Assembly: GCA_003024785.1 (NCBI GenBank)
Contig: PUQB01000428.1
Span: 62,001 to 126,000, forward strand
DNA from: Selaginella tamariscina
Lineage: Eukaryota > Streptophyta > Lycopodiopsida > Selaginellales > Selaginellaceae
Direction: 5' to 3'
DNA length: 64,000 nucleotides
Shown here piece after piece: positions 1 through 64,000 of this stretch (position 1 is its first letter; every line of letters begins with the position of its first letter). The position numbers and the translations under genes were made by a program. Under the pieces are notes generated by a model. The model was not told the DNA's origin. It did not search any database and saw nothing but the letters and a program-made list of their open reading frames with translations.

Positions 1-16
1 TTCGCAGCACACTCAG

Positions 17-243
17 CAGTCAAACCCTTCAGCATAACCTTCGTTAATGCAGCCGGAAATATATAATTACTATGCCGGAAATATGTACTAAATAAAATTA
101 AGGGACGCTAAGGGTATTTCCGGCATAAATAAAATTAAGGGACGCTAAGGGAGGAGGGGAGGGTCATTTAACTTACCTTCCGGCATTATTTATTACATTA
201 TTTCCGGCTGCATTAGTTAAGGCCATGCTTAAGGGTTTAACTG
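17..243. repeat. small fold-back (MITE-like) element
   Basis: Positions 17-60 and 199-243 are near-perfect reverse complements (about 44 bases, a few mismatches); both contain GCAGCCGGAAAT or its complement. The roughly 140-base middle carries further GCCGGAAATA copies in both orientations. There is no coding capacity. The shape fits a MITE or fold-back element; no clear target duplication was found and the family is not recognised. Confidence 0.6.
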
Positions 244-1196
244 GTAAGTGTGGTGCAAAACGACCCTAATTATACAAGTTATAACCCACATTATTACAAT
301 AATGGGTATCCACACTGCATAGTAAACAGTAGTTATTTAATGCATGTACTCCAAGTAGTTTCTCCCATTTCATAAATATGGAAGTAATAGAAAACCAAAT
401 TGCATTGACCGAAAACGTAAATATTTAATGCATTTAATAAATATATCAAGGTAGTTCTAAAAAAAATTATGACATTTATAAAGTAAGATGTCACTGTACT
501 TGACCAGAATAAAGGTTATGGAAATAATTCATAAAAAATCAATTAATAACTCAATTAATGCATTAATGACTGTGTTTTTTTTCCCCCCTTTTATCATGAA
601 AAATATTATTATAAGTACATAAATTAGTGGAAAGCTATTGCAAAATTATGAAAATGAACAAGATACCAAATCAGATGTACAGTATTTTGTGTGTATGTGT
701 GTGCCATTGGAGAATGCCTAAGTACTTGTGAAGATATTTACCTACTTCGTGACTTTTCTTGCTTGTATTTTCATATCTTTATATACTGTTGTTCACAATT
801 GTTGTTGAACATCTACATACAAACACACACAGGGGAGTGCACACATACACTTCAGCGACACAGTATATATGTTAGTGATGGTTTATTTGTGTGCATCCGC
901 ATAACAGTAATAGAATCAATAATAGAATATATGGTACTACAGCTACACATACATGTCTACACACATTTAGTTATATAAGTATATATTTCTCACGTGTGCA
1001 TACGTAAGAGATATGCTATATACCAGGTATATGCTGTATATTTGCATAGTATAGACGAATATGCTTCTACACTCGTTTCAAAGTTAAATCAGGTATGTAT
1101 TGCTCACGTCTATATACATAAGAGAGACGTTTATACATTCGTATGTGTGCTATATACCAGGTATATGCTGTATAGTTTATAGAAAGGATCAAAAAA

Positions 1197-1622
1197 TAGA
1201 GTTTAGTTACTATTTATAGAGAATCTAAAATATCAATTATATCTAAATAGAGAAATTATACTGAGTATTTCAATATATAATGATTATTTTGAATTATAAA
1301 GTTCCACTTCCAAATCTTTAAATTCTACACACATCAAAAAAATCGTATGTACATCATACTCAATACATTAATATCAATACTGTTTACAAATATTTGCTAT
1401 TTAATTTTTTAAATTTTATTTTAATAAACCTGCCGGAATCGAATCAGCGACCTAAGGATATCTGAGCTTATATTTTGATTAAATATTTATTAAAACAATT
1501 TGCACATGGAGAACTTGAATATAAATTTTATTTCTATTAACAGTAGAATTTAGTTACTATTTAGAAAATTTAAAATTTATATCAATTATATCTAAATAGA
1601 GAAATTTCTACTGAGTATTTAA
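1197..1622. repeat. pair of about 73-base direct repeats
   Basis: A block beginning with TTTAGTTACTATTTA and ending TACTGAGTATTT occurs at about 1202-1270 and again at about 1551-1622, 350 bases apart, with small indels. No function is suggested. Confidence 0.5.
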
Positions 1623-2528
1623 AAACACTTTTATATATAATGGTTGAAGCAATTTAAAACACCTTATAATTGTTGACTTTTAATTAATATTGAAGACTTA
1701 CTAATACTTACTACATTAATACAGATAATGTTGTGTATGCATTATGCACAATTCAGTATGAACACAGAGATGCAACTGCACACAAACACGCACCCGCACC
1801 CGCACACATAGAGACATGTCATATACAAATATTCACATTCATCGTATCTTCAATAAATAAGATGTAGACTAATCCATGTGTATATCGTACTACATACATA
1901 TAAAGATTAAAATAATAGAGATAATTTGTTTTAGTTTTGAATCTTAACTGTTAATTAAAATTTAGGTTTTAAATTTGTTTCACATTTCTTGTTTTAACGA
2001 TCACTGTTTTCCAAACTTTAATATAAACTGTTGCACACGCGCGTGCACACACACTTACTACAGTATATTTTAAGGATATGTCTTAATTATATAAATTATA
2101 TTATATATATGTGTGAGCATATTTGTTTATTTAAATTATGTGTTAAAGTTGTCTCACTCACTATTTGAAATTCTATATATTTGTATACTTTATTATTATA
2201 TGTACATTATATATAACATGTGTTTAAAAACATTTGAACTAAGCTATGTCTCTGTGCCATTGAAGGAAGATATATCTTTATATATGCTTTATCATTAATA
2301 TTGGGGCTTTTAATTTAAACATAAGATATTAAAAAATATCTAATTATTTATAACCAAAATTTAAGGCTAAAATAAAATTGAAATCATTCAATTAAGATAT
2401 AATTTTAAAATATATGTAAAGACTGTCTCTCACGACGTACTAAAAGGGTGAAATAATCTAATATTTGATTTTAATAATTTTAAGTCTTTTTATTTTTCAT
2501 AGTTTTATTCAATTTTCGTAAATTTTCT

Positions 2529-2735
2529 TAATAGTTCGTAAAGGTTTAAATTTAAACGAAAGGTTTAAACGAAAATTGTGTGCAAGCTGGTTTCATTATT
2601 TCATAGTTTTCGTTTAAACCAACCTACTCACATTTCCGTAATAGTTCGTAAAGGTTTAAATTTAAACGAAAATTTTCAAATTCAAATTTCTATTTAAACC
2701 TTTCGTTTGAAATTTTCGTTCAAATTTTCATGGTT
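2529..2735. repeat. palindromic GGTTTAAATTTAAACGAAA repeat cluster
   Basis: The motif TTCGTAAAGGTTTAAATTT continuing into AAACGAAA occurs at about 2534-2561 and 2643-2672. Inverted partial copies (TTTCGTTTAAACC and AACCTTTCGTTTGAA) lie between and after. The core GGTTTAAATTTAAAC is nearly self-complementary. Confidence 0.5.
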
Positions 2736-3829
2736 TTAATTAGACATAAAGTTTTGAATTTATTAATAGTGAATATTCTCTTATAAATTATATTAAGATG
2801 CTATTGAATGGACTGATTTAAGTAAAATTTAAAAGCATTTTAATTAAAAACATGATTTCATCATTCGTCTACGTGGGTGCGTAGCTTTATTAGATGTTAC
2901 AATTAAAATGTTAATATAAAATATATTGAATTAATATTGTTATTCATAAATATATATAAATATATACACATAGACGTTTGGCATTGTTTTTAGCATACTA
3001 TTGTTCAAATATTGCAGTCATATATATGTCTAAACATTATATCTAACAAATATATCCATATGTGAGTGCGTGTGTAAGCGTATGCTAGCACTAGCTGAAT
3101 TTTAAGTGCAAATACGACGAACTTTTATAAAACGCATACTTATACCATCATCTCACTGTGCTACCTTTTATTATATGTTGGAGATTGAAATATATAATCA
3201 AGCACTGAAAAATTATTGTAAAGTATACTACACTAATCTAACAACATAAATTAATGTTAATATGTTAAAATAATTAGCACTAGACTACATTATATTGTTG
3301 TTATTTATAACATATATTTAGTTAACATAATTTCGTAACATAAAGTAAATAAGTACAAATGTGTTACAAATTAGTGCTTTTACATTATTACAACATGAAA
3401 TAAATGGCTAAATCAGTTTTATACGATGTTTATATAATGTTTATCATCTTTTTTAATATAAATTTAAACTAATTTGTTAAAATCATTAATGATTGAGCTC
3501 AAAACATAATGAGTTATATAATAATACTAAATAAATAAATTGAGCATTAGTTTAAATTTTTTTATTAAACTTTTTACATTTTGTTTGCACAATAAAGAAA
3601 AATTGTTGATCTTCAATTTTAATTTAATAAAAAAACATAATCCTAGCGTAATACTAATTCTTATTTCTTCATCTTATTATATCCTATTCACATACTTAAA
3701 CTTAAAAGTTTATAGTTTAAAATTAATAACACATTTTTGAGACTTATATTCTATTTAAATTACCATGGTTTGTTTTTTGTTATAATATATTTATTTCCAT
3801 TTTCTTTCACGTTCCATACATCTATTGTA

Positions 3830-4745
3830 ATTCTATATAATATTTTAAATTATTTTGACATTCGTTGATACATGTAATAGTCTTTTACCTTTTTAAACAT
3901 TAGTCTTATTTTCAAACTTTTTCTTTATCTATAAATAGAGTCATTATAACATGTTTAAAACTTGTATTAATATATATATATATATATATTATATATATAA
4001 TTATATAATATTATATTATATATATATATATTATATTATATATATATATCATTAATGCGAATAAACATATATGATATACATTAGTATTATATGTTTGAGA
4101 TTCTTATATACATATAATATTTAAAATACTAAAGCAAGATCACTTGGTCCCGTATTTACTTTTTATCATTTTTATAAATATAAGTGTCGGATATGTATAA
4201 TTACATTGTTTTTATTTTTGTAACATTCTTGTGAACATATTAAATTATTTTCTAAAAACATAATATTAACAATTAAATTATTATAATATAATAGTATATC
4301 TTAACACATACATAAGATATATATTCATGTAAATTATTTATACATAAAAGTAAATAGATATATGATAAATACTTATATTCATATATTTATTTTTGATATA
4401 TATGTATTTCTGTACAAAAATATAAATCATCTAGAACTTTAAATAAATAAAAATGCAAATGTAATAATAACAGTTGATTTTCAATAAATAAAAAAGTAAA
4501 ACCATTTGGTAAAGTTGCAAATTTTAAGTAAGGTGTAAATATTTAAAGATAACATGAAAGTATGTTTTTATGAAAACCAAATACATATGTATACATAATA
4601 AATAAATGAAAATAATTAATATAACATTTTTTTTACATGGACAATATTATGATTTATTAAAGTGAAAGCCCAAGTAATAAAGAACTACATTTTTGTAAAA
4701 TGAAAATAATGAATATAAAGGTTACATCATTTAATGATTAATAAT
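3830..4745 (+). repeat. left arm of a large inverted repeat
   Basis: This block matches the reverse complement of about 7655-8470 over most of its length, with indels and a different (AT)n tract. Shared landmarks are AAAGCAAGATCACTTG at 4130 against CAAGTGATCTTGCTTT at 8238, the TTAACACATACATAAGATAT stretch at 4302, and the ATAAATTAATATAA segment near 4610. It is non-coding. The arms are some 2.9 kb apart and enclose a solo LTR. Confidence 0.65.
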
Positions 4746-4996
4746 CGATGCAAAATTAAATGTTTCCATCCAGCTTTGTCACAAAATGAGGTTCACATAC
4801 CTAAGAACTTTTAGACTTCTAAATAAACACTTCTTTAACATCCTTAATATTTACCTACAAGATTTTGAGTTCCTTTGGTAACCGACGCCCAAAAAGTACC
4901 TTGATTGAACTTTGAGTAAGTTCATACCACTAAGGTTGGCGCACTTATCTTTACCTAATTAAACTCTTCGATCACATGTGACCACACGAAGCTAGC

Positions 4997-5369
4997 TATC
5001 ACGACCTTGTGCAAAGGGTGAGAACAAGGGTGGAACCTTTGAGCTGAAAGGAGGAGATTATATTTAAGAAAAAAATGAATACAAAAATGAAACACAAGGT
5101 CGAAGACTGGTGTTGAATAATTCTGAGAAACCTGAAACTGGAACCTTGTTTATATATCTGAGGTCCTGAGGATTGTGTGGTCCACAACTGATCTAGAATG
5201 TGTGGTCCACAACTGGTTTGGAACATGTGTATGAATATACGCCTTGCTGTTGATGGTGTAATTCAGTATCCAGAATCATACGGACAGTTAGTTAACACAT
5301 ATGTGTGTTAGTGGAAAGGTCTCGGGTTTAAGTCCTATGAAAGGTAAAAAATAAATCATGATCCTTACA
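4997..5369 (-). repeat. solo LTR of the gypsy-3 family
   Basis: The sequence runs collinearly with the LTRs of the element at 40.6-46.4 kb. It shares CACGACCTTGTGCAAAGGG, the GAGGTCCTGAGGATTGT segment, the ATACGCCTTGCTGTTGATGG segment and the terminal GGTCTCGGGTTTAAGTCCTA. No internal region adjoins it, so it is a solo LTR left by LTR-LTR recombination. Flanks CTAGC and CTAGA suggest a decayed 5-base target duplication. Orientation is given as that of the minus-strand full element. Confidence 0.8.
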
Positions 5370-7654
5370 CTAGATGCCAACCCACATTGACACTCATGCA
5401 TTTTTTATGCCCTTGCATGCTACCTACTAGGGCATGCCTTGGGTGTTGTATCGTGTGTTATCTAACTTAGTATCACATCTTCATGTGACACTATTTGTGA
5501 TACTCCTTGAGCTGATCAACAATTATATCATGGCGATCATTTGAGAGATTCAAAGAGGGAATGTAAGAGAATGAAGAAAAGATAGTAGGAAGTAAAAGTG
5601 AAATAAAAATGATTAAGCATAGATAGAAGTAGACAGATGAAGTAGAATATAAGTAAAAGGAATGAAAAAATGATGGAGGAAAGTAAAACAAGAGGGAGAC
5701 TTTTCAAAGTCATGCTTAACATGATTGTGAGTCAACTAATCCACACCAAGAATAAGGTCAAAAGTTTAAATTGGCACTACCCACAAAGATTGAAGCTCAA
5801 ACTCACGACCGTTAAATGCCTATGTCAGTCTTATCTTATGAACAAACATAAATGTGTTAATTGCCATAAATAATGAAAATTGGCTCTACCGTATGGAGCA
5901 ATATACTAAGGAATAGAAAACAAACTCGAGCATGTATCAATTAACATTAAAAGAAAAACATAACGTGTCGTGTTATTAAATTGAGCTTGAAAATTAAAAA
6001 CAAGATGAAGCTAGAATTTGGTGCCGAGTGAATCCCTTGATGATACTCCCAGAAAGACGGAGGGGTCATCAACTTATTCACATAAGGACCCTCTTTTACT
6101 CGTGCAATTCTTTGTTTCTTAGAAGATTCATTACATAAAGACCTTTCACTATAGTGGTGCTAAGGCCTCCACCTCAGAAATGAAGAACTCAAATCAGGGA
6201 AACATTAACAGTGCCAATACGTGTGTCCAACCTCATCACACGCCCAACAAGGAACATCCCAACACGAGGTGGAACTAAATCATACGAAGCAAGAGGCGAT
6301 GTCTTATATCATTGTGCCAGTTGCAGAGCATCATCAAGGGTCACTAAAACTAGTGTATGCACAAGCCCCATAAAGTCTTGACAACGTGTTGGCCTTAACA
6401 TGCTTAACTTGATCCGTTTTGACATGTTAGGCTCTGCATGAAGCAAAAGGCTATGAGCCATCAATGACTCAGACGACTCTTGATGAATATGGTACAATTA
6501 TTAAAAATCATCATCACAGTCGTCAACATGCCCAAATGTGTGCTTGAAGACTGTTAAAAGAGTATTCCAATCCCATGAATTGTTATGTTTAGACCATTGT
6601 ACCATTACAATACCATCCCTTAAAAATAAGTAGAAAACTTGTGTAAATATCAAGCATCAGATATGTGGTGACCACTGTGAAGTGATCAAATCAATAATAT
6701 ATATCATCCCTAAGATTTCCACAAAAGAAATTCAACCACACTCAAGGATTTGTAATAGGATTATGAAGAATAGCACTATGTCATCATCAACTAAGTTTGA
6801 TTATTTAGTTGCACCCGTATAACATTGAACAATTGCATAAGTAGTTACTCTATAGATAAAGGATTCACTCATGAATGAAAATAAAAGAAGAGAAATCTAC
6901 AAGAACAAACAGATTTAAATAATAGAAAAGTTAAATATGAAAAGACAAAGAAGAAAAGACATAAATTTAAATGCTTTGTAGAGACAATTAGAGATGCCCT
7001 CATCTTCACTAATGTGAAAGCTCATAATATAGAAATTTGCATATTGTATTAAGCCAAAACTTTAATTTATATACATGCGCGAGTGGTCCAAATTGATGGT
7101 TATCAAAATCTCAATACGCTAATAAAAGTATATAGTATTATAGTTGTACACATGAACCTTACAATTGTAAATATAATAAAATATAAATTAATCATTAAGT
7201 TTCTTGAAATTTTTAAACTATTTTTACTTCAATAACTAAATAAACTAAATATCCAAAAACACATATATATATTTTAATTTATATTTTATTGTATTTAGTT
7301 TCAAATGCAATCAATTAAACATATATATTACGATATAATATATTATTTTTAAAAATATGTTTTTAAAAAAAATTTGCCTTATAAGATTTTTATTGTTTAA
7401 CAATTAGCTTTATTTTATTTCATTTTAATTATTATAAGTTAAATAATATAATTTTTATTAAATATTATTATGTAAAAATTAAAATACAAGGATTAAAGTT
7501 TTCAAAGATATAAATGTAAGTTTAAAATTTTAGAAATGTATATGTAAATATCATAAATTCAATGATATATGTGTAATTTTTTTCATATTTAACTGATATA
7601 TATATATATATTATATATATATATATATATATATTAATAAGTTGCATCCTGGGT
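5370..7654. other. intergenic DNA, no recognisable gene
   Basis: Less AT-rich from 5.4 to 6.6 kb than around it, which may mark an old decayed mobile element, but no protein family motif can be read. From 6.9 kb it becomes strongly AT-rich, with an (AT)n tract at 7598-7635. Confidence 0.5.
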
Positions 7655-7816
7655 GGAGTGGCTTAAAAAGATGATTTTAATAAATATTCTACACTTTATT
7701 TTATATTCATTTTGCATAATTTAGTTGTTGTTACTCTTTATTACTTAGGTTTTTTACTTTATTAATAATCATAACATTGTTTATGTAAAAGAATATTATA
7801 TTAATTTATCCTTATT

Positions 7817-7855
<39 letters not shown>

Positions 7856-8470
7856 TTGAATTTTCATAATAATACTCTCATGTTGTCTTAAATATCTTAC
7901 ACTCGACTTAAAGTTTACAATTTCATTAGATAGTTTTACCTTTTGATTTACATAGAAAATCTCAACATTATTGTTACACTTGCACTTTTATTTATTTAAA
8001 TGTGCCCCACTGTTTGTAATTATGTACATAAATACATATATATTAAAAATAAATACACTAATATAAGTATTTATCATATATCTCTTTGCTTTTATCTATA
8101 AATAACTATATGAATATATATCTTATGTATGTGTTAAGATATACTATTATATTATAATAATTTAATTGTTAATAATTTCTTAAGAAAATAATTAATATGT
8201 TCATGAGAATGTTACAAAAATAAAACTAATATGGGACAAGTGATCTTGCTTTAGTGTTTTATAATATGTATATAAAAAATCTCATATATATGTGTGTGTG
8301 TGTGTGTGATTAATAAAGTATATATTAATAACAAGTTTTAAATATGTTATGACCATTTATAAATTAAAAAAAACATTTAAAAGTTTAAATAAGACAGTAA
8401 GACTGATGTTTAAGAAGTTAAAATACTACTAATGTGCAAAAGAATGTAATAAATAATTTAAAGTATTATA
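7655..8470 (-). repeat. right arm of a large inverted repeat
   Basis: Reverse-complement partner of 3830-4745. It contains (AT)n and (TG)n tracts at about 7818-7850 and 8290-8310. It could be two opposed copies of one non-autonomous repeat or the arms of a large fold-back element. Confidence 0.65.
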
Positions 8471-8750
8471 CAATAAATGCATTTAACACATTAATTAATT
8501 CATTGTGTAAAACTTATATACCATTTATTTTATTCGTTAGTTAAATAATGGCACAGAGTTCAATATGTGAGTGTGTGTTACTTACACACACACACAAACA
8601 CACACACAATATATATATATATAGAACTACATATATCATGGGCTAATAAAAGTACATGTATAACTATCCAAAATTATGCTGATAAGTAAAAACCAGTTTT
8701 CCATTTTAATTATATCATGACCAGTGACACTTCAAAAACTTTATCAAATT
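8471..8750. other. AT-rich spacer with CA/AT microsatellite
   Basis: It holds a (CA)n tract followed by (TA)n at about 8585-8622. It contains the probable 3' flank of the CLPT gene. No gene is seen. Confidence 0.5.
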
Positions 8751-9936
8751 TCAATTCTGTTTGTTTCCTGCTTTCATCTGCATATACTATTAGTCTGTAT
8801 ACATTATGTACATAATATTATATTTTACCGAATACAAATATTAATAAATATGACTTACCGCTGATAAGATCTCTTCTGCTTTTTTGTCATCAAAACCCAA
8901 GGTTGCAAGTATTCTTTGCCCTGCAGATTTTTTTGCTCCCAGATCCCCATAGCAGTAAGCATGGTTGATATTTCACCTTCCTCCTGCACCAATGTGTGTG
9001 TGTGTGCGTGCGTGCGTGTGCGTGTGTGTGTAAGAGAGAGAGAACAGAATGACATGGCAAGAATATATATGTTTTACCCAGTTTTTGTTGCTCATCAACA
9101 GCCCAGTCAAGTGCTTTCTGTGCGGGTTCTGTCAAGGGTGGATGTTCAGGGCTGAAGAAATACATATCTGCTTTCCCAAGCACGTTAACAGCTTCATTTC
9201 TAACTTTAAACAGCGTAATCCCATTTGCTCGCAGGTATAACGATGCCTTGCTCGTCCCTGTATTATAGTATACACAATTGCGTGTCGTGAGTGTGGTGTG
9301 AGGTATGTCGTATGTACTTACGTACATATTTATATATATATTTTCAACACACACAACCGTGTCCATGTGAACGATGTACATAAGTGTGACCATGTAAAAC
9401 CCAGACAGATATAAACAGATATATATGTTCATATATACTAGATGTGTGCATCTTTTTGTACACACACACAACACATATAGGTACCTTCTGTGAGAATTCC
9501 CATGACTAGAGACTCAGTCCCCGTTGTGGGATACTTCATCTTACGAGCTTCTAATTCAGCCATACTGAACGACTTAATCGCCCTTGCACTCCATCTACAC
9601 ATATATACATATAGTATATATCTATAAATATTAAGTTGGATAAACTCACTTTGCTTGTTTATCTTTTTCCAAAGTTGCATCCGGTTTCCTGTAACAAAGA
9701 ACTCCGACCTTATTACACACACACACACACAGACACGGAAGAAATACGAACCCTGTAGGGAGAACCATACAAACAGCGCTATTCCGGAGCTTAATCTTCT
9801 TATTAAGCTGCATTTTGAGTCCTAATCCCTGCATTCTGCTAAACATTACACTGGCGCCATCTCCAAAATACGCCAGGGAAGAAGAAGATGATCGAACTGC
9901 GCAATATGAAGGAACCCAACACGAGCACTGAGCCAT
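8751..9936 (-). CDS. CLPT: plastid Clp protease accessory subunit CLPT (ClpT1/2-like)
   Basis: CLPT proteins resemble the N-terminal domain of ClpC and attach to the core rings of the plastid Clp protease. Six exons can be read: 9936-9752, 9688-9650, 9594-9485, 9257-9078, 8976-8859 and 8777-8751, all with GT-AG borders and matching phases. The first about 60 residues are Ser- and basic-rich, like a transit peptide. The Clp-N-like region follows, with WSARAIKSF, ELEARKMKYP, GTES and the family signature GKADMYFFSPEHPPLTEPAQ, then a GIW block. In exon 5 the run of seven T (8928-8934; A on the coding strand) is one base short: before it the frame reads GIWEQK, after it the next frame reads RILATLGFDDKKAEEIL. 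This is either a sequencing slip or a recent frameshift. The exon 5 acceptor must be the AG just before 8976 for the phase to fit. The last exon (MKAGNKQN, stop) is the least certain. Confidence 0.88.
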
Positions 9937-10003
9937 AGCCAGATTGCTCTGTTTAGGGCTCTGTATTAGGGTTGTATCATTTTCCTAGGGTTCATCGTCT
10001 GGA
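9937..10003. promoter_or_regulatory. 67-base bidirectional promoter
   Basis: Only 67 bases separate the start codons of the CLPT gene (-) and the next gene (+). Within them are TTAGGGCT, TTAGGGTTG and CTAGGGTTC, which resemble the telo-box (AAACCCTA) common in promoters of plant housekeeping and organelle genes. Transcripts must start within this space or overlap. Confidence 0.6.
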
Positions 10004-10259
10004 ATGGCTGTGGGCGGCAGCAGGGCTCAGATCGTGCCCGGGAATACGCATCTGCTAGGATTGCGGCTCTCTCATCTCAAATCTTCCTGTCGCTCATCAT
10101 TCTGCAAATCCCGCTCTTCAGGTCTGTGCGTGGTGTGAGAAGTATGATGAGTGTTTCATCTTACATATGACGAGAGAGAGAGAGAGAAGTCCTTGGATGG
10201 GGAAGAGAGAGAGAGAAGTCCTTGGATGTATCACTGACATATGTTGTCATAGACACACT

Positions 10260-10298
<39 letters not shown>

Positions 10299-10617
10299 GA
10301 TATTGAACGGAAATGTATTGAAGTATTTAAGGGTGATTAAGGTTTAAAAGGTTGATGCTGTTCTGTTTTGGCAGAGTTCCATGCAGAGCGGGAGTTTGCA
10401 AGAGTCCATTAGAGTTAACTGCAGTGCAGTTAGCAAGTAGCAAAGCTGCTCCACCATGGGTAGTCAAAAGCATATTATTTCCAGGAGCCTGTGTTAAAGA
10501 CTTCGTTATGGACTTCTCACTCCCGAAATGGGACAACATTCTTACCAAATACAACTTGACCAACGTAGACTCACCCGTCAAAGAGGATCTTCTACGTCTA
10601 GAGGTTAGTTTTCAGTT

Positions 10618-10655
<38 letters not shown>

Positions 10656-10788
10656 GGTTTAGCATATACACAACTAGACTTTATTTGTAATATTCTTAGT
10701 ACATTACTATGTACCCTTGAGATAGGTGGAAAACAAAAGCTGCCATACGAGTGTTAGAAGATGTACATGGACATATTCACACACGTGT

Positions 10789-10819
<31 letters not shown>

Positions 10820-11133
10820 CCACCACTAATATAAATAATCAACAGGTGATTGCGGGAAGCTACTTTGCGGTTGCCGGGGCACTTGTAGGCGTGGTTAAGC
10901 AGGGAAGAATGAGCATATTCGGCATGCTTCTCATAACCTGGGGGTTAATGAAGGAAGGATTATTCGGCAGGAAGCTAGTGGAGTCTTCATCTTCAGTTCA
11001 GGCAAGTCCCCTTTTCATTCTTGCACTTGCACTCGCACTCCTCTCTGTGAGGTACGATTTCCAGAAGTTGCAAACCATTACCAGGCCTGCTGTTAATCCC
11101 TTAAAATCCTCTACTAAGTCTAAGCTTAAGTAA
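10004..11133 (+). CDS. unknown protein, probably plastid-targeted, two membrane segments
   Basis: Three exons fit: 10004-10121, 10377-10603 and 10846-11133, giving about 210 residues. The exon 2 acceptor is the second AG (10375-10376), which keeps the frame. The N-terminal 45 residues are rich in Ser, Arg and Leu with no acidic residue, typical of a chloroplast transit peptide. The middle is a soluble stretch with PPWVVKSILFPGA and DFVMDFSLPKW. The C-terminal exon has two hydrophobic segments, around VIAGSYFAVAGALVGVV with GMLLITWGLM, and PLFILALALALLSV, then a basic Lys-rich tail. I do not recognise the family. Its shared promoter with CLPT suggests co-expression with a plastid function. Introns contain (CA)n, (TG)n and (GA)n tracts. 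A different start or transit length is possible. Confidence 0.75.
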
Positions 11134-12477
11134 ACTGGCTTTACATATTTTATTATACTGATGTATTTTTAATCGAACTCTTATATAATTTTCATTTGTC
11201 TTCTTGTTATAAACTCTCTCTTTCTCTCTCTCTCTCACACACACACACACGTGTGTGTGTGTGTGTGTTTTATAAGATAATGCAAATTCTGGCCTATTAT
11301 GTTAGTAACCTCTTGATGTTATCTAAGATAGTAATCTTAACTTAAAGATCTGGTGACGCAGACGGTTTTATATATCAGAATTGTATTATAGAAAATATCC
11401 TATAGAATTTTTTATTTCTATTTTCTAAACTACAAGACTTTAATTTTTATGATCATAATAATAGTATAAATATAATAATATCAACAAGCTTAATTGAGAC
11501 GGAAGTGCCAACGTGTCTGTGTGTGCATGCATATTAGTCCTTATATTTTATGTATGTGAAATGTTGAATGTATTAACCATATTATAATTACTAAAAATTT
11601 GTAATGTTATAAAAAATCATCTCATTTATTTAAAGATAGAGCTGATTCTCTTCCTTGCAAGAAATGAAAATATATAATAAAGAATTATAATTTTCTAAGT
11701 TTAAACATGATTATATGTTATATATATGAATATGATTGTATAAACACGCAAATGTTATTTGCTTTACAGATTAAACTTTATCATTTAACTTTTTAATTAA
11801 CTTGCGAATGTATAATAACTATCAACGTCATTGTTATTTAATCCAGGTGTAAAATTGTTAATCTTTCACACACAGAATCAACTCACACGCACATACACGT
11901 GTGCGTGTGTGTAGACTCACCCAGTATATATCAATATTCATAACTTTATCTTTTTGCCATATATAATCTCTCTCGCTCTCTCGTATATATACAAACACAC
12001 ATGAAGATAACCTTTGTGTATTATATTGAATAATAGAAATTGTAGTTACCAAAATGAATGATTTTAGTGCTTGTACTTTTCCATGGGTTTTTATGATTTA
12101 ATTTTATAAATCAAATCAGAAAATCTTTATATTAACCACAGACAGCCGACGTGACCTTCCACGTTTTTAAATTGAACCAACCTTTTCTGTGTTTTATTAA
12201 TAATTAATAATAGGAATAATGTTAAAATCTAAATGAAACATCAATTTTTGTAATAATTTATATACACATTAATACTGTACATTAAGATAATCTTGTTTTA
12301 AATTGCTTTTTACTACAAACTCTAGATCAATGTTTCGTTGTTTGCCATATAGTAATGCTTATACTATATATACATACAGATACAAAATACCGACGGAATA
12401 TCCTCAGGTAAATTCAACAGTATATACGGTATATGACTACCTAATTAGGTCTTCATTTTCTAGGGTTCTTGGCGAGA
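11134..12477. other. intergenic DNA with microsatellites
   Basis: It holds a (TC)n(AC)n/(GT)n tract at 11215-11270 and AT-rich spacer; no gene is visible. Just before the KIN17 start (12460-12477) is TCTAGGGTTCTT, a telo-box-like promoter or leader element. Confidence 0.5.
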
Positions 12478-13946
12478 ATGGGGAAGCACGAATTCATGAC
12501 GCCGAAGGCGATTGCGAATCGGATCAAGGCCAAGGGCCTGCAGAAGCTGCGTTGGTACTGCCAGATGTGCGAGAAGCAATGCCGTGACGAGAATGGATTC
12601 AAGTGCCATTGTATGAGCGAGGGCCACCAGAGGCAGATGCAGATCTTCGGCATGAGCCCTGGTAAGTTCATCGGCTCCTTTTCCAATGATTTTGAGACTG
12701 CTTTCATGGAGCATATGCGCCGTAGCCACCGATCCAGCCGTGTTGCTGCCACTGTCGTCTACAATGAGTACATTCAGGTAACTACATTGATTTGTCGATC
12801 ACATTTGAATAATGACTTGTTGAAATATTACATCATGGATTTATATATATATATATTATGGATTTCTACTAAACTAATTATATTTTGTTACAGGATCGAC
12901 ATCACGTACACATGAACGCATCGAGGTGGGCAACACTCACAGATTTCGTGAAGTATCTCGGACGAACAGGGAAATGCAAAGTCGAGGAAACTCCAAAAGG
13001 CTGGTTCATGACATACATCGATCGTGAACCTGAGACACTTCTCAAAGAGGGCCAGAAGCGAAAACGTGTAAAAGCTGAAGGTTAGTTTCTTATATCTGTG
13101 TATGCATTCGAGGTGTTATGTGTGTGTATCGATGCACACCATGTTTGTTTCTGCAGCTGCTGAAGAGATCCGACACGAGAAAGAGATTGAATCGATGATT
13201 GAACGTGCTAAATCAACAAAGGTTGATGATGAATCCGGACCGTCACTCAAGGCTAAGGAAGAATCAGCGGAGCAAGTGAAGTTGGGGCATGAACCAGTGA
13301 GAAAGTCGCATTTTCTCTAGGTGGTTTCTCTAAACTTAAACCACCTACGGTTTTTGCTAAACACGACGAGGTGGAGGCTTCAAAACCTGTTAAAGAGGAC
13401 ATAAGGTGAAAAGGCCAAATCTGATAAGGGTAAAGGTTTAGCTGCCCTTGAGGCTTATGAAGGAGCAAGAGCTTGTGAAGGAGAAGAAGAACAGGAAGGA
13501 CTACTGGCTTGGTGAGGGCTGATTGTTAAGGTTTTGGGAAAGAAGCTGATTACTACAAGGAGAAGGGCGTGGTTAAGAAGGTATGTATTAAGTTCACACA
13601 TACACATGTGCACATCATTTTGTTTATGTTTTATATGGATATCATGTCTTACTATCTTTACACTTTCAGGTGATTAACAAGTATGTGGGGAGATCCAGAT
13701 GCTAGAAAGTGGGCATATTCTGAAGGTTGATCAAGCAGAGCTGGAGACAGTAATCCCACAGATAGGCGGGCTTGTAAGGATAGTTAACGGGGCATATCGG
13801 GATTCTCTGGCGAACTGTTGGGGATTGACGAGAAAAGATACTCAGCTAAAGTACAGATAGAGAAAGGTATATATGACGGGAGAGTGGTACCTTCTATTGC
13901 GTATGAAGACATAGCAGTAGCAGGGCGTATCTCTTCTACCAGCTAA
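12478..13946 (+). CDS. KIN17: KIN17-like DNA/RNA-binding zinc-finger protein, 3' half frameshifted
   Basis: KIN17 is a conserved eukaryotic nuclear protein linked to replication, repair and RNA processing. Exons: 12478-12777, 12894-13080, 13157-13580, 13670-13946. The start at 12478 gives the family N-terminus MGKHEF followed by TPKAIANRIKAKGLQKLRWY. The zinc finger uses C28, C31, H44 and H50; the winged-helix-like region follows, with ETAFMEHMRRSHRSSRV and WATLTDFVKYLGRTGK, then an acidic/basic coiled region from AEEIRHEKEIE. Exons 1, 2 and the first half of exon 3 are open. From about 13307 the reading needs at least six base restorations (near 13307, 13408, 13458, 13520, 13544, 13690 and 13813) to give the family C-terminus, in which NRKDYWL, ETVIPQIGGLVRIVNGAYR and KVQIEKGIYDGRVV can be recognised. 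This could be a pseudogene or a poorly polished stretch. As written, the frame stops at 13320 after about 217 residues. Confidence 0.85.
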
Positions 13947-14428
13947 GTGTATATATATTATTTTAGTTCGTTTACAGGTTACTTGTAGGAAAGTATTGGG
14001 CTTATTGCGAGTCGGTTCATGGTATAAAGCTTTTGTTTGCTTTTATGGTTATAATTTGCAATAAATTGCTATCACACTTACTCACGCGCACACAGTGTAT
14101 GGTTTCATGTACGGTATATAATGAACCCTTGTCTATTGTTAAATAGACATCTCTCTCTTTCTCTTCACACACACGCAACACACGTGGTCTTAGACACGTA
14201 CACACACTTCTACACACTAGTCAGGTGCGGGTGCATTTGCTTATGTGTGTGTTTGTTTGTTAGTGGTGCAAGGACAGTAGATGAGTGTGTGTTCACCCAC
14301 CCGTGTTCTTCTGTGTCTGTTTGGTTCTCACGTGTACCACGTACACAATAGATTTATAGGTGAGAGACAAGAGGCGTTCTTAAGCAGGTAGATGATCTGA
14401 GGGCAGGCTTTGTTCGCGTGGAAGGAGA

Positions 14429-14595
14429 ATGGTGGAGAGGAAGGCTTTGGTCCTGGCAGCTGCTGCCTTACTAGTTCCGTTGCTGCTCACAAGTAAGCTA
14501 TTATTAAACTTCTTTCCCCACTAATTAACTATTTAGTAATTATCCATGAACTTGTTTTACTATTTTGATTGCTACTTGAGTTTATTAGATAAATT

Positions 14596-14657
<62 letters not shown>

Positions 14658-15221
14658 CACAGCTTGCAATAACACGTGTAGATGATTATAACAAGTGAGA
14701 TTCTTATTCCTCTAATATAAGAACTTTGGAACACTTGAGATGCCATATGCACATGTACAGATTCACACATACAAGAAAAATACACAAAAACACAACATAA
14801 ACATACATATACACGCACATGGACGTGTATTTGTGTGTGTGCACTGTCTGGACTGTGGTTCATACACACGCACACACACCACCCGAGAGAGAGAGAAACT
14901 CAGTTTTGAAATAAAACAGATGTGGCATACGGACGACAGGATTGGATGGCAAATTGTAAGTATATGTATATACTAATGTACTTATAATACAACATTATAG
15001 GGTCAATTTGGTAAATGTTTTATTGTTTATTAAATGAAAATGTTATGTGTTCAGATTGTGGCACGTTTAAACCGGTTTGTCCGCTGCAGTCAGTGCGGAA
15101 CATAACGTGTAGATATGGAGGGACTGTAAGCTGCGAGTGCTACTTCGTTGGTCGCTGTTATCCGGCTAACAGAGGCTGCTTCATGCTGAGTCCTACTACG
15201 AAGGTTTTCTGTGGCTTTTAA
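14429..15221 (+). CDS. small secreted cysteine-rich peptide, family unknown
   Basis: Exon 1 (14429-14492) encodes MVERKALVLAAAALLVPLLL, a clear signal peptide, and ends at CTCACAA/GTAAGC. Exon 2 (15055-15221) follows a TTCAG acceptor in matching phase and encodes a mature part of about 55 residues with eight cysteines, spaced C-x6-C-x9-C-x7-C-x-C-x5-C-x6-C-x10-C, ending FCGF. The intron placed just after the signal peptide and the even cysteine count resemble plant secreted cysteine-rich peptides such as defensin-like or signalling peptides, but I cannot assign a family. An alternative splice is possible: AAG/GTTTTC at about 15203 could join exons at 15582-15627 and 16392-16405, in phase, ending FDAFIPGSSR. 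That form would lose the eighth cysteine. Confidence 0.6.
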
Positions 15222-15581
15222 ACACACAGTTTTATTGAATAAAAACTCATGTTTCTTATCTTAAGTATAATACACATAATTAAATAAATTATTTTACAAT
15301 AAAATAAGAATGCATATTAAGATGTTAAATATTGCTAATATAAAATGACTCGTTAGTTTGATATTCAATAACGTTGTGTGTGTACACGTGTGTGCATGTG
15401 CGTGTGTGTATGATTTTAATATAAATTTATAATATTATTGTTAACTTAAAAATTAAGATGGTTATTTGTAGAGACTCTGACACTACTTTTTGCTGATATT
15501 TATTTTAATTTGAATCATAATTTTTGACACTGGTTTCACATTATGGCCCTTTATTTTATTGACTTTGTTATTTCTCTACAG

Positions 15582-16405
<824 letters not shown>

Positions 16406-16974
16406 TCGTTTCTATACTCTTATACTTGTTTATAAGAAAATTATATAAACAAGACTTATTTTAAATTTTATTTTAGGATATTTTGAAATTATAAATGTAC
16501 ATGGTTTAAATATTTAAATCTCATGTTAAAGTATGTTTTATATTTTTTAGTCTTGCATATGCTTTGGACGATAGAAACGAAAAGAGGACTTCACTATTTA
16601 TGCTTACAGCATTTGTCTTGTATTTAACTATTGCCAAGTAATTATATCTATTTATCTATCTATCTATATATAATATATATATATATGCAAGTTTGTAAAT
16701 ATCAAACCTGTATTATATAAATATATTTTATTATTGATATTAATATTACATTCAATACATTTTAAATACATTTTTTAACCGGGTATATTTATTAAATGCA
16801 TTAAATATTTCAGTTTAGGCAATTTGGTTTTCTATTAGAGCCAAATTGGTGATATTTAAGCAGTAAACTCTTATCCAGTGTGTTGCAAAGATTTCTTCAC
16901 AAAATAATATTATAATAATTAATAATTAATAACTAATTAAGTGATTGTATAAATATGGGAAGTGACTCAAAAGG
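16406..16974. other. AT-rich spacer left of the transposon
   Basis: No gene; a short (TATC)n/(AT)n tract lies near 16650-16685. Confidence 0.5.
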
Positions 16975-16984
16975 GGTCTCGGCA

Positions 16985-17118
16985 AAGAGGAGACTCCGGC
17001 TCAGGAGGCTTCAATTATTCTAGTATATTCGCGGATTTCTAGGGTTATTCTAGCATATTCTAGAATATTAAGTTTTTTTAATATGCCGACTGGCTTAATA
17101 TATGCCGACTGGCTTAAT
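16985..17118. repeat. left terminal and subterminal repeats of the transposon
   Basis: After the GGAGACTCC...CAGGAGGCTT end come three TTATTCTAG/ATATTCTAGAATATT motifs and a perfect direct repeat of ATGCCGACTGGCTTAATA (about 17081-17099 and 17101-17118). A TCCCTAAACCCTAAACC stretch follows at 17126-17143. These are plausible transposase-binding sites. Confidence 0.55.
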
Positions 17119-17167
17119 AAAAATTATCCCTAAACCCTAAACCATTTATCCTTGCAGCACCGGTGGG

Positions 17168-20100
17168 TCATGAACTTTGTTGCAATTCACCAGTAAACGG
17201 TGGACTCCTCTCACTGAGCGATCGCCTTTGTAGAAAATATGTGACATCCGGGTTCACGGCTATAGACGAAGTACATGTGTACACATGGGCTCCAACTTTT
17301 GCTTTCTGAAATGTAGAACAACTGCATGAAGGATAAGTATTAATAGTCACCTTTGCAGAGTCATTTCCTGCCGACACAACGAAAGCCTCCTTCCGTCCTC
17401 TAACTGTCACTTCAACATTTCGCACACAACCTAAAAACGTGCGGAATTCTTTCTTGTTCCTTAGACATTTTTGTTGGAGTCCGGACCATACGTCCTCGAA
17501 AGGTGGAATTGTTGTAGATCCAGCTCCACGTGGTGGCGATGGTGTTTGTCCTTCTAACCCTCATCTACTCTTCCTGCATCCCCTGTAAACCTTCCAGAAC
17601 AAAGCCTGCATCCTGTAGTTCTCTGACCTCCTCACTTGTCAGCTTCGTTTCCTTGAGCACAGGCCAAACCGTTGGTGGTGTTGGAATTCGTGACCGAAGA
17701 ATTTTGCCGTTTGGCCGCGTGAAACACCCTGAATCTTTTGGGCAGAACCACATCATCTGTTGTACATACTCCTCATTCCCCAAGGCATCAATGTACATTC
17801 GTTTTCCATAGAATCCTGGTGCTGGCACTCTGCTTGGATAACCGATTGGTTTTCCACACAGAGCAGTTCCTTCCTGATTCATCCCCAAACACTTAACCTT
17901 ACTGGATGCTCCGATGGCCCACTCTGTTTGAGCAATCTCTCTCTCCGAAACCTCTTCGAACCTTAACCTCTTTCTCCTGTTGTTTTGGACCACCCGCTCT
18001 GTGTACTCTACATCATGTCTGTGTGAACGTCGAGCATCAGACTGTTCTGTTCCTGTGACTGTTCTCCTAACAGTTTGCACTCGAACGTTAGTGGTACTCG
18101 TGAACTCCGGGCTGGTCAAGTGTTCCTCGCCTTCCACCAGATTGATAATTGTTGATGGAGATACACTTTTCCCCTCAGAGAGTTTGCGTTGCACTCGTTT
18201 CAACAGAGTTTCCTTCGAAGGCCCTGACCCTGTATACCTCCCTTCTATTGCCGCTTTCACCTTCGCACTCTGCATAACTGCATCGGTGAGGTCTAACATT
18301 GTCGCCTCCAGCAGTGGTACTCTTTTGGCCAATCTTGCTCTTCTTGCTCTCGCGTGAATCACTTCAGCATTGTTTGTAGTTGGAACGCTCGCGAGTCCTT
18401 CTTCTGTCATGTCTCCCAGTTCCGCCATGGAGATGTGGTCCTCATGCCTGATCCACCAAGACAGCCATGTCTTCAAAGCTCGAATGTTTGACGCTCGTCC
18501 TTCCCAAAAAGACTCGAGAATTGCCAGTTGTTCTTTCTTAGATTGTTCATTCAGTGCTGCAGGCCAGGCACGAGCAAGCTTCATGTGTTCTTCGCGATGT
18601 TCTTCTGCGATCCATTTCTTTGTCACCTGACGCACGGATTGCATAAAGTGAAACAGACAGCTTCTTTCCCTCCCTTTCATCTTTGCTCCGTTGTTGAATA
18701 CTTGGCGCAAGGCTATCCATATCGCTCCAGCCTCATCCGACATGAAACCAGCAAAGTTGACATTCTCCAAACCCTGCTTCTTACAAACCTCTAGCATTGT
18801 GTTCAAGAACTTCAGCACTGCAACATTATCTTCGCGGCACATATCTGCGTAAGCTATAGTCACCATGGATCTGACACTGCAAGAGAGCGTTAGATAACGA
18901 AGATTAGAAAGTGTTATGAAGAGTTTTACAACTTACAATGGGTCATAAAGGTGTATTCCAATTGTCGCCCAGTCTGGTATGCGGTGCGTGTGGTCCAGAA
19001 CAACCCATTGATCATGAAGGTCTCCTCCACTTTGACACCTTCTGATGTACTCAACTCCTGAACCCGGTCCCTCAACTGTCATTTTGAAGATCAGAGGCTG
19101 CTCCTCAGCACCATGCAGTTCCATCCCTGGAACATGTATGACGTGAATGAAAGGTATTGGCAGCTTTGTCTTCAGCTCCAGAAGACCCTCGTAACCCTCT
19201 CTAAAGTGTGTCTCCTTCTGTCTTGATTGTGTAATCCAGTCCCGAGTCCTAAAGAAAAGGTCACGTCAGTGTGTAGAGATCTAAAGAAAAATACCTTCGA
19301 TGGTTTGTTAGAGGTTCAAGTTTTGAGAGTAAACCAGTGTACGAGACTTCTCCTTCTTCCTTGAAAAGTTCTTCAAAGATGAGCTCACGCGCGGCTTGAA
19401 ACTCAATCACTCGTTGATTGGTTCGCGGACTGCTCTTTACCACGTTGCTGACACTAGATCTGGCTCGCTGAACGTTTGAAGCTGACACTGAGGGGCTGAC
19501 TGGATGCTGATGAACACCTCTGTGAATGAACAACCTTGTAAAAGAAATGTCGTCTGGCAGAATGTAGTACACATAAGCCGGACAAGTGTGCACCAGCAAT
19601 GGCTCCTCTCCACAATGCTTACATTTCATGCCTATTACTTTGCCTGTCTCAGTTGTCTTTGCCTTCTCCACAGCACCCTTGAAGTGACATTCATTTGCTT
19701 TCTTCTCAAAAGCCAAGTAGGGGCAGGTAGGATTGATGCATTTGAGATGTCCGACACATGAACTTCGACTGACTCGCGCCGGAACATGCCAGTGTGTTGT
19801 GCTCGGGTGTGTCCAATGGTAGCAGCCATCCTTGCGATTCATCCCCGAGTACTTCTCTGTGCTTTCTGTCTTAGGGGGAAGTTCGTAAATGACATTTCCA
19901 TTGTATATCTGCGGTAGTTCAGAGACTCGTTTAACTTCAGACGAACCAATGAGATCCTTCCCTATCCTACATTTGTCTGCTCTTAGAAGACACACCAGCA
20001 TGGATTCCTCACGCTCCTCTGTCCGCAACCTGAACAACGGGCCCTTTGCCGGGCACAATGTGTAAAAGACAAACTGGTTTGATGCATTGCCTTCTGGTAA

Positions 20101-20262
20101 CAACTCCACATCTTCTCCAGAACTCGCAGAAACTGACATCAATTGAACCACATGTATACTGAACCAACAAGGAATGTTGAAAGCAATGTGAAGACAAACA
20201 GCATTTCCATCTTCATCGACTGGGAAATCTTTGTCAATGCCTTCATAGGTAACTCTGGCCAT
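17168..20262 (-). CDS. MULE-type transposase with GCM-like zinc domain and SWIM-like tail
   Basis: Exons 20262-19295, 19248-18937 and 18876 downward have matching phases; introns are 46 and 60 bases. Residues about 145-255 resemble the zinc-binding GCM DNA-binding domain: SCVGHLKC, NPTCP, CKHCGEEPLL, a later Cys, and RGVHQHP (candidate ligands C169, C175, C180, C192, C214, C217, C227, H251, H253). GCM/WRKY-type zinc domains are known in MULE transposases. The catalytic part follows: D408 in VVLDHTH, D474 in FMSDEAGA, the MULE C-x2-H pair (C500, H503 in CLFHF) and E598 in TTNNAEVIHARAR. After a basic region, a C-terminal YPSCSCSTFQ with later H and C looks like a degenerate SWIM zinc finger. 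The frame breaks near 17558-17575; two single-base losses would join the 433-codon stretch to the tail, whose frame then runs on to the stop at 17168. About 1,000 residues in total. Confidence 0.8.
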
Positions 20263-20754
20263 GACAACGCAAGGAGAAAGCTCGGTGGTTTAGGAAAGCA
20301 AAGCAAAAGATTAAACACACTTTCCTTACCAAAAAAAAATTACAATCGTTAACAATAAACGTGAATACACGTTTGTATATAATTAATTCTATGCTGCCCA
20401 GTCACAGTGTTCTTAATGATGTCCTCTCTAGTATCACCGATTTAATTTAATTTCTACCTTTTATGATTTGAAATATCTTCACATTTACCAATTATTCACA
20501 TATTTTAAAATAAACCCTAAATATTAATGTCACATTTATTCCGTAGGGTTCACTGTTTTCATTGCGGCTAGGGTTTTTTGGTAGATAGGGTTTACTGTTT
20601 CCATTGCGGCTAGGGTTCTTTCAATCTCAGATCTGTTTCCACTGCGGCAGATCCAGAGGGTTTCTTCAATCTCAGATCTCAGAGTTACGGTTTCCACTGC
20701 GGCGCCATCCATTTCGACTCGATTCGTGCAGCGCCCAAGTATAACAATGGAGAT
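20263..20754. promoter_or_regulatory. shared promoter region of the divergent transposon genes
   Basis: A perfect 18-base palindrome, AAACGTGAATACACGTTT (20357-20374), abuts TATATAATTAA (20376-20386), a likely TATA box for the minus-strand transposase about 115 bases upstream of its start. To the right, four copies of GTTTYCAYTGCGGC (near 20550, 20590, 20634 and 20688) alternate with TAGGGTT and CAATCTCAGATCT. The palindrome next to a TATA box would suit an operator. Confidence 0.55.
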
Positions 20755-21788
20755 TTCTGTGCCGATTTAGATTCTCGGCACCATCCTGCTCAGCCGGCGG
20801 CCACAAGGTATGTGTAATTTCTGTATTTTATGATTTGCGCTCAAAGTATTTCTTTTTCCAGAGATATAGGGTCTTCTTATTTGTGCCGACTGAGAGCAAC
20901 GGCACCATCCTGGTTCAGTCGGCAAACACAAGGTATCGTCGATTTATTTATTTTTTTCCTTGCGGCTCAAGTATACGTGTCACAATGTTTTTTTTCAGAG
21001 TTAATGGGTCTTTCCATTTGTGCCGACTGAGAGTGACGGCACCATCCTGGTTCAGTCGGCAAAAACAAGGTATTTTCGATTTGTTTTTTTTTGCTTTCTG
21101 GCTCAAGTATTCGTATCACAAGGTTTTTTTTTCAGAGTTAATGGGTCTTCCCATTTGTGCCGACTGAGAGTGACGGCACCATCCTAGTTCAGTCGGCAGC
21201 CACAAGGTATGTTCGATATATTTATTTTTTGCTTTCTGGATCATGTATTCGTATCACATTGTTTTTTTTCAGAGTTAATGTGTCTTCTCATTTGTGCCGA
21301 CTGAGAGTGACGGCACCATCCTTCTTCAGTCGGCAGCCACAAGGTATTTTGAATTTGTTTATATTTTGCTTTGCGGCTCAAGTATCCGTATAACAATGTT
21401 TTTTTTCAGAGTTATAGTGTCTTCCCATTTGTGCCGACTGAGAGTGACGGCACCATCCTTCTTCAGTCGGCAGCCACAAGGTATTTTGAATTAGTTTTTT
21501 TTTTCTTTGCGTCTCAAGTATTTCTTTTAAAACAGTTAATGGGTCTTCCCATTTGTGCCGTCTGAGAGGGACGGCACCATCCTATCTCAGTCGGCACCAT
21601 TATCTCTTCAGTGCCGTCTGACAGAGTCGGCACAAACTATCTCAGTCGGCAGGTTTTTTCTTCTACATCTCTCTGCCGACTGAGAGGGTCGGCAGCATCT
21701 AGCTTGAGTCGGCAGCCACAAGGTTAGTCATCTTTGTTTGTTTTTTTTTTTGACTCCTCATCAATTGACTTGTGTGTTTACTTTCCAG
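20755..21788 (+). repeat. 137-base-period array of exon-like hairpin units (5' leader of the methyltransferase-like gene)
   Basis: Five units start at 20862, 20999, 21136, 21273 and 21410, exactly 137 bases apart. Each has a 71-base block preceded by a T-rich tract ending CAG and followed by CAAG/GTAT, that is, an exon-like block between 66-base intron-like spacers. A partial unit (to 20807) and a compound one (21536-21722, followed by a GTTAGT...TTTCCAG intron to 21788) flank them. Each block contains GTGCCGACTGA...CGGCACC and TTCAGTCGGC, so two mutually exclusive hairpins can form. Some blocks carry a nine-codon upstream ORF (ATG GGT CTT..., ending at GAC TGA). It is a tandemly amplified leader exon, or a binding array, or both. 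Confidence 0.75.
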
Positions 21789-21798
21789 AGTTTACAAA

Positions 21799-24700
21799 AT
21801 GGTGAGAGCTTCAAAACGTCTACTAGAGACTGCGCCTGATGAAGAGCCACGGGAAGAGAAGAGGATATCGAAGCAGAAGCGAGGCAAGAGAGGAGAACCA
21901 TCTAATGTACAAAGGAGGATCCTCCAGTGACTCAGTCTGGAGTAGTAGCAGTTGAGCAAGAACAGCCTCCACCAACAATCACAGATTTCCCGGAGAGCTC
22001 GTCGCAGTTGCCTCCTTCATCCGCTGAGGTTGCAGTCCTGAACGAGCAAGTGCAGATGACAGAGGCAGCTGAAGCTAGCGAGGACGACTTGGAGGAGGCA
22101 GTCAGCAAAAAGAGAGGCCGCGGGAAAGCTGATTCAAAAGGCAAGAAGGCGAAGAGCGATAAGGAGCCGAAGGAGTTATACAGCATACCGGCGAGCCTGC
22201 ATTTGGAGAGCTCAGCAAACCTGCTCGACAAAATTACTATCAAGGGACTTGGTGATCCTCCTGATGTGCCCATCTGCAGAATACATTCCAACGAGGTGGT
22301 TCGACGAGTGAACCCAGGGGACTTGGACAGGCTGGTGTCATCGTTGAAGAAGGCTGGTTATCTACGCAACACGGCCTTGTTCATTCTGTCCATCGGAGAT
22401 CGACTCACTGCTGAGGAGCTATCGGAGCTGTCGAAGGACACGATTCAGTACGAGCAGCACCGGTCTTTCGAGCAAGCTCTTACTCAGCCGGAGTACAAAC
22501 AGTGGGCTTCAAGGCTCTCAAACAGGAAGTTTAGCTGCTGGGACGATGGCCAGGCTGCAGGCCTGCCGGTAAGAGGCACCGAGAGGATGCAGAGGACAAC
22601 CAGCGATGGGCTATTCGCGTTCGATCGAGTTTCATCTCCACGGAGAACCTCGACATTCTTCAACTGGTTTCGATGTTCCAATCGATTAACATGTGAGTAT
22701 TTTCTTTTCTTTTTGTTAAGAGTTTAGACTTACAGTTTCGTTGAACAGATCTTCAGCAACATCTGTGGAAACAACGCTACCACATATTCTCCTCGCTGTA
22801 AAGGCGGTCTGCACTAGTACAGAAGGAACTCAGAAAATCCTCGAGTCACTCACGGAGGTTGATCGTCTTGAGGTGCGGAAGTGGAAGGAGAGTTCATCAG
22901 GAAAGACGGCTTGGCATCCTCTTCCGAACCTGATCTGCGCAAAGATACTTTTCAAGGTAACCTCCGATTTAATTTATAGGAAAGAAATTTTTAACTTGTT
23001 CTATGTGCAGAACGAGATCGACGATGATCTCGACAGAGCAGTCACCAGTGCTAAGGGCAATCCACAGGTTGAGGTGAACCTGAAGCAGCTATGTACAAGA
23101 AGCATGACAAGCGTATGCACAAGTTCCTCTCCATCATAGACCCAGACTTGGGGGAGGAGTGGTTCCAGAAGGTGACAAACATCTCTCATAAGCAGTGTCG
23201 CTGGATGGGCATTGAGAAGCTGTATGCGATGTCAAGGGCGAAGATTCCAAACATGCTGCGACTCCGATACCTGAACAAGCTCACCCGTCTCGAATCCAAG
23301 GCAGAACAACAGACACTTGGGCTACCGGGCATGCAGGACAAAGAGTGGATCAAGTGGTTCACCTTGGACTTATATTGGAAGGCTGTGCGCGAGGAAGCCA
23401 TTCAGATCCTTAAGGGGTTGCGAGAGGATGGTGAAGAAGTTGGAACGGATGTCGACTTCATGAGCTGGTTTGACGAGATGAGAATTCGGAGCAAGTGCCT
23501 GGTCTTTCAGCCCTTCCATGACTGCATACGGTTCACTTATTCGATGGAGCCGAATGAGTTTCTGGAGCGTGAGGAATCTGCGCGTCGGATGATATGGAGG
23601 TAAGCTTTCAATCCAGCATTGCTACTGTCTGACTTTGTGTTGCAGGTTCATACTGGCGAAGCAAATGACACCGTCCCATACGATGAAGCTGTGGACAGAT
23701 CATACAAGCGAGCCTCACATGTGGTCGAAGAGCAGAGGAGCTCTAACACCGTTCGAACGGGAGCATGTTCCATTCTGGCTCGACTGTCCGTCGCAACAGC
23801 CACCAGCTTGGGAGAGCACACTATTCGACATGCACGCCAATGATCTACCAGCGATTGTTTGGGAGCCAGAAGAAGTAGAGGCTATCAAGAAGAGCAAGAT
23901 GAAGAAGACGGTGCGGAAGACAACTACACCTGCAAAGGGATCGGGAGCGGGACCAAGCTCTTCTACAGCACCTCCGCCGGCATTCGACTTTACAATCAAT
24001 GAGGTACAGCCACTTGTAGCTAGTTTGGACATCAAGGACGACCTGATGACCTTCATCCCGACCCTGGCTGCATCCCGTGGATCCTACGACCTAGCTGTGT
24101 GCGACATGGAGGAGATGAGCAGGTCTTTCTTCGAGCCAGGTGCTTCCCAGACAGAGGTGTACACCAAGCTCCGAGAACAGGTTGACAGACTACATACGGT
24201 TGAGTCACAAACGTTGTTCCAGGAAGTGGTAGGTGAATACGGCTTCAACCTCATCATCCTCGACTTGCCCAATGAGCTTGTATATGGAGGTGCTAGCATC
24301 AACAAGGACATTGTGCAGCTAGATCCGGTGAAGTTTGAGGAGGCCTTGCAGTTCAGTGGAATGCACTTGGCAGCGAGTGGTTTCATGGTCGTCTTCGCGA
24401 GTTCTCCTTCTGTTTCGGCGGTGATTCAGGCGGCTGCAGTAATCAACTTGGAGGTTGCAGGGACTTACAGCGTCTACCGTGCACGAGGCTGGGGATACCG
24501 TGACAAAATTAAGGTAAGCTAGCTATTCAAGTTCAAGTTTAACTTGGTCTATGTGGCAGGATAACTTGTTAGTTCTCTTGGTGCTGCAAAGCTCTGAGAA
24601 GAAGTCGAAGAGGCCAAACCCTCTGGCGTTGACGAACACGATCCTCGTCGACACTGCCGACCGTTATCAGGAGGCTTGGTAAGGAAGTGCTTTGCTATGT

Positions 24701-25022
24701 TTATCCTAATGGAAGATTGTGCAGGATTATGATTCAACCGAAGAGTGTTCGACTCATGCAGCTTTTGATCGAGCGTCTCAGTAGACCTGGCGACCTAGTC
24801 TGGGATATTGGTTCCGGAACCGGGTCATCATTGTTAGCTGCCGTCGAGCTCGGAAGGAATATTATAGGAACCGAGAAGAGTTTCGAACTCTCTAGGTTGG
24901 CAACAAACAAGCTTGCAGAGAACATTAGACCAGAAGAGTTACCTACTCAAACACCTCCACGTCCAAGCGTAACTGGTGGTTCGAGAACTGCAGCTTTACT
25001 TAAGATGAAGAAGAAACTTTAG
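21799..25022 (+). CDS. ParB-like plus N4/N6 amino-methyltransferase-like protein of the transposon
   Basis: Exons: 21799-22692, 22749-22956, 23011-23599, 23646-24513, 24560-24678, 24725-25022; the last three introns are each 46 bases. After a Lys/Arg-rich start comes an acidic low-complexity part, then a region like the ParB/Srx fold: VPICRIHSNEVVRRV, DLDRLVSSLKKAG and a later HREDA. The C-terminal half has beta-class methyltransferase order. First is a motif IV-like strand (GFNLIILDLPN, where DPPY would be expected), then, in the final exon, the SAM-binding part: PKSVRLMQLLIERLSRPGD followed by LVWDIGSGTGSSLLAAVELG and NIIGTEKSFELSRLA. The family methylates the amino group of adenine or cytosine in DNA; the substrate cannot be told. 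ParB-methyltransferase fusions are familiar from phages and bacteria, but introns rule out contamination. Single-base losses near 21913, 22567 and 23090 break the frame. Spliced length about 1,000 residues. Confidence 0.7.
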
Positions 25023-25210
25023 CTAATGTATATTGAGTAATAAATTAAGCTAATATAAAAAAAAATTAAAAAAAAACAACAGTTTTAATAGAATTCTTTT
25101 TTGCCGACTGAGGCCAATACTGCCGACCAGAAAGAATATTCCAAAATATTCTAGAATATTCTTGAATATTCGAGCCCAGGCCTCCTGGGCCCCAAGCCTC
25201 CAAATGGCGG
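25023..25210. repeat. right terminal and subterminal repeats of the transposon
   Basis: After the stop codon and an A-rich stretch come TTGCCGACTGAGG and CTGCCGACCAG (25101-25130), then ATATTCTAGAATATTCTTG and the inverted terminal motif AGGCCTCCTGGGCC with CCAAGCCTCC. Order and motifs mirror the left end. Confidence 0.55.
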
Positions 25211-25807
25211 CACTCGTTTAATATTAGTCTATTTAAGGTGGGGAAAAAAATTAGATAACACACATAATTAAACCCCAATTGCTACCTTAGAGAAAAGTGT
25301 ATTAACTTTACATTTTAAAAGTGTTGGCTTGTGTTTGCATTAGGATCCGTAGATAATATTTAGATAAAAACATAATGCATATGCATGCAATGCATGGGGT
25401 ATGTTCTTTTCATTTGGGACTTGTCATATGAGCATGTGGGGTACTGGGAGATTGTGACACTACACAGTCTTCCTAAACTTTTGTCATCATAAAATAAATG
25501 AAATACATGCTTTACTAGTTTGTGCTTGACTAGCTCGCCATTCATTAAATTACCACATGTAACATTCTTGCTAGCCTTGTCAAAGACTTTTCACTTGCTT
25601 TTAATTTACTTACCATTTATCATTATAGGGACATCTTTAAAAAGGGGCATTGATACTAGTGAATATCTTGCAATTATATCATTCTTTGAAGGTTCAGTCC
25701 CACTATGTTGTTTAGCAAAAGTAAGATGGCCCTTTAAACATTATAAGAATGTATTCACAAGGTCTAAGCGAGTGGTCTTAATAATGTTCACTTTCTTGTC
25801 ACCCACC
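25211..25807. other. spacer between transposon and gypsy-1, with CCACC target duplication
   Basis: No gene is recognised. 25803-25807 (CCACC) is the left copy of the gypsy-1 target duplication. The sequence continues on the far side at 31621, so 25.25-25.8 and 31.6 kb onward were contiguous before insertion. Confidence 0.6.
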
Positions 25808-26260
25808 TGTCAAGCCACGACCTAAGAGCAAAATAACAACAAGAAGGCTTGATGCAAGAACAAGGCAAGAGCAAGGAACAAGACAAGAATGATCGTAGAA
25901 TAACTGGTGTTGATAGTAACTGATTGTACAACAATTAGGTCGGAGCTTTTATACTCACAACTCTAAACTAATCTAGTCATGAGTCTAATATGGTCATGAG
26001 CTAAAAATAGTGACCCTTATCCTTTAGGCATATCCTGTAGGAATATCCTGTAGGTATATCCTGTAGGAATATCCTGCAGGCATATCCTGTAAGTATATCC
26101 TATAGGCATATTCTGTAGGAATATTCTGTAGGAATATCCTGCAGGCATATCCTGTAGGTATATCCTATAGGCATATTCTGTAGGAATATCCTGCAGGCAC
26201 ATTTTATAAGTATATCTTATAGGCATATCCTGTAATTCATATCATGTATCCGGTGTGACA
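25808..26260 (-). repeat. gypsy-1 3' LTR with 13-base tandem array
   Basis: 453 bases. From about 26025 to 26240 it consists of a variable 13-base repeat of the type ATATCCTGTAGGA, some 16 copies. The left target duplication CCACC is at 25803-25807. Confidence 0.9.
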
Positions 26261-26285
26261 ACACCTCTTCCCTAAGGACAAGTTC
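26261..26285 (-). other. gypsy-1 polypurine tract
   Basis: The minus strand reads AGGGAAGAGGTG directly before the 3' LTR, the position and composition expected of the plus-strand primer. Confidence 0.6.
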
Positions 26286-26712
26286 CACGAGTCTTGGGAC
26301 CTGGTTTAGCAGGATAACACCGATGGAAAGCAGCAATTTTGGAAGAAGTATGGAGTAAGTTGGATGCAGGTTCCCAAGTGCGATCGGCAGGCAAATAACC
26401 TTTCCAATCCACCAAGTATTGAAGTTGGCGGCGATGAAGACGAGAATCAAGGATGGCTGCAACTTCATACTCAAGTTCACCGTCAATGACCACAGGAGGG
26501 GGAGGAGAAGAAGCACGACCAAGAAGAGAAGAAGGATGATACGGCTCCAACAAAGAAGTGTAAAACACAGGATGAAGTTTCACCGTAGATGGTAACTCGA
26601 GTCGAAAAGCTACAGGATTGACCTTAGCCGCAATCCTGTAAGGGCCCAATCGTTGAAAATCCAACTTAGAAGAAGGCCTGTTGGTGCGAATATGCCAACG
26701 AAGAAGCCACAC
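26272..26712 (-). pseudogene. gypsy-1 integrase C-terminus and chromodomain
   Basis: The segment LDFQRLGPYRIAAKV is the integrase C-terminal domain, followed by VKLHPVFYTSLL and the chromodomain EYEVAAILDSR, LQYLVDWKGY and RTWEPASNL. Chromodomains of this type direct integration to heterochromatin. Confidence 0.85.
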
Positions 26713-26742
26713 GAGATCACCAATCTTGTATGTAGGTGCCGG

Positions 26743-27739
26743 TTAACGATGAGCATCAGCATAATGCTTGTACCATTCCTGTGCCTGCTGAAGATGAATC
26801 CGGAGATCCTCATGTACCTGACGAAGATGCTGGAGACGATCCTGTACTGCAGGAGCAGAAGAAGGAGAAGTAGAAGGAGCAAAGTCAAAACGTGGATGGT
26901 AGCCTGTAAGAGCAAAGAAAGGTGTCTGGCCTGTAGATGCGTGAACAGAGTTGTTGTAGGCAAACTCTGCCATTGGAAGAAGGTCCAACCAGTTGTCCTG
27001 TTGGTAACTGATGAAGCAGCGAAGATATTGCTCCAAGGTCTGAATCGTGCATTCTGACTGCCCATCAGTTTGTGGATGGTATCTTGAAGAATGGTCCGCT
27101 TTAACCTGTAGACTCCGGAGAAGTTCTCGCCAAAACTTGGACATGAATTGTGGGCCTCGATCAGAAATAATGCTCTTAGGAAGACCATGATGTCGGAATA
27201 CTTTGCGAATCACCAACTCAGCAATTGTTTGGCCTGTAGTAGTCTTGTGACATGGTAGGAAATGAGCTTGTTTGGTGAAACGGTCAACCACGACAAGAAC
27301 TACATCAAATCCACAAGAAGGAGGAAGATCTGTGAGGAAATCTATATAAATGGATCTCCAAGGAGCAGAAGGAACAGGAAGAGGACGAAGAAGACCAGAG
27401 GGCGCGTGATGAGCATCTTCGACCTATTGCAGGTGTCACAACTCCGTACAAACTTGTCCACAAAACCCACAACCCAGGCCACCAATAGTTGCAAGTCACC
27501 AACTCAACTGTCTTGGCCACACCAAAATGTCCTGTAGTCGGGGTATCATGACAATCCTGTACCACACGAGTCCTGCAAACACCAACAGGAATATATAGGA
27601 GACCTTCCCGATATAGGAGTCCGTCCTGTATGGTAAACAAATTATAGTCTGTATGGGAACTGGAAGAAGAGGAACTTGCGATGTCAGGACTAATGTGTAA
27701 AAACACATTCCTTGCCAAGTCGTCTGTAGCCAACTGCAA
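26743..27739 (-). pseudogene. gypsy-1 integrase (zinc domain and catalytic core)
   Basis: The HHCC zinc domain is visible as DCHDTPTTGHFG and, in another frame, SCDTCNRSK. The core follows with VDRFTKQAHF, IISDRGPQF and QTDGQSE, giving the DDE residues, and then AEFAYNNSVHASTG. Frameshifts near 27410-27430 and 27290 separate the parts. Confidence 0.85.
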
Positions 27740-27805
27740 ACGGATGTCTTGTAGAAGTGTGGAATCTGCTGGAGCCTGATGAACTTGTAGTGCTGCAAGC
27801 CGAAG

Positions 27806-28369
27806 TCAATCAGGACCCAACAACACTTGCTTTTGACAGTCATATGCAGGATCGCCCGGGGTCGGTGCAAGGTAAAAGCGCTTAGACAATGCATTCGCCT
27901 TGCCATTTCGAAAACCAGGCCTGTAAATGATGACGAAATCAAAATGTGATAAAAACTCCGCCCACCTAGCCTGTCGCCGACTGAGAACTCGAGCCGTTTG
28001 AAAATACTCCAGGTTCTTGTGATCCGTAAGAACTTGTACAGGATGTGCAGCACCTTCCAGGAAATGCCGCCGCCACTCGAACGAATCCACAATGGCCTTG
28101 AGTTCCTTGTCATGAATCTCGTAATTGATTTTTGCCGAAAGGAACTTACGAGAGTGAAAAGCTACAGGATGAAGCAACTTATCTTTTCCAACTTGTGATA
28201 GAACAGATCCTACTATAAAATCCAAGGCATCTTCTTCAACGAAGAAGGGACGAGAAGGATCAGGATGTGCTAAAATCGGAGCTATCGTGAAGATGTTCTT
28301 GAGTGTTGTGAATGCATGTTCTGCCTTGTCAAACCAAGAGAACACTCTTGTGCGCTTGGTGAGTTCCAT
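27806..28369 (-). pseudogene. gypsy-1 RNase H domain
   Basis: Contains the RT-linked RNase H features PFFVEEDALDF, the YEIHDKELKAIVD segment and VLTDHKNLEYF, then the HxFDFVI-type tail before the integrase linker. It removes RNA from the RNA:DNA hybrid during replication. Confidence 0.75.
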
Positions 28370-28396
28370 GAGTGGAAGTACACGCTTGGAGAAGTC

Positions 28397-29282
28397 CTAT
28401 ATGAAATGCCTGTAGAAGTTTGCAAAGCCAAGGAAACATTGTACATCTCGTACAGACTTGGGCCTTTCCCACTCCGCGATAGTCTTCACCTTGTGCATGT
28501 CCATGGAAACACCAGCAGGTGAGACGATGTAGCCCAAGAACTCTACAGTATCCCTGTCGAAGAAACACTTTTCCAACTTCGCATACAGGCCATGCTCGCG
28601 AAGCCTCTGTAAGACTAGTCGTACATGCTTGTCATGAGCCGCCTGGTCCTTGGAGAAAATCAAAATGTCATCGAGGTAGATTACCACAAACTGGTCCAAG
28701 AAGTCATGAAAGATGTCATTTACCATGTGTTGGAACACGGCTGGGGCATTGGTAAGTCCGAAAGGCATCACCGTATACTCAAAGTGTACCTTGTACGAAA
28801 GGCAGTCTTCCACTTATCGCCTGGACGAATCCGTACAAGATTGTAAGCCCCTCGTAAGTCAATCTTCGTGAACACTTTTACTCCTTGTAGCCGATTGAGA
28901 AGTTCCGGGATCAATGGCAACGGGTATCGGTTCCGAATGGTGACTTGATTCAAACCTTTGTAGTCCACAACTAAATGTAAACTCCATCTTTCTTCTTGAC
29001 AAAGAAGATAGGTGCTCCTGCAGGGGACTTTTAGTGACGGATGAAGCCGGATGCCAAGTTTTTCTCGATGTACTGACGAAGAACCTTCAATTCTGTAGGT
29101 GACAGTGCATAAATCGGTCCGAACGGTGGAGTCTTTCCTTCCACAAGATCGATAGGACAGTCGTAGGACCTGTGAACAGGAAGAACTGCAGCCTTATGCT
29201 TGTCAAAACGTTCTGAAAGGAGTGATACTTTGATGGCAAGGAAGGAGGAGAAGAAGGAACAGAGAAGGAGGTTGAAAAACAA
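28397..29282 (-). pseudogene. gypsy-1 reverse transcriptase
   Basis: The N-terminal part ([26 protein letters not shown]), the middle ([16 protein letters not shown]) and the catalytic part ([12 protein letters not shown] and [10 protein letters not shown] with the YLDD box) occupy three successive frames. The following [11 protein letters not shown] block leads into RNase H. All palm motifs are retained. Confidence 0.85.
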
Positions 29283-29677
29283 GGGAATCAGATACAGGAA
29301 AGGTAGAAGAGGACGTAGGAGTTACTTGAAAGGCAAAAAGATGAAAAGGAGCAGGATCAGTGGCAAGTTCATGCATGGTAGTGGTAAGAACTCGAAGAGG
29401 AGAAGGAGGGAGCTGTGATTGAAAAAGAGGAAGGATCTTGGGAGGTGGAACAGAAGAAAGTAATGAAAAGAGGCAGGATTGGGAGAAACATGTGTGGATG
29501 TTGACAAGTGTACAGGATTGGAAGAATCCTGTACAAAAGTCCGTGGATGCACAGGAGTGAGGAGAACTTGTGAGTGTGCTGACAAACCAATAGGAGGTGG
29601 ATCCTGTCGAGGAGGAGTCTTCAACACTGATACAGGAACAGGCATGGTCAATCCTATAGCTTGTACTGCCTTAGACA

Positions 29678-30328
29678 CTAAGGATGTATTCTGCACACAG
29701 GAAGTACAGGATTGGTCCTGGTTGCCGTAGAGGAAAACATGAACGTCCTAGACCTCCAGTTGATCTGAGGATTTGCAACAACGAACCATGGCATGCCCAA
29801 AATGATGGGAGTCGACTGAGTCTTAATCAAGTTGAAGGAAATTGAACAGTTGAATGCGCCATGACTGCAAGAGAGAGGTTTGGTAGCATGGGTAACTGCG
29901 CCAGAAGCAATCAGACGACCATCGGCCACCTCTACAGGAACTGCACGCTTCAACTTCACCATCGGAATGCCATGTTGAGTTGCAAAAGTGTCATCCATGA
30001 AGCATGCATTTGCACCAGTGTCTAACAGGGCAAACTCCTTGAGCTTTCGATTATTGAGATGAATGTATATAGGAAACTTGAGTGAGGAATGGTATGAGCA
30101 GCACCAATGGAGCTTGCACCTACGTCCAACTTCGTGGCTCCTAAACGAAGTGAACATTGAAGTTTTCCGACTGAACTTCAGCTTCAACTTCACGCGTCTT
30201 GAACTTCCTGGCTTTAATAGGACATTCCGCCGCCTTGTGTCCTGCTTCACCACAATACAAACATAGATTCTCACTGCGGCGACGTTGCTTCTCAGCAGCA
30301 GAAAGTGGGCCACGCTTGTATTTCTCAA
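29678..30328 (-). pseudogene. gypsy-1 aspartic protease region
   Basis: The retropepsin active site is seen as FALLDTGANACFMD, followed about 70 residues later by the family's PIILGMPW flap/helix block. It overlaps the gag zinc-knuckle frame, so the gag-pol join is disrupted. Confidence 0.75.
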
Positions 30329-31115
30329 CCTCCATAGGAACTACTCCAGAAGGTGTCAAGAAGTATGTACCACAGCTGCAAGATTGGTTTGCAGGAACTG
30401 CTGACGGGATTTTTCCTGACGACGCTCGAACAAGCGGTTGTCGCAGCGAACAACTTGTTCCATGATCTCTGCTAATGTTTGGGCATCTGGTAATGAAGGA
30501 GAAGGTCCTTCACATCATCCCTCAACCCAAAACGGAAGTGTTCAATCAATGCAGTCTCGTCCCATGGAATGTTTGTGCAAAGTTGCTGAAATTCGGATGC
30601 ATAAACGGAAGCTGGTCGAGATCCTTGTGTGAGCTTTCGTAACTTCGTGCATGCGGAACGGTACTTATCAGGATCTCCAAAGCAAGCTTCAAAGGCAACC
30701 ACGAAACCTTCAAAGTCTTCCATCAATGGGTCGTCACGTTCCAGCAAAGGGGCAACCCAAGCCCGTGGAGATCCAACTAGTAGGGATGCCAAAAGGCCAA
30801 CCTTTTGTGCATCAGTTGAGTAGCGGCGTGGTTGCATGCGGATCAAAAGCCTAATTTAATTTAGGAACCCTTGGAAATTGGCACGATTGCCATTGAACTT
30901 TTTGGTATGCTAATCTTCGGCTCCGAAGAAGTGTTCGATGTAGAGGAAATCACGGATGCTTAAGAGAGAGCCTGTGCAACAGCCTTGGAGGATGCATCAG
31001 CAGCTGCATGCGCCGCGGTGGTGGAACCTTGCAGATCTATGACCACTTGGCGCAAAGTGGCTAGCTCATGAAGCAATATTTGGTGCTCGCGTTAAAATTG
31101 CTCAAAATCGGCCAT
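30141..31115 (-). pseudogene. gypsy-1 gag with zinc knuckle (frameshifted)
   Basis: The likely start codon is at 31115-31113 (MADFEQF), and the eighth codon is already a stop. The capsid region lies at about 30846-30472, with the hallmark FEACFGDPDKYRSACTKLR and ASVYASEFQQL. The nucleocapsid CCHC knuckle CLYCGEAGHKAAEC is in a different frame at about 30260. It encodes the particle protein of the retrotransposon and is not intact. Confidence 0.8.
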
Positions 31116-31223
31116 GAGCTATGAAAGAAAAAAAAAAAAAAAAAGGAGAAAAACGAAGGAGAAGAATCAAGGAAAAAAAAGTAGCTAAAAATCGAAAAGC
31201 TATGAAAGGAGTTATTATCAAAT

Positions 31224-31615
31224 TGTCAAGCCACGACCTAAGAGCAAGATAACAACAAGAAGGTTTGACTCAAGAACAAGGCAAGAGCAAAGAACAAGAC
31301 AAGAATGATCGTAAAATGACTGGTGTTGATAGTAACTGATTGTACAACAATTAGGTCGAAGCTTTTATACTCTAACTCTAAGCTAATATGGTCATGAGTC
31401 TAATATGGTCATGAGCTAAAAATAGTGACCCTTATCCTTTAGGCATATCTTGTAGGAATATCATGTAGGTATATCCTGTAGGTATATCCTATAGGCATAT
31501 CCTATAGGAATATCCTGCAGGCATATCCTGTAGGTATATCCTATAGGCATATCCATCATGTAAGTATATCCTATAGGCATATCCTGTAACTCGTATCCTG
31601 TATCCAGTCGTGACA
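31224..31615 (-). repeat. gypsy-1 5' LTR
   Basis: 392 bases, the same termini as its partner but with a shorter 13-base array (about 31440-31590). Apart from the array the two LTRs differ at scattered positions, so insertion is not very recent. The right CCACC duplication is at 31616-31620. Confidence 0.9.
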
Positions 31616-31620
31616 CCACC

Positions 31621-33431
31621 CACCAATTAGAATGGCCAGGTTTAGCAATTGTTTGTTGACACCAAAGCATTTTATTCGTCCAAACCCTATAGACATCTTT
31701 TTGTCATAAAGTGATGACGTGAAATCATCAATTGGGTAATTGTAGAGCATGTCTGCTCTAATGATTTTTTGTTCCATCCACCAAGCACAACCAAGTATTC
31801 AACTTTTTATTTTAATTTGTGCTGTGTTTCTAGTTGCCCAAACTATGAACCATGTTGGCTATCTTTAATTGGTCCTTAGAACTTTCCACTTCAACGAGCA
31901 TCTTATATAACTTCATATGTTTTTGGTGGGATGAAGGATATATGTACTTCTTTATGTACTAGCAAAGACTAAAAGTGTAATAAAAATAACAATCATGTTC
32001 ACATGCTACATTATCGTTGAAAACATTTCTCACTGCAATTTAACTAGATGCCACCTTGTCTCCCATGAATCTTTGATTTCTGGCTGATCAAAAGCACAAC
32101 GAATTATCACCTCGATTAACTTTTTCCAGCACAATTCATGTGCAACAACATCCTCAATTTTCATTTCGCAAACATCTAATGTCAATATTGATTTCAATTT
32201 GACAAACGAGCTCAAAACAAATAATAATAGTTGAGCAATTACTTATAGTCATAGACGAAGATGTCCATTGTATTTCACTTATAGACCTTGTGCGTGTGAT
32301 CAAAACACATGTAAGCATCCCAAAGATCTATAACTAAATGGAGTCTATTTATGATATGAACACATGAGTTCTAGCCCACATAAGACATTTGAATACATGT
32401 GAAACCTCCAATGAACTTTTTCTTGGAAAGATGAAGGATTCCATAAATGGTCATCGCAAACATTTTTTTCAAATGCAATAGATCATTTAACCCCTCTGAC
32501 GCACACAATGCTTTCTTCTTAGCTGGTAAACAATATTTCTTATTCTGAAACATATGAAAATCTAGAAATGAGTCTCAGCAAGTCAATTTAGAACCATTCC
32601 TCGGAGTTGAGGATCAAATATGCTCAACATTGAGGGCAAGTGCAACCAGTTGTGTAAGATAGAACGAGTACATGAATGTACTCGGCATTTAGGCCTCAAC
32701 AAGTTCAAGAGAAGTCCTCGGTGCCAAGGGCAAGTCTAGACCCTTATGGTGTACACGATGAGGACATGAATGATCTTAGCATTCATGCCTTAGTGTCAAG
32801 GAAATGTTGTTTGATGTTATAATTATTATTTGCATGTATGCATGTTACTTGCGATTGTTTGTAAGTGGGATAAGTTTCAAGAATATCATTTAGTTTAGTC
32901 CCTGTTTGTTATAGTTTTCACCCAAAGGGCCAACATGTGGTTACAAATGGTCATCAATATCAACACCCTATGTGAACAACACTAAGTCTTCTAAGACAAC
33001 CCCAAAAGTCTGATTTAGATGTCTAAGTAGACATGAAACTCAGGGTTCTACCCTAAGTCCCCTAGAATGACTATCTCCCGCATCTTAAAGGATAATCTAA
33101 GGAAACTTTAAGATCATGCCTCAAGAGACCTAGGTAAGTTCATGCCTTAACCCCATTAAGGAGACATGCCTTGCACATACCCTTGTGATAAAGTTAAGGT
33201 ATCATAACTTACCCCTTGAAGAATCACCCTCATCCGGGAGTACAACCATTTAGGGTGACAATGGGCACCTTAAACCATGACTAACCCTAAGGGTTTGCGT
33301 GGCCAAGTCACTTTAGACTAGGGCTAGTACTTAGTGAGGACATGCATTGCACCGTAGGCAGACATGAAATATTCTGCTAAGCAAACTCCTTAAGGCTAGG
33401 TTTAAATAACCTTAAGTACAAGACCTCATGA
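31621..33431. other. intergenic DNA, no recognisable gene
   Basis: A few minus-strand open stretches (for example 32030-32215 and 32371-32553) look weakly protein-like and could be an old transposon relic, but no motif supports a family. GTGCC at 33432-33436 begins the next element's target duplication. Confidence 0.45.
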
Positions 33432-33436
33432 GTGCC

Positions 33437-33642
33437 TGTTATGACCCATATAACGAATCAAAGAATATTCCCAGAAAGGTATAACTAGAATATTCCTAGG
33501 GAGCTATACGATCTAAGGAAGAATTAAGGACACACTAATATTGGAAGCCTTTTTGGAGAGCAGCATGTGGAGACTAGAGACAGCTCGGGGGAGTCGGGTG
33601 GTTTTGTGAGGGTCTCTAGTTTGTACGTAGTGGTGCCTAACA
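33437..33642 (+). repeat. gypsy-2 5' LTR
   Basis: 206 bases, TGTTA...TAACA. Directly followed by AAT and TGGTATCGGAGCC (33645-33657), a primer-binding site like the complement of plant initiator tRNA-Met (TGGTATCAGAGC). Confidence 0.9.
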
Positions 33643-33644
33643 AA

Positions 33645-33657
33645 TTGGTATCGGAGC
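33645..33657 (+). other. gypsy-2 primer-binding site
   Basis: TGGTATCGGAGCC differs by one base from the usual complement of the 3' end of initiator tRNA-Met. The copy kept in the spacer next to the inverted LTR reads TGGTATCAGAGAA on the minus strand. Confidence 0.8.
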
Positions 33658-34030
33658 CAGGTTCGAGATGAGTGCCTGGTGGGAAGGGATAATATCACCT
33701 GTGTGGAGACATTGGACATTAAAAGGCAAATTGTCCAAGGAGAAGCAAGCCCAAGGGCAAAAGTTTTAATGGCAGCAAGGACAATAGATGCCTAAGAAGC
33801 TTTAGGAGATGGAGCGTGGAGAGGAGCACAAAAGAGACTTCTCTAAACCACAAGGTAAATTTCTATTTGTTCTTGCTTAATAGTAAACTACATGGCACGA
33901 GAGGACCACACACACGTGCTATTGTGGTGGAGGGACGACTTGGTGAGCGTCCAGTGCGAGCCTTGTGGATAGCATGAGTAGTGATAACTTTGTGTCAACA
34001 AAGTTAGTGGAGGAGTGCAGCTTGCCCACC

Positions 34031-34470
34031 GAAGACTGTGCCTCAATACGAGATTGAGGGCTCAGCTATCACACAGAGCTACAGTGCTGTGTGGAGAAGT
34101 TACAACTGTAGGTTGGCAAACCTAGTTGGTGGAGCTGCATGAAGACTGTGCCTCAATACGAGATTGAGGGCTCAGCTATCACACAGAGCTATAGTGCTTG
34201 TGTGGAGGAGTTACAGCTGTAGGTTGACAAAACCCAACTGGTGGAGCATGAAGACTGTGCCTCAATACGAGATTGAGGGCTCAGCTACACACAGAGCTAC
34301 AGTGCTTTGTGTGGAGGAGTTACAGCTGTAGGTTGGCAAAACCTAGCTGGTGGAGCTGAACGAAGACTATGCCTCAATACGAGATTGAGGGCTTAGTTGC
34401 ACATAGAGCTAAATTGCTTGTGTGGAGGAGTTACAGCTAAAGGTTCGCAAAACCCAGTTGGTGGAGACTT
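34031..34470 (+). repeat. four tandem about 110-base repeats inside gypsy-2
   Basis: Units beginning GAAGACTGTGCCTCAATACG start at 34031, 34141, 34250 and 34362. They lie where gag would normally be and carry no gag-like frame. Confidence 0.85.
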
Positions 34471-34718
34471 TCTTTCTTGCGAAGCTAGTGCGTGTGGATC
34501 CTAAGATCTAGTGGAGCACCAAGCACATGAAGCTTGAGTATATTGAAGTGAAAGACACTTGGTTTGGAACAAAGCTTGAGTCTCCAAACAGTTCTTTTAC
34601 TGTCACCTTGAGCAAAGCTATTGTGTGAGGAGTTTGCTGACGTCTTCCCTCCTGAGCTACCTCATGGCTACCACATGCAAGAGGTGTGGAGCTGGAATAG
34701 GGTACGAAAGCCATTTAT

Positions 34719-35471
34719 CGTAAGTCATTCCGACTAAGCCATGCTAAGGAGCAAGAGGTTAAGAGACAAGTGATGGAGTTATTGGAATATGGCTTCATAC
34801 AACCGAGCAAGTCTCCATTTGGTGCACCAGTATTGCTTGTCAGGAAGAAGGATGGCACCATGAGGATGTGCATAGACTACAGAGCTCTCAACAAGCAAAC
34901 AGTGAAGGACAGGATGCCCATGCCACGTGTGGATACTATCATGGATCATCTCGGTGGAGCAGATGTTCACCAAGATAGACTTGCGTAGCGGGTATCATCA
35001 GATTGCTGTGAAGGAGGCAGATATCTACAAAACTGCTTTCAACACTAGCTTCGGGCATTTTGAGTTCACTGTATGCATTTGGCTTAACAAATGCCCAGCC
35101 ACATTCACTCGGTTGATGACTGAGGTGTTTGGTGACTACTTGCATGACTTTGTGGAGATCTTCCTCGACGATATTCTTATTTACAGTAAGATATGAAGGA
35201 GCATGTGGAGCATTTGCGGAGAGTTCTCAATTGCTGAGGAGAAGAACAAGCTCTATGCAAAGAAGAGCAAATGTGCATTTGCTCAGTGCAAGTGGAGTAT
35301 TTGGGTCACATTGTGACGCCAAGTGGAGTGAAGACTGATCCACAGAAGGTGGCAGTGGTGGAGCAATGGCCAGTTCCTAGCAATGCACAAGAGTTACGGA
35401 GTTTCTTGGGCATGGCTGGTTATTACCGGCGGTTGTCAAGGATTATGCCAAGAAAGCTTCTCGTTAACTAG
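34719..35471 (+). pseudogene. gypsy-2 reverse transcriptase
   Basis: Motifs in order: [46 protein letters not shown], the degraded IWLNKCPATF block (normally FGL.NAP), the catalytic FLDDILIYS, and VEYLGHIVTPSGV with LRSFLGMAGYYRR. The aromatic residue of the YLDD box is F. Several single-base shifts break the frame. Confidence 0.85.
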
Positions 35472-35498
35472 GTTGCTAAGGAAGGACGTTCCCTTTGC

Positions 35499-35831
35499 AT
35501 GGAGTGCTTCAGAGGAGAGCAGTTTCAAGCTTTGAAACAAGCTTTGGTACGTGCACCAGTTTTATGTATTGCAGATCCCTCTAAGCCTTATGAGGTATCG
35601 TGTGATGCAAGTGGAGTGGCCATTGGAGCTGTACTTATGCAAGAGGGAAGGCCTATTGCTTATGAGAGTCGTACTTTGAATCCTGCAGAGCAACGGTACT
35701 CAACGTATGAGCAAGAACTACTGGCTATTGTTAATGCATTACGAGTTTGGAGGCACTATCTTTATGGTGCAAGTTTCAAGGTGTTTACAGATCACAAGCC
35801 TTTGGTGTATCTTTCACACAGAAAGAGTTAA
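35499..35831 (+). pseudogene. gypsy-2 RNase H domain
   Basis: An open stretch of 110 codons with EVSCDASGVAIGAVLMQ, YSTYEQELLAIV and VFTDHKPLVYL, carrying the catalytic Asp and Glu residues of Ty3-type RNase H. Confidence 0.85.
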
Positions 35832-36169
35832 ACTCTCGGCAAGCTCGCTGGATGGTTAAGCTCATGGAGTTGGCGAATTTCCTATTGAGCATCGCGCAGG
35901 AAAGACTAACGTGGTGGCAGATGCTTGTCACGCGTTAGGAGAGCCACAGTAGTGGGAGAATTCCAAACACGCTTATGTATGCATTAACAAGGACGGTCAG
36001 TGAGTTTAGCCAAGTAGTTAACATGCTCAAGCACAAGATGCCGAGGTGCAGGAGCTCAAAGGACACTAGAGCCACCATTCTCATTTCAGGATGGGGTTTT
36101 GTACTACAATGGCCGTGTGTACCTTCCTCGTGTGGACCATTTGATCAACCAGGTACTATATTTTCATCA

Positions 36170-37281
36170 TGATCGCCGGAGGCTGGTCATTTTGGGGGAG
36201 GAAAACGTATGAGTTTGATCAAGAGGAGTTCTACTGGAGGAATATGAAGCTGATATCATAGAGTACTTGCAGGACTTGTGACAAGTGTCAGCAAGTAAAG
36301 GTGCCCAGGGAGAAACCAGGTGGGCTATTAGTACTTACCTATTCCAGACAGGCGATGGGCAGTATCTCTATGGACTTTGTCACCCATTTGCCAAGGACAC
36401 AGAGGCAGAATGAACAGGTGTGGGTCATTGTGGACAGGTTGACAAAGTTTGTCAAGTTAGTTCCCTTGGGGAAGAATGTGAATGCATTGAGCTGGCTACG
36501 ATGTATTTTACATGTATTTCCTATCACGGATTTCCAGATGATATTGTAAGTGATAGGGACTCCAAGTTCACTTCTAGCTTTTGGAGAGGCTTTTCTAAAT
36601 GCATAGAAGTGAAGCTTAAGCTGTGTAGCGGAGATCATCCTGAAACAGATGGGCAAACAGAGAGGGTGAACCAAGTTCTGGAAGATATGCTAAGGTGCAC
36701 TATTAACCAGAGGAAGGTCAGTGGGATAAGTATATTCCATTACTCGAGTTTGCTTATAATAACAGCCAGCACAGTGGCATTGGAATGAGTCCATACTATG
36801 CTATGTTTGGACGACATCCCAAGACAGCTTTTGAGCTCGGTTTAGAAGTAAGAAGGCTCAAGCAACATGGATGAGGAAGCTAAAGACCTGAGTGTTGAAC
36901 TGAAAACATTCAGAGTTTGTGCAAGAAGAACTTACAAGCAGCTCAGAGCCGAGCTATTAAGTTTGCTAATGAGCACAGAAGCTTCCGAGAGTTCCAGGTG
37001 GGGGATTATGTATTCTCCGAGTGGTATTTGCCACACATGTAAGGCGGAACACAGTTGTGGCCTTACGGAAGGGACGCAATGATAAGTTGTCTCCCAGGTA
37101 CTCAGGTCCTTATGAGATTCTGGAGCGTATCGGTAAGGTGGCATATCGATTACGGCTGCCAGAAAGTGAGGGTGCACCCAGTGTTCATGTTAGCCAGTTT
37201 AAAGAGAGTACTCACAAGGAACAGTCCCGGGTAGATTCTTTGTGGATGTACGAGGCTAATGATACAGGACCAATTGAGTAA
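36170..37281 (+). pseudogene. gypsy-2 integrase
   Basis: The zinc domain is fragmentary (GGHFGG and TCDKCQQVK). The core shows GSISMDFVTHLP, WVIVDRLTKF, IVSDRDSKF and ETDGQTERVNQ, giving all three acidic residues. The C-terminal part reads KLSPRYSGPYEIL and VAYRLRLPE. No chromodomain follows before the polypurine tract. Confidence 0.85.
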
Positions 37282-37325
37282 GTTATACTGCCCTTGAGGA
37301 CAAGGACTTGCTAATGGGGGAGGAT

Positions 37326-37537
37326 TGTTATGACCCATATAACGAATCAAAGAATATTCCCAGAAAGGTATAAGCTAGAATATTCCTAGGGAGCTATACC
37401 TAGATCTAAGGAAGAATTAAGGACACACTAATATTGGAAGCCTTTTTGGAGAGCAGCATGTGGAGACTAGAGACAGCTCGGGGGAGGTCGGGTGGTTTTT
37501 GTGAGGGTCTCTAGTTTGTACGTAGTGGTGCCTAACA
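37326..37537 (+). repeat. gypsy-2 3' LTR
   Basis: 212 bases, closely matching the 5' LTR. It is preceded by the polypurine tract AATGGGGGAGGAT. Confidence 0.9.
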
Positions 37538-37555
37538 AATTCTCTGATACCAATT

Positions 37556-37766
37556 TGTTAGGCACCACTACGTACAAACTAGAGACCCTCACAAAACCAC
37601 CCGACCTCCCCCGAGCTGTCTCTAGTCTCCACATGCTGCTCTCCAAAAAGGCTTCCAATATTAGTGTGTCCTTAATTCTTCCTTAGATCTAGGTATAGCT
37701 CCCTAGGAATATTCTAGCTTATACCTTTCTGGGAATATTCTTTGATTCGTTATATGGGTCATAACA
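37556..37766 (-). repeat. gypsy-2 inverted third LTR
   Basis: Reverse complement of the neighbouring LTR over its full length. With the spacer TTCTCTGATACCA (the complement of a primer-binding site) it forms a 440-base near-palindrome. Confidence 0.9.
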
Positions 37767-37771
37767 GTGCC

Positions 37772-40601
37772 TCACAAAAGAGCTCATGTTAACAAACTTA
37801 AGTTGTTCAACCTTATATATGTTCACATTCTCAAGGTGAATGCCCCCTAGCCAAGTGTGCTGAACTGGCATACCTAGTTACAACCTAACCTGTCTTTGAG
37901 TGAATACCCAAGGTTTTAGCACCTTAATGCAAAGACATTTGTCATCTAGCCTATCTCATGTGACATTGGATGTGGCTATCTTGCTATACCTCTCAAACTC
38001 AAAAGTTACACATAGTGTTATGAATGAGGCTTGCAAATGCCAACTCTAGAGCCCCTTTGTGAACTCAACAGTCAAGGTGGCACAACAAAGAGTTTGTGCC
38101 TTAATGATACAAGTTAGAGCTTGCATAAGTAAAAATAATAAGAATAACGAGCTCAATTATGAACTCATGAACTCTCACTACATATCCTACTTAATATATG
38201 TGTTAGATGCCTCTTCTTTATTTTCTTATTTTGTAAAGTAGGCTAGCACAAAATATCATTCATAATAGAATATACTTGAGTTTACCCTAATGACCCACCC
38301 TAACTCAAGAGGGGCATAATAGGGTTAGGTCAACCGTAGAGGTGTTTTTACCCATAACAATTAGTAACCCAATTAAGATGCATAAAATAAGGGTAAGAGC
38401 TTTTAAAAAGTAAGTTCACCTAAAGTTTCTTGAGATATTTTAATAATAGTAGGCTAGATTACCCTTAAACACTTAAGTGCACTAAGCAAGGCTGTTTCTC
38501 ACTACATATAAGACTTGTCAACATAGTTCGATAGGTAAGCCATAGTCAACTTTCAAAGTAAAAGAAAGTCATAGTAAAAACTATGACCACTCTTCGCCTT
38601 TGAAAATGTTAACATTTCTTGTTTGATGGATAGTCTAACTCCAAAGCTAGATACTATTAAAAAAAATTAACCAAAATTAACATATCATTTTATGTAGAGT
38701 AGTAAAAAAGTTCACAAAATAATTTTCATTATTCCCCTTGCATTACGTGAAATCAAGTACTTCAAAATCGTCGTTCATTGAATTTAAACTCATCTACCAA
38801 AGTCACTATATATAACATGACGTCACTTGGAGACCTTTGCACGTCGCAAATTCTGGTTCTAATCTAATATAGATTCACATGTCCAATTGGTCACAGAGAG
38901 GAAATTGGGTCATGGCATAAATGCACAGCCTGGGTAAAGATGTTAAAGGAGAAAAAGGAATTGTACATTCCATACAAACATTCTCCCTCTCGATGCAATA
39001 GGTTCTTGTTGACTATTGACCCTAGGTTAATAAAAAATAAAACCTTGCTTTACTCCCTAACATTAAATGCTCTTGACAACCCTATTGTCATGTGACAAGC
39101 AATTTGAGTTCATCTCAATGCTTAATTCAATGCCCTTTCATTATCTGATTTTTACATTTTCACATGAGAAAGTATTCCCATCACCTCTCTAAGTGTTTAT
39201 GCAAACTCATCACTTCTTCAAAAGGGGTACTACCATACCTACCGCACTTGTCATAAGTCCCCCCACCTTCTCCTAGGTTAGTGTATAGCTTTGCTAGGCA
39301 ATTATTGGAATCACTAGTTTCTTCCCCATTAACTAACTCATTCAACATGTCATCTAGCCAGAGGCGATTATAGAGCTGCATGGCTTATACAGATGTATAA
39401 TGAATGTAAGAACTAACTTCTTCACGATGTTACCAAAAGCTTTATCCTATAGGAACAAAACTTGGTCATCTTTCGATATCAAGTGTCATGACACTATCCC
39501 TTATTTTATACTCTTTTTGCATGGTTGCTATAATCTGGTTAAGCATTGCCTTTTGAGGAGCATTTTCAATCAAAAATATTTGAAGGTTGTTTTTCATGAG
39601 TATCTCGTAAATGTTTTGTCTTTCAAGAATGTACTCCTTTATTTTTTAAAAAGACCAATTTGTTCTTCCTTGAAAGAGATTTAAAAAATGCATCCCTACA
39701 ACATTATTGATCCAATATGAACGCATAATGCATAATTAAATTCCCACGATTGCGTTCATCTTTTAAGCTCTTTAAAGAGTTTTGTCAAGCTAGGTTGCAA
39801 AGACAATATCTTTATGGAAGTTAATACCATGAGACAACATGATCCTATTTGATATCTCTGTGTCTTTCTTCACATTTGCATCGATAGAGAAGCACGTCAT
39901 TGATATCAAGAAGACTAGGTGGTGTGAACGAGTAACTTGTGGCAGGAAGTTTCTGGTGAGTTTGGTGGTGTGTAGGTTTGACTTAGAAGACTGTTAGGAA
40001 CAAATGTAAATGATGTTCATCCCCCTGGTCTAATGTCTAATGTGGCACTTTAATTAGTTGGGTACAATCATCTAATCATTAGTTGTCTTTGCAACTTTTT
40101 TTTGTCTTGTCATTGGCTTTTTTTGAAACTTTCATCATTATGCATTGAGCTTGCACACTCAAACAATATCTCTCCATGTTTTTATGCTCTGATGTACTTG
40201 CTAAATGACCTCCTCAATGGTAGTTTGGATGAGTACTTAGTTGAATCCTCTTCTTCCAGCACAAATGAGGCGATAGGACACCAATCAAGTGCACTTATTA
40301 CATCTCTTCTAGCATTACCATTGCTAAAGGTTTGATTTGAAGAGGCTCATTTAAAATCACCACTAGATCGTTGTTACACTTTTGAAAATTGACTTGTTCT
40401 TCTTTTTGGACTTGAATCTTAATTTCTAGTGAAATATAATTCCCTCCAAATAACAATTTGCATTTTCATCTCATTTGCTGAATTAAGAAATTGAGGTTTA
40501 GAAATTGCATTTTCTAGTGGATGGATAAATCTTGTAGAGCGCTAGACATTTTGAAACATTCGTAGAGATATGCCTTTCTTATCTTCATAAGAATGATGTC
40601 T
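37772..40601. other. intergenic DNA, no recognisable gene
   Basis: It continues the sequence interrupted at 33.43 kb. No intact frame or family motif is seen. It ends with GTCAT (40602-40606), the left target-site copy of gypsy-3. Confidence 0.45.
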
Positions 40602-40606
40602 GTCAT

Positions 40607-40972
40607 TGTCACGACCTTGTGCAAAGGGCGAAACCTTTAGAACAAGGGTGGAACTTTGAAAGGAGGAGATTGTATTCAAGAAAGAAATGAATACAAAAAT
40701 GAAACACAAGGCCGAAGACTGGTGTTGAATGATTTTGAGAACCTGAAACTGGAACCCTATTTATATATCTGAGGTCCTGAGGATTGTATGGTCCACAACT
40801 GGTCTGGAATGTGTGATCCACAACTGGTCTGGAATGTGTGGTCCACACTGGTCTGGAAACATGCGTATGAATATACGCCTTGCTGTTGATGGTGTAGTTC
40901 AGCATCCAGGATCATACGGACCAGTTGGTTAACACATTTGTGTGTTAGTCAAAAGGTCTCGGGTTCAAGTCC
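40607..40972 (-). repeat. gypsy-3 3' LTR, truncated
   Basis: Matches the other LTR up to GGTCTCGGGTTCAAGTCCTG; the last 25 or so bases are replaced by the start of the tandem array. Confidence 0.85.
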
Positions 40973-41860
40973 TGCGTTCACCAGGTGAATAACCAATCAA
41001 GAATTGCAGGCTCCCAAGTGCGTTCACAGGTGGATAACGGGAACAGGAACGATTAGCAACCAAGAATTGCAGGCTCCCAAGTGCGTTCACCAGGTGGATA
41101 ACGGAACGGGAACGATTAGCAGCAAGAATTGCAGCAACCTCGTTCACCAGGTGGATAAGGGAACGGGAACGATTAGCAGCCAAGAATTGCAGCAACCTCG
41201 AATTCAGGTTCACCAGCAATTGTAACTGGAGGAGGTGGTGAACACGGGATCACATCAGAGTGGTTGTCGATGATGCGAAATGGTCCAGCTTGTGTGTGTT
41301 GGCCAATGATGCCAGAGGAGCCACAATCATCGACATGGTCCAGCTTGTGTGGTTGGCCAATGATGCCAGAGGAGCCACACTTGGTCACCAATTGTGAATG
41401 CTGGAGGAGAGGAACGAGAACGATTAGCAGTTTGTTTTTGTGAATTCAGGTTCACCAGCAATTGTAACTGGAGGAGGTGGTGGAACACGTTCCAGCAATT
41501 GTAACTGGAGGAGGTGGTGGAACACGGGATCACATCAGAGTGGTTGTCGATGATGCGAAATGGTCCAGCTTGTTGTGGTTGGCCAATGACGCCAGAGGAG
41601 CCACACTTGGTCACCAATTGTGAATGCTGGAGGAGAGGAACGGGAACGATTAGCAGTTTATTTTTGTGAATTCAGGTTCACCAGCAATTGTAACTAGAGG
41701 AGGTGGTGGAACACGGGATCACATCAGAGAGTTTGTCGATGATGCGAAATGGTCCAGCTTGTGTGGTTGGCCAATGACGCTAGAGGAGCCACACTTGGTC
41801 ACCAATTGTGAATGCTGGAGGAGAGGAACGGGAACAATTAGCAGTTTGTTGTTGCAAATC
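40973..41860 (-). repeat. tandem array made from the gypsy-3 integrase C-terminus/chromodomain region
   Basis: Two repeat types: about four copies of a 50-65-base unit (GCGTTCACCAGGTGGATAAC, AACGATTAGCAGC) at 40973-41190, then three roughly 230-base units starting near 41200, 41442 and 41669 (GAATTCAGGTTCACCAGCAA at the head). The minus strand of each large unit encodes GDQVWL-type and EPEFEVAAIL fragments, so it is the 3' coding end repeated in tandem. Confidence 0.8.
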
Positions 41861-41894
41861 CCGAGCGCATTGAAGATGATGCTGCACTTCCTCC

Positions 41895-42646
41895 TCATGG
41901 ACCTGTCGGAGAATGCTCAAACACGATCATCGGCAGCAGTGGTGAGGCCAGGAACACGGGCCAAGCGTAGGACCAGCGAGGATGAACACCAAAGAACGTG
42001 AAAAATGGGACACAACCTATGGATGAGTGTGCCGTGTTGTTGTACACGAACTCGGCAGCAAGAAGGAGATCGACCCAATCATCTTGCAGATGAGAAATGA
42101 AACACCCGGAGATATTGTTCCAGAGTCTGAATTGTGCGCTCCGATTGTCCATCTGTTTTCAGGATGATGTGCAGTAGACAGCTTCCCGGTGATACGTAGC
42201 CGATCTAGGAATCTCCGCTAGAATGCCGAAGTGAACTGGGGACCTCCGCCAGAATGCCGAAGTGAACTGGGGACCTCGATCAGTGACAAGTTCATCAAGA
42301 AGACCATAAAGGCGAACACCTCTCGGCACACCAAATCTGCAGCATCAGGACCCGAACATGTTTTGTTGCAGGGAACAAAGTGCGCCATCTTAGAGAACTG
42401 GTCAACAATGACTAGGACAGCATCAAACCCTCTAGAAGGCGGTAAATCCGTGAGGAAATCCATGGTGATGGATGACCATGGCCGCTGAGCAATAGGAAGA
42501 GGCTGTAGTAGTCCAACCCGGTCGATGACGAGGAAGCTTTGTACGCTAGCATGTGTCACAAGATCGCACAAATCTCTCAACATACGCACGAAGCCGAGGC
42601 CACCAGAACACCTGTTGTACCAGCTCGATCGTCTTTCGAATGCCAA
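41895..42646 (-). pseudogene. gypsy-3 integrase
   Basis: [20 protein letters not shown] and [15 protein letters not shown] mark the first part of the core, and EFVYNNTAHSSIGCVPFF the last. The stretch around the second Asp is duplicated and scrambled near 42220-42260 (GGGACCTCCGCCAGAATGCC repeated), so the core is not intact. Confidence 0.8.
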
Positions 42647-42874
42647 AATGTCCTACAGCTGTGTTAGTGTTGGACAGTTCGCAACCTCAGTTCTCCGTCC
42701 GAACATAGATTTGGATGTGGTGGTACAGCAACCCATTATGAAGAGCAAAGCAGCATAACTCGTAGTTGTGACCCTGAAGACAATGGCTACTGAATTTGTC
42801 GAACATGTGGCAAGGACATCACGAGCAAACTCGCTTGAGGGAGTTTTCTCGGATTAGATCCCAAAAACGAAGTG

Positions 42875-43400
42875 TCAACTGGAGCAGAAGAACGGGAAAG
42901 CACGTTCACCAACAACTAGTCGGAGCTCAGAATGACATTGTTCTTGTTGATCAAATCGGATTTCACATGGTACTGGAGCTAGGTAACTGCAACGAGATAA
43001 GGCATCTGCTTTGCCATTTAGACGACCGGGACGATGAATAATCTCATATCGGAACCGGGACAAAGACTGTGCCCATCGCGCCTGACGTCGATTGAGCTCA
43101 TGCTGTTGCCCAGTACTGGAGGTTCTTGTGATCACAATACACCTTAACCATATGCGGGAACCTTCAAGGAATCTGCGCGCCACTCCTCAAAGGCATCAAC
43201 AATCGCCAGTAGCTCCTTGTTGTAGACATCGTAGTTGATCTCAGGTGCAGTGAACTTGCGGGATGGAAAGCAATGGTGGATGAAGATGATTGGACCTTCC
43301 TGGGACACACTCCACCAATGGCGAAGTTAGAGGCATCAGCTTCCATGAAATATGGCTTCACAGGGTCAGGATGGATAAAAATAGGTGCCGAGGTGAACGC
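42875..43400 (-). pseudogene. gypsy-3 RNase H domain
   Basis: [14 protein letters not shown] and, in other frames, an [17 protein letters not shown] segment with [19 protein letters not shown], the standard RNase H end block. Confidence 0.75.
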
Positions 43401-43472
43401 CTTCTTTAGGAACTCGAACGCCTCCTTAGCCTCAGAGGACTAAACAAATGGACATCCTTGCCAGTCACTTCG

Positions 43473-43970
43473 TCAATGGCAATGCAATCTTAGAGAAATC
43501 CCGAACGAAACGTCGATAAAAGTTCGCAAACCCGAGGAAACATCGAACATCACAAACATTTGATGGTCTCTCCCACTCCAATACAGTCCGGATTTTTGCA
43601 GGATCCATGTGAACACCTTCAGCTGAAATGATGTACCCAGGAACTCGACAGACTGCTGACTGAAAGAGCACTTCTCCAACTTGGCAAACAGGTGGTGCTT
43701 CCGGAGCCTCTCCAAGACTAACCGTACATGCCGTTCGTGTTCTTCTCGAGTCTTGGAAAATATCAGGATGTCATCTAGGTACATGATAACAAACAAATCC
43801 AAGAAGTTCCGGAAAATATCGTTAGCCATGTGCTGGAACACAGCAGGTGCATTTGTCAGGCCAACGGCATTACTACGTACTCGAAATGTCCGTAGCGTGT
43901 ACGGAAAGTTGTTTTCCACTCATCCTCTTCTCGAATTCGGATGAGATTGTACGCTCCCTCTTAAATCGAT
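43473..43970 (-). pseudogene. gypsy-3 reverse transcriptase catalytic part
   Basis: Contains [15 protein letters not shown] and [12 protein letters not shown] with the YLDD box. The palm segment before it is broken by shifts near 43870, 43965 and 44050; the connection to RNase H is broken near 43640. Confidence 0.85.
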
Positions 43971-44054
43971 CTTTGTGAAGTACCGAGCACCAGAAAGACG
44001 TTCGAGCATGTCGGAGACCGAGCGGGAGGATACTTGTTTGGAATGGTGACCTTA

Positions 44055-44885
44055 TCAGATCTCTGTAGTCCACCACGAGCTGGAGACTTCCATCCTTCTT
44101 GGAAACAAAGAATATTTGGGGCACCAAGCCGGTGATCGTGAGTGACGGATAAATCCGGTGACAAGATTCTCCTCAATGTATTTCCTCAATGTCTCCAACT
44201 CTGTTGGTGAGAGACCGTAAATGGGACCGGAGGACGGCTGCTTACCCTCAACGAGATCGATAGGACAGTCGTACTCACGGTGCGGTGGCAAGGCAGAAGC
44301 TTTCTTTTTGTCGAAGACGTCTGCGAAATCGGCATACTGCTTTGGTAAGGCAGGAGGAACAGAAACATCCTTAGCAGAGCAGGGATAGACTTTGATCGCG
44401 AACACGGATGCTGGGTCATGTCGGCTATCTTTCTTGAACTGCTTCAAGGTGATATGCGAGACTTGAAGTGGAGGAGGAACTGGAACAGGATCGGAATCAA
44501 AGAGTGTGGCTGGAGTTGAAACAGCTGGGAAACTGTTCATGAAACGTTCTCTCCAACCAGGATCCACCAACTCGATCCACGGCAAACCAAGGATAATCGT
44601 AGAGTCTGGAATAGAAACAACACTGAAGGAGATGTTGCACACAGCACCGCAAGCAACGACCTCAACGAACTCCGTGTCATTTATTACCGCTCCAGATTTG
44701 ATATCTCGTCCATCAACGACCCGTACAGAACCAGGAGTCTTCAAAGGATGTAGACGGATCCCGTGTTTGACAGCAAAATTCTTGTCGATGAAATTTGCGT
44801 TCGCTCCGCTATCCACCAAAGCTTTACCAGAGAACTCCACCTCTGGTGTCTTCAGCTGCACCGGAACATGGAACGGCTTGCACAC
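44055..44885 (-). pseudogene. gypsy-3 protease and RT N-terminus
   Basis: An open stretch of 276 codons. The protease site reads ALVDSGANANFID (DSG in place of DTG, both seen in retropepsins), with TIILGLPWIE as the flap block. It continues without a break into the RT leader [20 protein letters not shown], so PR and RT are one polyprotein here. Confidence 0.85.
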
Positions 44886-44899
44886 CTTCGTGGATGGAA

Positions 44900-45887
44900 T
44901 GGATCCAAGATGAGGAAGGGAAGATGTTATGAGTGAAGAGCCTTGAGGAACATGAGTTGTTCCACGGCAATCCAGCCGGACGGCTCCTATTCGGGCTGGA
45001 TCTTCTCGTTTCCCGGCAGCACAGCAAGGGCCACTTCACGAGCTTGTTTTGGACGTCGATGACAATTCTCCAACTTGTGGTACGGGTCCCCACAGTACAA
45101 ACAAAGCTTGTACTGAATCCGCTTCTGACGTTCGGTTGGCAAAAGCTTGCCTCGGCGTGATCGCCCTAATTCCATCGGGGATGGTTCTACTGAGGAAGAT
45201 GATGAATCAGCAGATGAGGGAACAGGGACTGCAGAAATGGAAGAAGACGGCACCAAGAAGAAAGAAGGATGCCGACGTTCTTGTTTCCGCTCGATCAACC
45301 GGTTGTCACAACGAATTGCCAACTCGATCATGCTGGTGAGGGTTTCCGGAACCGCAAAATTCAGCAACATGTCTTTGACCTCGTCCTGCAACCCCGACCG
45401 GAAAACCTCCTTGAGAGCACGATCTCCCCATGTGACATCACAAGCAAGAAGTTGAAACTTCGATGCGTACTCTGCTACCGACATACCCCCTTGGTGAAGC
45501 TGACGGAGTTTGGTGATGGCAGCACTCTCACGATCCACGTCACTGAACATCGCCGTGAACCGTTCCACAAACTCGTCAAAATTCCCAAGGATCGGATCAT
45601 TGTTCTCCAGCAAGGCTGAGAACCATGAAAGAGCAGAACCAGAAAGCAGCGACCCGATCAATCCAACCTTAATGGGTTCTGTGCTGTAGCGCCTCGGCTG
45701 CATCACGATCCACAACAACTTGATTGAGAAAACCTCGGAACTTCGATCGGGTACCATCGAACTTTTCGGGCATGCTGATCTTCCTCTGGAGAATTCGCAC
45801 GCTGTCGGAGCTGATCATTCTCCAGGTGTAGTTGTTTAGCTGCTGCTGGAGGGCAGCAACTTGCTCATGAAGAGCATGCTCGGACAT
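44900..45887 (-). pseudogene. gypsy-3 gag with zinc knuckle
   Basis: The probable start is at 45887 (MSEHALHEQVAALQQQLNNY). The capsid part (FTAMFSDVDRESAAITKLR, MSVAEYASKFQLL) and a CCHC-like knuckle (CLYCGDPYHKLENC) lie in the 45757-44987 frame. A frameshift near 45700 separates the first 60 residues. Confidence 0.8.
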
Positions 45888-46047
45888 GATGAGTCGAAGA
45901 AGAAAAATCAAAAAGAAAAAGAGAAGAAAATCAGAAAAAGAAAAAGAAAAGAAAAAATCGAAAAGAAAATTGAAAAGAGAGAAAGAAAGAAAATGGGATC
46001 GATGACAAGCGGAAACAGAAGCTTGTCACTACCAGAATCATTCAAAC

Positions 46048-46444
46048 TGTCACGACCTTGTGCAAAGGGCGAAACCTTTAGAACAAGGGTGGAACCTTGA
46101 AAGGAGGAGATTGTATTCAAGAAAGAAATGAATACAAAATGAAACACAAGGCCGAAGACTGGTGTTGAATGATTCTGAGAAACCTGGAACTGGAACCCTG
46201 TTTATATATCTGAGGTCCTGAGGATTGTATGGTCCACAACTGGTCTGGAATGTGTGATCCACAACTGGTCTGGAATGTGTGGTCCACACTGGTCTGGAAC
46301 ATGGTATGAATATACGCCTTGCTGTTGATGGTGTAGTTCAGCATCAGGATCATACGGACCAGTTGGTTAACACATGTGTGTGTTAGCCAAAAGGTCTTGG
46401 GTTCAAGTTCTGTGAAAGTCAAAAAATGACCCATGATCTTTACC
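46048..46444 (-). repeat. gypsy-3 5' LTR
   Basis: About 397 bases. It contains GTCCACAACTGGTCTGGAATGTG repeats in shortened form and, near one end (46345-46415), a tRNA-like stretch ending GGGTTCAAGTTCTGTG. Confidence 0.88.
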
Positions 46445-46665
46445 GTCACAACCATTCCCTCTCCCCTTAAGCCAACTAAGCAAAGGTCACAACCATTCCC
46501 TCTCCCCTTAAGCCAACTAAGCAAAGGGCCAATTAGTTTTTATAAGAAGGTCCTTGGTTAAGCCAACTAAGCAAAGGGCCAATTAGTTTTTATAAGAAGG
46601 TCCTTGGTTAAGCCAACTAAGCAAAGGCCAATTAGTTTTTATAAGAAGGTCCTTGGTCATGATAA
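46445..46665. repeat. short tandem duplications beside gypsy-3
   Basis: A 41-base unit starting GTCACAACCATTCCCTCTCC occurs twice (46445 and 46486). A following unit of about 50 bases starting TTAAGCCAACTAAGCAAAGG and running through TTTTTATAAGAAGGTCC occurs three times. Confidence 0.85.
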
Positions 46666-47237
46666 TCCAGGTCCATTTGGGTCTTTTTGTGCATATATCC
46701 CACAATCTTTATCTAAGTAATCAACCCACCAAGTTAGAACTATGACAATGTCTTCAGTGGCATTAGTGTTGAAAGTCTTACACTTTGTCACCCTAGAAAT
46801 AGGTTTGTTTAGTGCACTTGGGTATTTGGTGATGGTCTAGCCTGGTGTTATTAAGTATTTGTATGAAACTCTAGGCAAAGCTAAAACTTACCTTATATAA
46901 AAAACTCTCTCATAATTTTGACGTCCCAAATTAGGTTTTTCGATTAGTTCATATGAATTCAACATGTTGAATAGGGTTAGGAACACCCTTAAGGTTGACC
47001 TAACCCTAGGGTTTCCCTAACCCCACACCCTCAAATCCCCCCCGGGTAGGGTTTAGAGGTAGGAATTAAGTTAAGTTAAACTCATTTCATTAATAAAGAG
47101 GCTAGCATTCCGTGCTAACCTACTTACACACATAAGAATGTAGGGTGCAGGCGGGTAGGGGGGGGGACTCCGTCACATAAATAAGGTAGAGTATATATAG
47201 TGAGAGTTCCTAGGTTCAAAGAGAACTCCTATTGGTG

Positions 47238-47610
47238 CAAGCTAAGCTTATATCGTCAAGGCATAACTTTCTGTTGTGCCGCCTCAACTTCCAAATGATA
47301 AAAATATGTCCACCTTTGGGGTAGCCTACCCTTAATGTTTGTAGGATTACACCCTTGAGACCAGGTATGTTGCATCCTAGGAGTTAGCTAACTCCTTTTA
47401 CTCAATAACCTACTTGTAAGCCTAGAAGTTGCAAGTATAGTGGTTGAGGCCTTGCTTTGGCTGCCTCATCCACGCCAAACTAGAAACAATACAAACAGCT
47501 CAGCTAACCCATGCATCTTAACTTACAAGGTGAGCATTATCCGTGGACTTGGCCAATTATGGGTGTGGGTTCCTAAAAGACGAGTCCCTAACATGAGTTA
47601 CTTTATTAGG
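47238..47610 (+). repeat. left arm of inverted LTR-like pair
   Basis: Matches the reverse complement of 49150-49545 at roughly three bases in four. Shared landmarks are GTGGTTGAGGCCTTGCTTTGG, GGACTTGGCCAATT and GGCACAACT-type segments (lengths vary). Probably decayed LTRs in opposite orientation. Confidence 0.6.
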
Positions 47611-48369
47611 GTTTTTGTAGAGGGTTTCTAAGGTTAGCATATGGCAAGCCACATTTGTGGTACCAAAAAAAACTCTAACAATTGGTAGAAAGTAAGTTTT
47701 TTGTGGGTAGTAGGATTGCCTAAAGTCATAAGGTGTTTCAATGTTTAGATAACTTTAAATTTTTTTTTAGATTACTCTATCACTTTCTGTTAACACATCT
47801 GTATTTTGCATAGAGAGTTTCATTATGTGAATTATCAATTTTCGGAGAACACTTGATCAACAAGTCAACATGAGATTTTAGGTATGATAAAAAATTTGTG
47901 CTAAATTAAATTGATGTGTGTGGGTGTACAACCTATGCATGGGTTTCCAACTTTGTGTTAAGAATATTTTGAGCATATTCTTTGAGTGTTTAAGCTAGGG
48001 TTTATATGATGAGCAAGAGAAGCAACTAGAGCATGAAGCAGAGAGAGCTATCACAAAGGCTCAAAATGAAAAGATGGACAAAGCTGACCCAAGTTGACAC
48101 CTTAGGGTTAGACCATGACTTGGTTGGTGAGAAATAATGATGGATGCCCTAATGAAATTTGAAGGGATATTTTATAATTAAACAATCAAATCGATAATGT
48201 TTTGTTCAGATTCTAGTGACTGTCACAATACCAAATACATGGGGGAAAAAAGAGAATGATTCAGAATTAGGTTCCTTTAAAGCAAATTCTTTTATAGACG
48301 AAGATGGAGGTGATCTCAATAAGTTTAAGCTAGTTAAGACTTCGAATTTTGTGGGTTTAAAAGATTATA

Positions 48370-48800
48370 AAGTTCTAGATAACTAAGTTATATAATATTA
48401 AAAGTTACTTCAAGGCTGTTTCTGTGAGAAAGATAAAAAAAAGTTGCATGCACTAAGTAGTTTCTCAAGGGGAAAGCTAAAACTTGGTGGGGTATTGTTG
48501 TAGGTGAACAAGAATATTGAAATATTTGGAGTTGCATGAAAAAGAAGATCGAAAAAACAATATATGCCAACTAATCTTGAATTGCAATTACTTGTACTTG
48601 TAACAAGGAACTCAAGGAAACCTGATGAACTATGTTTATTGGTTTAAAAGTGTACACAGCATTTGGTCCCAAATATGAGTAATGATGAAGCTCAAAGTTG
48701 CTTCATGGCTAACTTAAATGATAAAACTCGAAGAAAGATCCTAAGGTGCAAACAAAGATCAGAATTGTTAAGATGCACCTCAAAAGATGTCATTGGAAGT
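48370..48800 (+). pseudogene. gag-like relic
   Basis: Across three broken frames the plus strand reads fragments such as KLHALSSFSRGKAKTWWG and NDEAQSCFMANLNDKTRRKI, resembling the capsid part of a Ty3-type gag. Multiple stops and shifts; it is non-functional. Confidence 0.4.
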
Positions 48801-49149
48801 TACACAATAAAGATGATGAACTAAAACCTAAACCACAAAGTTATCCTTTAACATTTGGGTGGAGAAGTTATCCTTAGTCATCGTTAGTTCAAAATGCAAG
48901 TTCATTTGTTGGCAATTTAATGTTTCCAAACACACATCGGATCTCAAAAATTATTACCTTTACCACCACCTTAATAGGCCAAGGGCTTGGCCCCAAAATT
49001 TGCTCCTCCATAGCCCACAGGTGGAGCTCCAAAATGTTTTAATTCGATAAGGTTGGTGATTTTATTAAGGAAGTCGAGTGTTAAAGTTTTTACTTGGTGC
49101 CATGAAGGCGGCTTGCTGGAATTCCTCTTTGGAAACTCCTACGATATCT

Positions 49150-49545
49150 AGTAAAGTACCCATATTAGGAACCCGTCTCTTAGGAACTCACACCCTCAAT
49201 TGGCCAAGTCCATGGTCAAGGCTCACCTCATGATGTGTAGGCTAGTCGAGCTATAAGTATCGTTCCTAGCTTGGCGTGGGTGAGGAGCCAAAGCAAGACC
49301 TCAACCACTATCGTTATGAAACATGAACACATGCAATCTTTTCTAAGTTTGCGAGCAAGTAAACAAACCAAAGAATTAACTAACTCCTTGAGCGTGATGT
49401 ACCTAGTCATAAGGGTGAAATCCTGCTAATGAAAAGGGTAGGCTAACCTGAAGGTGAGACGTACCCCTATTGTGTGGAAGTTGGGCAGCACAATGGAGAG
49501 TTGTGCCTTTACGACATAAACTTAGCTTGTATTGATATGTCATTC
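49150..49545 (-). repeat. right arm of inverted LTR-like pair
   Basis: Reverse-complement partner of 47238-47610, with an additional 30-40 bases near 49315-49350. Confidence 0.6.
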
Positions 49546-52390
49546 ATATATTATCTAGTCCTATAATGCTGGTTTCTTTTTGGCAAAGTTCATTACAAAG
49601 TTGTCTATTACATTAGCAAATAGCAAAAAGTAAATCCCTTTAGTGTAGGTGCTCACACGACCAAGCCTATCATTTGATCCTCAAGAACTTTCTCTATAGA
49701 TGGGCAACTCGATACCACACAAATCCATAATGAACAACTGGAACAACTTCATGTAAGCAACTATGGCACCCCAAAAGGTGACTATAATATCCTATAGGGC
49801 TTGTCATGGATGGTGCCATCAACCCTTATCAACTTCAACTTTGTTCTCTGTTGTTCAAGGATTGCCATAAGATAAGGGGTGACGCTTATGTTCTCCTTTT
49901 TTGACATTTACGTACAAGAGATTCTTGGCCAGATCTCCCCTAGGTCTAACCATTGCTTGAGCATATCATCGTTAGTCATCTTCAAATAATCCTTGGCCTC
50001 CTTATACATTAAACTTAAAGTTCATCGAGTTTATGGCATTGTATCCTTAACCACTCCTTAAAATGTTAAATCGACTTCAACTCCCTTACCTTCACATTTA
50101 AAAAAAAAAAAAGATGTGGTCATGCTTAAGTTTATCTATAAGTCGCCGTTGAGCACCAAATTCACTAGCACTTATATATCCTCCATTATTGTTCATTGAG
50201 GGTTTTAGCCATGTGAACTTTAAATTGGTGTCAACTTCCTTCAAAGTTAGTATAGCCTTTGACTTCAACGACTTATTTAGTTTTATCACAGCAAATGAAT
50301 TCTAACAAGTGCCTCTTTCTTCTTCATTCCCTTGAGTGTTCCATTCTCAAAAGTTCTCATGATGATCACTCACTTATTAAATACATTATCATCAGGCATA
50401 AAATGAGCATCATCAAGAATGATTTTGATTTCCACCCACCTTGAAAAAGTCCACATTTATAAATTCTTCAACTTTCTAAAGAAAAGGAATAAACTTACGA
50501 ATATAATGTGTGCAAGATAATCTCACACAATGGGATAAATCTTGTTGGCAAGCATTCTTACCTAGTACAACGCACTGCACTTGCTTATCTCATATTGTGG
50601 CTCTTAATGTCTCTCAAGGTTTTGCCATTTGTGTGTGTTGGACTTATTCTCATATCTTGATGTTGTAATGGTTGGTGTCGATAACATCCCATTCTGTAGA
50701 TAGTTTATGATACACTTGGACGTTGAGACCCTATTTCACCAAGGAAGCAATTCATTTTATCAGTTTTTTAAGGAGTCCCAATGAGAGTTTATTAGCCATG
50801 TTAATGTTGTTATGTACTTTGAGAAGACATTAAGCCGTTGTTATTGTGTGTTGGTCACTAACGATGTAATACTTCAATGGTTTTGGGATACTCTTTTAAT
50901 GCTTTCTTATGTTATTAATTACCCACACCTCTTTACTTACTTCACCTTTAAAATAAGGACACAACACCACATTTTAAGGTAATATGTCCGAGTTCTTGTC
51001 CCTCATCTTATACATGAGCTTAAGAACCGTTCTTTGTTCAACGACAATAGTTAAAGTTTGGATTGATGTTGCAATAAATCCTCTCCATCTAACATGAGGT
51101 AGTTAATAATGATGTTGGTGACAAAAGCAAAGCTTTTTCTTTTCAGGGAAACTATGTTCAGTTGTAACACTAAAGATTATAGATCTTAACATCGCTAAAA
51201 TTTTCTTTCAATAGAGTGAGTCTTCATTGGAATGAGGGACCAAATAATTCTTTCAATCTCTCCAATAGTGTCATTGTGAACCTTGGCGTTGTTGATGTAA
51301 TGATTGTGCCAACCATTATTTTTACATACTTTCGTCACGATGTCAATTATGAGCACTTTGACTCATTACATTACAAGATCTTCATAGTAGATGCTCAACT
51401 AAATTTCTTCATAATTGGGATTTTTGCTAATTGAAGAAGAATACCATAGTTAACATCATTAATGAATATGTAACATTGTTGTAACTAAGCTAACATGACC
51501 ACTATTAATCAAATTGTTATCAACGACTAAGTGAATATGGTGAGCATCAACCATCTTTGGCTCACAAGATGTCTTAGGATGCTTGATAAGCAATCCTTCT
51601 CTCTATTATTTTGCATGTCCACTTGTAAATACTTCGACAAGTTTTTAAACAAACAAAAAGATCCTAAGTGTTTCCTTTTATTTTTCTGATCATTTCAATT
51701 CCATAGTACCAATAGATTATAATATTTTATTGTCTTGTCTCTAGTGTTATCTGAAATCCAGACCTCTAATATAAATAATATTAGGTTTTTAAACATTATT
51801 ACATTACTTTAAAAATAGTGGAAGATAAAAGATGGCTTTGGCCGAATAAATATCGCCAAATGATGGAAATGACAATATATCTTTAGCTAGATAAATTAAG
51901 AGAAAGCATGAGATGACAAGAGGCTTTGACGAAATCTATCCTATCATTTTCCAAGGAGCGTCCGTGAGATTAATCCAGTCCACACGGATCCATAAAAGCA
52001 TATTTTAGTAGATTGAAAAATGTTGACTAGATCAGTACTCGCTCAAATAAAACATATGCTATTGAAAGAGGAAACTGTTTTAATTAAGAAAACCTATCTC
52101 ACCTCATGTTGTGCTAAGTGCGTCCGTGCGTGTGTGTACGTACATACATACTGATTGTTTGTATAGGTGATGGATATGCATCCATTTTACGTTACAGATC
52201 GAGTACCTGTTGGGGCTTCCTGAGAAGCACGTCTAAATGACAAACTGTTCTTCATGTTTAATAGTGATTTTGTTACCTTGTCAGAATGTAAATAATAATG
52301 TATTTTTTATTCATTTTGTTTATTTTATAAAACATTTCTATTAATTCATATGCTTTGTAATCTAAATGTAAGCAATGGTAAAGGGTAAGG

Positions 52391-55300
52391 GTGAAGGCTG
52401 CAAGTACATGCTGTCACTAATGTTCTATACCACACACATACACGTTGTGAGCGTATGTTTGGTACACTTTGTAGCTCTTGTGCAACTATGCTATGTAGTT
52501 AACGTGGGTGCTGCTATGATCTACACATGCATATGTACGCCCAAATCATCGACTTAAACATGGGAAGAGAATCAGCAAACGCATCCACACAGTAATCATC
52601 ACATTGTTTGCAGTCCTCAACCGGTAGAATGTTAACATAGAACATCATCCGTCCTGCATTATGAAGTCAAACGCTCCAGTCCTCACATATCTAAAGAAAC
52701 ACAAAATCACTACACACAAGCATGGACACACATGTGCGCATGCGTTTACTAATCTAGTTGGTTGGCAGAAGGCCCCATAATTCCCGCACTAGCTCGTCGT
52801 TGGACGACATTATGTATAGGAAACCCAGATGTTCACAAAACGATGTGATACCGTTCACCAAAAGAGGTGATTGGCACTGTTTAACCCCTTCTTCTTGTCA
52901 AAATGTATTATTCCATCACAAGTTGAAGGTTCATGTGGCAGTTTACAGTGATTTAATTGACTTTCATGTGGCAGTCTACAATGATTTAATTCACTATTTC
53001 CAAAAAGATTATATTTGTTTTTCATAAGATAATATTGCTTTGGAGGATAGTTTCTAGTGTTTGAATAATTAGCAAATGTCTTAATTAGGGTGCCACATAA
53101 GCTACCAGCAAATACGTTTACTCATGTATGCTTTGTATATGCTACCAGCATATACTTTCATCTCATTTTTAACTCTGCATCACGACATGATGCAGGAATA
53201 TCAGTGTTGGCTACTATTTAATTAGTATTAATTTTTAAATTTAAAAAGTGATTAGCCAGATAAATATTCTAATATATTTAAAGTAAATTAAGCTTCTCAA
53301 AAGTGAGAAAAATGTGTGTATGTATGTCTATGGCATACATTAAGGATTTAATATGTTAAATAATCCATGTAAGTGTAAAATCACACATTTTTATTTTTTA
53401 TTTACATATTTGTGCTCAAATAAATTAATTTTAATATTAAAATGTTTTAATATCAATTTACAAGATGCCACTACATATCTAAAATTATTTTTAAACTATT
53501 TAATTTAATATATTTTAAGATTATTCTTATTTAAATTTAACATTTTAATAAAAAATTTCTTAAATTAATTAATAAGCTGCTTATGTTTATAGACATAGTT
53601 TAGGTTATAAAGATAATTTAATTTTAAATTTATATTTATATTTTCCTTTTTCATATTTTATATTTTAATTAGTTTTATGCAATAAAAATTAATTTTTATT
53701 CATAAATTAATGTAAAAAATGTAAAAGTATATAAAAAAATTTAAAAACTAAAAAAATATAATTATAAATATAATAGCTTAACTTTATGGCTTTTTTTGAT
53801 ACTATATAATTATAATGTTAAATTTGAATAAAATGAATCTAATCTGAATAATATATTAAGTATAAAATTTAAAATAATTTTTAATAGCTATGTTGGTCAT
53901 CTTTTATAATTTGAGCATTATTTTTATTATTATAATAAATTAAATAAATTTAAATATATCAAAAAAAAATTTTAAAAAGTGTGATTTTACACTTATATGA
54001 ATTAATTAACACATTGAATCTCCAAATTATATGCCATAAACATATATACAAACACATGCATGTACAATTTCTTACATTTGTGAAGCTTAATTTATATTAA
54101 ATATATTAATATATTTATTTATTAATATTTTTTAAAATTATAAAATTAATAATAATTATAGGTAGCATGCCACGTTATCACTAACAAAATCGTTTAACAT
54201 ATAAGTCCTAACCATATTGCATCACGTTATAATGCAGAGCATAAACACCTTTCCTAACAACTTATACTAAGCGTATTTATTAATGTGGCACCCTAATTAA
54301 GACATTTGGTATAAACAATAGTAAATGTTTTTAAATGTTAAATAAATGTGTGGGCTTGTGCACTCGTTAAATTGTATATATAAAATGTAAAGTTCCTTGT
54401 ATAACCTATTGTATCTGAACCTCTTAATTACTCAAATACCTAATTGAAAATAACATTAGTTTAAATTATAAAGCAACAAACTTATCATTTACTCATTCGT
54501 CTCAGTACAATAACATGCATGTTCTTCACCAACACTTTTACAAATAAGTTGTATGTCATTCAAATCGAAACCTTTTTATATATAAAAAAAATATGTACTT
54601 ATCTCACATAATGCAGATTTTTTTTTTAAATTTTATTTCCGTTTATAATATGTTCAACATTCTCATGTTCATTTAAAAGTATAAAAATATTTATTATTAG
54701 TAATTTTTTTTAACACAATGGCGATCAGAAAGTCTGTCACGAAGTTAAAAACGATAGCACCCACCAACAACAGTACATTTATGAGCAAACGTGCAACTAG
54801 AAAATTATTAAAATGCATAAGTTTAATATTCTTCACTAAAACTGGTAAATGTATATAAAAATAACGGTGGTAAGTTTCATTTTCAACATGAAATTCGGTA
54901 AAACGTTATAGACGGAATATTGCAGCTTCACTGGCTGTACACATGTAATTGTCTATATGTCTATTCAAACAAGATATTATAATAATTTATATATGTCAAG
55001 TAACTGCCTCACCACCTTATTCAGTGTGGAGCGTGCGTGCGTGCTACCTAATCCACCATCAATGCATTGGAAAAGCATCACTCGGTGACACACAAATATG
55101 ATATAAAGTAAAGCAAAAAGATCTCTTATTTATTCAAATCAAACACATAACAATGGTGATTAGTCTTTCTAAGGTATTTTTACTATTCAAGTCCTGTAAC
55201 TGTAATACTAGCCCTTTCTAAGGACTTGGCTACCATCCTTAATAAGATCCTGTTAGCTATGGTGTTATAATTTGAACATTCATTACCACTTCTATCAGGG

Positions 55301-55400
55301 ATTTATTATTTCTTTCAAACCACTTTATCCATCTTAACATTTTGCCTGTATATCCAGTTGTTCCCACATTAAATACAAGCTTTGGCACATGCATACATGG
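52391..55400. repeat. segmental duplication, copy A
   Basis: Direct-orientation match to 58681-64000 in three blocks: 52400-52600 with 58690-58885, 53120-54660 with 59975-61375, and 54670-55400 with 63310-64000. Divergence is modest, with many small indels. Confidence 0.85.
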
Positions 55401-56255
55401 CCAAATTTCCCGAGTAAGGTCAGCATATGGGTACATTACATCTAGTTGCAGTGTATTCACTTGAACATTATGGACATCCTTAATAATGTCTGTTAGCTTA
55501 GTTTGAAAGGTGGAGATGTCCTTTAACTTTGGAGCAGCGAGTCTTAGCTTGTTTGACGAGCAATACTCAATTGAAACCATCCCTACGTGTAAAAGGTTCA
55601 TAGCATTAACCATTATTAATTTCATATCACTAATGCCAAGGCGATCCAAAGATTGTACGCCCACCAGATTGAGCACTCCACCTTCGTCAAAAATGGAGCT
55701 AATCTCAAGAGTCCGCAAGTGTGGAGATGCAATGCTGAGTTCACTTCGCCGAGGCCACAAGGAAGACAGCCTTAAAGTAACAAGTTTCTTAAATACAGCA
55801 GCAGCAGCTGGGTCGTCCTCTACTTGCCAGGCATAGTTCTCTATAGTAAGATTCTGTAAGTACCTGCACTTGAGTAACTTTTGCAGTAGTGGTTTCCAAT
55901 CCAGAATATGTTCACTACTGCCCATAATCTTAACAGTTTGGATCGAGCCACTGTAACTTCAAGAAAATGACACATCCTTGTGCATGCATACTCACTGTGC
56001 CACATATTTACACTGACTACTTTCACCTGACTTATGATGAGTTCTTTCCAAGCTTTGCACACAAGTAGTTTTTGTGTATTCAAACTCAGCTGCCAATCCT
56101 AGAATATAACTAAGCACGTCTCTTGGAAGACTGTCCAGTGCCTCTCCAAGTTTATAACATCCCCAATCATCCTCATGTGCAATCGTGACACGCTCCTTCC
56201 AAGGAGCGAAATGTCCCTGTGTGAATGCTGGCACGCTTCCTCGACTCTTCCTCAC
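55257..56255 (-). pseudogene. F-box protein gene, copy A (frameshifted)
   Basis: F-box proteins are substrate adaptors of SCF ubiquitin ligases. The start at 56255 gives MRKSRGSVPAF; the F-box then reads ALDSLPRDVLSYILGLAA and, after a one-base shift near 56080, LLVCKAWKELI. A second shift lies near 55930. The rest is a leucine-rich-repeat-like region (LLKCRYLQNLTIENY, FKKLVTLRLSSL, SPHLRTLEIS, APKLKDISTF). The frame ends at 55257, but copy B has one base more at the matching site (AATTCTGAAC against AATTTGAAC) and stays open for about 45 further codons, whose counterpart here would end near 55134. Single exon. It is a pseudogene or carries sequence errors. Confidence 0.8.
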
Positions 56256-56420
56256 AAATGGACATTTCAGGTGACTATGAAGATGGAGATGTCCTCTAAT
56301 CTGAGTTGCAACACTATATAGCCTAATTTCCCTTGTTTGTGTGTATATTCAACTATATGAATTTCTCAAACTGAATGAATTAGAGAACCCTTGAATATGG
56401 AATTGACTTAAGTGGTTGCC

Positions 56421-56482
56421 CTATTTATATACGGAACAACTCACGTGCACGCGCACGCACACTCACGCAAGAGTGCACGTGG
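56421..56482 (-). promoter_or_regulatory. F-box gene promoter: TATA box and inverted G-boxes
   Basis: The minus strand reads CCGTATATAAATAGGG (56421-56434), a good TATA box about 170 bases before the start codon. Just upstream, CACGTGCAC (56442-56450) and GTGCACGTG (56473-56481) form perfect inverted 9-base arms, each with the G-box core CACGTG. Confidence 0.6.
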
Positions 56483-58680
56483 ACCGATGGCTTGTCTACG
56501 CTAATATGCTAAGGATATTCTTTGTAATAATTAAATACGATTGGTTAAAGTAAATATATATTAACATTATATATTTTCATGCGTACAAACATAGATGTGT
56601 AAGTATGTTTTCTTACACAGGATTGAAACATTTTGTATTGTTTCTAACATTTTTTAAAACTAGTCTGTTGATGAAATTTGGCTATAGATCATCCCAACTA
56701 GCCATCACACATATTCTTAACAGATTATTGATATTACATTTTAGATTTTTTTTAACATTTTAAAAATAGTCTATTAATGAATATACATCACAGCCATCAC
56801 ATATATTCTTAACAGATTGTGACAGTGTATCTCACATTTATATAAGTTATGTAGAAATGAATGTTTAAAATTGTGCAGGACTAATATGTGTAACCTAGGT
56901 TAAATCAGCTTATAATGTAGTGTGTATAAATATTATGTATATATTATTTATAATCATTGAATATAATAAATATAAACAAATGCACTCTTGTTGCGATTTT
57001 GTACAATTCTAGTATTCAATTGGTTATTTATTCGGAGATTAGTACACATGGTTGCTAGTTAACACTTATTGTTTTTTGTCTGTTTCCTAAATAGGTCTAT
57101 ATGTTAGGATGTAGGGTTGATGTTTAATTAAGTCTACAGTGAACATGATCTTTAGCTTGGAGCAAAGGAGTGAGAAATGTCCCTCAATGTGTTAAAACCT
57201 AGCTGGGACCATTTGGAAAATGGGCTTGAGTGCAAAGTAATTAGTTAATAATTATAAAAACATTTGCACTTGTGATCTGTCCAAGTCGTTAAACTTCATA
57301 CATATTGAATTGTGTTTTTATATGAACATTAACCATCTTGTGCATAATTCTTTTATTCATAAACAACTACACACTTTGTTATTAATGTATATATAAGATA
57401 TAAAATAAACGATATATATTGTATAATTTTACATATAAAAAGATATTTATAAACGTGCTTGTGTGTGTTGCATCCACAACCAAAATATAGATCTATACGA
57501 AGATACTTTTGTATTTAGATGTTAAAGTTTAATAACTAAAAAAAATTCAATATCAATAAACCAAATGGCATTTCCTATTTATATCAACCACCCTTTTAAA
57601 AGATTTATTTATTTATTATTTATATCCAAATTTGCACAGTCATGAGTGGATATATATTTTATTCAAAGCCACCTTTTACTGTGCTCATCTTTTACTCCCG
57701 TGTCATCGTGATCAAGGACCCTGTCATAAACATTAACTAACCCTTTGTCTTTTGACTTAATAAAAAAAGAAGTATTGTGACACTATTAAAGTGAATAATT
57801 ATTTACTTATTTTTAAAAATGAATTATAACAAAATGTTAAAGTCTTGGTTAAGTTCAATGTTATGTATGTATATACATGTGTGCCCCCAAGCTGTTTTAA
57901 AAGCCCAAGACATAATGCAAACAGCATGGTGATTGTACAATGACAATATATTACCAAAATAATCGAACCTAATTACATTGACTCATATGACTTGTACATA
58001 TGTATATATGTTTTTGATTAATTATATTTATATGTATTTAAAAAGTTTATATAAATTAAAAGAATATATATTATAAAATTATAAATATTATTACATGCAG
58101 CTTTTAAAATATCAAATTCCGAGACTTTTGTGCACTTGAAAATGCTTTGTTAACATTATTTATTTAGTATTTTACTTCTAAACTCTTCTTTCCATTGGCA
58201 GAGTAGAAAATTTGTCAAGTTTAATTATAATATGCCACATTAAATTTTTCATTCATTTTACCTTTCTATTGCAAAAATCTTTAATATGTAGTGAAATGTA
58301 AGTGTAAAAATGTGGTGGGCACTAGTGCTCACCATTATAAATATTGGTTAAGCAATTGGATTATGTCATGTGATGAATTTAAATAAGCTAGTAATATCTC
58401 ACTAAACACTACCATAAAAAATTAAGGCACTCCACATTATTAAAGCTAATTCATCATTTGTTTCTCCATTGAACTTTAATTTTCCATATGTTTCAAAATT
58501 TTGTTTGACTTTTAATATTTTGAAGGTTTTTTTATTATCCCTTTCCTACAATGCATTCTTTGAGTAAAGATCCCAATAGTTATAATAAATCATTTTTTAA
58601 ATAAGAATCCCAATGGTTTCTTGGGTTGTTCTTTTAACAATGCTTTCAATTATTTTCTTAACAATGCTCTTAACAACTTA
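56483..58680. other. AT-rich intergenic DNA
   Basis: No gene, RNA or recognisable repeat is seen in this stretch. Confidence 0.5.
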
Positions 58681-59116
58681 GCCACTCATGCTGCCACTAA
58701 TGTTTTATAGCACACACATACACCTTGTGAGCGTATGTTTGGTAGTCTTTGTACCTCTTGTGCAACTATGCTATGTAGTTAACGTGGGTGTTGCTATGAT
58801 TTACACATATATGCGTATATACACCCAAATCATCCACTTGGAGAATCAGCAAACGCATCCACACAGTACTCGTACACAGTATTGTTGGCACTAACTATAA
58901 ATATTTACATCACAAACATACCGTATGATTTATTGATAATACTATTATAATTAAAAATAAATATAATTATTTTGACATAGAATATATAGGGAATCTATTT
59001 ATTATGATTACATGGATTTAGAATTTAACGTGGTAATTGAATTGTTTAAAATTTATAATGACCCTTAAATAAGATTTATAATGGCCGCCGATACAAATAA
59101 TACACCACAAACACTA

Positions 59117-59117
<1 letters not shown>

Positions 59118-59163
<46 letters not shown>
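59118..59163. repeat. (TA)n microsatellite
   Basis: About 46 bases of uninterrupted TA; the Tyr/Ile-rich frame through it is an artefact. Confidence 0.95.
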
Positions 59164-59169
<6 letters not shown>

Positions 59170-59554
59170 TAATGTGATCCCCTTGTTATGTGTGTATATA
59201 TGAGGTATCAGCCTCTCCTTTGAGATTTTAGATTGTCTATGTGGAGGAGAAAGAGAGACCCTGTTTGACATATGAAAAGATGCCTATGTACATTTTTACA
59301 AGCTCGTAAAGACACGTTACCTGATGAATGTACCTACGTGCGTGTCTATTGCGCGTTGTGCAGACTCTTGTTTACCGTCCTAGAAGATAATTCCACGTTT
59401 TTGAACAGCATAAACTTATTCAAACTCATAACGAGCAAGGATTCTAATATCAAGTTCTAAGTATCTCCACATACAGCTAAGTTGTATGCACATAGAGATA
59501 TACACGCAAAAATGTGTGTATGCTATGTATCAAACTTTCTCATTTATTTATATT

Positions 59555-59975
59555 CTAACGGATATTAAACGTGAAGAACATTTTCCCAGCTTGATGTGCT
59601 TCCCTGGCTCTCTCAACTAATTCTTCAGCAGTGTTAAAGGACCCAACCAAGTATTCAATTAGAGTCAATCTATAAACTGACTTGATTCCAAACAACAAGC
59701 TTGGGTAGAACTTGGATGTAAAATGGAAACATATCCATTTCATTTGGTGCCTCTCCTTCATTCACCTATACAAAGAGTCGGTATAGGTGAATAGTCTCTG
59801 TCTCTCACACACACACACGTTTTCATTTGCAAAAACAATGGATGTTAATCTTCTACAGTCTCACGGGCTTCCTTCATGTTAAGCTCAGACATCCTACTTA
59901 GAACCTTGTTTGTCACTGAATCCATGCAAGAACGACCCTGCATTCTTTGCCTTTGCACCAGCCAAGAATCATATA
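59555..59975 (-). pseudogene. possible gene fragment, unknown family
   Basis: Two minus-strand stretches look protein-like. About 59975-59852 reads WLVQRQRMQGRSCMDSVTNK and MSELNMKEARETVED, then a stop. 59761-59555 reads SVYRLTLIEYLVGSFNT and AEELVERAREAHQAGKMFF, then a stop. They may be exon relics of one gene; no family is recognised and no start or splice structure is certain. The block is absent from duplication copy A. Confidence 0.3.
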
Positions 59976-61375
59976 TGCTTTGTATATGCTACCAGCATAT
60001 ACTTTTATCTTATTTTTAACTCTGCATCGCGACATGATGGACTATGTTTAGGGCTTTGATAACGCCGAATATATCAGTGTTGGTTACTATTTAATTATTA
60101 ATTTTTAAATTTAAAAAGTGATTAGTCAGATAAATATTCTAATTAATATATTTAAAGTAAATTAAGCTTCTCAAAAGTGAGAAAAATGTGTGTATGTATG
60201 TCTATGGCATACATTAAGGAGATTTAATAATTAATCCATGTGTGTAAACTCACACATTTTATTTTTTATTTACATATTTGTGCTCTACATATCTAAAATT
60301 ATTTTTAAATTATTTAATTTAATATATTTTAAGATTATTTTTATTCAAATTTAACATTTTAATAAATTTTTCTCTTAAATTAATTAATAAGCTGCTTACG
60401 TTTATAGACAGTTTAGGTTTATAAAGATAATTTAATTTTAAATTATATTTATATTTTCCTTTTTCATATTTTATATTTTAATTTAGTTTTTATGCAATAA
60501 AAATTAATTTTATTCATAAATTAATGTAAAAAATGTAAAAAGTATAAAAATAAATTTAAAAACTGAAAAAATATAATTATAAATATAATAGCTTAACTTG
60601 TATAGCTTTTTTGATACTATATTATTATAATGTTAAATTTGAATAAAATGAATCTAATCTGAATAATATATTAAGTATAAAATTTAAAATAATTTTTAAT
60701 ATGCTATGTTGGTCATATTTTATAATTTGAGTATTATTTTTTATTATTATTAAATAAATTTAACATAAATTTAAATATATCAATAAAAAAATTTAAAAAG
60801 TGTGATTTTACACTTATATGAATTAATTAACACATTGAATCTCCAAATTATATGCCATAAACATATATTATAAACACATGCATGTACAATTTCTTACATT
60901 GTGAAACTTAATTTATATTAAATATATTTATTAATTAATCTTTTTTAAAATTAAAAAATTACTAATAATTATAGGTAACATGCCACGTTGTCATTAACAA
61001 ATTCATTTAACATATAAGCCCTAACCATATTGCATCACGTTATAATGCAAATGATAAACACCCTTGTTAGCAACTTATACCAAGCATATTTATTAATGTG
61101 GCACCCTAATTAAGACATTTGGTATAAAGTGTTTTCTTAAATGTAAAATCACGTCCATGTGTGGGCTTTTGCACTTGTTAAATTACATATATAAAATGTA
61201 AATTCTTATTGTATATGAACCTCTTAATTACTCAAAAAACTTTTACAAAGAAGTTGTATGTCATTCAAACCAAAACCTTTTTATATATAAAAAATATGTA
61301 CTTATCTCTTACATTACCACATAATGCAATTTTTTAATTTTTTTTTATTTCTATTTATAATATGTTCAACATTCT

Positions 61376-63312
61376 TAAAACTTTCTTTATTTACATGTGC
61401 ATATTATGGTCATAATAATAGTTTTTCTTACACATTTTTATGTTTTAATGTAATTAAATAAAAATGAAGTGCATCCTTAATGTTTTAATGACAATCTTTT
61501 AAATTCTTTTTATCTACTATTGAAAAACATATTTTAAAATTTAAATTTGTACAGGTGTTACAATCCTTGAGTGTACCATAATTATCATGACTACTTAGTA
61601 TTGAATACCGACAAATATATTTTTCAACCCTAAGCCTCGTTAATTATAAAGACTCTAATTAAGATCTTACATCATATAAAACTATTTTATATTCGGCTTT
61701 TGAACCCACTATGACCAAGATATCTAAAAGAATGTGATTATATGCATTTGCAAACAATTGATATCGAGGTGTAAGTAAGTCCCCCTTGATGTGCTTGAGA
61801 TACTTGAGGTGTCACATCGTGGTAAAACCAAGTGATATTTTTTCATAAATAATATGTAATTATGTTTTAGCAAAAAAAAATCTAGATGTAAAACACATGT
61901 TTTGTGTATATGTGTGCATGTGAGTCAAGCACCTTAATTAGCATTAATTACTTGCAAATGCGTACAACAAGTAAGATACTTGTGATACCCATGTGCCACT
62001 GTATGTAACGAAAGGAAATGGATTTTTAATAATGATTTGATTAATATTAACCATTGTATTGATTTAAATTAAATAATATAAAGCATAATGTTATTAATAA
62101 TTACTAGGGTTTACCACCTCAAACTTAATAAATTAATATGATTGTTAGTTTCAATTTTTCAATTTTTAAAATCTATGATTTTTCACCCTTTTTAAAGCTT
62201 GTGTAAACCCACAATTTTTTAAAGCTCTAATTTTATTAAATATACAACTTATTGGTTTTATGTTGTTGAAGATTGTTAATTTTAAAATATTAAATCATGT
62301 TGCATATGAACTTATAATGGTTTATCTTTTTTTTTTGATTAAGTTCTTATATTATTTAGAACTTTACTTTAAAGATAAGTGTGTAAGAAAACATAAGTAA
62401 TTGACTTTTGATGTTAATTCCTTTAAAGCTGCTTATTAATAATAAATGCACTCAATGGAGAAAAATAGCTAAATTAAATTAAAATTTGTGAATTTAGATT
62501 AATCTTTTCCAAATAAATTATATTTTATTAATTTGAGACTTTTCTAAGTTTTATCCATACAATTTTTTTATACAAAATGTATAAACAATGGATATAATTT
62601 ATTTTTTTTAAATTATTTTTTTTCATTATATACATTTTCTCTTCACAAGAGTGGCCACTCATGAGAATATTTATAAATAATCCCAAGGGTGGCCACTTGT
62701 ATTTTTTTATAAGGAAAATTACATTTATACCCTTGAAATTTATCATATTTACATATTTAACCTTAGAAATTTTATATTTATGTATATACACTTTTAAAAT
62801 TTATATTTTATATATAATACCCTTAAAAAACTTCAATCATAATATTTTGATTTTTAAAATAAAAAACATTAACTAAAAACATATTTTAAATTCATCATTT
62901 ATTGCAAATAAAATAATTAAAGTTTATTAAGTGCTAAATGTTAAAAAATTGTTATAGTGAAATATGGAATATTTTTAAATATAATTATATTATTTGTGAT
63001 ATATATGTTTAATAGGTTGTATTTTGGACTTAAATATAATAAAATACAAATTAATTATATTTTATTAATTTTTTAAAAATGTTTTTTGAATTTTTAATTT
63101 TAAAATTTATGAAGTTTTAAATTTAAGTTTCAGGAGTATATATGTAAATATAAAACTTCTAGGGTATATATGTGGGTATAAATGTAATTTTCCCTTTTTG
63201 TATGAAATGAATGATTCTTATGAATAATGATTTTAATAAAATAAGTCTCATTTGAATAAATTACAAATATCTAGGTTCGACGGTTTCTTTCTTAAAACTC
63301 TTTTTATATGTT
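61376..63312. other. 1.9 kb sequence present in copy B only
   Basis: At the matching site in copy A (near 54660) the flanks are joined. TTCTTAAAACT occurs near both ends (61373 and 63289). No coding frame with motifs is seen; strongly AT-rich. It may be a non-autonomous insertion, or a deletion from copy A. Confidence 0.5.
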
Positions 63313-63760
63313 TATTCATTTAAAAGTATAAAAATATTTATTATTAGTATTTTTTTTTAACGATCAGAAAGCCTATCACGAAGTTAAAACGATAGCACCC
63401 ACCAACAACGGTACATTTATGAGCAAATGCAATTAGAAAAATTAGTAAAATGTATATTAAAATAACTATGTGGTAAGTTTAATATTCTTCACTAAAACTG
63501 GTAAATGTATATAAAAATAACGGTGGTAAGTTTAATTTAGTAAGTTTAAGTTAAAACGTTATAGACGGAATATTGCAGCTTCACTGGCTGTACACATGTA
63601 ATTGTCTATATGTCTATTCAAACATAGTAACTGCCTCACCACCTTATTCAGTGTGGAGCGTGCGTGCGTGCTACCTAATCCACCATCGATGCATTGGAAA
63701 AGCATCACTCGGTGACACACAAATATGATATAAAGTAAAGCAAAAAGATCTCTTATTTAT

Positions 63761-64000
63761 TCAAATCAAACACATAACAATGGTGATTAGTCTTTCTAAG
63801 GTATTTTTACTATTCAAGTCCTGTAACTGTAATACTAGCCCTTTTAAGGACTTGGCTACCATCCTTAATAACATCCTGTTAGCTATGGTGTTATAATTCT
63901 GAACATTCATTACCACTTCTATCAGGGATTTATTTTCTTTCAAACCACTTTATCCATCTTAACATTTTGCCTGTATATCCAGTTGTTCCCACATTAAATA
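63761..64000 (-). CDS. F-box protein gene, copy B, 3' end only
   Basis: C-terminal part of a paralogue of the gene at 55257-56255. It shares KSLIEVVMNVQ and the neighbouring region, then continues (YNTIANRMLLRMVAKSLKG) to a stop at 63761. The F-box part lies beyond the window. A frame change near 63940 is needed to join it to the upstream homology, so it too may be broken. Confidence 0.6.

Follow-up and report, generated by a model that had tools for sequence, protein, structure and literature searches.

Extent of the element, its copies and its ends

In the stretch of Selaginella tamariscina DNA analysed here (64 kb, hereafter the window) a transposase gene lies back to back with a gene whose product appears to join a ParB-like region to a DNA amino-methyltransferase. 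The locus raises the question of whether these two genes form one mobile unit and, given that they do, what role the second of them, here called the passenger, may play in it.

The two genes, divergent and each composed of several exons, belong to a single DNA transposon of 8242 bp at window positions 16974-25215, an extent defined by edges common to other copies and by the target-site duplications (TSDs) of those copies. The GC content is 41-51% per kb inside the element against 28-35% in the adjoining DNA and this, together with the shared edges of the copies, bears out the GC-richer block with two divergent multi-exon genes described in the first-pass annotation; the limits given there, 16980-25210, marked a real block but fell 5-6 bp short at each end. 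The window also contains a KIN17 exon.

Sequence matching 2 kb of the transposase gene (18000-20000) at 96-100% identity occurs at 40 or more sites in the host assembly, which comprises 1391 contigs and 300.7 Mb; the window is one of these sites, and the count is a lower bound, representing the best 40 of 892 candidates. The sequences compared numbered 24: 20 copies with flanks, which were taken first, three more divergent copies (one of them, L121, partial) and the window copy. Both genes are found together in 19 of the 20 copies first fetched, so that the passenger does lie within the same mobile unit as the transposase, as had been proposed. Copies holding the two genes apart, each with terminal repeats of its own, were not encountered in this set; one copy, L107, has the transposase without the passenger, and its right end was not found.

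Blastn alignments to the window end at 16973/16974 on the left and at 25215/25216 on the right, in each case in 14 of the 20 other copies. The termini common to the copies are imperfect inverted repeats (GGGTCTCGGC... and ...GGC[GA][GA]CACTC), with the left terminal region, starting GGGTCTCGGC, at 16974-17026 (plus strand) and the right one, finishing CACTC, at 25162-25215 (minus strand), the inner limit of each being approximate. Judged by alignment alone the inverted ends are weak, their score of 49 falling within the range obtained by shuffling (300 shuffles: mean 30.8, SD 5.8, highest 52). The earlier description of imperfect inverted ends with matching subterminal motifs nonetheless holds, through the agreement of the ends across copies and the TGCCGAC-N12-TGCCGAC pairs described below.

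TSDs of 8-9 bp (for example tctgaacag, tcacctgca, ccaaccttg and gtttaatat) flank 14 of the 19 sequences that can be read at both ends, namely the window and 18 fetched copies, one base of slack being allowed in the scoring; the remaining five of the 24 sequences are without a readable end. The left end of L109 was placed by hand at its repeat, and the count excluding this copy is 13 of 18. No TSD was found in L100, L103, L104, L115 or the window, all of which have readable ends. In a cross-copy control, mismatched left-right pairs gave a single match in 421, and this was between the right flank of the window and the copy on contig C942. The right flank of the window is 99.75% identical to C942 over 4 kb, whereas the left flanks differ. 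Since the C942 copy shares the right flank only and has a perfect 9-bp TSD, we take the left junction of the window copy to be either a recombination product or an assembly misjoin across the repeat. A discrete mobile element holding both genes is thereby confirmed. The 8-9 bp TSDs in most readable copies fit a Mutator-like element, and an autonomous, recently multiplied or active element of this type is the best explanation of the family.

The transposase gene

The transposase is encoded on the minus strand in three exons separated by introns of 46 and 60 nt. Exon 1 (19295-20262) encodes a Cys/His N-terminal finger and exon 2 (18937-19248) the first Asp (VVLDH), while exon 3 (17146-18876, its end set by eye from intact copies) contains the second Asp, the C-x2-H, the presumed Glu and the SWIM tail. 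In the window copy exon 3 is interrupted by a stop at 17565.

The sole database relative found, P0001 (696 aa, from one short contig), is 31% identical to the transposase (E 3e-64), and their pairwise alignment retains the N-terminal Cys/His finger pattern, the VVLDH Asp, the FMSDEA Asp and the C-x2-H. The catalytic Glu (TTNNAEVIH) is placed by pattern only, P0001 stopping short of its position, and a SWIM finger, CSC-x11-CVH, is likewise placed by pattern near the C terminus in L105, L111 and L115. An AlphaFold model of P0001 with the window exons (mean pLDDT 39.6) was too poor for use. Since the transposase matched no Pfam family at E values up to 5, its assignment as a MULE is made from TSD, TIR and motifs and applies at superfamily level only. 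With that qualification, the three kinds of evidence support the Mutator-like identity proposed in the first-pass annotation; of the MULE motifs listed there, the two Asp residues and the C-x2-H are kept with P0001, and for the N-terminal finger the label GCM depends on the Cys/His pattern that the two proteins have in common. The MULE Muta1 of Aedes likewise has 8-9 bp TSDs and TIRs, and its DDE transposase is comparable with the putative one of the present element, but the available part of its description mentions no methyltransferase passenger (PMC5225508), and the window transposase differs from it in having no Pfam match.

The passenger protein

The passenger gene lies on the plus strand, its six coding exons (21799-22692, 22749-22956, 23011-23599, 23646-24513, 24560-24678 and 24725-25022) being separated by introns of 46-56 nt. 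Exons 1 and 3 are frameshifted in the window copy. In L111 the passenger frame is open over 992 codons and closed by a single, terminal stop.

Exon 6 gives a match to the Pfam profile N6_N4_Mtase, located at motif I (DLVWDIGSGTGSS, 24792-24830, plus strand), with a value of 8.9e-10 and 39.3 bits (cut-off 26.7), and this is the sole Pfam match of the read-through protein. PHROGs agrees on a methyltransferase (1.3e-10), with weaker matches coming from NCBIfam (5e-05, under the cut-off) and, in the PDB, from MboIIA (0.0005). A profile made from 53 phage ParB-methyltransferase ORFs (IMG/VR) aligns over about 140 passenger residues, up to motif I. The methyltransferase relationship claimed at first reading is thus borne out, and so is the permuted order of motifs, with IV preceding I. 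However, motif IV (24262-24273, plus strand) reads DLPN, not [DNS]PP[YFW], in 21 of the 23 fetched copies and in the window; L107 and the partial L121 do not contain this stretch, and DLPN is therefore fixed in every readable copy. The Asp and the second Pro of the canonical motif are retained. Because of this DLPN we term the passenger methyltransferase-like, rather than an active member of the family.

Phage ParB-methyltransferase ORFs (IMG/VR) have a ParB part, to which the ParB-like segment of the passenger may correspond, followed, as in the passenger, by a permuted N6_N4 methyltransferase region. They differ in that 57 of 60 contain [DNS]PP[YFW], in being mostly 400-550 aa long and in the absence of the long middle region of the passenger. 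Searches with the full-length passenger protein and with its C-terminal part gave no homolog among the best 7993 and 7994 candidates scored, respectively, and a scan of viral contigs with the C-terminal 427 aa produced 41 pattern matches and no relative.

The ParB-like segment (22266-22639, plus strand; CWDGNHRLQAL in intact copies) is defined at motif level only. Intact passenger copies carry FSCWDGNHRLQALQKL, which we take to resemble the ParB GxHR motif. A reading of KRHRE at about 22567 in the window copy was dropped, the intact copies having DGNHR. No ParB profile match was found in Pfam, NCBIfam, PHROGs or the PDB, and hhalign returned a probability of 0.5%. With a matrix derived from the phage ORFs the best window of the 992-aa passenger is CWDGNHRLQALQKL, a score equalled in 126 of 2000 shuffled proteins, while one made for the first half of ParB gives a low score at the expected place and prefers another. 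The AlphaFold model of the ParB-like piece (mean pLDDT 40.6) was too poor for use. Of the two families to which the first-pass annotation related the passenger, N6_N4_Mtase is therefore matched by profile, and ParB is represented by the DGNHR motif, with no profile match in any database tried.

Transposons with cargo for DNA modification

KDZ transposons carry TET/JBP enzymes, a parallel drawn already in the first-pass annotation, and DIRS elements a Dam-like methyltransferase; a DNA-modifying enzyme is thus the cargo in each, although both the enzyme families and the element classes differ from those described here. A closer parallel by description is the accessory gene of Sola1-1_Ec32 from Ectocarpus, reported to encode a ParB-like region and an N4C/N6A methyltransferase in 1104 aa; its authors propose that the protein binds and modifies its own transposon, and they cite further ParB-methyltransferase cases in transposons of green and red algae (PMC12477816). 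As far as that account is available, the passenger is again opposite in strand to the transposase, inside one element, and of similar size (1104 against 992 aa), but Sola1 is a 21.5-kb element of a brown alga, and the likeness is one of description, not of sequence alignment. The earlier remark that no standard plant MULE is known with this cargo may be right as it stands, and no Mutator element with a ParB-methyltransferase cargo was found in the literature covered (titles and abstracts, with few subscription papers). As a type, however, the cargo is already known, having been published for the brown algal Sola1 and the algae cited with it (PMC12477816).

A 9-bp motif in the non-coding DNA of the element

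The window contains 16 exact occurrences of the 9-bp motif TGCCGACTG, every one of them within the element, where 13 lie between the genes and the other three at the ends (two left, one right). None is present in the coding exons of the window copy. The arrangement TGCCGAC-N12-TGCCGAC is found exactly at 17084, 21626 (minus strand) and 25102, against a mean of 0.00 in 100 shuffles, so that pairs with an identical 19-bp spacing lie near both ends (17084-17109 and 25102-25127, both on the plus strand) and once in the leader. The end pairs are direct, not inverted, in orientation to each other.

The non-coding DNA that separates the start codons of the two genes (20263-21798) includes the passenger leader and contains a tandem array of 5.5 copies of a 137-bp unit (20853-21596, plus strand). 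Splice-like junctions in the units suggest that each may consist of a 71-nt exon and a 66-nt intron, and the predicted exon holds two copies of the motif in inverted orientation; folding of one unit gave a z of -2.8. In 19 of the 20 copies the distance between start codons ranges over 1117-2710 bp, with increments that, judged by eye, are mostly close to 137 bp. The packing of TGCCGACTG into the non-coding DNA of the element suggests a self-recognition device against host silencing.

Decay of the copies and signs of selection on the passenger

Both genes are frameshifted in the window copy, the passenger three times. Other near-identical copies have different interruptions, or none at these places, and an initial view of the window copy as old and decayed was dropped on account of these differences; the interruptions have the appearance of assembly indels or of recent losses. 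Three of the ten copies compared with L111 contain stops in the passenger frame, namely L119 (eight), L112 (two) and L109 (one).

Alignments of 21 of the 24 sequences (L106, L107 and L121 being left out) yielded 335 singleton substitutions, 236 of them contributed by L119, L120 and L104. C>T or G>A changes account for 235, against 34 in the reverse direction, and their combined rate per site is 0.150 at CG, 0.139 at CHG and 0.037 at CHH. Plant-type cytosine methylation at CG and CHG would be expected to leave C-to-T decay of this kind, and the pattern thus suggests that host cytosine methylation lies behind it. Since the decay matches what such methylation leaves, the element probably meets silencing.

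Selection on the passenger was assessed through simulation with the same substitution spectrum, L111 serving as reference, for seven of the 20 other aligned sequences; these were chosen after the change counts were known, and the results are uncorrected for multiple tests. Amino-acid changes were fewer than expected in L104 (61 against 76.0; a count as low in 5 of 2000 simulations), L120 (15 against 21.7; 8 of 2000) and L102 (14 against 21.0; 7 of 2000). The result for L119 was weak (90 against 100.6; 62 of 2000) and no significant selection was seen in L108, L103 or the window (304, 773 and 953 of 2000, respectively). There are thus signs of purifying selection in three of the seven copies tested, and it follows that the passenger, DLPN included, was probably working while the family spread.

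What the passenger may do

The explanation that we prefer, with confidence somewhat short of even, is that of a Mutator-like transposon with its own epigenetic accessory, one that targets the element itself and perhaps counters silencing through occupancy of the TGCCGACTG arrays. The passenger would consist of a ParB-like part and a SAM-binding methyltransferase fold; it would recognise the TGCCGACTG arrays that the element carries in its leader and at its ends, and its binding would shield the element from silencing. Binding without catalysis is favoured because DLPN is fixed. The first-pass annotation had suggested a partner in self-modification or anti-silencing: the fixed DLPN weakens self-modification by 4mC or 6mA, whereas self-recognition or anti-silencing stays the best reading.

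VANDALs are Mutator-type elements. In the Arabidopsis element VANDAL21, the protein VANC21 binds to a 9-bp motif within tandem repeats of non-coding DNA, and methylation is lowered as a result (PMC5735166); the passenger might, by analogy, act through occupancy rather than methylation. As far as that work is available, VANDAL21 shares with the present element a second gene beside the transposase and a 9-bp motif dense in non-coding DNA, within tandem repeats that differ from copy to copy (PMC5735166). There are differences, however. The VANC21 motifs share one orientation (PMC5735166), whereas the present element has inverted pairs in its array, and pairs at its two ends that point the same way; this tells against our preferred explanation. 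VANC, as there described, has DUF1985 and DUF287 and no methyltransferase, whereas the Pfam search found neither DUF in the passenger; since N6_N4_Mtase is the only Pfam match of the latter, the likeness to VANC would be one of working only. Also to be set against the preferred explanation are the ParB part, which is without profile support, the passenger as a whole, without homologs among some 8000 best candidates per search, and the selection results that were weak (L119) or not significant (L108, L103 and the window). A fuller version of the same explanation, and a distinctly more doubtful one, is that a bacterial-type ParB-methyltransferase was captured by a MULE, lost its catalytic motif and is now a sequence-specific, SAM-binding anti-silencing factor co-evolving with tandemly repeated exon-intron units that contain its 9-bp target, which would make it a second origin, from an unrelated protein, of a VANC-like system.

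With motif I and half of motif IV conserved, the passenger could still be a divergent but active N4C or N6A methyltransferase, marking the DNA of the element itself. The canonical motif I, the permuted order, the Asp and second Pro retained in motif IV and the purifying selection in three of seven copies are in keeping with this, and the same idea has been put forward for Sola1-1_Ec32 (PMC12477816). We consider it unlikely, the canonical [DNS]PP[YFW], present in 57 of 60 phage ParB-methyltransferase ORFs, being replaced by DLPN in every readable copy.

The identical 19-bp spacing of the motif near both ends would also suit a helper of transposition, binding arrays or ends in excision, integration or targeting and taking no part in silencing. 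Second genes of Mutator elements can act in this way, maize MURB providing the precedent. The direct, not inverted, orientation of the end pairs and the location of most motif copies in the leader, distant from the ends, make such a role about as unlikely as that of an active methyltransferase. A lesser candidate again is a host-regulated promoter or leader for stress induction, with the passenger perhaps unrelated to the motif: TGCCGACTG includes GCCGAC, which is the core sequence of DREB/CBF sites in plants, and the array sits between divergent genes, but the motif also occurs beyond the 3' ends of both, and we regard this as quite unlikely. Finally, the chance or assembly-made adjacency of two unrelated genes, to which the window copy with its lack of a TSD and suspect left junction might have pointed, is scarcely credible and was rejected, since copies on other contigs contradict it, 19 of 20 having both genes between the same ends and 14 of 19 having TSDs.

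Significance

Few transposons are known to have their own counter-silencing gene, which is the role that our preferred explanation would assign to the passenger. The element is young and multicopy, with at least one open passenger, a candidate target motif and a fixed, altered catalytic motif, so that marking of its own DNA and binding to it can be directly distinguished by experiment. With this family the range of ParB-methyltransferase cargo grows beyond the published setting of Sola1 to include an element of Mutator type, whose host genome shows decay at CG and CHG of a plant-like kind.

The left junction and variation among copies

Over 4 kb, the right flank of the window copy of the element is 99.75% identical to that of the copy on contig C942, whereas the left flanks of the two, on the far side of the junction at window position 16974, are unlike each other (fetched sequences L114 and L122 are those concerned). 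Since the match is confined to the right flank, sequence comparison indicates that the window copy is either recombinant or misjoined at this left junction.

Tandem repeats of 10 bp around AATATTCTAGAATATT lie inside both the left end (17016-17069) and the right end (25133-25171). Among the other copies, L107 has the transposase, matching 17192-20461, and its comparison with the window element gave no match for the passenger gene. Copies L120 and L121 both leave unmatched some 0.9 kb (19940-20857), the stretch where the transposase gene begins.

The non-coding leader between the divergent start codons spans 2710 bp in copy L106, with 27 copies of the element's 9-bp motif; in the window copy it measures 1542 bp and holds 13 of them. 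Copy L120 has a much longer leader too. By eye, a short upstream reading frame, MGLPICAD, is seen in several putative leader exons (20999-21480), its stop being the TGA within TGCCGACTGA.

Other features of the window

A KIN17-like gene has an exon at 12445-12915 (Pfam C2H2-zf_KIN17, 1.2e-20; WH_KIN17, 1.2e-10). Ty3/gypsy-type retrotransposon remains occupy 26272-30340, with rve at 26746-27423, and 44055-45814, with Retrotrans_gag and Ty3_capsid at 44990-45814.
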